Origin: Cinnamomum chago
Lineage: Eukaryota > Streptophyta > Magnoliopsida > Laurales > Lauraceae
DNA length: 64,000 nucleotides
NCBI GenBank assembly: GCA_038049695.1
Contig: CP142460.1
Coordinates: 25,762,001-25,826,000 of the forward strand
Direction: 5' to 3'
Made by a program: the position numbers and the translations under genes. The notes below the pieces were generated by a model. It saw only the letters and a program-made list of their open reading frames with translations. It did no database searches and was not told the DNA's origin. Shown here piece by piece: positions 1 to 64,000 of this stretch (within the stretch, counting starts at the first letter, position 1; each line of letters begins with the position of its first letter).

Positions 1-467
1 TTCCTCTATATTATTTAATTTTTTATTTTCTGCTCTTTAAAATTTGTTCAGTTAAGATACATAGGTTTAACCTGAAATCAACTAATTTATTGATTGGACT
101 GGAATTTTCAGACCCAACTTGGAAGTCATGAGGACCAACCAAAGACCTAAATTATCATTTCTGGCGTGGGTCAAAGTTTAATGAGTAGGGTTGGATTGGT
201 ATGGGTCATGTTGGTCGAATAGCTAGTGTAGAGTTGGTCATGACCTAAGCCATTTATTAAACAAGTTGAAAATGTCTACCTCAATTACTTGGAAAGAACT
301 AGGAACAAAAGAAGAAAAAAGAATAACAATAAGAGGGCCCCACAAGTAAGCACTAACCGTTGCCCACTGCCGAGAGATAGAGAGGAACCAAGAAAGTGAA
401 TAAGTAATTTATAGTAGGATATGGGTAAGAATATTCAACTCGCTGGACGCCACTAGCCTAGGAGACT
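1..467. other. No gene seen
   Basis: AT-rich non-coding sequence without a convincing reading frame or repeat boundary. Confidence 0.5.
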
Positions 468-740
468 CTATGCAAACCTAGGTTGGAGGGGGGATTGGAA
501 ATTAGGGATTTTTTTCGCTAATGGAGGGTTCCCAATCCTTTGGACTGGACTATTCCCTCCGAGCTCAGAGAGAAGCCGGGTAAAACCGCTGTGGGCCCTA
601 AGTGGTCGCACAAGTGGACTCAACCTTCGATTCCTGAAGAGGGGGGAACCGAGAGTCGATACCAGGACCTCTAACTTCGAAAGAGAGAGGAACCGTAGTC
701 TGACCACTTGGCTAATCCCTTGGATTAGGAATTAGGGATG
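468..740 (-). mobile_element. tRNA-derived SINE-like sequence
   Basis: On the minus strand there is a tRNA-like head. An A-box-like TTAGCCAAGTGG lies near 705-716, and a B-box-like GGTATCGACTC lies about 50 bases further on, near 654-664. The tail runs on for about 200 bases towards 468. No poly(A) tail or target duplication was found, so this could also be a tRNA pseudogene with unrelated flanks. Confidence 0.4.
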
Positions 741-819
741 TTAGGTTACAAAAACAGGTGGCACTAGCCCACTTGGTTTGGCGCTTCCTCAATGATTAAG
801 GAGGGGTGCTATGTGGACC

Positions 820-930
820 GACTGGGGGACCGGACTCTGGCCCGGTCTCCTGGGATCCTGTGGTCCTCATGGGGGACCGGGACAGAGTTCGGTCCCCCCA
901 CTAAGTCCAAGTGGACTTTCTCATGATTAA
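820..930. repeat. Dispersed GGGACCGG-rich repeat, copy 1
   Basis: This stretch shares the order of several words (CTGGGATCCTGTGG, GGGGACCGGG, GTTCGGTCCCC, then a TTAAGA-type end) with 42048-42135. The family was not identified. It directly precedes the LINE remains. Confidence 0.5.
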
Positions 931-2320
931 GATGCTGGTGGTCCAGAATTTTGAAACAAAAATATCTAAGCTCCATGTCTTTCACAGATTGTGTTGCGCG
1001 ACGTTCAGACTCTAAGTTGTGGAAGGCCGTACTCAAATCTAAAGAGATTGTTCTTGAGAATGAAAGATGGGTTATTGGCGATGGACAATCAGTCCGCGCG
1101 TTCGATGATCACTGGGTACCAAGGGTGGGCATCCTTCGGCCTCTGCTAAATGGAGTACCAGACACCACCATTGATGCAGCCCCCTAATCTACCGTACGAG
1201 TAGCAGACTTCAATCGGGTCGCCAATGGAATCAAGCCATGCGGAACAACCTATGGCCACTTCACATAGTCCACGCCATTCTAGCTCTACCACTGGGACAC
1301 CGTGATATTCGCTGCTGGCTGACTGAACCTGCCGGATCATGCTCATACCTTGGTTAAACACCTTCAACCCCGGTTGCAGGGCCCCTCTCTACCCTGAGAT
1401 TTAGTATGGAAAATGAAAATCCTACCTAAACATGTTTTATTCGTTCGGCATGTCCTGTAAAACAAACTACCCACTCGTGCCAGGCTTGCAAAATGGGACA
1501 AGATGTCCCACCAGGTTGCCCCATTTGCAGGGAAGGAGATGAAACCGTGGATTACCTTCTTGCCTTTTGCTCCTTCGCAAGATCTGTTTGGCTACTGCTC
1601 CCAACCTTTATTCCTAAACCGACGAGTTCGGTCTCATTCTGGTTCTGGCACCAATCCTCTCTAGAGAACCGCAGGATAGGCACCATCCTAATGTGGTATA
1701 TCTTAAAAGCTAGGAACAAGTACCTGTTCCAGTACCACCCAGATCATCCTCAACAAGCCTTTACCAAAACAATTTCAGCTATTTTTTATTGGAATGTCTC
1801 TCATCTGTATGCAGGTCCAGGATCTCAAACAAGCCTCACCCCGGACCACTGGCTGCTGCCGCCTCCGGGATGGATTAAAATGAACTTTGATGGGGCCTTC
1901 AATCCTCTAATAGGGCAAGCTAGCATTGGAGGTATTGCAAGAGATCCTTTTGGTAACTTACTCATGGCCTTCACAAGTGAAGTAAGGGCTGCCCATCCAT
2001 TGGAAGCTGAACTGCTGGCATTGCAGAGGGGTCTTCATCACCTTGCAACGCCCCCACCATCTGCACTCCAAATCGAAGGAGACTGTCTAGTGCTGATCAC
2101 CTCCATCCAGAACTCATGGCCATCTCAATTGGGATCTGATGCCCATGTGGAGGAGCACTATGGAAATGCTTACTACTTTTCCCTATTGGACCATCCATTA
2201 CTGCAAACGCTCAGCGAACAGAGTCGCGGATCTACTGGCAGCAACCCACCCACCCCAACATCAGAGTAGCGGATCTGCTGGCACATCAGACTATAGATTA
2301 ATGCAGAAAAGGAGAGAGCT
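928..2320 (+). pseudogene. LINE ORF2 C-terminal remains (zf-RVT and RNase H)
   Basis: Translated pieces match the end of plant LINE ORF2. Near 940-1130 is the stretch after the reverse transcriptase (RILKQKYL, then RWVIGDGQS..FDDHWVP). At 1493-1600 is a zf-RVT zinc-binding motif (CPICREGDETVDYLLAFC). From about 1870 to 2235 is an RNase H domain (WIKMNFDGAF, then GGIARD and a HPLEAELLAL motif). The coding frame is broken between 1190 and 1490. It shifts again near 2130-2190, because the RNase H end (RSANRVADLLA) is in another frame. It is non-functional. The family assignment rests on motif order and is secure. Confidence 0.75.
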
Positions 2321-2334
2321 ACATTATACACGTT

Positions 2335-3147
2335 TGTAAGTGCCTAAAAATTACGGACTTAGGTTAGGTGAGTATGAGACTCATAATTTGTTGTTCAAAC
2401 TTCTTTGGGGAAAGTAGATCGCTTTAGAACCTGAAAGGGAAGAGAGAAATAGAGATCAGAGACCCTGGCTGCTGTCAGCCGAATGCTCTCCGATGCCTGA
2501 GTTAGTGCTGTCACTGAACAAAGGATAGAAAAGAAGGACAAGTATCCTAATGTAAGATGCTATCTTGCATGGCGTTTTGTAACGTGTTATGTAAAATATG
2601 TGTGATATGGAGTCCCTGAGAAAGGGTTCTTACCCTTGTATATGTAGAGCTTTCACCTGGCGCTCCCTTAGTGGGGGTAGGTGGAGATACTGTCCATTCA
2701 GATCAAGAGATGACCTCTCGCATCAATGTGGATGTGATTGATAAAGACGACACATGATCATTATCCGGCGCCCATCTTGTCTATCAGTATGTTCTGTAAC
2801 ACAGCTGTAACTTTGTGGAAGTATAATCATGGTTTAGTACTCATCTTTGTGGACGTATCGAGTTGAAGATGATACCGAGACCAAATTCGGATGCATCTTG
2901 GCACTATTGCTGAGGTGCCTTATACCGAAACCGAGGTGAACCTAGTCAGTACTCTTACCAAGGCTAGTTCAAGCTTGACGCTAGCTGTCACTGTTGCCGA
3001 GCTTGATAAGATACCCAGCTGATACTATTACCGAGCTGGATGTGTCTTGACACTATTGCTGAGCTTAGACACCGAGATTAGGAATACTAAGTCGATACTG
3101 TTTACCGAAATTAGTGTAATCCTATTCTTAGGAAAACACCCCACACA
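2335..3147 (-). mobile_element. Solo LTR (family A), inserted in a LINE
   Basis: The element begins TGTAAGTGCC and ends CACACA on the + strand, that is TG...CA. It is flanked by perfect 5-bp direct repeats ACGTT (2330-2334 and 3148-3152). Its minus-strand end matches the end of the solo LTR at 31586-32265 (AAGTCCGTAATTTTTAGGCA shared with at most trivial change). Both also share the motif CTAACT...TCGGAG about 200 bases from that end. The R-U5 style suggests Ty3. No internal region is present, so this is a recombination scar. Confidence 0.8.
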
Positions 3148-3780
3148 ACGTTCATTCTACTTTCCCCCTCCAGTGGAAGGCGGTGATGTTGGTATGGGAG
3201 GTGAAACTTTGCCACTCCAGTCCCACTACAGGACGACGCTGGCAGCCTACAGCACAGAGGCTCAACCATCCTCTTCGCAGTGTTCGGGCTAGACAGTTGC
3301 AGCTCCACCATCGCCACCACTCTCAAGGCAGTTTTGGGGTTTTGCTTTCAAACAGAGGAATTATGGACGTACAGTGGTGGTTTTACTCTACATTTTCTTT
3401 CTCTTTTCTTGCTCTCTTTATCTCTCCCGCTTCGTTTTGTCCTAAGTTAGAAGGGCTTTTGTTATACCCTTGGCATCTTACTACACATCTTCTGTATATG
3501 AGGCGATGCCACTTTGTCTTACCCTATGATGTTTACTTCCACAGTCCTTAATACAATGCCATTTTCAGCAAAAAAAATAAAATAAAATCTTATTTCAAAC
3601 TCAAGCATTTTATTCAAGAGGGCTCATTTCAGGTATCCAGGGCAATCATATGGCGAGAACCACCATTGAGAGGCATTGGATAAAAAGTAACCTATAGTGC
3701 TGTCAGATCTAAAATTTGAGATAATATCACCATTTCTTATACCTTTTATGAAGTGAACAAATGTCATGCATTGGTGTTAG
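3148..3780. other. LINE 3' end, then no gene
   Basis: The first 440 bases are the LINE 3' UTR and tail. The rest up to the next element is non-coding, with nothing recognisable. Confidence 0.5.
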
Positions 3781-4752
3781 CATGATTTAAAATCTCGGTC
3801 TCGGTCGTGGTATCGGCTGGGCCGAAAAACCGATATGATATCGGTATCGGTCGCAGATATCGGTCCGTCGCAGTGTGAATTTTTTTTAATCCAAAAAAAT
3901 TCGCAAAAATATCCAAAAAAATTCAGAATATTAGAAAATGTTGGAAAATAATATTTTTTTCCATTAGTAACAACAACAAATTAAAATCTTGGTCACCTTA
4001 ATTTATGAATCCTGTCTGTGTCGCAGTTCGCTATCTTCTCCAGTATTTCATATAATGCAACCATTATTGATGCTCATGATCAATTTATTAGTGTAAAATA
4101 TAATAAAATAAATATAACATATCAAGTATCATTTAATACTGGCTCAATCATCAAATAAGTTGTGAAATCCAAGACCATAAAGATAAAATATTAAAATCTG
4201 AAACATGATAGTGAGATAAATAAATGAAAAAGCACTTGGACATCAAAAGGTTTATGGTTTACTTGAAATTAGGGGAGTGTCAGCCTAATTCCAAGCGGAG
4301 TGTCGCCCAGGCTCGATATCATCATCATCATTTATTCGGTATGGATTGTTAAAGAATACATAATAGCTAAAATAAGAGAGTATGTTGATTTTCTTACCAA
4401 AATAAAATGACTTTTTCGAGAAATAATGTTGGAAATATGCAAGAGAACGAGCTAAGGAGGAGGGGTTGCTCTAAAGAGATGAGTGGAGAGGAAGAATGAG
4501 GAAAAAATTGAAAAATTTAGGATTTTTTTTTACCATTATTCCATCTTGGCCGATATTTTGAGCGAGATGGACCAATATATCGGTTAAACCGATATTTTCA
4601 AAATATCTGCCGAGATGGACTGATATTTTGGCGATATTTTGGTCTGCGATACCGAGACTGATATCACACCAAAATATCGGACCGGTATGGCCGGTCCGAT
4701 ATTGGTTCATATCGGCCGATATAAACCAGTATCGACTGATATTTATAACATG
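3781..4752. mobile_element. Foldback hAT-type non-autonomous element
   Basis: A 972-bp element with imperfect inverted ends (CATGATTTAAAATCTCGGTC against CATGTTATAAATATCAGTCG). It is flanked by perfect 8-bp direct repeats GGTGTTAG (3773-3780 and 4753-4760). The arms are rich in GATATCGG/CCGATATC words and can fold back on themselves. The middle is AT-rich and non-coding. An 8-bp duplication points to hAT. The TIR sequence is not one I recognise, so the superfamily is inferred. Confidence 0.65.
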
Positions 4753-4863
4753 GGTGTTAGGGATGCAAATGGGTTTCCAATTCTCCGATCCGATATAAAC
4801 CAGTATCGACTGATATTTATAACATGGGTGTTAGGGATGCAAATGGGTTCCTAATTCTCCGAT
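4716..4863. repeat. 74-bp direct duplication across the element's right end
   Basis: 4716-4789 is repeated at 4790-4863 with only about two differences. The unit contains the last bases of the foldback element, its 8-bp target duplication and the following flank. The duplication therefore happened after the insertion. Confidence 0.85.
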
Positions 4864-5319
4864 TACCTGGAGGTTTCAAACCTTTAAAAACTGAGTCTGG
4901 CTCCTTATTTAGGCCCCAATATGTAATTGGGTCCGGGTCCGGTTCCACCCTGGTTTGGACTCAAGACTCAGCATATTATCTCAATTTTCGAAAAATTCTC
5001 ATAAAAACCATGTTTTTTTAATGTCATTCTCTACCTTGACCCGAACACGTCTCATATATGGTTCTAGTTTCTATTCCGGAGCCAAATAACTGTTTCCGAA
5101 AAGGTTTCGGGTCCGGATCCGCTTCCACCTTCTCCTTAACAGTTTGCAAGGCTAATTGGTGTGTAACTTTTCCCTGAAATATTTTCTCTCATCTGACTTT
5201 ACGGTACAGCAATATAATAGCTTTTCCTTTTTTTTAAAGCCCTTCTAAAACCCTGTCAACGAAACACATTTCCCAGCACTTTTGAACTTTGGAAAAGCAA
5301 AAGCCCTGAAACGGCCAGC
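4864..5319. other. No gene seen
   Basis: Non-coding sequence with two diverged GGTCCGGGTCCGG-like words. It lies upstream of the LLP-type gene and may include distal promoter. Confidence 0.4.
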
Positions 5320-5526
5320 CCCGGCCCAGACACCGCTTGACCGGCCAAATAGCGGACCGTGTAGTTTTACTTTTACACCCTCGAACATCCTCCCCTTTAA
5401 CACGTACGACCAAACATAAACAGTCATAACACATAAGAGAAGAGGGAAAGATAAAAGACGAAAACCTAATTTTATCATCATCAGTCGGCCATCGAGAGAG
5501 AGGAAGAAAAGAGGCGAGAAAAAGAG
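5320..5526 (+). promoter_or_regulatory. Proximal promoter and 5' UTR of the LLP-type gene
   Basis: A Site II-type word (GGCCCA, TGGGCC on the other strand) lies at 5323-5328. A telo-box-like AAACCTAA lies at 5462-5469, about 60 bases before the start codon. This pair is typical of plant ribosomal protein and ribosome-assembly genes, which fits the encoded protein. The 5' UTR is purine-rich. No clear TATA box was seen. Confidence 0.5.
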
Positions 5527-8500
5527 ATGGCGAAATCGCTTAGGTCAAAGAGGAAGAAGAGGCTGAGAACCTTGAGGAGAGAGATAGTGCAGCCCTTGTA
5601 CGACGAGAAGGAGGCTGCTAAGCTCGCTGTTCAGGAAGCCGCTCTCAACGCTCCCAAGCTTCCCATTCCTCCTTCTTACAAATCATCCTCCATCACCACC
5701 ACCACAACCACCACAGATATGGGTACCTTCTTCTTCTTCTTCTTTTCATTGCTTTTTGGAAAATAGATACTCCTTGGTCCAACCCCATCACTGTATCTGA
5801 TGATAGCTCCTAGTCTATTAGAAGTGGTGGCTTCTTTGCAGTCAGTTTGATAATTATCAAATGAGATTACTTCAAAGAATCAGTTAGATATGATGAAAAA
5901 TGGATCTTTATTATATTAAATGGATTTTATTGATTTGAGAAATAGAAATCTAAGAACAAGGGTGTTTCTCTCCTGATTTTCCTGTCATAATCATAAGGAA
6001 TTGATGTATCTACTTCCTGTTACACACATTCACTGTTTTTTCCACTTTCAAGAAGAGATCTCTTATAAATTAACCCAGAAGTAGTAGGAAAATTATAAGG
6101 AAAACCCTGCTTCCTGTTACACACATTCACTGTTTTTTCCACTTTCAAGAAGAGATCTCTTACAAATTAACCCAGAAGTAGTAGGAAAATTATAAGGAAA
6201 ACCCTTACTGTTTTCTCAACATCTTCCATCAGCTAAGTACTCTGACCAGTGACTACTCATGAACTTAATGAAATGTAGATAACTTTAGGAATGAATCAAC
6301 TGGTCCTCAAGCAAGCAAACCCTCAATGGCAATCCACAATCTTCATTAGTAAAGTTTAAGTATTTGTCAATATTATCAGTATTAGGGTATTGAAACAAGC
6401 CAGGCGGGGCTGTGCTGAGATGAGCTTGACCAAGGTCGTGCTCCAACTTGAGCTCAAATCTAGTAGTCTGAACTTGAGCTTGAGCTCTAGACAAGCTTGG
6501 GCAGTGGACGTTGTACCAATTTGATGCAATTGGACTGTCAAGGACCCAAGAATCCAAAACCAGAAAATATTCCCGCCACTACACTAGCATGCAGTAAACA
6601 AGAAAAATTCCAAACTTCAACCGGCAAAAGGAACCATGCAAATAAAACACCAACTCACCTTGTAAGAGCCTTCCTCAATCTCTATACATCTACAACTATG
6701 AGAGAGAAAACACACAAGCAATAGTTCTTTATTTGATAAACTTAAAACTGCTGAACATACTTGATGCAGGCCGATCAAAGGCCAAGGCCCGCAAGCCCAT
6801 ATGACCCGCTTGATTGGGTCCACATGATCTCTAATTAGAAATCCCTATCTTAGTTTAGATATTTCTAATTTAATCAAGTTGCTTAGTATATTATTTCCTA
6901 AATTCTAATCTTGATTAGTAGTTTATTGTTTTAGAAAGTCTTAGTTAGTATAGAACCATCTTCTTACTCTATATCTAGAGTAATATGCCATTGTAATGCT
7001 ATGATATATTTTCCAATAAGAATTTAGTTATTCTCATACGTGAGTTTTGGGTACTTTTCATAAGGATCTTATGATTTTTGAGTCTTAGGGCTCGATCTCA
7101 CCGTTGGAGGTGTAGATCTTCACATAAATTGGTATCAGAGCCAACGATCCATCTCAGATCGCTGGTTCGATCGCCGATTCGAGGTATTCCATGAACCCCG
7201 TTCCTTTCGATCCATTGACTGTCATCCTCATCATCACAACCAAACCAAACCCATAGTCGACCCACTACTGCAACCTTCAAATCTCTTCACACTCGGCCCA
7301 TCCATTCACCCAGAAATCCTAATCCATCATCGACCCTCACACCATCCAGCCCTAAATCAATTCTCCCCCAAAACCCAAATCTCTGACTCCAACTCAACCC
7401 AATCAGACCACTCCATTGCACCTACCCCCTCCATCGGCCACAAACCACGCCCAGCAGAACACAAAAAAAAGAAAAAAATTTCTCGAAATAGAGAGAGGAG
7501 GCAGCAACAAACAGAGAGAAGAAGAAGAAGAAAGACGATAGAAGGGAGGGGAGACACTGTGTTCAAGAAACATACCTGGCGTCACCATCATCGTCACTGC
7601 TTCTCAAGCAACAGCAGCAACGCGCCTCTGCCCCAACACCTTCAGCGGCGTCACCGGTGTTTCTCTGCAGCAGCGTCGCCATCAACACCTTTCGCCATTC
7701 TCTCCAGGAAACCTTTCGCTCTTCCTTTCTCCTCCATATCGACTCAGGTAAAGAGACTAAACCCTCTTATTTCTCCTTCCTGCGCAAATACCAAGGCAGG
7801 GCCACCACATGCTGAGTTTCTGCAGTGTGGGCCTCACCTGCATTTGGGCCCGATCTGAGTTCAGGCCCATCCGGCCCAGCCACCAGTTCCAAAATAAAAA
7901 AAAAATCATTTGAAATCTCATGGCTACTCGAGGACTTCAATACCACGGCTATTTTACCAATTACCAGCGGGATGAGCTATTAACTAAATTGGGATTTGAC
8001 ATGGACGCTGTGGTTGAGCGACTGGAAATTATTGAAGTTGCTCTTATTGAACTTTAAGGACCTCGGACCATAGGAATAACTGAATCTTTTCTCACAGTGG
8101 GATCCACAAACATCTGGGACTGGACCTCAGGTCAATCCTGTAAACCCCGCTCCCCATGCATTCAGACAATGGCACAAGTGAATCTAGTCACACTTGGTCC
8201 TCAGCATCAGCATCGCGAAACCATGTCTGACATGGTACATTGCCTTTTCATTGAACACGGTGATAATGAACCACGCGGTGCACCACATACAGATGACATC
8301 ACCAAAAAAGTGAGACTGGAAATCGGTGATTTTTCAGGAGATCTTCATCCCAAGGCCTTCGTCGATTGACTCAATTCTCTTGATGACTATTTTGCATTGT
8401 ATAACATGAATGATGCCCAGAAGATAGCCTTCACAAAAGTTAAGCTCAAAGGTCCTGCACGCATTTGGTGGCAAAGTATTGAAAAGAGTGAGCTCACCTT

Positions 8501-11500
8501 TGGGCATCCCATCTTCTAGTGGGAAGATATGAAGCGGCGACTCAAGCAAAATTTTCTTCCTTTTGACTATATTGATTCCCTGCATAAAGGATACCTTAGT
8601 CTGCAACAAGGTGCCTATTCGTTGGATGAGTATACCAATTTGTTTCAAGAATATATTGTGCGCTACAATCTGCGGGCGAATGATGGACTCATTATCAACA
8701 AATATACAGAAGGCTTACGTCCTGATATTCGGCAATGGATTTCTATGTTTGATTTCAATGATATCAACGAAGCCTTATTGTAAAGCCCGCAAAGCATAGC
8801 ATGAAATCCAATTGAGGAGGCGGGAAAGGTCCTAAGCCGGGGAGTTTTCCAATTGAGGGCCACAATATACAACTCCCAATAACGCCTAACAGTCGATTAA
8901 TTGACCGAGGCCACCACAGGCATTGCAAAAGCCGCCCCAAGGGGTACAACAACGGCCACCTCCTCCCCAAAATCAACGGCAACAAGCACCACAAAATGAT
9001 CCTCATGCGCGAGGACGTGATGACAAAAGGAAGTGATCTGCTATACCTACCAGCATAAATGACATTATGCTAGATAATGTCCTCATAGGAATCTCTATGC
9101 AGATGATGAAGCCGAAGACAACGGAGAGTATGATGAGCACAATGAAATGGAAAAACCGGCAGACACTCAAAGCCTTTGCCTTGAGGAATTTCCTGCTGAT
9201 GGTGTACCACTCGTATATCTTGAGTGCCATCTCCTAATTACTGAAGATCAATAGGAGGAGCAGGATTATAATCATGCACCTATTTTTTGCTCTCGAGTTC
9301 ATTGCATGGGCAAAACTTGCAATATGATTGTTGATGGAGGTAGTGCTATGAATGTTATTGCTAAAGAGGCTGTGGAAAAGCTAAAACTACCTACTACAAA
9401 GCATCCAAGACCATACAAAATAGCATGGGTAAATGATTCAACTATTCCGGTTGACAAGCAGTGCATAGTTCCTTTCAAACGGGGTTCTTATGAAGATACA
9501 ATCAAATGTGATGTTATACCAATGAAAGTTACACATATACTCTTTGGTCGCCCATGGCTAAAGAAGTTGAAGGTTGTCACAGATAATGACACAAACACCC
9601 ATACTTTCATGTGGAAAGGTAATAAGACCCTGTTATGGCCACTGTCACCCCAGCATGCTGCTAAGACCCCAAAAGAGGTGGTCACTCCTCAGATGTTAAC
9701 CATGAGTAAATTTGAATACGAAAGTAGAGATCAGAATCTAATGTATGCCTTGGTTATCCGCCAAGTGATAGATGATTCTCCACATGCGTCCATTCCGGTA
9801 GAAGTCAAACAACTCCTGCAACACTTCTCCAATCTTATTCAGGATGACCTGCCAAATAATCTTCCACCTATGAGGGACATACAACATGCCATTGATCTAG
9901 TCCCTGGCTCTACACTTCTGAATCTACCTGCATATCGGATGAGTACCGCAGTGCACGCCGAACTCAAGAAACAAGTGGATGCCCTGTTACAAAAGGGTAC
10001 ATTCGGGAAAGTCTCAGTCCCTGCGGGGTACCGGCCCTTCTTACTCCTAAGAAGGACAGTAGTTGGCGCATGTGTATCGATAGTCAAGCTATCAACAAGA
10101 TCACGGTAGAATACAGGTTTCCTATTCCTCGATTAGATGATATGCTTGCTATGATGAAAGGTTCCACCATCTTTTCCAAGATTGATCTGCGAAGTGGTTA
10201 CCATTAGTTTCGTATCCGTCCAGGTAGTGGAAAACAATGTTCAAAACCAGAGATGGTCTTTATGAATGGTTAATCATGCCATTCGGGTTAACAAATGCTC
10301 CCAATACCTTCATGCGGGTTATGACCCATCTGTTGCTGCCTTATATCGGGAAATCCGTTGTTTACTTCGACGACATCCTTATTTATCGCAAAACCAGGGG
10401 GAGCGTCTCACTCATCTCCACACTATTTGCCATCTCCTTCGTCGTGAAAGTTTCTACATCAATCTCTAGAAGTGCACCTTCATGAGCAGTTCCGTTATAT
10501 TATTGGGATTCATCATATCGACGGAAGGCATCACAATGGATCCAGAGAAAGTCAAAGCAATTCTGGATTGGCCACTCCCAACCACAGTAATTGAAGTTAG
10601 GAATTTTCATGGACTTGCTACCTTCTATAGGAGATTCATCAGGAATTTCAGCGGTATCATTGCTCCTATTACAAAGTGTTTATAGAAGGGCAAGTTCAAA
10701 TGGACCAATGCCGCGACTCGAGCTTTTGCGCAGCTCAAATAAAAAATCACAGAAGCTCCTGTCCTCCGCCTTCCAGATTTTGACAAGGTGCTCGAAGTTG
10801 CTTGCGATGCGACTATAGGAGATTCATCAGGAATTTCAGCGGTATCACTGCTCCTATTACAGAGTGTTTATAGAAGGGCAAGTTCAAATGGACCAATGCC
10901 GCGACTCGAGCTTTTGCGCTGCTCAAACAAAAAATCACAGAAGCTCCTGTCCTCCGCCTTCCAGATTTTGACAAGGTGCTCGAAGTTGCTTGCGATGCGT
11001 CAAGTGTTAGCATTGGAAGTGTCCTTAGCCAAGAGGAACATCAAATTGCTTTCCACATTGAGAAACTTTCAGATTCAAAGCGCAGGTACTCTCCTTATGC
11101 CTTGAAGTTCTATGCTTTTGTTCAGTCACTTTGCCATTGGAGGCATTACTTGATAGGTAGAGAATTTGTGCTTTACTTTGATCATGAGTCTCTCAAGCAT
11201 CTTCATTCACAACGTAAAATGGGCGTTAATTTTGCCAAATGGGTGATTATATTCAGAAGTTTACCTTTACCATCTACCATAAATCTGGCAAGGAAAATGT
11301 GATAGCGGATGCTCTTAGTTGTAGGAAACATCTCCTGACCACCATGGCTATTTCTGTATCGGGTTTTGAGCAAATCAAGGGGGAATATGCGACAGACAAA
11401 GACTTCGGTACCATCTATAAAGAGATCCTTCAGGGTGAGCATCTCAAGCATCCATACTTTAGCATTCATGTTGGATATTTATTCTATGGTAGTCGCCTTT

Positions 11501-13852
11501 GTTTACCAAACACATCTATCCGCGAGCATGTCATTAGGGAACTCCATTCCGGCAGATGCAGCGGACATTTGGGTCATGATAAGACCTCCGCGCTTGTTGG
11601 AGATAGATATTATTGGCCACACATGACACCCTATGTTTCTCGTATCTGTGAGCGGTGTCGTACTTGCCAGTTGACCAAAGGAAGCAAGGAGAATGCGGGA
11701 TTGTATCAGCCGTTGCCAGTTCCCCAGGACTTCCAAAGACCATTGTGTCCGACAGGGATACAAAGTTCATTAGCTACTTCTGGAAGACATTGTGGGGCAT
11801 GTCCAAGACGAAGCTGCAATTTTCTACTGCCCATCATCCACAAACTGATGGTCAGACTGAAGTCGTCAACTGTAACCTTGGAAATCTGCTACTTTGTTTA
11901 GTGCGCGACCATCGTACTACATGGGATCAGGTTCTGCCTATGGCTGAGTTCGCTTATAATAACGCAGTCAACCGGTCCATAGGAATTTCTCCTTTTGAAG
12001 TAGTCACTGGCACAAGACCACGTCTCCTAGTTGATCTTGTTCCCCTTCTAGTAGAAGCAAGACCAAGTGTTGATGCGGAAAGTTTTATTCGCCATATGCA
12101 GCAGGTTCATGATGAAGTTCGACGACATATTTCAGCAAGCAATGATTCATATAAAGAACATGCAGATAAGCGTCGTCGTTTCGTTCAGTTTGCGGAGGGA
12201 GATATGGTTATGCTTTGTAATCGTCCAGAGCGTCTTCCATCGGGCTCCAATAAAAGCTTCACCCTCGCAACTCTAGCCTGTTCAAGATTCTCAAGAAAAT
12301 TGGTCCTAATGCATGTGTGTTGGATATGCCGGCAGATCTTGGCCTGCATGCTACCTTCAACGTTGAAGATCTCACACTCTACAAGGGCCATGACCATGAC
12401 AGTCCGTCTGAAGAAGATGAGATTCATCTACCCCTTTCCCCAGCCCTTGCGGATACAATTGTTGATGTGCTTGGTGATCAGCTTGTTTCAACTCGCTAAG
12501 GAGGGCATTAGAAGTTTCTTGTTCGCTGGAAGAATCGTCCTCTCTTGGATGCCACATGGATTACAGCTACATATTTCCAACATCTTAATCCCCATCTTTA
12601 CGGGAGATATCAGGCCATTTACTCGCCGGAATCGAGTTTTTCCAAGTCGGGGAGAGTTGATGCAGGCCGATCAAAGGTCAAGGCCCGCAAGCCCTGATGA
12701 CCCGCTTGATGTGGTCCACATGATCTCTAATTAGAGACCCCTATCTTAGTTTAGATATTTCTAATTTAATCAAGTTGCTTAGTATATTATTTCCTAAATT
12801 CTAATCTTGATTAGTAGTTTATTGTTTTAGAAAGTCTTAGTTATTATAGAACCATCTTCTTACTCTATATATAGAGTAATATGCTATTGTAATGCTATGA
12901 TATATTTTCTAATAAGAGTTTAGTTATTCTCATATGTGAGTTCTGGGTACTTTTTCTAAGGATCTTATGGTTTTTGAGTCTTAGGGCTCGATCTCACTGT
13001 TAGAGGTGTAGATCTTCACATCAATACTCTAACATGCACTTGACTGTAAGAGGCCTTATATAAGGCTCTAATCATCGTGAAACCTATGATGCACAGATAC
13101 GTCATGGATACGGCAAGGACACGCCATAGACATGGCAGGGACATGGATTTTACGCTTTAAAAGTGTTATATCGGATACGATATGACACAATACGCTGCCT
13201 ATTTTGAAGTATCTGTGCATCATAGCGTGAAACCCTTAAACTTACTTAAATTAAGTCTTGATGCAAATAGAAGTCACAAACAATCTTTCAAAGTCAATTG
13301 TCATGAAAATCTGTAAAGAAATAATCAAAATAGAATTTTTTTTTTCGTACTGGAGTCGTCCCAGACGACTTGGGGCAAATCTGGTAGTAAGTGAAAATTC
13401 TCCTCGATATTGTAATGATGCTGATGGATTTAATTTTCAATTGTGTTCTTTTCGCATTGGTTATTGCCTAGCTTAGTCCAAGGAATCAAAAGAATGCATT
13501 ATGGATATGAAATAGTGTGGATTGATAGCCATGATCTTTTAATTGCTCATCTGTTCAAACGGTGTACAGTTACATTTACTCATACACTGTACTGGTATAT
13601 GATCATTTTGGTATGAAAGTTCTGTTACTCTGTAAAGGATATTTAGCTATGTAGCAATTTCATTCTACTTTGCAATTTTGGGATTCCTCAACACCTAAAT
13701 TGGGCCTGTTAACAGATGTGGAGATGGCTGATGGTGGAACTGCAGTAGCTGGATCATTCCTAAAACCTGTTGGTGGTGTAGGGAAGAAATCGAAAAAGAA
13801 ATTGAAGCTGAATAAGCGCCATGGTAAGAAGATCAGGAAAAAGAGCATTTAG
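5527..13852 (+). CDS. DUF2423 / LLP-homolog small basic nucleolar protein (two exons)
   Basis: Exon 1 is 5527-5722 and exon 2 is 13716-13852, giving a 110-residue protein. The donor is G|GTACC at 5723 and the acceptor is TTAACAG at 13715. The intron is phase 1, and splicing restores D-V-E-M-A-D. The N-terminus [19 protein letters not shown] is the hallmark of the LLP/YBL028C family (DUF2423). The lysine-rich C-terminus ([20 protein letters not shown]) is the matching second conserved block and a likely nucleolar targeting signal. In between are a Thr-rich run and an acidic VEMADGG word. Animal and yeast relatives are nucleolar and linked to ribosome assembly; the plant role is inferred. The frame is intact, so the gene is probably active despite an intron of 7,993 bp filled by mobile elements. 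Confidence 0.85.
6013..6206. repeat. 97-bp tandem duplication in the intron
   Basis: Two nearly identical 97-bp copies start CTTCCTGTTACACAC at 6013 and 6110. They lie within the LLP-type gene's intron and have no coding content. Confidence 0.85.
6762..7127 (+). repeat. Left LTR of the Ty3 element
   Basis: Starts TGATGCAGGCCG. The end is placed by the right copy and by the ATACT target repeat. The primer site begins two bases beyond. A TATA-like stretch (TCTATATCTAGAG) lies in the middle. Confidence 0.85.
12658..13023 (+). repeat. Right LTR of the Ty3 element
   Basis: A 366-bp copy of the left LTR, about 94-95% identical, ending CACATCA directly before the ATACT target repeat. Confidence 0.85.
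13084..13225. mobile_element. 142-bp hAT-type MITE
   Basis: It has perfect 17-bp terminal inverted repeats (CTATGATGCACAGATAC / GTATCTGTGCATCATAG). They are flanked by perfect 8-bp direct repeats CGTGAAAC (13076-13083 and 13226-13233). The interior is GGCA/CATGG-rich and non-coding. It sits in the LLP-type intron, 60 bp from the Ty3 element. Confidence 0.9.
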
Positions 13853-14056
13853 CCTTACAAGGTTCCTGTTGTTTTATACCTGGTGTGTTCTTTTCCTAGT
13901 TAGACGACGGGGACATGGATCTGTAGAACACTCCTAGTATTACCCTGGGTGGTGAAGCAGTTCAGCTTAATCACTTCAGTGAATACATGCTTTTCCAGAT
14001 GATATTTTGGCGATTTTGATTTGATATATAGCTTCAGTTTAATCCCCGTAGTGCAT

Positions 14057-14061
<5 letters not shown>
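13853..14061 (+). other. Probable 3' UTR of the LLP-type gene
   Basis: AT-rich sequence after the stop codon. A polyadenylation site could not be placed with confidence. Confidence 0.4.

Positions 14062-14103
<42 letters not shown>
14062..14103. repeat. (CT)n(TA)n microsatellite
   Basis: About 26 bases of CT repeats pass directly into TA repeats. Confidence 0.95.
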
Positions 14104-14180
14104 ACTAAGTTTGACTGAATTTACATATTAGCTTAAAATTACAGAGTTGGCAAAATTATAATTGGGATCCTTGTATTTAC

Positions 14181-14342
14181 GAGGCAGTGGCCCTGAAATG
14201 TAAACATATTTCTGTCTAGTACATTTTAGGGGCTGAGGCAGTGGCCCTGGAATGTAAACATAGTTCTGTCTCGTTCATTTTAGGGGTCGAGGCAGTGGCC
14301 CTGGAATGTAAACATAGTTCTGTCTCGTTCATTTTAGGGGGG
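14181..14342. repeat. Three tandem copies of a 54-bp unit
   Basis: Units start GAGGCAGTGGCCCTG at 14181, 14235 and 14289. The second and third are almost identical; the first is more diverged. Confidence 0.9.
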
Positions 14343-15002
14343 CCTCATGTATTAGTGCTGTCAATGAGTTGAGTCAGCTTGGGGTTGAGGTTAATTTGAT
14401 TTTATTAAGTTTGATGAGTCGAGTTGAGTTATTTTTACAAGCTCGTTTTAAAAAAAGGGTAAAGTTTTAGAAAGGCCTTGCTCATTTCAATCTTGCTCTT
14501 TTGTAGTAGTAAGAATACCGACAATATATAACAATACTGTAATTCCTTTGAAACATTTTCAAAGCCTTTTGAGATCAGGGTGTCTTGCTTGGCGCTAGCA
14601 AATTAGAGCTCAAGTGTGTAAAGGCATAATCCGAAACAAAGGGAAGCTTGGCCCACCTCAGTTGAGCTTGAGCTGAGCCTCTTTTACATTTCAAAAATGA
14701 GCAGAGCTTGGCTAAGGTCCCACTCAGCTTAGCTTGAGATTTTTGGTGCTTGTTTTTATAGATATAAACTGAAGGAGATGAATATTGATGTTAGCAACTC
14801 TTAATAATAAATTTGGATGATGTTATTTTACAGTGTAGACGAATTTGACACTAAATTATAAGTGCAATTGAGCGGACTGGTCTTAAGATTGGGCATGTGA
14901 GAGTTAACATTGACCTATAATGAGGCATTTGATTTTTCAAGTTAGTCGAACCTAACCAAGCTGGGCTTGTATATGAGGCAAAGGGGGTTCTGCTAGGACT
15001 AA
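14343..15002. other. No gene seen
   Basis: Non-coding, with scattered GAGCTTGAGCT-like words resembling those at 6390-6490. Confidence 0.4.
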
Positions 15003-15222
15003 ATTCTTCTTTACTGAGCTTGACAATTCCCTAGCTCGGCACATCTCAACTTCTGGGTAAGCATCCTGTCTGAACCATGCATTTGAGAAAATATAAAATA
15101 TGGGCCCTACCTATTCTTCTTTACTGAGCTTGACAATTCTCTACCTCGGCACGTCTCAGCTTCTGGGTAATCATCCTATCTGAACCATGCGTTTGAGAAA
15201 ATATAAAATATGGGCCCCACCT
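15003..15222. repeat. 110-bp tandem duplication
   Basis: Two copies start ATTCTTCTTTACTGAGC at 15003 and 15113 and are about 93% identical by eye. Confidence 0.85.
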
Positions 15223-15679
15223 AATCATCTTAACCCCTTCATAAAAAAATAATAAAAAAACCCAAAACCTTTATCAATGGCCAACAAGTTTCAGCCCTTT
15301 AAAAATGACCCATTGATTCAACAGTGCAGTCCATTAGGATGGATGTTAAAAAAAAAAAAAAAGGACCCTTGTAATTCACAGGGGTCCTCTGTGTATGTGG
15401 TCATTAGGTGGTCCCAAATATGACTTGTGCACAGTGTGCACAGACAAAGGTGTAAACAGGATAACTTAGCATCTGATTGACATTAATTCTCTAAATCGGG
15501 TAGAATTTTTTAAAATAAAGGTGTTTGGCAGTGGTTTCTAGATTCTGTCCGCTTTAGAGAAGTAGAGGCACTGACACTTCTTCCAACAGCCCCCAAAAGC
15601 ATGCATTTGAAAAGTAGAAGCAGATGAACAATGTTCATGAAACCATAACGTCCCAGTCCATTTTTCTTAAAAATCTTAA

Positions 15680-16310
15680 ACAGTAAATCAAGATTCAAGC
15701 TGTTGGAAATGTTCGCAAGATCAAACACGGCTATGGTACCAGATTTCAGCCATTGGATCATCACCAATCTTGAAATATGTACAAGAAAAATGTTGACCAT
15801 TGGATGAAAATTTATGGATTTTGTGGGCCCCAAACATAAGATCCAAACCGTTAGATCTCTTTGGAAGGCTGAACATAGCTTTCGAGTCAACTTTCAATGC
15901 TTAATATCTTGTGAATTTTGAGATATTTGCAAAACAATATCAGCTATTGATATAATATGCCTAATTTTGGATTAGTCCATCAGCAGTTACGTCTTTCTCT
16001 TCTTTTTTTTATTTCTGGGATAGAAAATCACAATCCAAGCCATTGAAAATGTCTAGACGGTCAAACATTGCTATGCGACCAAATTTTAGCTGTTGGATCA
16101 TCACCAATCTATATGTGAAAAAAAAAAAATAACGTGAGCCATATAATAGTATTTTTTGGATTATATGGCCCCAAACACAAGATCTAAACCATTAGTTCTC
16201 TTTGGAAGGCCGAACATGGCTATGGGGTCAAATTTTCAAGGCTTGATACATTGTGAATATCGAGAAATTTGTGAAAAACTTTCAACCATTGATTTGAAAA
16301 AGGTCTATTT
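15680..16310. repeat. Diverged tandem duplication, period about 345 bp
   Basis: The series of words TTGGAAATGTTCGCAAG, TTGGATCATCACCAATC, CTTTGGAAGGC and TTGTGAATTTTGAGA recurs in the same order about 345 bases later in diverged form. This is an old duplication of non-coding DNA. Confidence 0.6.
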
Positions 16311-16994
16311 AAAATAGATCATTGCATTATCAAACACTCATTTTGATTAACCACTGGGTGTCTCTAGTTTCTCCACCTCATTGAGAAGAAGTAAGAGATG
16401 TCCTACCTTCCCTCTCGAACTTTCCCGCGAGCTCCTTTTTGAGGGCCGTAGAAGCACTATATCAGCAATTAACTTTTATTATTTATAATTTTCTCGTAAC
16501 ACCAGGCACTGTAACTTTTTACGTTAGGAAAAAAAATTGCTTTCCCAGTTTATTGTCTTACACAAACGAACCCTTAAACAACATCATTACTCTTCTTGAT
16601 GCCAAACTTGTCAGATGATACACACCTACAAAACCCAGGTTTCCATTTTTAAGGCTATTTTACAAAGCAATCACTGTTCTGTTGTAGAATTCCTGTTACA
16701 ATTGATTGATTTCTCCAAGAGTAAACACAGTTGCAGGTTTCCAAGGATCCTAACAGCTCCACTGATAAAATCCAATGCAAATGAAGCGGTAAAGATCCAA
16801 TACAACCAATAACATGCATGAACGGAAAGAAGACCAACTTTTTCAGGAAGACAATCCCTATCTTTTTCCTGCCTCTGGGGCCCACCTGGCCCACTTATAT
16901 GAACAGTTAAAGCCCTTCACACTCATTTTTCCCCTGCAAAGTAGCACCAGCACAAATTTAACACCAATCTGTGATGTGTATGCTTTTGGTAAAC
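16311..16994. other. No gene seen
   Basis: Short open frames only, with no domain or splice pattern that I trust. Confidence 0.4.
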
Positions 16995-17709
16995 CAGTGG
17001 CGAATCTAGGATTCAAAGTCATTGGGGGCATAGAAAGAATGTGGTGCCCCCAGAATTTTTTTTTTGGTTATTTCTAAATGCACAAGGAGCAATGACAATT
17101 TTTTTTGGAACCTGCAATAGCAGTTGGACATATTTAAACACATAAGGAGCAACCGAACATATAAAATACAATAGAAACTAGAAAATAGATGTATAGTTTG
17201 TGACAGCCACTCGCAAACAAAATAATTAATTAAGCTCAAGAAAATTCATACACAAGTCAACTCTTCTAACTATTTTAGCACTGATTCACTTGACGAAACT
17301 TCTTAGACTACCTCCTTCCTCACAAAGATATATTCCCTTTCCCTCCAGCTGTCAGGCAAGCTTTTCCACGAAGTTTTAAATTTCCAGGCAGTAATATTGG
17401 TAATAAAACAGTACATACTAATTTATCTTAACTGTTTTTAGTGATGACTGCTGTTCATTTTCCTTGGCATTAGCCCTTGCAGGAGACTAAGAACGCGGTG
17501 ATGCTACAAGAAAGTGATTAAAACAATCAAAATTGGGGAGGACGAGAATATGGAATACCTAAAGTTAATATTGGGCTACAAAAATCCATTGGGGGCCCAA
17601 AAAATTCATTGGGGGCTTTATGGAAAAAATTAGTGGGCCGCACCAAAATTAGAACTAAAACTTAGAAATCCACTAGGGGCCCAGTGCTAATATACTCCAT
17701 CTGTCACTG
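16995..17709. mobile_element. 715-bp non-autonomous hAT element
   Basis: The left end CAGTGGCGAATCTAGGAT pairs with the right end ATACTCCATCTGTCACTG as imperfect terminal inverted repeats. Perfect 8-bp target repeats TGGTAAAC lie at 16987-16994 and 17710-17717. The CAGTGGCGGATCCAGGATT-type terminus is a common plant hAT end and is seen again at 41969. The inside is non-coding. Confidence 0.9.
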
Positions 17710-17717
17710 TGGTAAAC

Positions 17718-18513
17718 CCCCCCAACTTTTGGTACCCATCCGGCTTTATCTACTGGCCTGGATTTATACAACTTCAAAGTTGTCAAACCAGTGCCTCTTC
17801 TGATCTGATGGTTCCCAATTTTGTACACACTGATAGAATGTAGGGAGACATTTTAAACTCCAAAATTTTCAATGGTTGTCAAGCTTTCAGGTGGGCTCGT
17901 TGGGTTGGACCACTTCAAAGTTAGGAAGGGTCTAACTGTTCTTAAAAATGCTATGTGAAAGAAATTCAAGCATGTAACAAGAATAAATGGGCTGCCAAAA
18001 CAAGAGAACAATGGATTATTTTGAACTGGCTATCTATCATATGAAATTCTAGAGTATATTATTAGAAGGGATGGTATTCATTTCGAACAGTTTGGATTAT
18101 AATTATGTGGGCTTTGCAATAGGTTTCTATAAACTTGCAAGTTAGCATATAATAGTGGTTTTTTGATATTTCTAACTATCAAAAGACGGCGGGCCATAAA
18201 ATAATATATTGGGCCATTATTCTTGCTAATCTAATCTAGCAATTTACATAGCCCGGTAACCCTAGAGTTTCAACACAATTTAACCAAAATCAATATTCTT
18301 GGCAAACTTCTAAATAACATGGTATAAAAAAAATATCTCACAAAATATAATAAAGAAAAAAAAATAACATAAAAAAGTAACTGAATTTAAGAAAAATACA
18401 CAAGACATGAAAAAGATTTAAAATATGCAATTAAAGATACTCATCCTATGAACTCAAGCAGAAAAGAGAAGAAAAGGATACAAAAGAAACAAAGGCAAGA
18501 TGGGTTTTTAGAA
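17718..18513. other. No gene seen
   Basis: Non-coding and increasingly A-rich towards the Helitron. Confidence 0.4.
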
Positions 18514-18565
18514 TCTATTATACTAAGGGAATGTAGTCTCCCTTAGTATTGTGACACCTGTCTGC

Positions 18566-18800
18566 CTACATGCATAAACACGTCAACCCACTCTCCAGTT
18601 TTTCACCAAAAAATCTTCCTAACGGAACCTAACCGATGCTCTCTCTTCGCTACCATTTCTTCGAAAGAAAGGAAGCGCTGAAACATCCCCACTCTCCACT
18701 TCTTCTCCAAAAAATCTTCCTGATCCTAATTGATCCTCTCTCTTCTCTACCATTTCGTTGAAAGAAAGGAAGCGCTGAAACATCTACCATTTCTGTCATA
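18566..18800 (+). repeat. Helitron-internal segment, copy 1
   Basis: It starts at CATGCATAAACACG and is repeated at 21150-21385. Each copy itself holds two similar halves built on AAAAAATCTTCCT...GAAAGAAAGGAAGCGCTGA. This copy runs into CATAG|GTAAGC, which looks like a splice donor, so it may be a captured 5' UTR exon. Confidence 0.7.
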
Positions 18801-19804
18801 GGTAAGCTTTTCAATTATGCTCTCCTTTTTGTTATTCTCTATATGATATTTCTGAATCTTTCTGCGTTTTACTGAAACATTTCTGTTGAACCACCAAAGT
18901 ACCCCAAGAAAGAGTTCACTCCGTAAAATCAGTCACTCGATTTACTTCAAGTGGATACTCCTTTTATTTAATTAGTTTGTGCACGGGGTTTTGCATAAGT
19001 GAACCCATATTAAGAAATTATTTCAATAGTAGTTGTATCAAACTAAGTGAACTCATGTATAACTTATTTCTTTGTTGCTGCATCTTACTTTCATGCTACG
19101 CAACAGAACCTCCTGTTTAGCAACACCCATGTATGGATACAACAAAGAAATGACTAACGGAGGACCACGCACACCCAATATCCTTCTACCCGATGAGTTA
19201 CAAAGAGGAACATGATTCAGTCCATTACTTTTGACCCCAAAATGATTTATAGAATGACAGATGAACTGCAATGCATTGAAAAGATGAACAGATGAACCTC
19301 GAATGAGGCCATATATGCCTCCTTCGAGGCCAAAAGTAATGGAAGCTCGGCATTTGATCCCTTAGAGAATGTAATATATCGGTGGGCTGGGCTCGGGTAG
19401 AGGAGATGGGTGCGCAGGGAGAGAGAGAGAGGAGAGGCAGAGAGATAAAGAATGACAGAGAGATTACAAAGTGAAACATGATTCAGTCCATTACTTTTGA
19501 CCCTGAAATGATTTATAGAATAACAGATGAACTGCAATGCATTGAACAAATGAACAGATGAACCTCAAATGAGGCCATGCCTCCTTCGAGGCCAAAAGTA
19601 ATGGAACCTCGACATTTGATCCCTTAGGGAATGTAGTATACCGGTAGGCTGAGGGAGAGCAAGGAGATGGAGAGCGTGGAGATGGAGAGGGAAAGAGAGA
19701 GAGAATGAGCTAAGAGTGTGGCAGAGTGAGGAGTAACGGAGAGAAGGAGAGCAGGGAGACGGAGGAGTGGGAAGATGGAGAGGCTGCAAGGAGATGAAGA
19801 GCGG

Positions 19805-19807
<3 letters not shown>

Positions 19808-19874
<67 letters not shown>
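19808..19874. repeat. (GA)n microsatellite
   Basis: About 67 bases of uninterrupted AG repeats inside the Helitron. Confidence 0.95.
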
Positions 19875-19876
<2 letters not shown>

Positions 19877-20739
19877 AATAATAACATGTAATAATAGCAT
19901 GTGATTCAATAATTCTGTATTGCCATGTATGCAGTGATTTTCTGTAACAAAGTAGGCATAAAAGTCTATTTTGAATCAAGAGAATCATGTAAGAATGAGT
20001 GTGAGAATGTTATAATCAATATGGCATGTAAATTATTGGACATCTATCGAATGGAGGACCAATTGGTGAAGACATGGGCTTGATGTCCAAGGAACATATT
20101 GACGATGGGGGATTGTGGGACCCCATGGCCCACTAGATGAAGCATTAGGACCACAAACCCCAAGGAGGATTCCTGGTCGAACAAGGAGAACCTGGACTCA
20201 AGTGAGGTGGGCCTTGTTTGGGCCATTATCCACTGGGTTTTCATGTTTTTGGCATGAATTTAATGGAAACGAGTTGAAGGTCCACAACTGTTGTGGGACC
20301 CACTACCTAAGTCAATCAGAGTTTTGAACCCCACGTCTTGAAGAGGGCCAAAGGACGACCTGAATGGTGGTGGTCCCATGTGGCCTGAGCCTCATCTGCC
20401 CAGATATCCAGAAGCTTTAATTTTGTTAACTATAAGCTTTAAATTCTTTTAGTATTGTTGAGACTATGGGGTCACTAAAGATGTCTGATGGTGAATCAAA
20501 TCCATTAAGAGTAAAGCCTATTCCCGAGCGACATTAGACATTAGGTCTGATGTTGGTTTGCTCCAGTGGGACCCACTGGATTTTAATTCAATAGGCCCAA
20601 ACATAAATTGTTTATTTATTTTATATTCTGTAGTTTAAGATTAGTTCTGAAAGGGTTTCATAATTGAGAAAGACCTGGATTTTGGTGTAGAAATATTAAA
20701 TAACTTCTTACTTTGATGAAGTGAAGTTTTGAGAATTAT

Positions 20740-20800
20740 GGTTAACTGTGATTAGTTATGATTAACTGTGATTAATTATGATTAACTGTGATTAATCCTT
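20740..20800. repeat. Short tandem repeat, about 20-bp unit
   Basis: Three imperfect copies of GTTAACTGTGATTAGTTAT in a row. Confidence 0.8.
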
Positions 20801-21149
20801 TAAATTGTGAGCAATTAACTTTATGTTTATAATAAATTGTGGGCCACCCCTATATCACTCAATATTATTATGATAAGAAAGAGAGAAGGAAGGAGAAAGA
20901 AAGACCCCGAAAATAAGTAAAATACCTCCCCCTAGCAATACAATAGATTAAGGGAAAAGGAAAGAAAGAAAGGAACGGAACGCAACCCCTAGGATAGAAT
21001 CATGAGTGCCAAGAAAATCATAATAGAAGGTGTCTCCTCTCATTGAAACAATCTCACATTTCCACGGGTGGATTGTCTATTAAGGAATCATTTGTATGTG
21101 TGACAATTGATTCTTCAACTATGGATTGTGGGTGGCTTTTAGGTTTATA

Positions 21150-21385
21150 CATGCATAAACACGAAAACCTCACTCTCCAGTTTTTCTCCAAAAAATCTTC
21201 CTAACGGAACCTAACTGATCCTCTCTCTTCTTTACCATTTCATCGAAAGAAAGGAAGCGCTGAAACATCCCCACTCTCCACTTCTTCTCCAAAAAATCTT
21301 CCTAACTGATCCTAAATGATCCTCTCTTCTCTACCATTTCGTCGAAAAAAAGGAAGCGCTGAAATGTCTACCATTTTTGTCATAG
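21150..21385 (+). repeat. Helitron-internal segment, copy 2
   Basis: Direct repeat of 18566-18800. It is followed at once by an inverted echo of its end (CTACCATTTTTGTCATAG against CTATGACAGAAATGGTAG). Confidence 0.7.
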
Positions 21386-21574
21386 GGGTGCCTATGACAG
21401 AAATGGTAGAGACTACATTCCCTCAACAATCCATAGTTGAGAATCATTTGTGGGTGCCTACATCTAAGTGGTTGAGAGTGTGGAAACTTCATCCCCGAAA
21501 GATATATAATGATAAAAATTATTGAGACATTACCACTAGTTTGAGATGCTGCAAAAAGGAGGATATTTGGAATT

Positions 21575-21898
21575 TTGCGACCATGGCATGCGGTGGAGTT
21601 TGTCGACCTATTGCAGTCATTTGAAAAAGATATTAAGCCCTCATGGATACGGTTTAGGAAAGAGAAAATGGTTGAAGGAACATGTGTTAGGGATCATTTG
21701 CTGAAGAATGAACAGTTGTTCTATGATCTCAAAAGAAGAGGATTTGAACCGAATATTATAGATTTGATACATTTCATAGTAAGCACTCTACCTCCTCCTT
21801 GGCCGGTACAAGACATCCACGCTAAGCTTAAGACTAATTTCGTAGACATGAGGGAATTAGGTGAAATGTTGGAAGAAATTGAGTTAGACCAACGGTGA
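21575..21898 (+). other. gag-like fragment inside the Helitron (fossil)
   Basis: A short open stretch carries features of Ty1/copia-type gag (MVEGTCVRDHLLKN, then RRGFEPN and a TLPPPWP word). It is only a fragment, presumably carried by the Helitron. The family is tentative. Confidence 0.4.
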
Positions 21899-24065
21899 AG
21901 GCTTTAGAAGATTTAGAGGATGGCCTGAACAACAACACCACCGCATGAAAGGAGATCTCCATATTCCACGTAAAAATGTCCTCTTATGATGACTATTGAG
22001 ATAGTTTTAGTTGAATATTTTCCATTAACATAATATGTAATTAATTATAAAATTATTAAACAGGTTTTCATTTGCCTACAGGTCCACCACGAACTATTTA
22101 AAAGATGGAGTTACAATTACTCGGCATGAATAGTTTGTTTGATATTGTCTATGTTATAATTTGTAAATATTTTAGATTTCTAGAGGTTAATGTAAATACT
22201 TCAAAATTTGAATTCAGTGCCTTCTCATTTGTAAAATTCATACAAATGTTTATATTGTGAACCCCGTGTTATTAAAATTACATTTACTCTCATTTACTAT
22301 GTTGTTTTATTTTTAATGTGTTTTTCATTTAAATTTTTTACACCTGCCCGAGTTTCAACAAGCTCCATTTATACCTCACGTAAATAATAAAACATCTGGA
22401 AAAACTCATAAAAATTAAAATAACAACAAAGAAATGACTAAACAGTTTACTAAATAAATTATTTAATAAAAATAATACATCTTAGTCTGTGCGTTTAATG
22501 GTTCTGTGGTCTGTGCATAGCACGGGGTGTTGCTAGTTACTTCTATTGAGTTGTATTTGAGAACCAATGCAAAAGAGTTAAAGTGTTGAAGAGTGAAAGA
22601 GGAGACAATAGGTAATGACGTGCACAATAAAAAAAAAGACTAGTACTTGTATTTGAAAACCAAGATAGAAATAAGGCCAAAAAACAAAAGAGGAGAATAG
22701 AGAAATACTAGCAACAAACGGCCGTGCTGAGCCCGGGCAAAAATAAAGATATAGTAAATTATTATAATAATTAAAACTAAAAAAGAAGAATCCACTATTA
22801 TTACTTTTAAGAATTTTTAGAAGAAAATAAAGTAAAAAAGACCTTAAGATTTTATGGTAAAAGAAAGAAATTATCATGAAAAATAATAATGAGAATCTTG
22901 TAATATTACACCTATAAAATCTTTGTAAATTGAAAAATACATGGGTTGAAAGTCCCCACTAAAAAAGAGAAAATTCTGGATGGAAGCAAAAAGAAAAAAA
23001 TGATACCATTCAAAGTAAGGAAAAAAAATGAGAAAAGAAAAGAAAATATGCGTCCATTGATATTAGTCATAAGAAATGTATTCAAATTTTTGTTACCCAT
23101 TGCTAATTTCAAAGCCCAATTTTTTGTTACGTACCCATTGCTAATTTCAAGGCCCAATGAATTCAACTCCTTTGATGATAGGATCATCGAGACCTCATAC
23201 TTGCTGCCGTCAAATTGATTATGTCTAAAATACATATAAAAATAAAGAAAATAGTAAAAGAAATTTCAAGCTTTATGGTGGATAGTACTCTCAAACCCAT
23301 CATCAAACTCAAGCAAGACGACCTATTTAATCAAAGAAATTTCAAATGTCATCGATCGGTAATCAAAGAACATGAGACCATTGCCCATTATCATCATCCC
23401 AATGAAAATCGATGCCCTATGTTGATGTGCCCATGGAGGCTCGTCGGACCAATTTAGAATGCATGGGCAAGGCTCATGGCCTTTTAATTTATTTGAAATT
23501 GGTTGAGTATTTTACTTCAAACATTCTTTTAAAATTAAAAGAATAAACCCATAATAAAAAATAAAATTAAGAAAAATACTACAAAAATATAGCATGAAAA
23601 CATAAGTGCATAGACAATCCAATGACATAAATAGTTTAGAAGAAACAAATAGAATCATGGAAACTCAACGCCTAAAAACCAAACATTGAAACCAAGAAAT
23701 AAAAGAAAAACCATAAATCCATGAAAACCTATCAAAATAGAAAGAAAAATAAAATAGGACTACAATAAAGGAAAAAAAAATCATTAAACACCAAAAATTA
23801 CATGAAAAAGGAAATGTATAGAAATTGTACACTTAGTGTATTTAAATTTATGACATTTGATTGGACAGGCCCCATACATATAACATTGATTGCATCATTA
23901 GATATTCTTCATATTTAGATGAGACTCATGGTATGTGAGCTCTACAATTTTCCTTAGATGGATAAGTAACGTGTACTATTGTATTGCATTGGACTTTCTT
24001 CACAGTTGATTGGGCTTTGAATTCCGATCTACATATTATGGGATTTGTCACATTTCATTAGATGG

Positions 24066-24420
24066 GCCCCACATCATTAACATTCTTCATATATTGGTGG
24101 GCTCCCCAATATTGGAGAGTTATGACTTTACTTAGATGGGGTCCATAGTATATAACATTGCACAATCAAAATTGATAAATGAGGATTAAGATAAGAAGAT
24201 AAAATAGATAAGTTAGGAAAAGAGAGAATTTAGGGGAAGTTAGACCCATATCATTAACATTCTTCATAGATTGGTGGGCTCCACAATATTGGAGATTTAT
24301 GACTTTAGTTAGATGGGGTCCATAGTATATAATATTGCACCATCAAAAATGATAATTGAGGATTTAGAGAAGAAGATAAAATAGATAAGTTAGGAAAAGA
24401 GAGATTTTATGGGAAGTCAG
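24066..24420. repeat. Tandem duplication, period about 178 bp
   Basis: Two copies share CATTAACATTCTTCATA, TTGGTGGGCTCC, GATGGGGTCCATAGTATA and AAATAGATAAGTTAGG in the same order. Confidence 0.8.
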
Positions 24421-24621
24421 AAGGATTTTAGGTACTCTACTAAATGAGAGATTTTTTCAGAGAAGATTGGAGGGGATGGAGAGATTTTAGGAGATTTGAG
24501 GAGAATTGAAAAGGCCCCACTTGAAAGGCATAGGCTCTCTCATTATTTTCTAAGTGATTTTTTTGAAAGGAGAATAATTAGGTGCTGAGGTAGCACCCCT
24601 CACAGCTCACCTCCCCTTTGC

Positions 24622-24650
24622 GCTTTTATATATATATATATATATATAAG
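24622..24650. repeat. (TA)n microsatellite
   Basis: About 24 bases of TA repeats at the presumed 5' end of the second Helitron. Confidence 0.9.
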
Positions 24651-24670
24651 CAAAAAAACAAAAGAGGAGA

Positions 24671-27600
24671 AAAAGAATGAGATAAACTGGCCTTGTAAGT
24701 AGAGTCCTAAAAAGACTTGCTTTTGAAGAAATGAAAGAGACAATGTTGCCCCAACTCCTATGATTTTATTACTTCTTTACCAAAAAAAAATAATTTTATT
24801 ACTTAGTTCTAGCAAAAAGCGAGGAGGGACAAAACGTAGTTAAAAGACAAAACTGCCCATAGGAAAATTTTAAAACACCATATCCCCATATGAGAATTTT
24901 GAAAAGTTGAGGATCGTCCCTGCTCTACTGTGTTTCATTCGATATCAGATGGTGAGAGGAGTTCTCATGGGAAGATTTACTGTATATACACACATCACAC
25001 ATGAGTTTTTAGGTGAGCTGAAATGCAAATTGCTTAGATGAGCACAACTCTTCTGAGTAGGGATGCAAATGAGTCGGTTTCGGTCCAAAACCATATTTGA
25101 ACCCGAAAGGAACTGTTTCTACATGACAGTTTCAGTTACAGAAGATCCGGTTACAGCTTGAAAATCAGTTATTTATTTATTTATTTTTTCTTGCTTAAAA
25201 TACGACTATGGACCATGATCTAGATTGACTTGTAATTTTATATGCAAAGCAATCCCATTTAGATCTTTCAATCTCCCACCTGATCCATGATTGGTCAAGA
25301 TATCTACACAAGAACATTCCCTTAAATAATATCATATTATACATATTAAATTGACAAATGGCTGAGCGGGGCTGGGTCAAGCCCTTGAGGGCTGAACTTT
25401 TCAAAACCGGGTCCAACCCAACTCAGGCTGTAAGACAAGAAAAAGGCCCTCGTTTTTGTGGGCCTGGTCAGGCCGGCCTGGGTTAGGCTCCCTCTGAATG
25501 GTGGATGTCAAAGCCCACTAGCATCTTGTTTGGCATAATCAAAGACGTCCACCCATTCTTTCCTACAGTGAACCAATGGCCGCACCAGCACTTCGACATT
25601 CTCGCCATCTTGGCTAAATTTGTATCATGTTTTACGGAAAGCTTCCTTTTTGGCGCGTAGACATTTCAGTAATTAGTCCTTTCAATTGGTAACTACTTAA
25701 AATGTTGCCTCTTTTTTTTATAAAAGTCTAGTTGTCTTTGACCTCAGAAATCTCTTTTGTTTACTTAGATGCATAAATAGATGCATTTTTAGTTTCTTTT
25801 CAACGGAAGACCATGAAGACAATCCATCAAGTATCTCTCTAGAATACCCATCTGAAGTGTTTTAGATCTATCTTGTAAGTTTTTAAGGCAAAGCTCCAAG
25901 TGCTGTAAGTGTTTTTGTGTTTGATGATGATGATGCTAGAATATTTTATTGTACTTTTCATTAGTTCTTAATATTATTTCACTCTGATTTGGTTATATTC
26001 ATGTTTTGCTTAGAAAATGAATTACTTCCCCTCATGAACACAAAAAATAATCAAGCAGGATCCAACTTTTTTTTTTTTTTTTTTGGGATTAGACCTAAGT
26101 GAGATGGGGGGCTAATGGATCAAAGGTTGTCCATGGTGTGAATGTATGTATCCCCTACATTAAGAATGTATTTGTCTGAATTAATCTAAACTTTTGGGCC
26201 CCAATTTTTTAGAGTGGTGGCGTTAAGCCATTCTAATCTCCTGATTAAAGTACTACGTAGTGTTTAGTTTATTGCTTATGATGATGATAAAGTAGATTAA
26301 TCTTACTATGGTTTGATCTATGGATGGGAAAAACTTGACATTATAACTCCTGCTCATAACCAACCCACATTTGACCCAATAGCCTTATCCATATCATAGT
26401 GGAGAGTGATAGTAAATTTTGAGATATTGGATCAAAATTGAAATTGAGATGAAATCAAGAAGTTCAAAATTAAAGTTGAAATTGTATCAGAATCTTTTAA
26501 AAAATAATTAGAAATAAAAGTAATTAAGAAATTAAGGTGAAACTAATACAAAGTGAACTTTATGACTTATGTTAAATAAAGAAATAATAGACATTTGCCG
26601 CGAGAGTCTCCAAAATAAAAAGAATTAAACATTTAAGAATAGGTGTGTTGACATAATAAAAAAAGGCTCCATAAACTTGACCTATTCATTTAAACCTAAT
26701 TAGTAAGCTATAGGACAAGAATCCTTAACTATGGTTTACAGAAAGAAGGATAAATTCAGAAACTAAGCTTCAGAAATCATTAGACTTGGACATGTCAATT
26801 CGCTAATAGTTCATACTAATGATATATCTCCTAGGGACATGGAACTCCATTTCAACTAATGGACCTTATATTTCCATTATGATTTTTCATAAATGAGTCC
26901 CCAGAATTTCTAAAATCTATTTTAAGCGATAAATCCTATTATTGGTCCCATTAAATTTGTTGCGCCCACATGGGGTAGCTAGCCCTCTTCAGAAATGGCT
27001 TCACAAGTCTAACCAATGATTTTATCTTTTCTAAATTGGTGGGTCTCATGTGTAACCCCCATAATAACAAAAAATACATCCAATGACAAATGTCAAATAG
27101 TTGGGTCCCATGCAGGGGACAACTACAAACCCACCCTTAAAAAAACAACAGAAGAAGACTAAGCCCATAAAATTTGATTTTAAAGATTGTCCCATCTATC
27201 TTACTTTTATATATTTTTAGTAATTTTAAAAAATAAAATATAATAGGTCATATGGCAAAAGTTGTTGTATAAAATTCTAAAGGTTATTTGTTTGACTCTC
27301 ATCCAATAAAAAAAAATTCGAATCCAACCTCACATAAGTCCATGTAGAATTAAGAAAATAATTTCAAAATTACGATTAAAATAGCTAAAATCAAAAGTCC
27401 CAGTTAAAACTAGAATTGTAATCAATTGAAAAGTATATTTTATTTTCACAATCAATTGCAAAATCGAGCAATTGACGGCAAAATCAAATCCTATGAGTTT
27501 CATATATTATAATCTGGAGGATAGATAAAATAATTCATACAATGGGTCCCATACATGTTGATGGTTAGGCTCGTTGCTGAGATGGTAAGAAAGATTATGT

Positions 27601-27920
27601 AGACTTGAGTGAAAGAAGATGGGTTGTTGGCGAGATTGATGAGATGGAAAGGTCTTCTCAATTTAATCGATGAATGGAATTAGAGTTGGAGATGGAAAGG
27701 TCTTTAATTTTGATGGATGAACGGAGCTCAAAGTTTGGACTTCAGAGTTTGATGAACGGTCTGGATTAGGGGTGTTCATGGGCCGACTGAGTCGGGTAGA
27801 GCAATATCCAGGCCGACCCCAGTTTTTAAACCATTGGCAAAAACTGGCCCTAGCCTGACATGGGCCATAACTGCTTGGCCCGGTAGGCTTGGGTGGATAA
27901 AAGACTTCCATTATTATAAT
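24671..27920. other. No gene seen (3.2 kb)
   Basis: AT-rich, with no convincing coding exons. It contains GGGCCTGG-type GC-rich patches at 25370-25500 and 27770-27900 that look like ends of unassigned repeats. A poly(T) run near 26068-26085 may be a reversed retroposon tail. Confidence 0.4.
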
Positions 27921-28020
27921 GCTCTAAGCTGTAGCTTAACTGGTTGAGACATATATGTTGTGAGAAAATGCGTGTGTTCGAGTCTCCATTCCATTAATAA
28001 ATATGTTTTCTATTACATTG
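27921..28020 (+). mobile_element. tRNA-like SINE head
   Basis: An A-box-like TAGCTTAACTGG and a B-box-like GTGTTCGAGTCTCC are spaced as in a tRNA. The arms do not form a proper acceptor stem, so this is a SINE or decayed tRNA-derived piece rather than a tRNA gene. Confidence 0.4.
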
Positions 28021-28527
28021 TGTATGTTATTTGGGTCGTGCCGACCTATGGGCTCTCTGCCACTGAATCCATGCCCAGTCCGTGTCTTAAACCTACATAT
28101 ATTTTAGGTCTATGTTTGGCTGTGTACAAAGGTCCGGCGCAAAAGTAGGTTGGTTTTAGATAGAGTCAAAATCTAGAAGCGGAATCAAGCAATCAACTGC
28201 CAAATTGAACCTAAAACTTTCAAATCAAATAGCCCGATATATAATAATTAGGGATAAATGTGTTTGGACTATTTGAATTATCTGTCAGCATTGTTAGGAA
28301 TATCGACATTTTTTTGAACAATCACATATATGATAATTTTTTGATAATATTATAATTTTTTTTAAAATATCATGAAAATTGAAATTGTTGAAAGAAATAT
28401 ATTCACCAAGGTTGTGAACGGGGAAAGTCGCGCAAAAAGGGAAAACGAAAATGAATTTTGTGGAGTTGCCAAAGTACTCAATTTGAAAGAAAATGGAAAG
28501 AAAAAACAAGCATAACAGACTGGCAAA

Positions 28528-28690
28528 GTTTTTTTTTTTTTGATAACATGGGAACCCGCCGACCCCCCTTTGGGAGATCATTGGTAAACCCACGGATACA
28601 TAGAACCACCCACAAGCCCTATGTATCGGGTAAGGCCTTAAGGATTCGAAGGCAGGACCTCCAGGTTAAAACTGGACTTCCTAACCACAC
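28528..28690 (-). mobile_element. tRNA-derived SINE with poly(A) tail
   Basis: On the minus strand there is an A-box-like TGGTTAGGAAG, then a B-box-like CTTCGAATCCT, then a body ending ATGTTATC followed by poly(A) (poly-T at 28530-28540). The SINE at 35516 has the same TTATCAAAA-type end. A target duplication was not found. Confidence 0.55.
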
Positions 28691-28691
28691 G

Positions 28692-28752
28692 AACATTTTA
28701 AGTGTGGGTAACATTTTAAGTGTGGGTAACATTTTAAGTGTGGGTAACATTT
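28692..28752. repeat. 18-bp tandem repeat, three and a half copies
   Basis: AACATTTTAAGTGTGGGT repeats at 28692, 28710 and 28728 with no differences, then continues for part of a unit. It adjoins the 5' end of the SINE. Confidence 0.95.
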
Positions 28753-31585
28753 AGTTTCTTTTTATTGATTTCTAGACAAGGAACAAAGTTTGGGGATACC
28801 AGTGTTTCCGGGTCGACGCTAAGCTCTTGGTCAGCTTAACGGTTGCAAATACCCCTCGTACGAACCCAAGAGATTAAAGAAGATACCTGTAGCTTTTAGG
28901 ATCTAAAAGATCTAAATGTATCTCAAGTCAACCTCTAACTTGTGGTTGTTTTGGACTTTCTGGGAGTCCAAACACTAAGAAAAAACCGTCCAAATTTAGT
29001 CTCGAGCCCAAAGTTGAAAGCACAAATGAGCAAGCATATGCACCCAAATGGGGTTTCTATATTTATTGTAAGGATCATAAAAGAGAAGTATTCTTATACA
29101 AAGGGCTCTAAAGAGTTAGGGTAGGGAGACCGTCCTAAGAATCTGATGCTACACTCCAATGGTGTTTTCAAGACTGGTGCTAGAATCGCAAAAGAAAAAA
29201 AAATGCCAAGTCCGATGAGTTTCCAAGGCTAAGGAGAGGAGTACCACAATAGGGGAGCCAAACTTGTCCCAATGGATTTACAATACATCCCAAGGAAGAA
29301 GATGGGAAAAACCGGAACTCAAGTGTTTTTTTTTATTTTTTAAAGAGTTGCATTAAGGGTGCATGTGTATTTATAGCCTTGAGGGGGCTCCTATTAAAAA
29401 ATAAATAAATAAGAAAATGGTCCTGGCATGTGAGAGAATGCAGCCCCTAGCCACCTGGGGCGAGGGTATGCACAGCCTCGCCACCTGGGACCGTGTTTCC
29501 GGCTCATTTTCTACACTAGAGTTTTAAAATGACTAATTTTCGATTGGACCGTTGGATTTTCACGTTTTATGTACCATTGAAAAAATATATATATATATAT
29601 ATATATTTTCAAATAGACAACTCCCAATCATAGCTTTATCGAGAGATGGAGAGAAAGAAGAGAGAGAGATGATTTTTGAAAGTTGACAGTCTCATTTTTG
29701 GGCGAGGAATGGTCACCTCTCCCACCAAAACTGTTTTTTAAAAGAATTTATGTGAGAGAAAACAACCCCTCACCCCAACGCGAGGGTGTGCACTGCGGCA
29801 CTGCCTCATTGCCTTTTTCATTTTTTTAGATTTTCTCGTCATCTTTAAACTGCCATAACTTTTGGTCTGTCCATTGGATTTTTGAGCTCTACCTATTGTT
29901 GGAAAGCTATTTTGGAGTGTATATCCTTTTGACTCTAAGATCGTCCCAGCCCCACGTTCAATCTTTGGCATGGAGACGTATTCTCCTCCTTGGTGGCTGT
30001 CTTGGGAAATGAGGGGCATCCCCCTTGTTTGAGTCCCATTTCACCTCCTTTTTGTATTTATGCAAAAAATTGATTTGGCATGATTCTTTAATCAGGATTG
30101 TCGCCTTTGATAAGCATTTGGAAAGGGCTTTCTGAGTAGATATTTCTTTTTTGTATTTTTGGGGTGTCGGGGGTGCATGCCCATTCCCAACTTAGCATTT
30201 TTTGAGTTTTTTTTTGTAAATTTTGAAGTTTTTGACCCGGTATACTCACATTAAACTTCGGTATTTTCTGTCTATTTTGGTCTTCCAATAGCTGATTTCA
30301 ATGTAACTCGTGTCATTTTCTTCCTCTCGGAGTCTTAGACCTGTTTTTTTTTTAATCTCTAGTTTTTCGCGAAATCCATTTTCCATGTTTTTCTTAGATT
30401 ATTTTTCCCATCTCATATTCCTTGTGAGATTTTGTGTATCAACAAAGGTTTTATTTTTTTTCCTTTTTTTTTTTTTTTTTTGGATAACTCACTGAGGGCT
30501 TAATAATTTAGTAAAAATTGTATATATAACAACTTATATTTTTTCTTTTTATTATTCTAAACTAAGTTTAATTTAGATGAGATGAGACTTTTGATACAGA
30601 TGGCCCAGTTCAGATTGAAGTAAATGAGAAGGCCTTCGTGTTCATGGAGGCATACAATCGAGCACTTGGGGTCTGGACCCAGGTGGGATATTTGAGAAAA
30701 CAACCCAAGGAATGTCAATCAGGGCTGTTTAAACATTTCAGAACATATCAGGGCGACGTTTGGCAATTCAAGATAACCCATTTGAAGGAAAAAAGGGGAG
30801 AGAAAGGCAGCACATGCTTTCTCTTTGGAGCATGATTTGGTGGGCCATACCATTCCGAATCACTCATTTGACTAAAACCAAAAGTGTCGGCCAAGACCCC
30901 TCTCCAATTTAGTTGAGACGGGATCATCAGAAAATGGGACATGTGCGGCCTTTTAAATTAATTTCTTTGAAGTATGGAACACCATGCTTTATGAAATTTC
31001 TGATTTATTGCATATTTTCTTCAATTTAGATGCTAATTTCTTTCCATTAGAGCCTCATCGCATGGTAGGAAGTGATTAGGGGCGAGAGACTTGGATTTGA
31101 TTGCTTGTAATAATGGAGGATTATTGGGGATTTATACATGTCGATTGTCTCATCCCCATGCACAACAGTTTCTTTTTAACTCTTTTCCTTAAAGCAATTT
31201 GAGGTGTCATTAGCCTTAGAAAGTATGATTGTAATAGGGATTAGTATGAATCGTTGATTTGGGGCTTTAGCCTTATTATTTAATAATGTATCATTCGACT
31301 GAAGAGGGAGTTAGTAGCCAACGTAGTCAAGACAGAATAACAGTGTGTTTTTCTTTTTGAAACGAACATTGTATTATTTCTGAATTTCCTCCATCTACGC
31401 GCATTGTTACATCTGTCCCTTTATATTCTCTGTGTTCTTGGTGATTATATATACTGAAGATCCATTCAAACAGTGTAACTTGATTTCCTTCCCATAAGTC
31501 GAATCATAGTGGGCAGTGTAACAGTGCCGTTACATGTTTACTATAGTTCTTAGGAATAGCTAGTATACTGATCTGAGATCATTTT
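28753..31585. other. No gene seen (2.8 kb), probably old LTR-element DNA
   Basis: There are no credible exons. A GCGAGGGT(A/G)TGCAC word occurs at 29460 and 29780, and several poly-T tracts are present. The style suggests long-terminal-repeat DNA, but I could not find matching ends. Confidence 0.35.
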
Positions 31586-32265
31586 TGTGTGGGGTCATTC
31601 CGTGATCATGGAATTAAACGGGGCCACCACCCAGTCTCGGTAACCCGTGATCTCGGTGCTGCCAAGTTCGGCTGCATCGCCGTCTCGGGTAATTATGGAG
31701 CGGGCCCCAGTGATTGCGTCACGAGTCCCAACTTCGGTCTCAGCCTCGACCGAGCTCGGCCTCCTTTCATTCAATCATAAATGCCGCCATTAATGCACTG
31801 CCAAATCAGGATCGGCGGTCTGACAACAGAATGGGCTCCGGACCTACGCAAGGAGCACGCCATATCTACAATCATATCCATAGGCGAGGAGGGCTGGTCC
31901 GATGGGACGTCCCCTTTTTACCTACCCCCACTCAGGAGATGAGAGTACGCTCAGATGGGACTCCCGTCTCCTCAGGAAGACAGTCCAATGATGACTTCTC
32001 CACCTATATATTGCATGAGAGAATCCATGAAAGGTACGCACACGCATAATCTCTCCCTCCCAGAACTCTTTCTCTCCATTCTCTCAGTCCCTGCACTAAC
32101 TTAACCGTCGGAGGGCCTTCGGCTACCCACAGCCAGGGTCTCTGACCGTTGTTCTTTTCCTTTCAGGTCATTGGAGGCTCGATCCATTCCCCTTACCTCC
32201 CTCAAAACCTTGCATCAGGAGCTTAATCCTCCATTAACTAAGTCCGTAATTTTTAGGCACTTACA
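31586..32265 (+). mobile_element. Solo LTR (family A), second copy
   Basis: It starts TGTGTGGGGTCATTCC and ends GGCACTTACA, with perfect 5-bp direct repeats ATTTT at 31581-31585 and 32266-32270. A TATA-like CCTATATATTGC lies near 32000, followed by ACTTAACCGTCGGAGG. The outer part is the reverse-strand partner of the solo LTR at 2335-3147. It probably belongs to Ty3. It is a fossil without an internal region. Confidence 0.85.
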
Positions 32266-32270
32266 ATTTT

Positions 32271-33371
32271 GATACACTGACTACATCAATTCTTCCTGAG
32301 AAAAACCCCATATATGAAAGTTTCGCGAGATGACTTCTCAAAATCTATATTAGTGAGTTGTCATATGCGTTTAAGATTTGAGATCCTATGAGTTAATGAC
32401 TTTTATTTAGAACTCTAACAGAGGGCCACGCTCCCATAGCCGACGTCCTCAGGGTAGCTCAAGGTCGCTCTCTCCACGACGGCTCTCACTTTGCTTGGTT
32501 GCTAACCATTTTCTCTATTTTTTTTTTTTTAGATGCTTTCACACGGCTCTAGGTGGCCCTTTCTGTGACTCAAACTCGAGACGTGAAGGCCAATGATTCC
32601 TGAGTTTGAGCGGAAGTCATAATGGGGTCTACAAACTAGAAATCCGTTGTTCAAAATGAAGACCCTCACCCGGTATTTAACGTAACCAAATTTTACTCCA
32701 ATTGGAGTTGCCTCACATAAGATTAACCATATGTTGGATTACGTGACTCATGCAATCTAATCATATTTGTTAATCACATTATTAATCATTCAGCCAATCT
32801 TGCGTTGGAACTAGCTTATATTAGAGTAAAATCTGGAGACGTCCCATATCATAGAGAGAGTGTTTATTTTGAATGGGTCAGATTCTTCAGTATATGAGCC
32901 CCACTGTGGTTTCCAGTCCAACTCAGAAATTTTCTAAGAGACTTTGATGATCCAGATCAAACCACTATTATCACAGTGGACCAAACAACTAACTTTTTCA
33001 ATTCTTGTATTATTCATTTAACATTTGTTATCAAATTGGGCCAAACAACTATTTTCATAGTGAAAATCATGATATATGTGACAGTACTAGAATCCGTATC
33101 ATGAGATCCATTTATTGTTGTTTAGTCTCAATGAGGCCCACCAAATGTTAGATACAAAGGTATTACATTACTAATAGTGATTATCATGATGAGCCCAATC
33201 TAATCTTCGACATCGACGAGAAATCTGTCCAATGTTGAAATCATTGTCGGGCCCATTTGATGTCACAAGTGATGGTCATGTTACCATAGTTCAACTATGG
33301 ATTCTCAAGTAGTAATTATTGTTATATAATTTAATGTTGGTTGACTAATGTTGGAGATCATATTGATGGGG
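32271..33371. other. No gene seen
   Basis: Non-coding sequence between two solo LTRs. A poly-T tract lies near 32518-32531. Confidence 0.4.
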
Positions 33372-35161
33372 TGGTATGCACTAAGCAACGTAGAAATAAA
33401 TTACTAGTATGCACACAATTAAAACTCACGAGTGCACAAGATCACTATGTAATGTAGTGAATTGTAAGTACGTGGTCAATCCCACGAAGACTTGTGATAA
33501 AACAATGTCAAAAGCAACTAAAAATCAGAATATTAAAAGAAACGATTGAATGAAACTACTAAAAACAGTAAATTAAACTATCAAAAGCTAAATAAAAAAT
33601 AACCTAAAACACACAACCGGTATTAGAATTGAAAATAATAAGAATGAATGAACTAGAGTTTCATCTATTCCCCTAGCCAATCCTATGCATGTCCCTTATT
33701 ATCTTCTAATAAAAAATTAGATTTTATTAGTGAACATTTATCAACCTAGATCATGGCATATGTATCTAGATTATAATTCTCCTAAACCTAATTCATGAGT
33801 GGCATACTACATGAATTGTTCATCATGATGCAAAAACTAAGCACGACATATGTCCTAGTCAAAACAATCATAATGCATTAAAACAATGTGAAAGATAAAT
33901 GCATGAGTCTAAGCATGACATATTCTTAGATTATTCATGGTTCTAAACCCTAGATGCTAACATCAAGATCAATTAAAATCAAGTTAATTACTCTTAAAAT
34001 TAATTGAACATGGTATGGTTGGCATGGCATATACACAACTCATCAATTAAAAACGTGGTTTACAATCTCAAGTAATAAAACTGAAATTTAAATTAAAAGA
34101 CGCCAAAAGAGACTACATAGAACTACGCTAGGGTTTCAATTACACCTTAGCCCGAAAAAATTTAGCTACTCATGTCTTTAATGAAAAATAAACTAGAAGA
34201 TAGAGTCGTTAGAATAAAACTAGAAGATTGAAGTTGATGAAGTGGTCGGCTAGCAGCTTGCTCCTCTTTTCCTTGCTCCAAAAGCTCTCCAAAGAATGCT
34301 TCAAAGATGGCTTCAAGATAGGTCCAAGATGGTTTGTACAGTTGCTTGGGTTTTTGGATAATGATGGTTGGATTATGGCTGGACGTGTGATGGTGGCTGA
34401 TTTATGGTTGCTGAATTATATGTTGGACGTCCCCCCTTGTATGCTATTTATGAGTCTTGCAACGGCCCTCTTAATACTTAGTTTCCTTGTAGAAATAGAT
34501 CTCCAACTTTCTTTCAAATTCTGTTTCCTAATTAGATTGAATTAGGAGTCTTCTTTCTTGATAAACAAGACTTTCTAAATCTAATCTCACCTGTAACTTC
34601 TAGAAAATTCCTCACATGGTTCCACAAATCTGAGAATTAATTAAAAGAGATTAAATCTGGAGTTTGTAACACAAAAGTGGGCCCATATGATGCGTGCAAC
34701 ATGAGTGTGGGATCCTTTTTTAGACTTCTACTTTGGCTTGAATTTTTGCTCAAAATTCTCCTTATTTTTCTCCTCTATTCTTGCTTTCCACTTTGACTTG
34801 AATAACACTTTCCAATTCTGAAATTCAGATTTTGTAATGAATGTGGGCACCCTTTGGGCGTGTAACCCTAGATTGGGTTTCTTCTTTTTTCTTTTTTCTT
34901 TCACTTTTCTTCTTTGATTTGAATTCTAAGTTGCCAAAGAATTAGAAAGTAGTATTGAAATCTAAAATAGCTTGGATGGGACCCACCTTGTCCCTACTTG
35001 ATTCACGCCCATCATGTCTTCATGAATTCATCTCTTTTTGCTCCTCTTTACTTTTGCATAAAAACTAACAAAACTATGTAAAATCAAATAAAATAAACTG
35101 GAACTAGCATAAAATAATCTAAATATTAGGGTTTAAATTGTAAACAATTAAGCACCTATCA
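33372..35161 (-). mobile_element. Solo LTR (family B), 1.8 kb
   Basis: On the + strand it runs TGGTATGCACTAAG...AAGCACCTATCA between perfect 5-bp direct repeats TGGGG (33367-33371 and 35162-35166). The minus-strand start TGATAGGTGCTTA resembles a common plant Ty3-type LTR start, so minus orientation is inferred. The word GTGGTCAATCCCACGAAGA near 33470 is also usual in such elements. No coding content. Confidence 0.75.
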
Positions 35162-35166
35162 TGGGG

Positions 35167-35504
35167 CTTACTAAATAGTGATTTAATTATGATAGTACCC
35201 CCAGAATGTTCGTAATTATTCTAGGACTAATCTTATTTTTGGAGTCACAGAATGTTTGCAACTATTTTAGGATGAATCTTATGTTTGGAGTCACAGGAAA
35301 ATTCATTTATTAGGTGTACCCCACCATAGTTGGAAATTATAGTAGGACCATTATAGTAAATAGTTGTTCAGTGCTAAACCTCTCCACCTCGATCTTCATA
35401 GAATATTTTCCACATTATTTTCTATATCATATCCTTGAATAAAAAAGGAAAGTTTATTTTCTTTGAGATTTTATACTACAATGTATGAGTTTATAGATAA
35501 GAAA
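35167..35504. other. No gene seen
   Basis: Non-coding; contains two diverged copies of ATTCTAGGACTAATCTTATTTTTGG-like text near 35215 and 35260. Confidence 0.4.
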
Positions 35505-35515
35505 GTCCCAATTTT

Positions 35516-35652
35516 TTTTTCTTTTTGATAATCTAGGATATCTCGATTCTGGACCGCCGAGAACTAATCCCTAGGGGCACAAGCACAAGACTTCTCTGCT
35601 TTCTAAGGCATAGTCCTTGGACAACTAAGCTACCACTCGTTTGTTAAAAAAG
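35516..35652 (-). mobile_element. tRNA-derived SINE with target duplication
   Basis: It is flanked by the 11-bp direct repeat GTCCCAATTTT (35505-35515 and 35653-35663). On the minus strand it begins with a tRNA-like head (A box TAGCTTAGTTG) and ends GATTATCAAAAAG plus an A-rich tail. About 137 bp. Confidence 0.75.
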
Positions 35653-35663
35653 GTCCCAATTTT

Positions 35664-36561
35664 AAATAGAAAAGAAAATATTTTTTCTTTTTTTCCTTTA
35701 AAGATATCCAAATACCTCCAAATAGAGGTAAGAGAATCATCTTAAAGAGAAATTTGTGTTTTTTCTGTTTTGTTTTTGTAAATCCAAACAGGCCCTAACT
35801 TAATATGAAGGTTTTCACAAGAAAGAAGAATATTGTATAAAACATTAGCCAAGGTGCATAGATTATATTCTAATCTTGTAGCTATTAATATAGTAAAATC
35901 TTAAAAAACATGTTGTATGCTTTCTTGTACAAAATCATATATAGACCAATTGATTTTATGACCTATATTGAACCAACCCATGATTTGCATTGCTGTGACC
36001 CAGATCATGGCTGGCGGGCTGTATATATAGTTATCTGGGTAATCCTAATCTTAGACTGTGCATGTAATTCAAGAAATGTAAGATAAAAATGCGTTGTTGG
36101 ACAGAAGGAGCCAGAACAAACTCATCCTTCATCATAAGGATTTAAAAAACAGCTTGACTTTTTTCGAAAAGAAAAAATAGAAGGGCTGTAGTTTGGGAAG
36201 ACCCCACATCAGAACAAAAGCAACATGATGAAAGACAGATAGGGAATAGCATGGAGTTGAAATGGAAAAAAACAGAAAATGAAATAAGATGGTAACTTTT
36301 AGTTTTTCTGCTCAAATGTTGTTTCCTATTGTTAGGGTGCTCTCTGATCTGGTATGCTTAATTTAGCTTCTTTTCTAAAAACTACATTCATTTGAATTGA
36401 AATCGTCCCTTTCAATGCAACTCAACAATGTTTAAATGTCTCCGTCGTTCTCCACAACCATCATGTTATCCAATTTGCCGATTGTTTCATTTTGTCTTCT
36501 ATCCTTCAGGACCCACCATCACTTTTCTTCAAATATCTTCAGCGAAAGTGCCTTGTTCAAT
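35664..36561 (+). promoter_or_regulatory. Upstream region of the RAV gene
   Basis: AT-rich sequence before the probable first non-coding exon. No specific promoter element could be fixed. The first exon may cover roughly 36400-36561. Confidence 0.3.
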
Positions 36562-36917
36562 GTAAGTCCTTCTACTGCATCATGTTAGCTTTATTATCAC
36601 ATCAACTTGGGTCTTGGCGTCCGCTTAAAATGACCTATTCTAATAAAGATACAAGCTAATTCTTCATAATATTGGTTTATGAGAGTAATATATATATATA
36701 TGTTTGTCTATGGGCTACTTTGTTTTCGCATGAAGATTTGAGTTTCGCTTATTGTAGTTATTGAACCGATCAACTCTAATAAAATATATTCAAATGGTGT
36801 TATTGAATCTAAATCAGGATAGAAATGTGTTAGTTTTGCATCTTTTGGACAATATTAATGTTTTCTTGTTATTAATGTACTTATTCTTACTTTTGTAATC
36901 ATTCAAAACATTCTCAG
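36562..36917 (+). other. Probable 5' UTR intron of the RAV gene
   Basis: A consensus donor (CAAT|GTAAGT at 36562) and an acceptor (ATTCTCAG ending 36917) bracket 356 bases of T-rich sequence. The acceptor lies 19 bases before the ATG. Inferred from splice signals only. Confidence 0.5.
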
Positions 36918-36936
36918 GATTACGGTGAGAGAGATA

Positions 36937-37974
36937 ATGAGTACTACATCAAACACTGTAATGACAAGGGAAGGTTCTGATTCAAACAGCATTACGAACC
37001 CATATCAGCCAAACAAACGTTTGAGGCATCAGAATCCATCCTCCCCCGTGAGATTCAAAGGAGTAGTTATGCAACAAAATGGGCACTGGGGAGCACAGAT
37101 TTATGCGAACCACCAGCGCATTTGGCTGGGGACTTTCAAGTCAGAACAGGAAGCAGCTTTGGCTTATGACAGTGCTTCGATCAAGCTCCGCAGTGGTGAC
37201 TCGCACCGCAACTTCCCATGGACTAACCTCACCATTCAGGAGCCTAGTTTCCAGGAACTCTTTTCAATAGAAGCAGTACTAAACATGATCAAGGATGGAT
37301 CTTATGAGTCCAAATTTGCAGATTACTTAAGAACTCGGTCAGCCAAGGCGACCTTCGATGGCCTACTAGACCCAAATAGGGGCTTTATCAATCAAGAAGG
37401 CGTCTTGTGTCAACAGATTTTTCAGAAAGAGCTGACCCCGAGCGATGTTGGGAAGCTCAACAGACTTGTGATCCCCAAAAAGCATGCAACAAAATTCTTC
37501 CCACCACTTAATGAAGGTAGGGGGATCGTAGAAGAAAGTAGCAGCGATGGTGGAAGCGGGGAGGAGGTGCAATTGGAATTCTTTGACAACAGCATGCGCT
37601 CATGGAAGTTCCGGTATTGTTACTGGAAAAGCAGCCAGAGCTTTGTGTTCACAAGAGGGTGGAATCGCTTCGTGAAGGACAAACAGTTGAAGGCAAAGGA
37701 TGTTGTCGTGTTTTATGAATGCCGCTACAGGGAAGTCTCTAATGTAAAGAAAGAATTTTGGATGATTGATATTGCATCTGATGGGAGTGGTGAAAATGTT
37801 AAGAATTGCATTGACAATATTGGAGGTGATGTAGAATTGCAGCTTGGTTTGGGAGGGTTGTCTGGACATGGGCCAGACTGGAAAGATAATAAGGTCAATG
37901 AAGAAAAAGAGGAAGAATTACCAGATATGCATAGGAAGAGAGTCAAACTGTTTGGAATAGACATAAACAAATGA
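36937..37974 (+). CDS. RAV-family AP2 + B3 transcription factor
   Basis: A single-exon frame of 345 residues. An AP2 domain spans about residues 39-95 (RFKGVV, WGAQIY, RIWLGTF, AALAYD). A B3 DNA-binding domain spans about 158-278 (LTPSDVGKLNRLVIPKKHA, then FRYCYWKSSQSFVFTRGWNRFVKD). This order defines the RAV/TEM family, nuclear factors that bind CAACA plus CACCTG sites. Residues 301-305 are LQLGL, an LxLxL (EAR-type) motif. VKLFGIDI at 336-343 is a variant of the RLFGV repression motif of B3 proteins. The AP2 sequence is closer to the divergent RAV subgroup (At1g50680/At1g51120-like) than to TEM1/2, from memory. The start is the first ATG of the frame; an in-frame GTG lies 12 bases upstream. 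No damage is seen. Length is normal for the family. Confidence 0.93.
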   Translation: MSTTSNTVMTREGSDSNSITNPYQPNKRLRHQNPSSPVRFKGVVMQQNGHWGAQIYANHQRIWLGTFKSEQEAALAYDSASIKLRSGDSHRNFPWTNLTIQEPSFQELFSIEAVLNMIKDGSYESKFADYLRTRSAKATFDGLLDPNRGFINQEGVLCQQIFQKELTPSDVGKLNRLVIPKKHATKFFPPLNEGRGIVEESSSDGGSGEEVQLEFFDNSMRSWKFRYCYWKSSQSFVFTRGWNRFVKDKQLKAKDVVVFYECRYREVSNVKKEFWMIDIASDGSGENVKNCIDNIGGDVELQLGLGGLSGHGPDWKDNKVNEEKEEELPDMHRKRVKLFGIDINK

Positions 37975-38400
37975 GAGGGATTTTGTTCTTTGTAATGGCC
38001 TCGTCTGTAAGGGAGTCGTTTATTGGAGTTTCATATCCCATGACAATGTCCCTTGGTTTCTATGTTTCATAATAAATCTTAGTACTTGTCTTATATGTAG
38101 GGAGTGATTTATAATTGCTATGAAATGGGACTGAAACGAGGAAACTGAGGAATATTTACAGGTGGATGTAACAAAAATTTGGGGAAATGTTTTCCTGCAA
38201 ATAATTTTATATAGGAAAACAACCAGGGAAATGTAATAACTTTTGATAAAATTAAGTTGTTTGGATTTTTATGGATTACTTCCCCTTAAACATGTTTTCT
38301 ACAAGTAAATGATAAAAGCTCTAAAAATGTCACCAGAGTATGTTTGACTCTCGTCCTTTTTTATTGATGGTCTTACCCTTTTGCCATGATATCATATTAT
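37975..38400 (+). other. 3' UTR of the RAV gene and flank
   Basis: An AATAAA polyadenylation signal lies at 38071, about 95 bases after the stop. Beyond about 38100 the sequence is non-coding. Confidence 0.6.
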
Positions 38401-39142
38401 TGTTGGAAGTAAGTGGGCCTCATGGATAGGTATTCAAAACTTTTGACCCGCTTAAATCAGAGATCAAATACCCATAAGGCCAAAAACCCAATCACATTAA
38501 GATTAAACAAGTATAAAAAGATCTACTAAAATAAATAGATAATAAATTTATACCTTTGGAGCTTAGTTAAGCTCAAATCAAGAAGTTGAAAACTTGATCT
38601 CTACGAAAACCCTTTTCGTAGATTTGATCTCCTTTGCCTTTGTGTTTTTCCACACTATAACCCTCTTATAGAGAATTTCTCAATGAGAATGGTGAATATC
38701 TAAATAGAAGAAAACCCTAGCACTCTAGAATTCTTCCACACTATAACCCTCTTGTAGAGAACTTCTCAAAGAGAATGGCGGATCTCTAAATAGAAGAAAA
38801 CCCTAACACTTTAGAAGGAAACCATAGGGGGAGAGAGAGAGAGAGAAATGAGCTTATGAGATTGTGTGTAGAGATCTCTAACCCTCACCTCTTATTTATA
38901 GTTTATTATGGAGCACCTCCTCTTTGTCCAGAATTAAAAGTCTCACTTATATTCTTAGTATGTATCATACTCCTCATTTTCTTAAGAGTTATAATAGGAT
39001 TAGTAACCTTCTCTTATTAGGGCTAGTATGAGGACCACTAGGGATTCCTTAGAATTTGGCTCCAATTGGGAATATGGACCCCACATCTCATGTGAGCTTC
39101 GGACCCATAATTAATTACAAATAAATCCACTATATAAATGCA
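38401..39142. mobile_element. Possible LTR-like fragment
   Basis: It starts TGTTGGAAGTAAGTGGG in the style of Ty1/copia LTRs and contains an internal 86-bp duplication. No end with a target repeat was found. It stops at or before the CACTA end at 39143. Confidence 0.3.
38648..38819. repeat. 86-bp tandem duplication
   Basis: Two copies start TTCCACACTATAACCCTCTT at 38648 and 38734 and are about 90% identical by eye. Confidence 0.85.
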
Positions 39143-39260
39143 CACTACAAGAAAAGTGATGTTTAGGACATTTAAATAGCGGTAGTTTTGAATTTCCACT
39201 AGTAAAGCGCCTTACTAAGGGCGGCTATAATATTCCATCACAAATTTTTAATTTTTTTTA
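39143..39260 (+). mobile_element. CACTA (En/Spm) element left terminus
   Basis: CACTACAAGAAAAGTGATG at 39143 is the canonical plant CACTA end. Subterminal words follow (TTTAGGACATT, GGGCGGCTATA). The matching right end (TTCTTGTAGTG) was not found, so the element is truncated or its other end has decayed. Confidence 0.6.
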
Positions 39261-40924
39261 GAGAATCAGTAGCGGATGATATTTTCCCTAGCTAAAAGGT
39301 ATCCCACCTTTTATATGTCCCCCTTTTACCAAACTGATGAAAAGTTATTCGGTAATCCTCTTTACTCCCAAACCCGAAGGATTTCTTCGATATCCGCTTC
39401 GTTTCCACTCGAGGATTTGACGAGATCTGAAGAAATCACTTGCAGGAGGAAATCTGTTGATGGATTTAGGGTTTCGGAGACGGAGAATTTAGGGTTTTAG
39501 AACTTCAAACTCGATCTGTGGTGGGATTTGGACAAAGCTACAGTTGTTGAACGTTTTTTTTGAGTTTTCAACGAGGATTCATTGGCTACTGCTTCGGTTT
39601 TAGATTGCTTCTACTTTCTTGCTAGGAATCGGGCTAGAGGAGCTATGGATGAGAGATCTGGGCTGAAATTGAGTTTTGCTTGCTGTTCATGGAGATTTCT
39701 AGGAGTAAGAATTACGAATCGATGTGGTTTGAGTTTTTTTTTTATTGGATTTGGTCCAAATCCACTACCAAAAACGATACAAGGTGAGGATTTTAGACGC
39801 GATTCGTGTCGGATTAGGGGAAATCGGGCGGTGGATGGGGTTTTGTTGCAGGTTCGTGTTCTTCCTCCCCTTCTCTAATATCTATCTTTTTTTCGTTTTT
39901 TATTTGGGATGTCCTCTCGCTTTCTTACTATTTGTGTAGTTATGGTTTTGATGATCTGATGACTTTTTTTTTTTTTTGTTATGGGTTTACTAGAGATCTA
40001 GATTGTTGAGTTTTCCTGGAGACTAGTTTTAAAAGAATTTGAATGATGTGAAAGTTGAAGTTTTTAGATTCAAATCGGAGGACTGTGCTTTTAGTTTTTG
40101 CTACTTCTTTCTTTCTTGATTTCTTTTTCTTTCTTTTAGAAAGAGATTCTTGATGTTGTATTTTTGCAATTGAACGATTATGAATGCATTCTTGCAGTTA
40201 GCTGGGAGTATGCTTGGATTGCCACAATTCCCAAGCAATTCACCTAACCTGATTAAAAAAAAAAAAGAGATTCATGATCAGTTATTTATAATGCTGAGAA
40301 ATTTCGGTACTATAAGAATCAGATTTGATATGATACTTAGTTCTAGTCACCTCCTTTCATTCCAAGAAAACAATTGAGAGGGTACATCAGCTGGCATAAG
40401 CTTTTACACAGTTGGGGATTGTGGATTGGATGAAACATTATTTTCCTGTTTCGTAAAAACAAGGGATCCGGACTCTTAATATACATAATTACATAGGAAA
40501 CCAGTTGAAATGCATTTGAAATACGTTGACAATCACTCCATTATAATATATTAAGCTAAAGGGTTTTCAAGCTAATCTTGATTGTTACGTCTAATTTTGA
40601 CCATTAGTTATAACTACTCTATAATTGACCCACATTTTTCTCCCACTACGAACATGAAACCATTAAAGTCTTTATCCCAGTTTTCACTATTCTCAATAAC
40701 ATCATTTCCGTCCCCAGTCACTTGTACCCTTTCTCAACATATTCTCCTTTCCTTCTTACCTCAATTCTCTTACTTCATTTTGACTCTATGCTCTTAAATT
40801 TAGAAAAGAGGTACATCTATTCTTTTATGCTCTATTTATACGTTGTTAGTAAGTATTTTGAAGATGATTTATGTGATTTGAAAAAAAAAGTTTTATTGAT
40901 CTTCACACATATTGCTACAAGTAT
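39261..40924. other. Gene-like but unassigned sequence
   Basis: 39270-39900 has gene-like composition (TCTGAAGAAATCACTTG, GGATTTAGGGTTTCGG and later GTTGCAG|GTTCG-type splice-like words). No protein family is recognised and frames are short. It may be a captured or decayed 5' gene part inside the CACTA remnant. The rest is non-coding. Confidence 0.3.
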
Positions 40925-40963
40925 AATCGTTAAGCCCGTGCTTAGCATGAGTTAGTGTGCTAG
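40925..40963 (+). mobile_element. Helitron 3' end
   Basis: AAGCCCGTGCTTAGCATGAGTT (broken by one mismatch in the hairpin) is followed by AGTGTG and CTAG, then T. The hairpin arms are CCCGTGC/GCATGAG-like. No 5' end was found upstream. Confidence 0.55.
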
Positions 40964-41074
40964 TTATTACATATTATAGGGATAAGACTTTATTTCTAAA
41001 TTGAGCTTCAATTTCCCATTTGGTTGATAAATTGAGCCTCACTTGAGATTTCAGTTTTGCTCTAATTTAGCTTC

Positions 41075-41240
41075 AACTATTATATATAATGAAGCGAACT
41101 GGGTTCGATTCCCAATTTCACTTTCACTTTCAATTTTGATTTCGACCCTTTTCTAACATTGACCTCATACTAACATTAGTCATTAGTCCTATGCTAATAT
41201 CTCATATGAATATATGCCCTACAAATATCAGCTATTTATA
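41075..41240. repeat. Diverged repeat, partner at 45925-46100
   Basis: Shares CTATTATATATAATGAAGCGAA, GATTCCCAATTTC, TTTTGATTT and a run of TAATCCTA-like text with 45925-46100. The spacing suggests a local duplication now separated by other elements. Confidence 0.5.
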
Positions 41241-41968
41241 GCAAACATATAGTTTCCACATGTGGAGGTTCTTTCCAATTAAATCATAAAATTCCTATAA
41301 ATTAGGGAATATAAATGTCGCTCACACAGTTTTCTCTCATTAACTCAAACCCCTTCACACCTTTCCTCTCATTAACTTAAATCATAAACTCCTATAAATA
41401 AGGGAAGATAAATGCCGCTCCCACGGTTTTCTCTAATTAACTCCAATCATCAATGTCCAATATTTTGTATCCATAATATCTTCTCCACGATCTTCACTCT
41501 TTCTATTTCTTTTATTGTCACTTCCTTCCCCTCTCTCAAGCCAAACCATTGTTTCACAGGTATGTGAGTCTATATTTGTATTCTTTTCTCCTTTTCAATG
41601 GTTTTTTGCTTTTTATTTTTTTTCCTATTCTTTGATATTATCTTATTAGTTGATTGCTATCTCCATATGATCTTTTCTCTATTCAAAGTCAATAGAAAAA
41701 AATACCGACTGTAATGTGACTCCTTCTGCAACCAATTTCAATTAATTTTGATCCCTATATCATCTAATGCATAAAATCCTTGTGGTGGGCATTAAATAAA
41801 ATAATACATCTTTGTACGTTATTTATGTAGAAGATATCCACACCATTAGTGCATCTGATGTGGACCCCATTTTATTCTGTTGAAGCTTCTATTTTGATAT
41901 GTGGTTTTAAAATCTTGGCAGGTATGTATGCATCTCTTGAGCAATGATTATAGTGCATTGGTTCTTAT

Positions 41969-42047
41969 CAGTGGCGGATCCAGGATTCAAAATCACTGGG
42001 GGCACGATTAAGTAGTAGGGGGTCCGCTGCCCCCGGAAATATTAAGG
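41969..42047 (+). mobile_element. hAT-type left end (same family as 16995-17709)
   Basis: CAGTGGCGGATCCAGGATTC at 41969 is the typical family terminus, followed by CACTGGGGGCACG. No right end or target repeat was found. It stops where the GGGACCGG-rich repeat begins. Confidence 0.6.
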
Positions 42048-42135
42048 GCCCTGGGATCCTGTGGCCTTCCTGGGGACCGGGCCAATGTTCGGTCCCCAGA
42101 ATCGGTCCACCTAGCAGGACTCATAGTTAAGAAGG
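42048..42135. repeat. Dispersed GGGACCGG-rich repeat, copy 2
   Basis: Partner of 820-930 (shared CTGGGATCCTGTGG and GTTCGGTCCCC). Confidence 0.5.
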
Positions 42136-42339
42136 TTTTAGGTTTTGACCTACTTGAAAAGATGCTTTGTCTTTTCCTCACTTTGTTTTATGAGTAATAT
42201 TGCAGGCTTTATGGAATACATGGGATCCCATATGGTCGAGTCCAACTCTTTAGAGGGCTTTATATGTATTTAAATGATCAACTTTTGAGCCTTTTACCAC
42301 TGGACCTATGTGTGCATTGCGATTGCATCAGAGTCAACC

Positions 42340-42545
42340 AAGGATGAAAATAGCAGTAATGCCCGCCGCCAAACAGCTACGATGCGGGCGCTACGTAGCG
42401 GCGTGGCGGCGGGTTTTGAAAAAAATGTCAAAAAATTATGAAAGTATTTCAAAAAATTCAGAATATTGGGAAATAATGAAAAACATATATAAATATATAT
42501 ATTTGCAAAAGTAATTAAAATAAGGGGGCGTAGCAGTCCCCTCAT
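42340..42545. repeat. GC-rich foldback piece
   Basis: GCCCGCCGCCAAACAGCTACG faces CTACGTAGCGGCGTGGCGGCGGG as an imperfect hairpin. It is followed by AAAAATTCAGAATATT text like that inside the foldback element at 3781-4752, so the two may be distant relatives. Confidence 0.4.
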
Positions 42546-42639
42546 TGTATGATATCCTGCATCGCTGAATCAATAGAAAATGCTTGTATTAATGAATTTT
42601 TTCACAGGTATTCATGTTGATTACTTGCACTAATTTGAA

Positions 42640-45600
42640 TAGGACCTTATTTTCCATTGTAGTCAAATTTGATCATGGCCCATTTCTTATTACTATTAGA
42701 TTAAATTTGGCTTGGGTCTTATTTCCTATTAGGGCTCGGTCCTTATTCCCTATTAAAGCAAAATTTGGTTAGGTCCTTATTTTTTCTATGAGAGTGAAAT
42801 ATGGCTCAAACCCATTTCATATTAAATTGAAAATTTTCTATAAGTCCTATTTTCTACTTAAATTAAAATTTGCTAGGGTTCTTGTAAGGTCCGCGACCTT
42901 ACTGGGTTAATTGGGCCCAATAACAGGCCCGTTGACTCATTTATTTTATTAGTATTATAATTAATTGTATTTTTAGATATTTAAGTGGGTTTAGGCCTTG
43001 AGTGAGTTTCTTTTAGTGTTAGAATAGTGTCTGCGAAGTTTCGTTCGATTTCGAGTTCGTTTGATCCTAGCAGGGGGGTAGTTTGCAATTTAGGAAAAAT
43101 TGAGTGTTTTTCCGGAAAAACTCATATCACCGTGACTTTGGGTTTGTTGGAAAGGTCTTGTCGCACTGATCATTTTTGTCTCCTGGCTCGTCGCGATCCG
43201 ACGACCAGAAACCCTTCAAATGGTCCATTCTTTCACCGGACCCACTTAAAGGGCAATTCGGTCTTTTCCTCCATCTCTTCTTCTTAAACAGGAATTAGCC
43301 ATAATCTCATTCTCACTTCTGCAACGAGAGTTACAGCAGCCCATCTTCTTCCCCTTCTCTTCTCAAGCCCAGATCTCCCTCCGAGAGAGATCATCTTCGC
43401 AATCCGGACCGCACATCTTCTTCCTTTCGATCTCCTCTCTCCATTGATACTAGTGGGTAAGCCTTTTCCCATCATCAACTTTTCCATTTGATTTCTCTTT
43501 TGTTTAGAATAGGTTGGATCATGATCTTTTTCCTTTCTTTCTTCTTCTCGGTGTTTTAGATTACTTTTTAGCGGGGTAGATTGTGGTTTCGTGGTAGAAA
43601 GCTTCTCCTCAAGCTTTTCCAATTTCTAATCATCTTCTTAGTTGACGCAAGTAGATATGCATTTTATATTTAATCATATGTGTATTGTTTTCTTTTGATT
43701 GCAATGATATCCTTATTAGATTACCCAAATTCCAAGCTTATTGTTGGTATTGCATTGGGATTGACATGTTAGGTTAGATTTGTGGTTTGGATTGGATTAA
43801 TTGTTAAATGGTAGCTTTGGAAGTTTTTAATTTGATAGAATGGATGAGAATAATGATTGAAATGATTGGGGAGCATGGATGCTCGTTTTCTGCAGGAAAA
43901 ATATGTGAAAAACCCATTTTCGGACTCATGCTACAGTGTCGATCGATCGGGCCTGCAAGCCGATCGATCGGACTGCAATTTGGTCTCAGTTAACTGAGAC
44001 GAATATCAGTCCGATCGATTAGAGATCGGAGGGCATTTTCATAAATTTTGACAACTTCGGAAAATGACTTAAAACGCTTATAACTTTTAATCCGTACGTC
44101 GGATTTCTACATATTATATACCGTTGGAAAGACCTTGAGATGTAGAATCCAATGGTTCTAGTTTCATTATGATCGGAGGTCGAAAAGTGATGTAAAAACT
44201 CAGATTATTGACCCAGCCTATATTTTATTAGAAATGAGATCAATAACTTAGGTTTGGGCCTTAGATGTTGGAAACCAAGAACCTACTATCAGTTGACCAT
44301 TAATGGGGATTAAATCGTAGCATGTGGCTTGGTGTGCCTCGATTAGGTGTCTAGGTATTCGTGTATTAAACATGGGATAACCGAATGTGAATGAAATTGA
44401 ATTAATGGATGCTTAACATGATTGTACACCAAGGGATTTCCTTAGAAGCATCGTTGATCCAATTCCACACGTACTCCGTTAGAACATGTAGGATACATGG
44501 ATAACACCACTTGCCTAGGTTTGGATCGTAATTCCTCCTTGACTTATTTAGTCGTATCCATTGTTATAATTCCTTGTACACTCTCTCTTGGCATAAAACA
44601 CTTAACTAATTATGAAACATAATCCCTTGTAGAAAGAGGACTTGGACCGGACTTAGAGTGTACCTTAGTACCCCGTGTTATGTAATTGATGAACATGACT
44701 GGCTAGACTGAAGGGATCACCATGGTTTTGTCTTGTATTGATTTAAATGAGATAATCCATACGATCATGTCTTGTAAATTGAGCTAGCCAGACTTGCTTG
44801 TCTTGGTCTATTCTCTTATCAACACCACATTATTATTATTATTTACATATCATGGCCAGCTGCAGTTTGGGGTTTATTGATGGGCCGGTTACCCGGACAT
44901 CGGGGTGGGCAGTCGGCTTTGGACGGCGTCCATGGCGTTGAATAGTTGGGAACGGGCTGGGACCGTGCTACTATTCCCAGGACCGGGAGCTAGGATCCCT
45001 CTGGAGTCGGATTTTGGTCTCAGTAGTCCGGATAGGATTGTTACTGGTACCCCGTGAGGTGGCTTGGACATCCACGGAGTCTCCCTCTTGTGCATTGCAT
45101 TACATTGGTAGTGGTGATTGTTAGTATTGCTAAGATTCTTATTTATGATTCGGATGGTTATTTACTCATGCTTTATGCCTAGATTCGATTCCTTGTATTC
45201 TCTTGATTATCATACTTGTCATTACTCTTATATTTGATGCATGGCATGATTATTTATATCTTGCTTATCTATTGCTCAACATGTCGTTGACTCTATTCCT
45301 TGGTGTGCAGACTCCTCAGGTGAGTACTACTACGAGGAGCAAGCAGGTGAGGAGATCTTAGAGGATCCCCAACCAGTTGAGGAGGAATGAGAGTGGCGTG
45401 CCGATGACGTAGAGTAGCGTCATTGATCCTGGCACGAGAGAGATTCATTGGGACCTCATTAGATTCTTTATTCTTTATTTATCTCTCGTTGAAACTTTTA
45501 TATCATTGACATCACTATTGTTTAAATGGCATTGATTATTGGGATGGCCATTGTAATAACTTAACTTCATCGTTTAAGTTTTATTTTATTCCTTGTTCAA

Positions 45601-46540
45601 CTTTAATATATATTGAGATTCATTATTCCTTGTTGATATCCAAATATGCCTAGAATTGTATAAGTTCCGCAAATTCTTATTTTATTGGAGGCTTCAAATA
45701 TTATATCCTCACAACGGACTTACGATCCTTGGGCCTAAAGGACAAAAATTTTAATTAGTCCTAAATTTCACTCCCCGGATCCGGTTTATTCTCTAATTGG
45801 GTTCGGGGGACGTGACAGTTCTATTTAGTATTAGATTGAAATTTGGGTAGGGCCTTTTTTCACATTAAAGTGAAATGTAGTTAGAGCCTTCTTTCTTATT
45901 AAGTTAAACTAATTAGGGCTCATTCTCTATTATATAATATGAAACGAAGTGGATTTGATTTCCAATTTCGCTGTCAATTTTAGATTTGATTTTGATTGGC
46001 TTATAATTTTTGACCTCCTTTTAATGTCAGGCCCTACCAACTAATGGGCCATTAATCCTACTAAGTAATGGCCCATTTAATATATAAATTCAGCCCAGAA
46101 CGTTAGCCCATTAAATATCCAAATCAGTTCCAATTGATTTTGACTCACTAGCAAACGGGTTGGATCGGGGTAAATTATGTTGGGTCAGAGATAAAGCACA
46201 CTTTTTGGACTCAAAATGACCTGTGTATTTTTAATAAGATGGTAAAAATTAATCTAGTTAGAGTGAAATGTAATTTGAGCTCGATTTCACATTAAAGTGA
46301 AATGTAATTAGAGCCCTCTTTCCTATTAAGTTAATTTAATTAGGGCTCATTCTCTATTAGAGTGAAACTTAGCTAAGGTACTATTTCATGACAGAGTGAA
46401 ATTTAGCTAGGGCCTATTATTCATATTAGAGTGGAATTTTCTATTTTTTCAAGTGAAATTTGGTTAGGGTTAGATGGGCCTCATATCTTTGAGATTTAAT
46501 TTGGCAATGGTTGGATGGGCCCCATATCTATTAGAGTGAA
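42640..46540. repeat. Degenerate minisatellite split by a solo LTR
   Basis: Diverged copies of a unit of about 35-40 bp (roughly ATTAGAGTGAAATTTGGTTA then GGGCC and a TATTTC word) fill 42640-42877 and resume at 45823-46540. The solo LTR at 42883-45817 interrupts the series. Unit boundaries are uncertain. Confidence 0.6.
42883..45817 (+). mobile_element. Solo LTR (family C), 2.9 kb, Tekay/Del-like
   Basis: It starts TGTAAGGTCCGCGACC and ends GGGGGACGTGACA between perfect 5-bp direct repeats GTTCT (42878-42882 and 45818-45822). The great length and the GTGACA end fit LTRs of Tekay/Del chromoviruses; the orientation is inferred. Gene-like patches inside (43020-43620 and 45300-45420) are LTR sequence, not host exons. 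No internal region remains. Confidence 0.75.
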
Positions 46541-46544
46541 AAAA

Positions 46545-46575
46545 AAAATTATATATATATATATATATATACGTG
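46545..46575. repeat. (TA)n microsatellite
   Basis: TA repeats ending the minisatellite region. Confidence 0.9.
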
Positions 46576-47071
46576 GGACATATGATTAATGGTTACATCT
46601 TTCATTTAAGTGGTCCTCATGGTGGGTCCATGAATCACACCTGAGTCTGATTTATTAAGAAGAAATGGGTCCCGGCGAATTTGAACATTGCCCCCTTTTT
46701 TTTTTTCAAGTTATATAGGCCCCAGGTTGGGGCCAAGAAGAGGAGGAGGAGGAGAAGCAGAAGAAGAAGGACAACGCAATCGGACGGACAGAGGAGGAGG
46801 AAGATAGAAGAAGAAAAAAAAGAAAAAAGGGAAGAAGAAGAAGAACAGGAGGAGGAGCGACCAGCCACAAGAGCAATCAGCCACGACTGCTTACCTTCTT
46901 CTTCTCTGCTGCTAGGTACACCAGGTACATCTTCTCTGCATCTTTTTTTTTTTTTTAACCCTTTCTTCTCTGTTTTTTTTTAACCCTTTCTTCTCTGACG
47001 GTGTTAGGGCATGTTGCCTTTACAGTTGCATGTTGCTTTTGCTCCTGATTTTTCTTGTCTGCATTTGTTTT

Positions 47072-47115
<44 letters not shown>

Positions 47116-47120
47116 TGTCA
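46576..47120. other. Purine-rich tract and poly-T runs
   Basis: 46730-46865 is an almost pure GAA/GAG purine stretch. TTTTTTAACCCTTTCTTCTCTG occurs twice near 46950 and 46975. A poly-T run of about 45 bases ends near 47115. Apparent reading frames here come from the simple composition. Confidence 0.7.
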
Positions 47121-47124
47121 ATAT

Positions 47125-47262
47125 TTTGAACTTCTACAGCGGCCGATGCATAAAATAGCGGTTCATATCGGCCGCTGTGGGAATGTATCTGCCCGCTACA
47201 TGCCGATACAGTTATGATCACTGATAAGTTCAAATCGGCTACGTATCGGCCGTTTTTTTCAT
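47125..47262. repeat. Foldback piece with CGGCCGAT words
   Basis: CAGCGGCCGATGC and CGTATCGGCCG near the two ends, plus internal TATCGGCCGCTG, give a self-complementary arrangement like that of 3781-4752. No target repeat was found. Confidence 0.4.
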
Positions 47263-48674
47263 CCATGGAGTCAACATGGCGACCCCGGAGAGTCATGTAT
47301 AAAAATCAATTAATTAAAATATAAAAATACATTTATTTACCAGTATTCATAATAATCAATTCAAATTAATAAGTTCTAAAATGCAAGAAAAGTACTACAA
47401 TAAGGAAAGTGAAAGAAAAAAATAGTACATATCACATAATTTGTTACTCTAAATACCAAATGTAAAGGATACGTTTCAAATTGCATTCCAATCATCATTT
47501 TTTAAATTACTAACTCTCATGCATAACTACTTATAAACAAATATTAATTGTTTAAAACTTAGATTTGCCTATTAAATGGTTTGGAATGCCAACAACTTAT
47601 TAAAATAAGATGACCCGGCCAAGTCTCTCCTATTTTTGACTTGGTCTTTCATCAAAATAAGATGATTCGGGAGAGTCAAGAGTCAACTCGAAGAGTTTTC
47701 CTACCATGCTTTATATGAAGTTTTATTTTAAAAATCTACATGTGTTTTTTCTTTCTATTTTAATTGCATTTTGATTCAGTCTAAGTCGACGTAGTCTAGT
47801 CTTATCGAGTCTTTTAATTTTGAGCTTCCATTGATACTTTCGGAATCTGATTGAGTGGCTCACAGCCTAGACAATCGAAGCTCATTGAGTTTCCAGACTC
47901 TTTTTTATGGTAAGCTGGGTTTGGTATCACGCCGTTTGGTTGCACTCGCCAGCTTAAAAAATTAGTAGGTGGAAAATCAGGGAATCAATAGGCTGAGCCT
48001 GGGCTCCTCTACAGCTAAGTTAAGCACGACCCATTTAATTTCACACTAAATTTTGGTCTAGCCTAAGATCTTGATACCAAGGGCTTGTTTGTTTTCTAGG
48101 ATTCAAGAAGAATTTATGAATTTTTTAGACGTAGTATAATTTCTAAATCCTCTTTTGTACTTTTTTAAAAAGGAAAATCCGCTTTTGTATTTGACCATAC
48201 AAAAGTTCTAAGAAAAAGTAAAAGTGTTAGAATCCTAGAAATTTCAATGGTCATTTGAGAACTTTTAGGTGACTTAAATTTTAGAATTCAGGTGAAGAAA
48301 TATAGCATTTGAAAATGCTAGGTGACACACCGTCACATCATGCTAGTAATGTCCTAACACCAATTTCTTGTTGGAAATTCTATTAAAGAAATAGGCATGG
48401 AGGCTACTTGGGTAATTGATTTGTAGTAACGAGTGAAGTAAATAGTCAAATTAAGAGAAAAGAAAAGATGAGGTTGAGAAAGAATTACTAAATGATAAAG
48501 TAAATATGTAATTCTTGGGATTTTTATAAAATAATTAAGAGGAGTTTATGGGACAAATCCCCATAGGACCCCATACGTCCTACCAAGACCCCGTATCACA
48601 TTGGACACGTGAGGGGTCCTCATGTGGCATTTTTCTTCTCTTTTTTTTTTTTTTTTTTTTTTTGTTGTCATTTT
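47263..48674. other. No gene seen
   Basis: AT-rich non-coding sequence. A poly-T run of about 24 bases lies at 48640-48663. Confidence 0.4.
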
Positions 48675-48779
48675 GCGATATGATGGTCGATATCGACCGT
48701 TATGTCAGTCATATTTTCTTCAACATGTAACTGTCTTACTTGCTAAACACAGCAGAATGGTCGATATCGACCATATCGC
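48675..48779. repeat. 105-bp foldback repeat
   Basis: GCGATATGATGGTCGATATCGACC at the left faces GGTCGATATCGACCATATCGC at the right with small differences. Each arm is itself a palindrome. It could be a MITE, but no target repeat was seen. Confidence 0.6.
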
Positions 48780-49267
48780 TAACACGGCAATAATTCTTTA
48801 AGATTATCAGATTTTGCATTTGATTTTGTTCCATATTTTCCTTAGTTTGTTCCTTTGTATTTCTTCTCTTTTTCTTTTTTTTTATTATTTATAACTGGCA
48901 TCTTTTACAGAGATTGTTAATTTGTGATGGAACACAACATAACAATTCAAAATGAATGACAACCGGCAAGTGGAAGTTCATTATATAAATACCGGATTAC
49001 CTTACACTGTCACAGAGAGTTTTATGGATTTATTTGAAGGTCTCACATACACTCACGGATTTTGCCCTAGTAGGAGCTTCGCATGAACAGTTGATTTTTT
49101 TTTCTGTCTGTAATGGTGCATTCCAAGTCAAATAACAGATGAAGTTTTTCAACTCTGTATGAATGTCGAAGTGTGGCAGAATTTTGACACTGAGCTTCTT
49201 GAGTTCAAATATTATGTTCAATGTATTTGAAAATTTAGCATCAGGGCATCTAGTCCCAAAATATTTT

Positions 49268-49271
<4 letters not shown>
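48780..49271. other. No gene seen
   Basis: Non-coding, AT-rich. Confidence 0.4.

Positions 49272-49321
<50 letters not shown>
49272..49321. repeat. (CT)n microsatellite
   Basis: Fifty bases of uninterrupted CT repeats. Confidence 0.95.
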
Positions 49322-49324
<3 letters not shown>

Positions 49325-50109
49325 CCTCTGAGAATCCTTAGTTTTGGATGAAAAAAGAAGGAAACTTTTTTTTTATATACAAAAATGGACTGAATGATAG
49401 ATGGCCTATACAAGGAAATGAAATGTACATGACTGTTGGACCCAACATTGATCGCAAGAACATTGTGTGCATGAATATTGATTTTTCACATTTATGTTAT
49501 AGTGATAATTGTGCATGGAATGATGTAATATGAAGACTCTAAATGTGAATGGCTTACAGAATATTGGAGTGAAGTGGACATCCTGCACTAAGTGCGTATG
49601 AAGCGTGTGAAATTGAAGTACATGATATCAAAGAAAGATGAGGTTTGGAAGATTTTTTTCTACTGTTACCGGTATAATGTACGGAAGTGTCTATGAATGT
49701 CTGGATATGAATGAAGTGTGTAATGTATGGAATTATGGATGGTCAATCGAAAACACTTTTAAAAAAATTTCAGTTGACTCTATCATCAATCAATATGGAG
49801 GATTTGATCCCTAATTTTTAATTACAAGTTAACTTAATTGACTAATGCAATCTTGGATATATTAAAAATCTAAATGAGTCCGAATTTCAAAGGAAAAAAA
49901 AGAATGCAAAATTTTATAGTGTTTGTTGAGGTGGACGTTTATTGGCTATAGATGATGGTATCGTCAACGCGATTGACGATATCATCAATTGAATTGACAA
50001 TAACGTCATCTAGGATAATTTCATTTAAAAAAAGTACGAACAATTGACCCGTAGTTTTATTATTTTTCTTCGTAAAATCGTCTAATCAAACTATAAGCTT
50101 AATTAATTA
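49322..50109. other. No gene seen
   Basis: Non-coding, AT-rich. A GACGATATCATCAATTG word repeats near 49970. Confidence 0.4.
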
Positions 50110-50503
50110 CTAGCAAAGCACACCCATGCTAAGCCCGGGTCCCGTAAAGACGGTCCTTACAGTTTTAGGCGCGAACCGCGTAGTGGGGCCCATTGTGAGA
50201 CCCCATTGGTCATGGGATGAAGAGGGATCGAAAGATCAAAGTGGAGCCAACCTACATATCAAATTTGAAGTCAATATAATACCTCTAACATCTTCATCCG
50301 TGGTTTATAAGTTTAATAGTTTTATATCAAACAACAAAATTTGACCCTCAATCTAACGGTCTAGTTCATCTGAATTCATGCAAATTCATTGGATTTAGTG
50401 CCTATAAGGGGGATGTGAATGTGTGGTCAATTTGGATAGGTCATAAGGTGGGCCCCAGTGGCTGTTCCAAATTGTGCGGACCATAAGGACCGTCCTTACA
50501 AGA
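50110..50503 (-). mobile_element. Short Helitron-like element
   Basis: On the + strand it begins A|CTAGCAAAGCACACCCATGC, then AAGCCCGGG, the reverse of a Helitron 3' end. The far end TCTTGTAAGGACGGTCC (minus strand) repeats as an inverted copy near the 3' end (AAGACGGTCCTTACAG at 50148). The right flank base is C instead of the expected T, so the exact end is uncertain. Confidence 0.45.
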
Positions 50504-53500
50504 CTGGTTCATATATATGTGTGTGTGTGTGTGTCTTTTTTGAAATCACAGTGATGTTATCTTCTTTTTTTTTTTCTTTACTGGTTTAGTAGTTCCATAT
50601 TTATAATGCCTATATTAATTGGCATGTAATGTATATTGATTTAGTGTACACCGTAATTAATTAAGACTCAAAAACTTTAAAAAATCTAAAATTAGTTTGA
50701 AAATGAAAGCATTTTCATTAGGCTTGATGAACGCATAAAATTATTTAAAAAGAATAGAGGTTTTAACTTTAATATATTTAGAAATGATGATAAATGTAAA
50801 AAAAATTCTCATAAAGTTTAGGAAACTTTAACCATTATCTTCGTTCTTCAAAAGGCCAAGTGTTTCCAATATAATCAATTGAATAGTGGGACCATTTTAA
50901 TTGGATATCATATTAGTTATTTAATACATAATTGATCACATGGAGGGCCCACAAAATTGATAGTGTAGTAGTTTGTCGCAACATTGGAGCTGACATAGTG
51001 AAAAAAAAAAAAAAAAATCCCAGAGATCGCGCTCAATTGGAAATTGGATATGAGTACAAATGTGGGATGGGTCTACTTTTTAAGACCGAAGGAAGGAGAG
51101 GCAGATAACTTGGCGCCCACTATTTTTAAAAGTGCATGATCAAATCTTTTTAGATCCAAATGATCACTGAAAAACATAAACATACACATTTATCCTATAT
51201 AGGTGGGGCCAAGCATGCTTTGGAAATCTAAAAATTAAGAGATCTAGATATGATATTGGATAGACACAAAACATGGGTTGGGCCCCACTTGCTACAATCA
51301 AAGGAAGGGCAAGCTAATGGCAGGCTGATGAAGTTGAGCTAACCAAACACCCTTTACTCTTAAAAAGTTGTTAGAAATGTACATTGAATCTTAATAAATG
51401 GAACCAAACATGCTCAACCTTCTTGGTTGATAAATTCTGTCCTCGTGCCATGGACAGACACTTCCATTTATGTGTGGATTAGGTAGAAAAAAATTTTTGA
51501 GAAAAGAAATTGGAGAAACACCACATCTGGAATATGGTCCTGATTGTTAAAGTTATTTCTGAAAATTACATGAGCATTATTCTTAGATGTCAAAAATATT
51601 GCAATAATTTATCAAATTTCATAAATAAAATAAAGAATTCATACGAGTGGGCATATACATTTAAAAATAAGTAAAAAATAAAAATTAAACAAAGTAACGG
51701 TGAGTTTTACTTGGGAGAAGAAAGTGATGTTGTTATCATAAAGAACATATCTCACCTCATTTAATTCTTTTTTCTTCAAGAACACAGCATATTGTTTAAA
51801 AGAAATAGAGCAAGAATTATCACAAATTGTGTCTGACCCTTTCATTGATGCTTCAGTCAATGGTTTCTCTAGTGACGGCTAGTAGTACCTAATCAACATG
51901 AGTATTGTCTTAGCCCATTAATAATATCCTAAGTGAAGAAAATCTTAAACAAAATAAATATTAAATAACATAAGAAAAAATACTAACCACTAAATATTTC
52001 GATGCTAGCAACTAAATTAAAATGAATATCAAATACTAAACACTAAATTAAAAAAGCACCGATACATATGCCAACATATATAAACCAACTCAATCAACTT
52101 AATGGGAAAACAGAAATAGTTACCAACTTAATTTAATGGACCATAAAAAAAGATTGAGAATGAAAGTTACAGAGAAATGATCGATCATAAGCAAATAAAT
52201 GAACGTGTGATACAAAACCACATAAAATGAAAAAAAAATAAACTAAAAAGAAAACTAAAAGAATAAACTTCAAAAATCCAAAAATACACTAAAAAGAACG
52301 CAAAAAGAAAACTAAAAGTAAAAACTAAAAAGAAAGCTATAAAATAAAAATAAAACCACCCCTCCCTACAAGTATTAAACAAAACCGTACAAAACTAATC
52401 ATCAATTTCATCGTCTTTTAGATAGTCTAGTACTTGAAATACTTCCAGCTCTTGAATTATAGGAGCAGTTTGTTTAGCATTAAAAAAAAAGTTGAGGGGA
52501 AAAAGTCCCGCCTAACTGAGGTCAAATAGCCTTAGATTCAAATCTCTCACATGGGCGTAACATCTAACTAATTTGATTTTCTCCCAAGAACAAACTCAAG
52601 TAACAATAAGATCTAAAGATAGATTTTCTCACAGGAAAACTATGGTATCTATTGTTATAACCGAGATAATGTAACTGCAAACCAATCAAAACACAAATTC
52701 AAGAAATCACAATCCAGTCGTTGTAAAAGAAAATTACAGTCACATCGCAGTTCAAGAGAATGAAATTTCGTTACAGTGATTATCAAAATAGAATTCAGAG
52801 CATGCTTGCATGTGAAATTGAGATCTTTCTTACATGTGAATTCAGAGCATGCTTGCATGCGAATTTTCACCTAAGATGCGTTCACTATGAGCAGAACCTT
52901 ACTTTTAGCCCAAAGATCAGTCGAAGGAGCTTCTTATGGAAGGGGCGATATTGACTTCCTATAGCTATTGTTTGTAGTGACAACGAAGAGAGGGCACTAG
53001 ATTACTTTCAGAGGAGGCTATGCATTGAGATTTCATTTAGTCCTTGAAAGATCCCAATCTTCTATAAAGAAATAGATGAAATAAAATGATGAATGAAGAA
53101 ATGAAATAGAAAGGCTTGTTGAGCATTTGATTTGATCAAAGAGAGAAGAATGGGAATCAGAGGATCTATCTACTCATTGCTCAAATTGATTAAAGGATGA
53201 AACCCTAAGAACTGTTTGACAATACCTTTAAATGAGATCTTCAAATAAGATGAGGGATTCAAAGAGGTTTTCAGGAGTTACAGGAAGTGAATGGACATGT
53301 CTTTTTTGCACAATAGGAACATGAGAGTAGCGGAGTGGGGAGATTGAAAAAAAAAAACACATTATGCACCCGTGGAAATGGTTTTGAGGATTTAAGAGGG
53401 AATAATAACCATCAACATTCTATAAATTAGGCTTTAGTGCATGGGTTGACAAAATGGATGGTATAACTCCCCTTTCGATGAGATGAGAGTGGGCCTCAAT

Positions 53501-54187
53501 GGGATGAGGCAAGTGCAGAGTTAAAATGTCAAAATAAATTAGTAAGGGTCAAAATCAATTGATGAGGTTGATTTCTCAATTGAAACACAACGGCTTTCAT
53601 ATATATAAATTTCGTACAAATCCCTTAATTTTTTAGTAAAAATAAGAGGGTTGTTTTGTCATTTAGTGTCATAGAGAGGTAGTTTTTGAACTTTGTGGTA
53701 AAAAAGAAGAGGTCCCTTTAGTCTTTTTGTACTTTCTATTTTAACATCCTCTTCTTTTCTTCTCTTGATTTGGCTATTTATTTTACTCCATTGTATAGAT
53801 AATTTCACCAAACAGCCCAAGGTTTGTTTGTTTGCATTAGATTACATAGGAATTAAATAAATAGAAATTTGAGGTCTAGTGAGCCTTGCAAAGGACTTTC
53901 AAAGAGGTGAGGAATGAAAGGAAATAAGGTGAGATATAAATGCGACCTTGACCATATTGAATTACTAGGGTGATTATGTTATAATTATTGGGCATACATA
54001 CAAGGGCGAACAGGGACCTCGGACCCACTATAAAAGTTATCCACTGAAGGCTTGCTTCTAGATTTTTTTCATAAAATAAAATTATCAATTGCAGTTTACA
54101 TATTTTAAGTTTCTTTTATTTTTAGGAAATAGTCTCCCAATCTTTTTTAAAAAAAAATAATGCTTCTAATAAAAAAATTGATTAATT
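50504..54187. other. No gene seen (3.7 kb)
   Basis: AT-rich with a (TG)n tract at 50517-50534. A 23-base word (TTCAGAGCATGCTTGCATG and onward) repeats at 52795 and 52842. A tRNA-like B box (ATTCAAATCTC) lies near 52540. No exons were recognised. Confidence 0.45.
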
Positions 54188-54469
54188 AGCGAAAGGTCCC
54201 TATAATGGAATGTTTCCAGCCTCCAGTCCAGGCGGAATCTTTTTAAAGGCTCTGGTCCAAGCAGTTAGGATGTTTGCAGCCCAAGGTCCCTATATACACA
54301 CGGTTTCAATTTTTAAGACTAATTTGCCCCTGTAACCGTCACAGCATGTAGTGGAGTGGTCCCCAACGTGTCACGATTATTTAGCCACGATTTAAGTGCA
54401 TAATCGTGGAAGATATTACTGATATGCCCAAGTAATACAGTGCAGATCTCGTTTTTTGATTCTCAACCT

Positions 54470-55665
54470 GCAATCGCTTATGATCTTGAATCTGAATATA
54501 GAAACTTAACGAGAGAGAAGATAGATCTGTAGATTCATTGTTTGCGAAGCAAATTGCAGATCAAACTTTTGGTAGGAGTTCTATTGTAATTGGATTATAG
54601 TCTCGTAGATTGATTGGCTGGGAAACAGTTCATTGGCTTGGAAGCAGAAACCAGATCCAAACTTTGGGAAGTGATTCATCTTTTTTGAGGTAAGCGATTT
54701 TTTCTATCTTACAGCAGAGATTATGCAGTGTTTGTTATTTGAATGTGCAGATCTATATATATCTGATACTCGTGCTCAGTTATATTCTTATTGGTTTTTA
54801 GCTGTGTAGATTGATTTAATGGATAGCAGATTTCAGATCTAACTTTTGTGAAGCAGTTCTATCTTTTATATGGACGTGAAGTTTTTAATTTTTCTTTTCG
54901 AGTTTTGATAGTTAGATTTCATTAGTTTTGTTGGTGATGAAGTATTCAATTTGTATCAGCTCAGTTGATGTAGAACTGCTTTAATGGTCATGCATTTAGA
55001 TTAGCTAGAGCCTGACTTATTTACCAGTCTTGTTTCAGAGCTGAATTGTTTAAGAAGTAATGTAATCAAAGATATTTGACTTTTAGCATGAAATTTATCT
55101 GACTATTAATCAGACAAATCTTAGTTCGTGTAATTTTATCTGAGTTCTATACAAAATATCTGATTTCTGTATTGAATTTATCTGGTTCACTTTTGAAAAT
55201 CCATATAATTGCAGGTAAATTTGGCAAAACTCAGATAGATTTGTAGAGATCATGTTTTTTTTTCTGCATTCTGCATAGTTTTTACAATGACAATGACCAG
55301 TTTTGTTAGCAATGAACAATTCAATCTGTATGACTTCTGTTGACGTAGAATTGCTTTTTATTATATGTAATTCGAGGTAATCATGTATTTAGATTTGTTA
55401 GATGCTAAATTTATCCGAGTTATATACAACTTATCTGTGTTATGTACAATTTATCTATGTTCTATACAATTTATCTGTGTTATGTATAATTTATCTGAGT
55501 TATGTATTGAATTCATCTAAGCTCACTTCTGAAAATCCAGATAATTCCACAGAGTTTTGCACATTATCAGATAGATTTGCAGAGATCATGTTCTTTTTTT
55601 GCATTATGCATACTTTTTACAATGATAATGATCATTTATATCCATTGAATCTTGTTGTTTTATAG
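54470..55665 (+). other. Probable 5' UTR exon and intron of the MULE transposase
   Basis: A donor-like GAG|GTAAGC lies at about 54689 and an acceptor TTTTATAG directly before the ATG at 55666. The intron carries two diverged copies of a segment of about 370 bp (54930-55300 and 55302-55640). It also carries many TTATCTG words. Confidence 0.5.
55085..55520 (-). repeat. CAGATAA-type repeat array A
   Basis: Units of 20-21 bp built on TTATCTG(A/T)GTT, best ordered at 55405-55515, where about six follow in a row. They read TTATCTG on the + strand, opposite to the other arrays. Confidence 0.8.
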
Positions 55666-57938
55666 ATGTCACAGCCGTTATTGCTTCTCTGTAAGTATGA
55701 CATGTTTACGGCCGTTATTCATTTGAGTCGGGGTATGAGTTATGATGGTTTGATGCGTCAAGTTTGTAACAAGTGGAGAAATCTTACAGTGAACATGGTT
55801 TGTTTGACTTGTGCGTTGCCTGGCCACCCAAAGTGCTTGCTGGACAGTGATTCGGATCTACTAAGCTTATCCATGCTGGCTTCTTCAATGGGATTGGGGA
55901 CAGTTGATGTATTTGTATCAGAATCGCAGGAATCGGAGGACGATGATCAAGAGGAAAATGGTAGTGATTTAGCTGAAGATGCCCTACCATTAGTGGGGTA
56001 CGAGGATACAGATATAGAGACAGATCTTCTTCCACAGTTTTGTACCCACAAGGAGAAGATGTTGCTGTCTTCCTGCTAGGCAAGTGGTATTAGAGATGTG
56101 GGGCAGAGGTTTGAGGGCGGTGTTGGGGAGTTTAGAAGTGTCTTGTGCAGATATTCAAATGAGGTTGGGTTTGAATTTGTATATGTGAAAAATGATAAGG
56201 TGAGGGTGACAGCTGAATGCTCTCGCAGTCATTCAATGGGATGCAAATGGCGTGTTCATGCATCTATTGAAAAGTCTAGTGGCCATTTTTGTATCAGGAC
56301 ATTAAACAATGAGCATACATGCGGTGCAGCAGTTCGAACGTCAAAGAACAGCCGTATGAATTCCGAGACAGTTACAGATTTAATAGTGGATCATATCCGT
56401 GAGAAGCCGCTCACCAGACCCATTGATATCGTGCACCACTTTAAGGCGAATTATGGACTTACCATTGCATATCATCATGCATGGTGGGGTGTGGAAAGGG
56501 CTAGAAATAAGCTGTATGGTGATTCGTTGCTATTTTTGGACCATCTTCGCTGGTATATTAAGGTGGCGGAGGAGGTAAATCCAATAAGTCTCTTTGTGCC
56601 AGATTATGACCAATCAACTATGTGTTTCAAGCGTCTCTTTGTGTCGTTCTATGCTTCAATTGCTGGTTTTAATCATATTCGTCCTTTGTTATATCTGGAC
56701 GGTACTTTCTTAAAGGGCAGATACAAGAGAAACCTATTGGCAGCAACTAGGAAGAATGAGAATCAAGGTAAGTCGTAATGCTGTTTTTTCTGATATTATT
56801 GACCCATTTATTTATTTTTACACTAATGATCAGCATGTTTTGATTTTCTGAATAGTATCTGAAATATAAAACTTTGTTAATTCATGTGACAGGTTTGTTC
56901 CCCCTTGCTTTTGCGGTCGTGGACTCAGAGACGGAGGACAATTGGACATGGTTTCTGTAGAATTTAAGGAAAGTTATAATGTCAGATCGCACTATTACTT
57001 TTATTTCCGACAGAAATCCAGGTCTGATAGAGGCTGTCTCAACGGTATTTCATTTTGCCCATCATGCGTATTGCCTCCAACACCTTAAGGCAAATTTGAG
57101 GGACAAGTTGTCTGGTGATTACACTAATGCATTTAGAGAGAGAATGGTTATGATGCTGCGGGAATGTGCATATGCCCTAACTATCCCTGCCTTCCATGCA
57201 AAGCTGCAGTCGTTGAGGCGTGAAGGTGGTTCCAATGTAGACAAATTTCTCTGTGGATTGCCTCATGAAAGATGGAGCAATGCATATTTTAAGGGTCAGC
57301 GGTACGGTGAGATGTGTTCGAATGCTGCTGAGTCTTTCAACTCATGGACTAGAGAAGTTCGCCATCTTCCAATTACAAAGATGGTTGACACAATAAGGGT
57401 TTAAATAATGGAGCAGATGACTAGTAGGAAGGAAGTTTCCAGCAGATGGAAGTCAGTCATCTGCCCGGACATGGATAAGAGGCTTGATGCTGCTATCCGG
57501 CTTGGAAGGACGTGAACAGTCAGTCATTCGAGTGAAACTGTTTACGATGTGCATTCTTACCCGTCAATGACCGTTGGCATTTTTAATCACATATGTTCCT
57601 GTTATCAGTGGCAGATCAATGGTTTCCCCTGCGCCCATGCTTGTGCGGCGATTCAAAAGAGTGGAAAGGACTTGAGTGTCTTTGTTGATCATTATTTTCA
57701 CACTCATACATATAGGGTTTCGTATGAAGAACAGATTTTCCCAATTCCAACCGTGGGAATACCAGAGACAAAAGGCGCCGAAGCCGTTATTCTCCCACCT
57801 GTTGTTAAACGACCAACTGGCAGGCCGAAAAAAAAGAGGATCTTGTCAAAATGGGAGATCACACGGCAGATAAAATGTGGGCGATGTGGTCGGATTGGCA
57901 GCCACAATAAGAAATCGTGCAAGGAGCCTATTCTTTGA
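55666..57938 (+). pseudogene. MuDR-like transposase (MULE), nonsense-broken
   Basis: Two exons, 55666-56767 and 56893-57938, are joined by a 125-bp phase-1 intron (G|GTAAGT, ACAG|GT) and give about 715 codons. In order: an N-terminal PB1-like stretch, an acidic linker, a MuDR DNA-binding region (56200-56330, C and H ligands in CKWRVHA and NEHTC), the DDE core, a SWIM zinc finger and a zinc knuckle. The DDE residues lie in LYLDGTFLKGRY near 56700, ISDRNPGL near 57010 and AAESFNSW near 57325. The SWIM finger is CSCYQ...FPCAH at 57595-57640 and the knuckle is CGRCGRIGSHNKKSC near 57890. The frame is continuous except for stops TAG 56077-56079, TAG 56958-56960, TAA 57402-57404 and TGA 57513-57515. 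Catalytic residues are kept. It would act in the nucleus at the element's ends. Confidence 0.9.
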
Positions 57939-58204
57939 CATTTCATTGAATTAGATATTGAATTTAGGTTAGGAGTAATATTGTTGATACATCTGATGTA
58001 ATTCTGATTAGTGAATAAAAAGGTCAAATTGACATTCCCTTTAATGTTGATTAATGTGCTCTTGCTTTTATAAGTAATTACTTCCAAATGTGTCTAAATC
58101 ATTTAGTCATTGTTCAAAATTGATATTGAAATTGCATTAGAGCTGAGATTATCTGGAATCATTAGCTAGACAGATCAATCACATTACCCAGCTAAATATG
58201 TAGC

Positions 58205-58575
58205 TGAATTCAGATAATTTCAATCTAGATTCAGATAACTTCACTCATGAGTCAGATAATTTGATTCAGAAGTTAGATAATTTCATTCATAACTCAGATA
58301 ACTTCAGCCAGTAGTCAGATAATTTCATTCATGAGTCAGATAATTTGCTTCAGAACTCAGATAATTTCATCTATAAGTAAGATAATTTCACCCATGACTC
58401 AGATAATTTGATTCAGAAGTCAGATAATATCATCCAAAGTCATATAATTTGATTCAGAAGTCAGATAAAATGATACAGAAGTCAGATAATTTCAATTAGA
58501 ACCTATATAATTTCATCCAAAACTTAGATGATCTCAGTCAGAACTCAGATAATTTCTATCAGAAGTCAGCTAAAA
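58205..58575 (+). repeat. 21-bp CAGATAA array B, about 17 units
   Basis: An almost exact 21-base period, with units such as CAGATAATTTCATTCATGAG and one more base. It lies between the convergent 3' ends of the transposase and the Ulp1-like gene. Units differ by a few bases each. Confidence 0.93.
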
Positions 58576-58843
58576 TTTCACCAGAAATTAGAAAAAAAGA
58601 TTGCATAGTGCTGATGTACGAAGACATTGACAGAAATAATTCTATTTACATTCATTCACAAATGTGAGAATTGAATTGATAGAAATGTTTATCCAACCTT
58701 CATGTGAACCAAAAAAATACATTCACAAGTCTGTTGAACGTTCACTTTTCATATATAGAGATTTACATTAAAATGTATTGACTTTTGTTTGACATCAATT
58801 TGATTGAAAACAACTTGTTTGTCTCATTACTGTAGTTTTTTCG

Positions 58844-61800
58844 TCAGTTTTCGAAGTCATCAGTAGCAGCTTGTTGCCTGGCTTGGTAGTTTTCAACTGA
58901 CCAGCTGCAGTGCTTGTCGTTTAGGAACTTGCTTACTATCTCTGCCCTTAATCCGTCAATGACACGCTGTGGCAGCTTCGAAGCAATTACTTGTTTATGA
59001 GTAAGTTGCTTCATAAGATAACAAACGACCACTCCGCAATCAACACTGAAACAAGACATGCTATTGTTAGTCGATTGTAAATAAGTCACTGTCAAGTAAA
59101 TTGAATTACTGTAGTTGCACAATGATACTTACGAGCCCATTTTTTGTTGTGGGGCGTCTTCGACGCTTATCAATGGAGCTCCATATGGCTGTGTCTCCTC
59201 AACATTGACATAATTGTAGTTCTCCACATACTATTTCTGCAGAATAAAAAACATTCCATATTTTGGGTCAGTTTTGATTATTCTAACGGAGACCATCGTA
59301 TAAATAATGACCAAGTAAGTAAGACATACCAGAATTCGTGCATCCTCAAAGTAATGATCGACTGTTTTAGGTGATCTTGGTCGTAAGGAGTTGTATTGTA
59401 GCCAATCTCCTTCTTTCTTATCCAGCACCAACAATGTCCAGTGGAAGGGTTCAGCATCCTTCCTTTTTCCATTTGAATTCATCGGAAAAAGCACGAATCT
59501 GTGTTCTGCAGTTCTGCTTGGGGAGATCTGAGGGTGCAGTATCTTTTCCCTCATTTTCGACGATGAGGAAGTAACAAATTTCTACATTAAGACATGTTTA
59601 GTAACTGTTTATTATATATAAAAATAAAGTAAATGATGACACAGTCAACACAGTTATTGTCTTTTACCCAGCATAAACTTATTACAAAGTACAATTTCTC
59701 ACGAGGCAGCATTTTTTTGTGTTGGACAATTGTGAGTTGCTGTTGGATTTTACCCTGTTCTCTATCTAGCAACTCAGCATAGCAGTCAATAACCTGTTCA
59801 ATTTGAGACACATAATGTTAAGCATATAGTGTGAACACGACCATATTATGTTTGTGTAAAATGTAGGAATATTTTGTCAATGTGTCTGTGTTGTGATGCT
59901 TACAGTGCTTGACATTTCTGCTCTGCTGAGAACTGTGATTATGTCCTCATAAGATACAGTTTGTATGCCCTCACCTCCCCAAACGAGCGCCCTGCAAATG
60001 CAATTGCACAAATGGCCCAATTAGTCTACATTTTCATTAGTGTTTCTTAAATTCAACAGTTGTGTTGCTTAGTTGCATAGGTATGTGACTTACGCATTGC
60101 CCTCAGCTTCATAAATCTCCTTTAGCTTTTCTACGTCAGATGCATTCATAAGCTTAGTGACCGCATTTTTTGGGAGTGTGAAGGGGGCAGTTGCTGGGTT
60201 CAGTTTCCTTGTCGCTGTTCTTTTTTTAATTCGTTTCACCATGGAGGACTGTTTCACCTCCTTAATTGGCTTTGATGGTGCATCAGATGGCATGATCTGA
60301 TCAATATTTCAATTATAAAAATATAGATTAATCAAATTAGAATTTGTGGAAGGACAGATAACTTTAATATAACATCAGATAAATTTGCTGATAGTGTGAT
60401 AAAATCATACAGAAGTCAGATAAATTTAAATAGAATTGTTAAAAGTTCATACAGAAGTCAGATAAATTTAATGAAAAGTTTTATAAGTTGATACAGAAGT
60501 CAGATAAATTTAATATAAGATCAGATAAATTGTTAGAAAGTCAGATAAAATGACACCAGAAGTCAGATAAATTTGATAGATATGCAAAACATGAATTCAA
60601 TGCAAACAAAAATTATCTAAACAAGCATGGTTGTGTAACTAAATTACCTCAGGCACATTTTCTCCAACATTACGATCAGTTGCAGCCTCCTTCGCTGCTT
60701 TCTCTGCCATTCTAAACCCTTTCTGTAGTGTATTAGTTTTTCTTGTAGGCTCGAAGATATCATCAAGAGTCTTCCTAGCCCATTGCAATCCTTTCTCTGT
60801 ATAATCAATTGTCATTTCCCTCAAGAGCTGCTGCAGTTTGAAGTTGTTTGATTCCAGATTAATCAACTTTTTCTTCAAGCCCCTTACCTCATTTTCTACA
60901 TTTGTAGCTCTCGAGGACTGTACATCTGAGACCCTGATGGTGTGTTTCAGCTGCTCTTTGAGGGAGCTGACCATTCGAGTTGACTCCTCTAAAGTCTGAT
61001 TTTTGTCCACACACTGTGTTTCAAGCGAAGTCTTCTCCTTTGTCAATTGCTCAACCAACAATAGAGCATCGTCCCTTTCTCTTAGCAAACTGGTGATCAT
61101 TTGTTCAGTTTTAAGCCGCTGTTTTTTTATGATGTTGTTTTCGGCCGATGTCTTTTCAAGTTCAATAGCCATCCGTTGGATCTGCGCTTGTAATTCTGTC
61201 TTCTCCTTAGTGAGTTGGATGACTAATGGATTTGCCATGTCATGCTCCTCAGTAAGATTTTTTATCTCGCTGTTTTTGGGAGTTTGTGATTGTTGTCTTG
61301 GACTAGGCACTGTATCACCAGCTTCTGGTACCGATCCAGAGTGTGCTTCAGAAGGCTCTTCATATACTGTGTTGCTAGTGCTGCCAATTATGTCAGCTAA
61401 GATGTTTGCAACCAGCAGATCTGTTTGTAGGGACGTATGTTCATAGCCCACTATCTCTGCACCAAACGCTATAGACTATGCTGCCACACCAGGGAAATTT
61501 GTTTCTTCACTGTTACTATTTTGCAGCTGCTCTTCCAACTCGGATACAACCAATGTGTTTGTCAGTATGTCTGTATCTGGTTTGGTGGCTTCAATCATTT
61601 TGTTCTGTTCTCCCTGCTCTCCTTCTTCCAATTCATGCTCGTTTTTTTCATTTCCATCCTCTAGATCGTCTTCTTGATCCACATTTTCTCCTTCTACCTC
61701 TACTGCTATGTCTCCCCCATCTCCTTGCTTTTCGTGTGTTTCGCCATCATCATGTTCATATTCTTCCGATGTGTCTTCTCCATCACTGTTTTCTTTTTCT

Positions 61801-62968
61801 GTAACTTGTTGCTCTCCTTCTATCTCCATCACGGCCCCCTTGTCACAAGCGCCACTGTCCAACAAGGACTGTAATCGTTGCACTTTAAGCAGTGTGCTAT
61901 CTAATTCGTCACCGAGGACCTGCATTTGATACCAATGTTACACAGAACATGTTAGATTAAAAACTAAGATAAAATTAGATAGTGAAAATTGTGAAAAATA
62001 CCTCAGTAGCTAGTAGTGAATGAAGGGGTCTTTTCCTAAGTGTCATACTCACTGCCCTTAGATTCCACTTTAGTATTCGTGGGAAATGCACCGAATCATT
62101 TGGTGTGATAATCGTCGTATGCTCACACAACCAATACTGTTACAAATTCATAAAACATATATGTATGTCAATAATTATTTGTATATTGAACTTCAAATTT
62201 GTAAATTTGTAGTTGTATATCATACCGGTAATGCAATAAGGCACCCAATTACTCTATCAGAACCACGGCTTCTGGTGTGTATCGACTCCATGAGAAATTT
62301 AGAAATCTCTTCTGCCCAGGCATAGTGCTTCATATCCATGTAGTTTTCAACATAGCCCACATATGCCCATCCTATTGTGTTTCTGTGGGTTGCAAAAAAG
62401 AGTACGACAAGGATATACAGGCACAGTAGCCTAGCAACATCAGCAATGTCAGTTTCTGATTCTCCATTCAATGCTAGAAGGAGCTGTTGCTTTATTTGTG
62501 GAGCCGACACCCTTGAACAGCCATGGAATCTTCTAGATATGAATTCAGTTGTTTTCCTTTTTGAATACTTCAGATCAAGCACTCTTGTTCCATTTAGTAT
62601 GCCGAATATTAGCGATATGTCATTTGCAGTGAATGGCACGTACGACCTTCCTAGTCTGAACTGCCTTCTTTGGGTGTTGTATGCATCAAGGATCACCACA
62701 ATGTCCTTGTCATACTTTCTGCACATCTGTTCAGAGATTTTGTTCTCCAACATGCATTCTATCAGGCTCCAGAATGGAGTCTTTCTTAATTCAACTCTGT
62801 GTACTTCAGTGACCATCTGTTTGATGCTTTGGACTAGTGACACAGTTGAGACCAAATTCGATCTGAACTGGTAATGAGTGTTAGTCTTTTCAGCATTTTT
62901 GTCTTTACTGAGTTCCTTTTTCTTTGATGGTTTCTCTTCTACCCTTTTTCTCTTGTTATGTTTTATTC
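58844..62968 (-). pseudogene. Ulp1-like (C48) cysteine protease gene of the MULE, nine exons visible
   Basis: Exons on the minus strand: 62968-62226, 62136-62002, 61919-60648, 60296-60094, 59991-59904, 59793-59668, 59581-59330, 59236-59133 and 59045-58844. All have GT/AG borders and phases that agree, giving about 1,040 codons; the first exon or exons lie further right. In order: a lysine-rich start (HNKRKRVEEKPSKKK); a plant-mobile/DUF1985-like region (DIVVILDAYNTQ, FTANDISLIFGI); an acidic stretch near 61600-61800; a coiled coil near 60800-61250; a basic linker; and a C-terminal protease domain with HWTLLVLD, WLQYNSL and SVDCGVVVCYL. The catalytic His and Cys are kept. The position of the usual Asp (YDSL) is Asn. 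In-frame TAG codons lie at 61478-61476 and 59233-59231. Relatives are SUMO-type or deneddylase-like peptidases; the substrate is unknown. Confidence 0.85.
60345..60580 (+). repeat. CAGATAA array C, in an intron
   Basis: About nine units built on CAGAAGTCAGATAAATTT lie in the intron 60297-60647 of the Ulp1-like gene. Spacing is less regular than in array B. Confidence 0.85.
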
Positions 62969-62984
62969 CTGCATATAATAAAAT

Positions 62985-63990
62985 AACTCAGATTCATATC
63001 ACCAAAAGACTAAAACAACTGAGTACAAAACAGAGATAAATTGCACAAGACACAGATAAATTTATTATAAACTCAGATAAATTAAAGACATATACAAAAG
63101 GTTTGTTGAATTTTCATTCCAAAGTCACACACTCTTGCTTTTAATCTCAGATAAAGTCAAGAGACATTGATTCAACATCACAAAGAACACAGATAAATTG
63201 CACAAGACACAGATAAATTTATCTTAAACTCAGAAAAACTTGATATAAAGTCAGATAAATTTGATTTAAACTCAGATAAATTCATGAAACAGACGAAAGA
63301 TTTGTTGAATTTTCATTCCAAAGTCACACTCTCTTGCTTTTAATCTCAGATAAAGTCAAGAGACATTGATTCAACATTACACAGAACACAGATAAATTGC
63401 ACAAGACACTGATAAATTTATCTTAAACTCAGATAAAGTTGATATAAAGTCAGATAAATTTGATATAAACTCAGATAAACTCAGATAAAAAATGATAAGT
63501 TTGGTATAAAACTCAGATAAAAACATTAGCAACTGGTTACATACTGGAATAAACTCATATATTGGTGTCATTCAATCACAAACCCAATTAAAATCAGATA
63601 AACTTAATTTGAAGGCAGTAGAAACTCACTTAAATACTGAGATAAATTAAGGCCAATTCATCAAGAACAGTTAAATGCATCACAGGGACACATACATTCA
63701 TTATAATTTGTAGTGATTTTCATGCCAAACTCAGATTCATTTTCATTCCAAGCAAGCAATATAAGATAAAGAGAGTAGTAATTGAATTAAATTCAACAAG
63801 AACTCAGAATAAAGCCAATAGACATTGATTGAAGTTTGTTAAGAAAACAGATAAATTCAATATAAATTTGTATTGAGTAAAGTAACTCAGATCCATATCA
63901 TCAAAGATTAAGATAAGTAAATACAGAACACAACTAAATTGCACAAGACACAGATAAATTTATCTTAAATTCATATATTTTTTTGAAAAA
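62985..63990 (+). repeat. CAGATAA array D with 200-bp higher-order duplication
   Basis: More than 25 CAGATAA words, many 21 bases apart. A segment of about 200 bp (TTTGTTGAATTTTCATTCC..., 63100 and 63300) is duplicated in tandem. It lies upstream of the visible Ulp1-like exons and runs to the window edge. Confidence 0.88.
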
Positions 63991-64000
63991 ATCTAAGATA

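Follow-up and report, generated by a model that had tools for sequence, protein, structure and literature searches.

Kaonashi MULEs of Arabidopsis (KI-MULEs, with KIU genes) and the ULP-bearing MULEs of melon, rice and grapevine combine a Mutator transposase with a reverse-oriented C48 gene and carry no long TIR (PMC2528002). The cited work on VANC proteins was conducted in Arabidopsis; these proteins—some of which contain Ulp1, i.e., Kaonashi/KIU—bind short motif arrays and remove silencing (PMC5735166 and PMC13317346). In VANDAL21, such arrays are situated in the introns of VANC and upstream of VANA (PMC5735166). MURA and TnpA also lower the methylation of their own elements (PMC10398659), and the authors of PMC5418596 speculate that a MULE-borne PMD serves anti-silencing.

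Here, we examined 64,000 nucleotides of the Cinnamomum chago genome (the window), in which a MULE occupies positions 54179..64756 (10,578 bp, no strand assigned), with 54179..64000 inside the window and both limits set where homology to other copies ends. The right end was located by extending the sequence past 64000, and lies 756 bp beyond the window edge; a previous sequence-only reading had placed the start at 54188. As that reading proposed, a MuDR-type transposase (+ strand) converges with a multi-exon Ulp1-like gene (− strand) in one element, a pairing and orientation that fit KI-MULEs as described in PMC2528002. The left element end reads (G)GATTAATTAGCGAAAGGTCCC and the right end, beyond the window, reads ..GGGACCTCCGACCAAAGTCCCC; the two ends of this copy are alike at 17 of 40 positions, with AGGTCCCT common to both, and thus share a short imperfect stretch only. 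The left 9-bp target-site duplication, TAAAAAAAT (54170..54178, no strand assigned), has its right counterpart, TAAAAAAAA, directly past 64756. Comparing copy ends, as the sequence-only reading had recommended, gave three elements with both ends, in which the duplications match at 9/9 positions (copies c27 and c30) or at 8/9 (window copy). The window element is a worn-out copy from a large plant MULE family.

The transposase gene comprises exon 1 (55666..56767, +), encoding DBD_Tnp_Mut and the start of the MULE domain, and exon 2 (56893..57938, +), encoding the MULE domain and a SWIM finger. All Pfam matches of the joined exons exceed the cut-off (MULE, 2.1e-18; DBD_Tnp_Mut, 1.5e-13; SWIM, 1.6e-6), and four in-frame stops—at 56077 in exon 1, and at 56958, 57402 and 57513 in exon 2—interrupt the window copy. 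The nine visible exons of the Ulp1-like gene, hereafter the VANC-like gene, hold as originally placed, with nine AG acceptors, eight GT donors and agreeing phases. The first coding exon, from ATG to donor (64183-64120, −), was found outside the window, and the gene therefore has ten exons rather than nine. Exon 2, the first one visible (62226..62968; this and all following exons on the − strand), encodes the plant-mobile-domain/DUF1985-like region, while exons 3 (62002..62136), 5 (60094..60296) and 6 (59904..59991) are defined by splice sites and phase. Exon 4 (60648..61919) encodes, judged by eye, an acidic and then a coiled-coil-like region, and has an in-frame TAG at 61476-61478. The C48 region begins in exon 7 (59668..59793); exon 8 (59330..59581) contributes the His codon (59443) and an Asn codon replacing the catalytic Asp (59392), exon 9 (59133..59236) two Gln codons (59149 and 59146) near the C48 Cys, and exon 10 (58844..59045) the Cys codon (59038) and the stop codon. 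Exon 9, the eighth visible, opens with a stop codon, which splicing at an acceptor 6 nt downstream would avoid by moving the exon start to 59230; in the comparison of this acceptor, 19 of 30 copies have no letters at the site and two more are unaligned there. The gene in the window copy contains one or two in-frame stops, depending on the exon 9 start, which had gone unnoticed in the sequence-only reading together with the four in the transposase.

Taken together, the exons show a predicted VANC-like protein with a basic N-terminus, a weakly matched PMD/DUF1985-like domain, then acidic and coiled-coil regions, and an Ulp1-type C48 domain at the C-terminus. The C48 part of this composite protein, as initially read, stands: Peptidase_C48 is matched from position 3 to position 204 of its 217-position profile (E 1.8e-8; 34.9 bits, cut-off 20.7). 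The N-terminal matches of the window copy, to DUF1985 (0.069; 13.6 bits, cut-off 35.1) and PMD (0.0032), fall below the Pfam cut-offs. The best PMD match among the copies came from one other copy and reached 2.2e-5 (24.3 bits), still under the cut-off of 34.9, and a profile comparison of the PMD-like exon with the PMD of a second MULE family gave an E of 0.0015 at a probability of 17%. A search of the whole genome with the DUF1985 profile yielded 88 weak matches among 150 scored of 400 candidates, none above the cut-off. Sequence searches of the PDB returned no match up to E 10 for the C48 half, and a single match, at E 0.85, for the PMD of the second family. A predicted structure of the PMD-like exon, built from a single sequence, was set aside (pLDDT of 36.5).

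Ulp1 (C48) peptidases employ a His-Asp-Cys triad and an oxyanion Gln, usually located six residues before the Cys. The His is present in 8/8 covering copies and the Cys in 9/9, the catalytic Asp position is occupied by Asn in seven of eight covering copies and by Tyr in the other, and two Gln precede the Cys by 7 and 8 residues; a His-Asp-Cys triad with its oxyanion Gln was not found in the C48 region of these 8-9 copies. Protease activity is only putative because of the replaced Asp.

Compared with Kaonashi as described, the gene has ten exons, its N-terminal domain is nearer to the plant mobile domain than to DUF1985, Asn stands at the catalytic Asp, and the element has short imperfect ends where Kaonashi has none. 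The likeness to VANDAL21 and VANDAL6, as described in PMC5735166, includes a transposase accompanied by a second gene, short family-specific tandem motif arrays in the introns of the second gene and upstream of the transposase, and a variable middle of the second protein. However, the motif is TCAGATAAWTT here and YAGTATTAY there, the element in C. chago has a C48 domain, and among the reading frames inspected here no third gene was noticed. The N-terminal region also bears a weak resemblance, below the cut-off, to PMD proteins (MAIN/MAIL1 and PMD-bearing MULEs), whereas here PMD-like and C48 parts occur in one protein, together with motif arrays. The composite protein and the shared repeats had been considered less usual; both have a known counterpart in VANDAL/VANC elements (PMC5735166 and PMC13317346).

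Those repeats, rightly seen as common to both genes, consist of TCAGATAAWTT, of which the window has 20 occurrences where 0.33 would be expected. CAGATAA was counted 45 times in 5,311 nt of noncoding sequence, once in 5,267 nt of coding sequence and five times in the window's first 54 kb; in all nine copies compared, noncoding sequence contained 45-96 occurrences, versus 0-2 in coding sequence and short introns. Four arrays were delimited—upstream of the transposase (55092..55506, −; six CAGATAA), between the two genes (58210..58573, +; 12), in the intron that separates exons 4 and 5 of the VANC-like gene (60355..60578, +; eight) and in its long first intron (63053..63957, +; 17). Among pairs up to 70 bp apart, the predominant spacings were 21 bp (253 cases), 20 bp (88) and 42 bp (70), and a two-unit pattern was found 2,127 times genome-wide, with no occurrence of the reversed pattern. 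In an unanchored test on three copies, the top 7-mer of each of the four array regions lay within TCAGATAAWTT. In a core-against-spacer test, with the shift chosen from spacer columns alone, the core was no more conserved than the spacer separating adjacent units (29 pairs in the window, with 17 dropped; 420 in nine copies, with 204 dropped; seven in L052, with five dropped), a result that lends no support to selection acting specially on the core within the array; the unanchored test is the better argument for the motif. The element L052 matches neither gene and has 12 motifs, arranged in inverted arrays; its top unanchored 7-mers are TAAATTT/ATAAATT, not CAGATAA, and its arrays are therefore only partly of the motif.

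Apart from the window itself, the 40 transposase matches scored (out of 275 candidates) span almost the whole gene at 94-96%; matches to the PMD-like exon (40 scored of 219 candidates) reach 93-98%. All eight further extended copies carry both genes, and in 26 of 29 other copies the Cys codon of the C48 domain can be aligned downstream of the transposase; the two genes do occur together elsewhere in the genome. Over the same nine copies, the VANC-like gene has a pairwise dN/dS of 0.41 and the transposase one of 0.38. In variant counts that exclude codons covered in less than 60% of copies and variants with two or three base differences, the N/S ratio of shared variants is 0.30 for the VANC-like gene (nine copies) and 0.37 for the transposase (30 copies), against singleton ratios of 0.55 and 0.70, respectively. 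The older, shared variants of the VANC-like gene show purifying selection comparable to that on the transposase, which, together with its presence in the other copies, speaks against the initial description of the gene as cargo. By region, the shared-variant ratio is 0.13 in the PMD-like exon, 0.59 in the acidic and 0.63 in the coiled-coil region. The VANC-like gene is broken in all nine copies read, its exon structure being fully kept in four, with some sites changed or missing in the rest. C>T singletons per site amount to 0.37 at CG, 0.38 at CHG and 0.22 at CHH; other singletons (0.17, 0.15 and 0.11, respectively) are also commoner at CG and CHG, and past methylation of the copies is therefore only weakly indicated.

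On balance, we consider it rather probable that the element is a VANDAL/KI-MULE-type DNA transposon carrying a VANC-like gene and arrays of a new candidate motif; binding of the motif and anti-silencing are proposed by analogy. The second gene probably helps the element to escape plant silencing by reading short repeated DNA tags. The MURA-like transposase would move the element and leave 9-bp duplications, and the VANC-like protein would bind the TCAGATAAWTT arrays that its own family carries ahead of the transposase, in the stretch separating the two genes and within the introns of the VANC-like gene itself. At intervals of 20-21 bp, these sites would all face the same side of the helix. Extrapolating from Arabidopsis VANC, such binding would free family members, among them non-autonomous copies, of DNA methylation and silencing and, as we propose, allow the transposase to be expressed. 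More speculatively, the C48 domain may strip SUMO or a similar modifier off silencing factors at the arrays. The DUF1985 and PMD matches below the cut-off, the unsupportive core-against-spacer test, the change of Asp to Asn or Tyr, the breakage of all nine gene copies and the weakness of the signal for past methylation weigh against this explanation.

The arrays could instead be binding sites of the transposase itself, comparable to CACTA subterminal and MURA TIR sites and used for cutting or MURA-driven hypomethylation, with the second gene as a MURB-like accessory with another task. The lowered methylation ascribed to MURA and TnpA (PMC10398659) and the arrays of L052, which stand on both sides in inverted orientation, would agree with this account; however, most motifs lie in introns or in the stretch separating the genes, as much as kilobases from the ends rather than beside the termini, and the corresponding arrays of VANDAL21 are bound by VANC (PMC5735166), which leaves it unlikely. 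We regard as less probable still that the Ulp1-like gene originated as transduplicated cargo, a host fragment copied passively, and that the repeats are functionless minisatellites. The broken gene in every copy read, the weakly constrained acidic and coiled-coil regions and the core-against-spacer result would suit such an origin, whereas the purifying selection in shared variants, seen overall and in the PMD-like exon, the exon structure kept fully or in part, the recurrence of one core at the top of four separate noncoding regions and the different motif arrays in two other MULE families speak against it. The arrays could also be enhancers through which host GATA-type transcription factors drive both genes: the AGATAA of the core fits the GATA-factor site, WGATAR, and arrays precede the transposase and occupy the long first intron of the VANC-like gene. 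Such a role appears very improbable, as it leaves unexplained the TC before and the WTT after AGATAA, the array between the 3′ ends of both genes, the 20-21 bp spacing and the different motifs in other families.

More tentatively, and with considerable doubt, PMD/DUF1985 proteins may form one superfamily of sequence-specific anti-silencing factors, of which several MULE families here would carry one, either by itself or fused to Ulp1, accompanied by family-specific arrays (TCAGATAAWTT, GTTCGGA and perhaps TACTRAGGTT) lying around the convergent genes or between them. On this view VANC would represent a single branch of a broader system extending to FAR1/Jittery-like MULEs, and MAIN/MAIL1 of the host would be related to the weapon that the transposon uses. 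The large family in this genome provides a candidate protein, a candidate motif and, as candidate targets, non-autonomous elements, and if each protein read its own motif only, transposons would be seen to evolve private keys out of host silencing. As a control, eight other MULE loci were inspected over 1.5 kb on each side, and seven had no tandem array; this control is weak because the stretches are short and four of the eight loci (L001, L005, L006 and L007) have a convergent C48 gene further off. In the second MULE family, the gene accompanying the transposase encodes a plant mobile domain, and GTTCGGA arrays lie at the places that correspond to those of TCAGATAAWTT; its copies (40 scored of 614 candidates) stand at 98-99%, and it is probably younger than the TCAGATAAWTT family.

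The 64,000-nt window (C10:25762001-25826000, in a 1.06-Gb genome of 14 contigs) contains one copy of a MULE element at 54179-64756, the last 756 bases of which lie beyond the window. Duplications of 9 bp flank all three elements in which both ends were read: they are perfect in the genomic copies c27 (TTTCTTTTA) and c30 (ATTAATTAA), and 8/9 positions match in the window copy (TAAAAAAAT/TAAAAAAAA), whose own ends share AGGTCCCT and scattered bases, nothing more (17/40 positions). The transposase occupies two exons in the window copy (55666-56767 and 56893-57938) which, joined and with X placed at the stops, matched the profiles MULE (2.1e-18), DBD_Tnp_Mut (1.5e-13) and SWIM (1.6e-6). Four in-frame stops and no frameshift-size indel were found in it, and 5 of the 29 other copies read carry neither type of lesion. 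These copies came from a transposase DNA search, in which the best 40 scored of 275 candidates were nearly full length at 94-96% (the window itself apart); thirty loci were read, the window among them. A search with the PMD-like (plant mobile domain-like) exon of the convergent second gene likewise placed the best 40 scored of 219 candidates at 93-98%, again window apart. The proposal that the two genes belong to one element was borne out; the second gene is present in 8/8 extended copies of the 29 others—a choice that was not blind, homology downstream of the transposase having already been seen. It carries large deletions in c17 and c27, and the stretches read for c17 and c18 stop short of the right end.

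The nine minus-strand exons proposed for the second gene withstood scrutiny, with AG acceptors, eight GT donors and agreeing phases; nine is the count of visible exons and not the total, since an additional first exon (64183-64120, minus strand), supplying the ATG and a phase-1 donor, makes ten. This ATG and GT donor are preserved in 7/9 copies, i.e., all those covering the exon, window included, with a stop in the exon in 1 of the 7. Across the nine exons, 4/9 copies keep every splice dinucleotide and each of the other copies has at least one altered or missing; every copy (9/9) is broken by at least one stop or frameshift. From N- to C-terminus, the protein comprises basic residues, a region of weak PMD and DUF1985 matches, acidic and coiled-coil-like stretches (both assigned by eye) and a C48 domain. 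Of the composite protein described in the sequence-only reading, the C48 part was recovered (1.8e-8), the DUF1985/plant-mobile-like region being only weakly matched. The C48 Cys is preserved in 9/9 copies and the His in 8/8 covering copies, and the catalytic Asp position holds Asn in seven of eight covering copies and Tyr in one; of the 26 alignable Cys codons among the 29 other copies, 25 encode Cys and the remaining one Tyr. N-terminal to the Cys there are two Gln, at distances of 7 and 8 residues; the usual distance of the oxyanion Gln is 6.

That this gene is plain cargo, as originally suggested, is at odds with its pattern of variation. Over one set of nine copies, pairwise dN/dS was 0.41 for the second gene and 0.38 for the transposase, with regional values within the second gene of 0.23 (PMD-like exon), 0.63 (acidic), 0.51 (coiled coil) and 0.47 (C48). 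When variants were split by age into shared and singleton, the N/S ratio of the second gene was 0.30 for shared variants and 0.55 for singletons (9 copies); the corresponding ratios in 30 copies were 0.37 and 0.70 for the transposase, and 0.48 and 0.86 for the last C48 exons. Region by region, where the ratios are based on few variants, the shared value was not lower than the singleton value in the coiled coil (0.63 and 0.52), and the two barely differed in the nine-copy count for C48 (0.49 vs 0.54).

The repeats said to be common to both genes proved to be arrays of TCAGATAAWTT, found 20 times in the window vs 0.33 expected. The core CAGATAA occurs 51 times in the whole window (13.9 expected): 45 in the 5,311 nt of noncoding element vs 1 in the 5,267 nt of coding sequence, and 5 in the first 54 kb. 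Across nine copies, counts were 45-96 in noncoding sequence vs 0-2 in coding sequence plus short introns, with varying array lengths. Orientation is near-uniform inside each array and reversed between the two sides of the transposase, and spacing is chiefly 20-21 bp and multiples thereof. The pattern TCAGATAAATTT-N9-TCAGATAA occurs 2,127 times genome-wide—a genome total and not a family total, the places seen individually being the first ones, on C1—and 0 times when read backwards. One of these places led to a non-autonomous, MULE-like element (L052:1717-8328, within C1:30097501-30107500) with 113-nt inverted repeats at 80% and 12 motifs in inverted TCAGATAAATTT arrays, in which tblastn found no match to the transposase or the second gene. 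This element also holds apparent captured host gene fragments, presumably of a SEUSS-like gene.

Work by Sasaki in 2022 is said to show that VANC specificity is decided by motif sequence, density and helical periodicity, and the 20-21 bp spacing of TCAGATAAWTT would fit such a specificity. According to two papers (PMC5735166; PMC10398659), VANC21 of VANDAL21 binds YAGTATTAY in noncoding tandem arrays, some of them inside VANC introns and some upstream of VANA; the motifs in VANC6 targets differ from those of VANC21. A review (PMC13317346, citing Sasaki 2022) adds that some VANC genes (KIU) carry Ulp1, its capture being dated near the monocot/eudicot split. The window element is best read as an informative example of the VANDAL/KI-MULE kind, although the window copy is dead; it offers TCAGATAAWTT as a new motif candidate, and the domains of its second gene are unusual in detail.

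A second MULE family, seen at L050:4101-9797 (within C1:30450261-30460260) and L051, has a transposase convergent with a PMD gene. At L050, the transposase matched MULE (3.6e-26; FAR1 at 8e-5, under cut-off) and the other gene PMD (9e-52; DUF1985 at 0.00048, under cut-off); for the PMD exon of this family, the best 40 scored of 614 candidates stood at 98-99%, the query itself apart. The motif here is GTTCGGA, with 23 occurrences in L050 and 16 in L051 (10-kb loci), none in coding parts, and 0-1 per element in nine elements of the window family; CAGATAA was not found in either 10-kb locus. In L050, 22/23 lie within or adjoin three arrays, one upstream of each of the two genes and one in the space separating them. 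A palindromic pattern of the paired motif occurs 925 times, and 5 times read backwards. The transposase-side frame also has an additional, OTU-like stretch, for which Pfam C65 reached only 0.3.

C48 seems greatly expanded in this genome (978 first-look candidates, 150 scored), and a survey of these 150 with 150 scored MULE places of 3,015 candidates gave 10 pairs at most 15 kb apart, all convergent (10/10); random placement gave a mean of 0.66 pairs and a maximum of 5 in 1,000 trials. One such pair (L053:1165-3736, within C5:19683001-19688000; C48 match 2e-6) has inverted tandem arrays of 397-bp units between its convergent genes. The motif TACTRAGGTT occurs 25 times in these long arrays and not once in the window family or in L050, L051 or L052; given the 397-bp length of the units and the choice of the motif by eye, it is weaker evidence. 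On two, perhaps three, families, PMD/DUF1985 proteins might generally read private motif arrays. Ikeda et al. 2017 (PMC5418596) speculate that MULE-captured PMD acts in anti-silencing. Among titles and abstract openings of the best-ranked papers, no earlier description of MULE-borne PMD genes together with family-specific motif arrays was found, an absence that is unproven.

Elsewhere in the window, a reverse-transcriptase-like fragment lies at 1430-2266 (RVT_3 8.8e-11; zf-RVT under cut-off) and LTR-retrotransposon remnants with aspartyl protease and integrase zinc-binding matches at 9255-12734. A 371-aa open frame at 36859-37971 (B3 7.4e-23; AP2 4.6e-6, under cut-off) is perhaps a RAV-like host gene.
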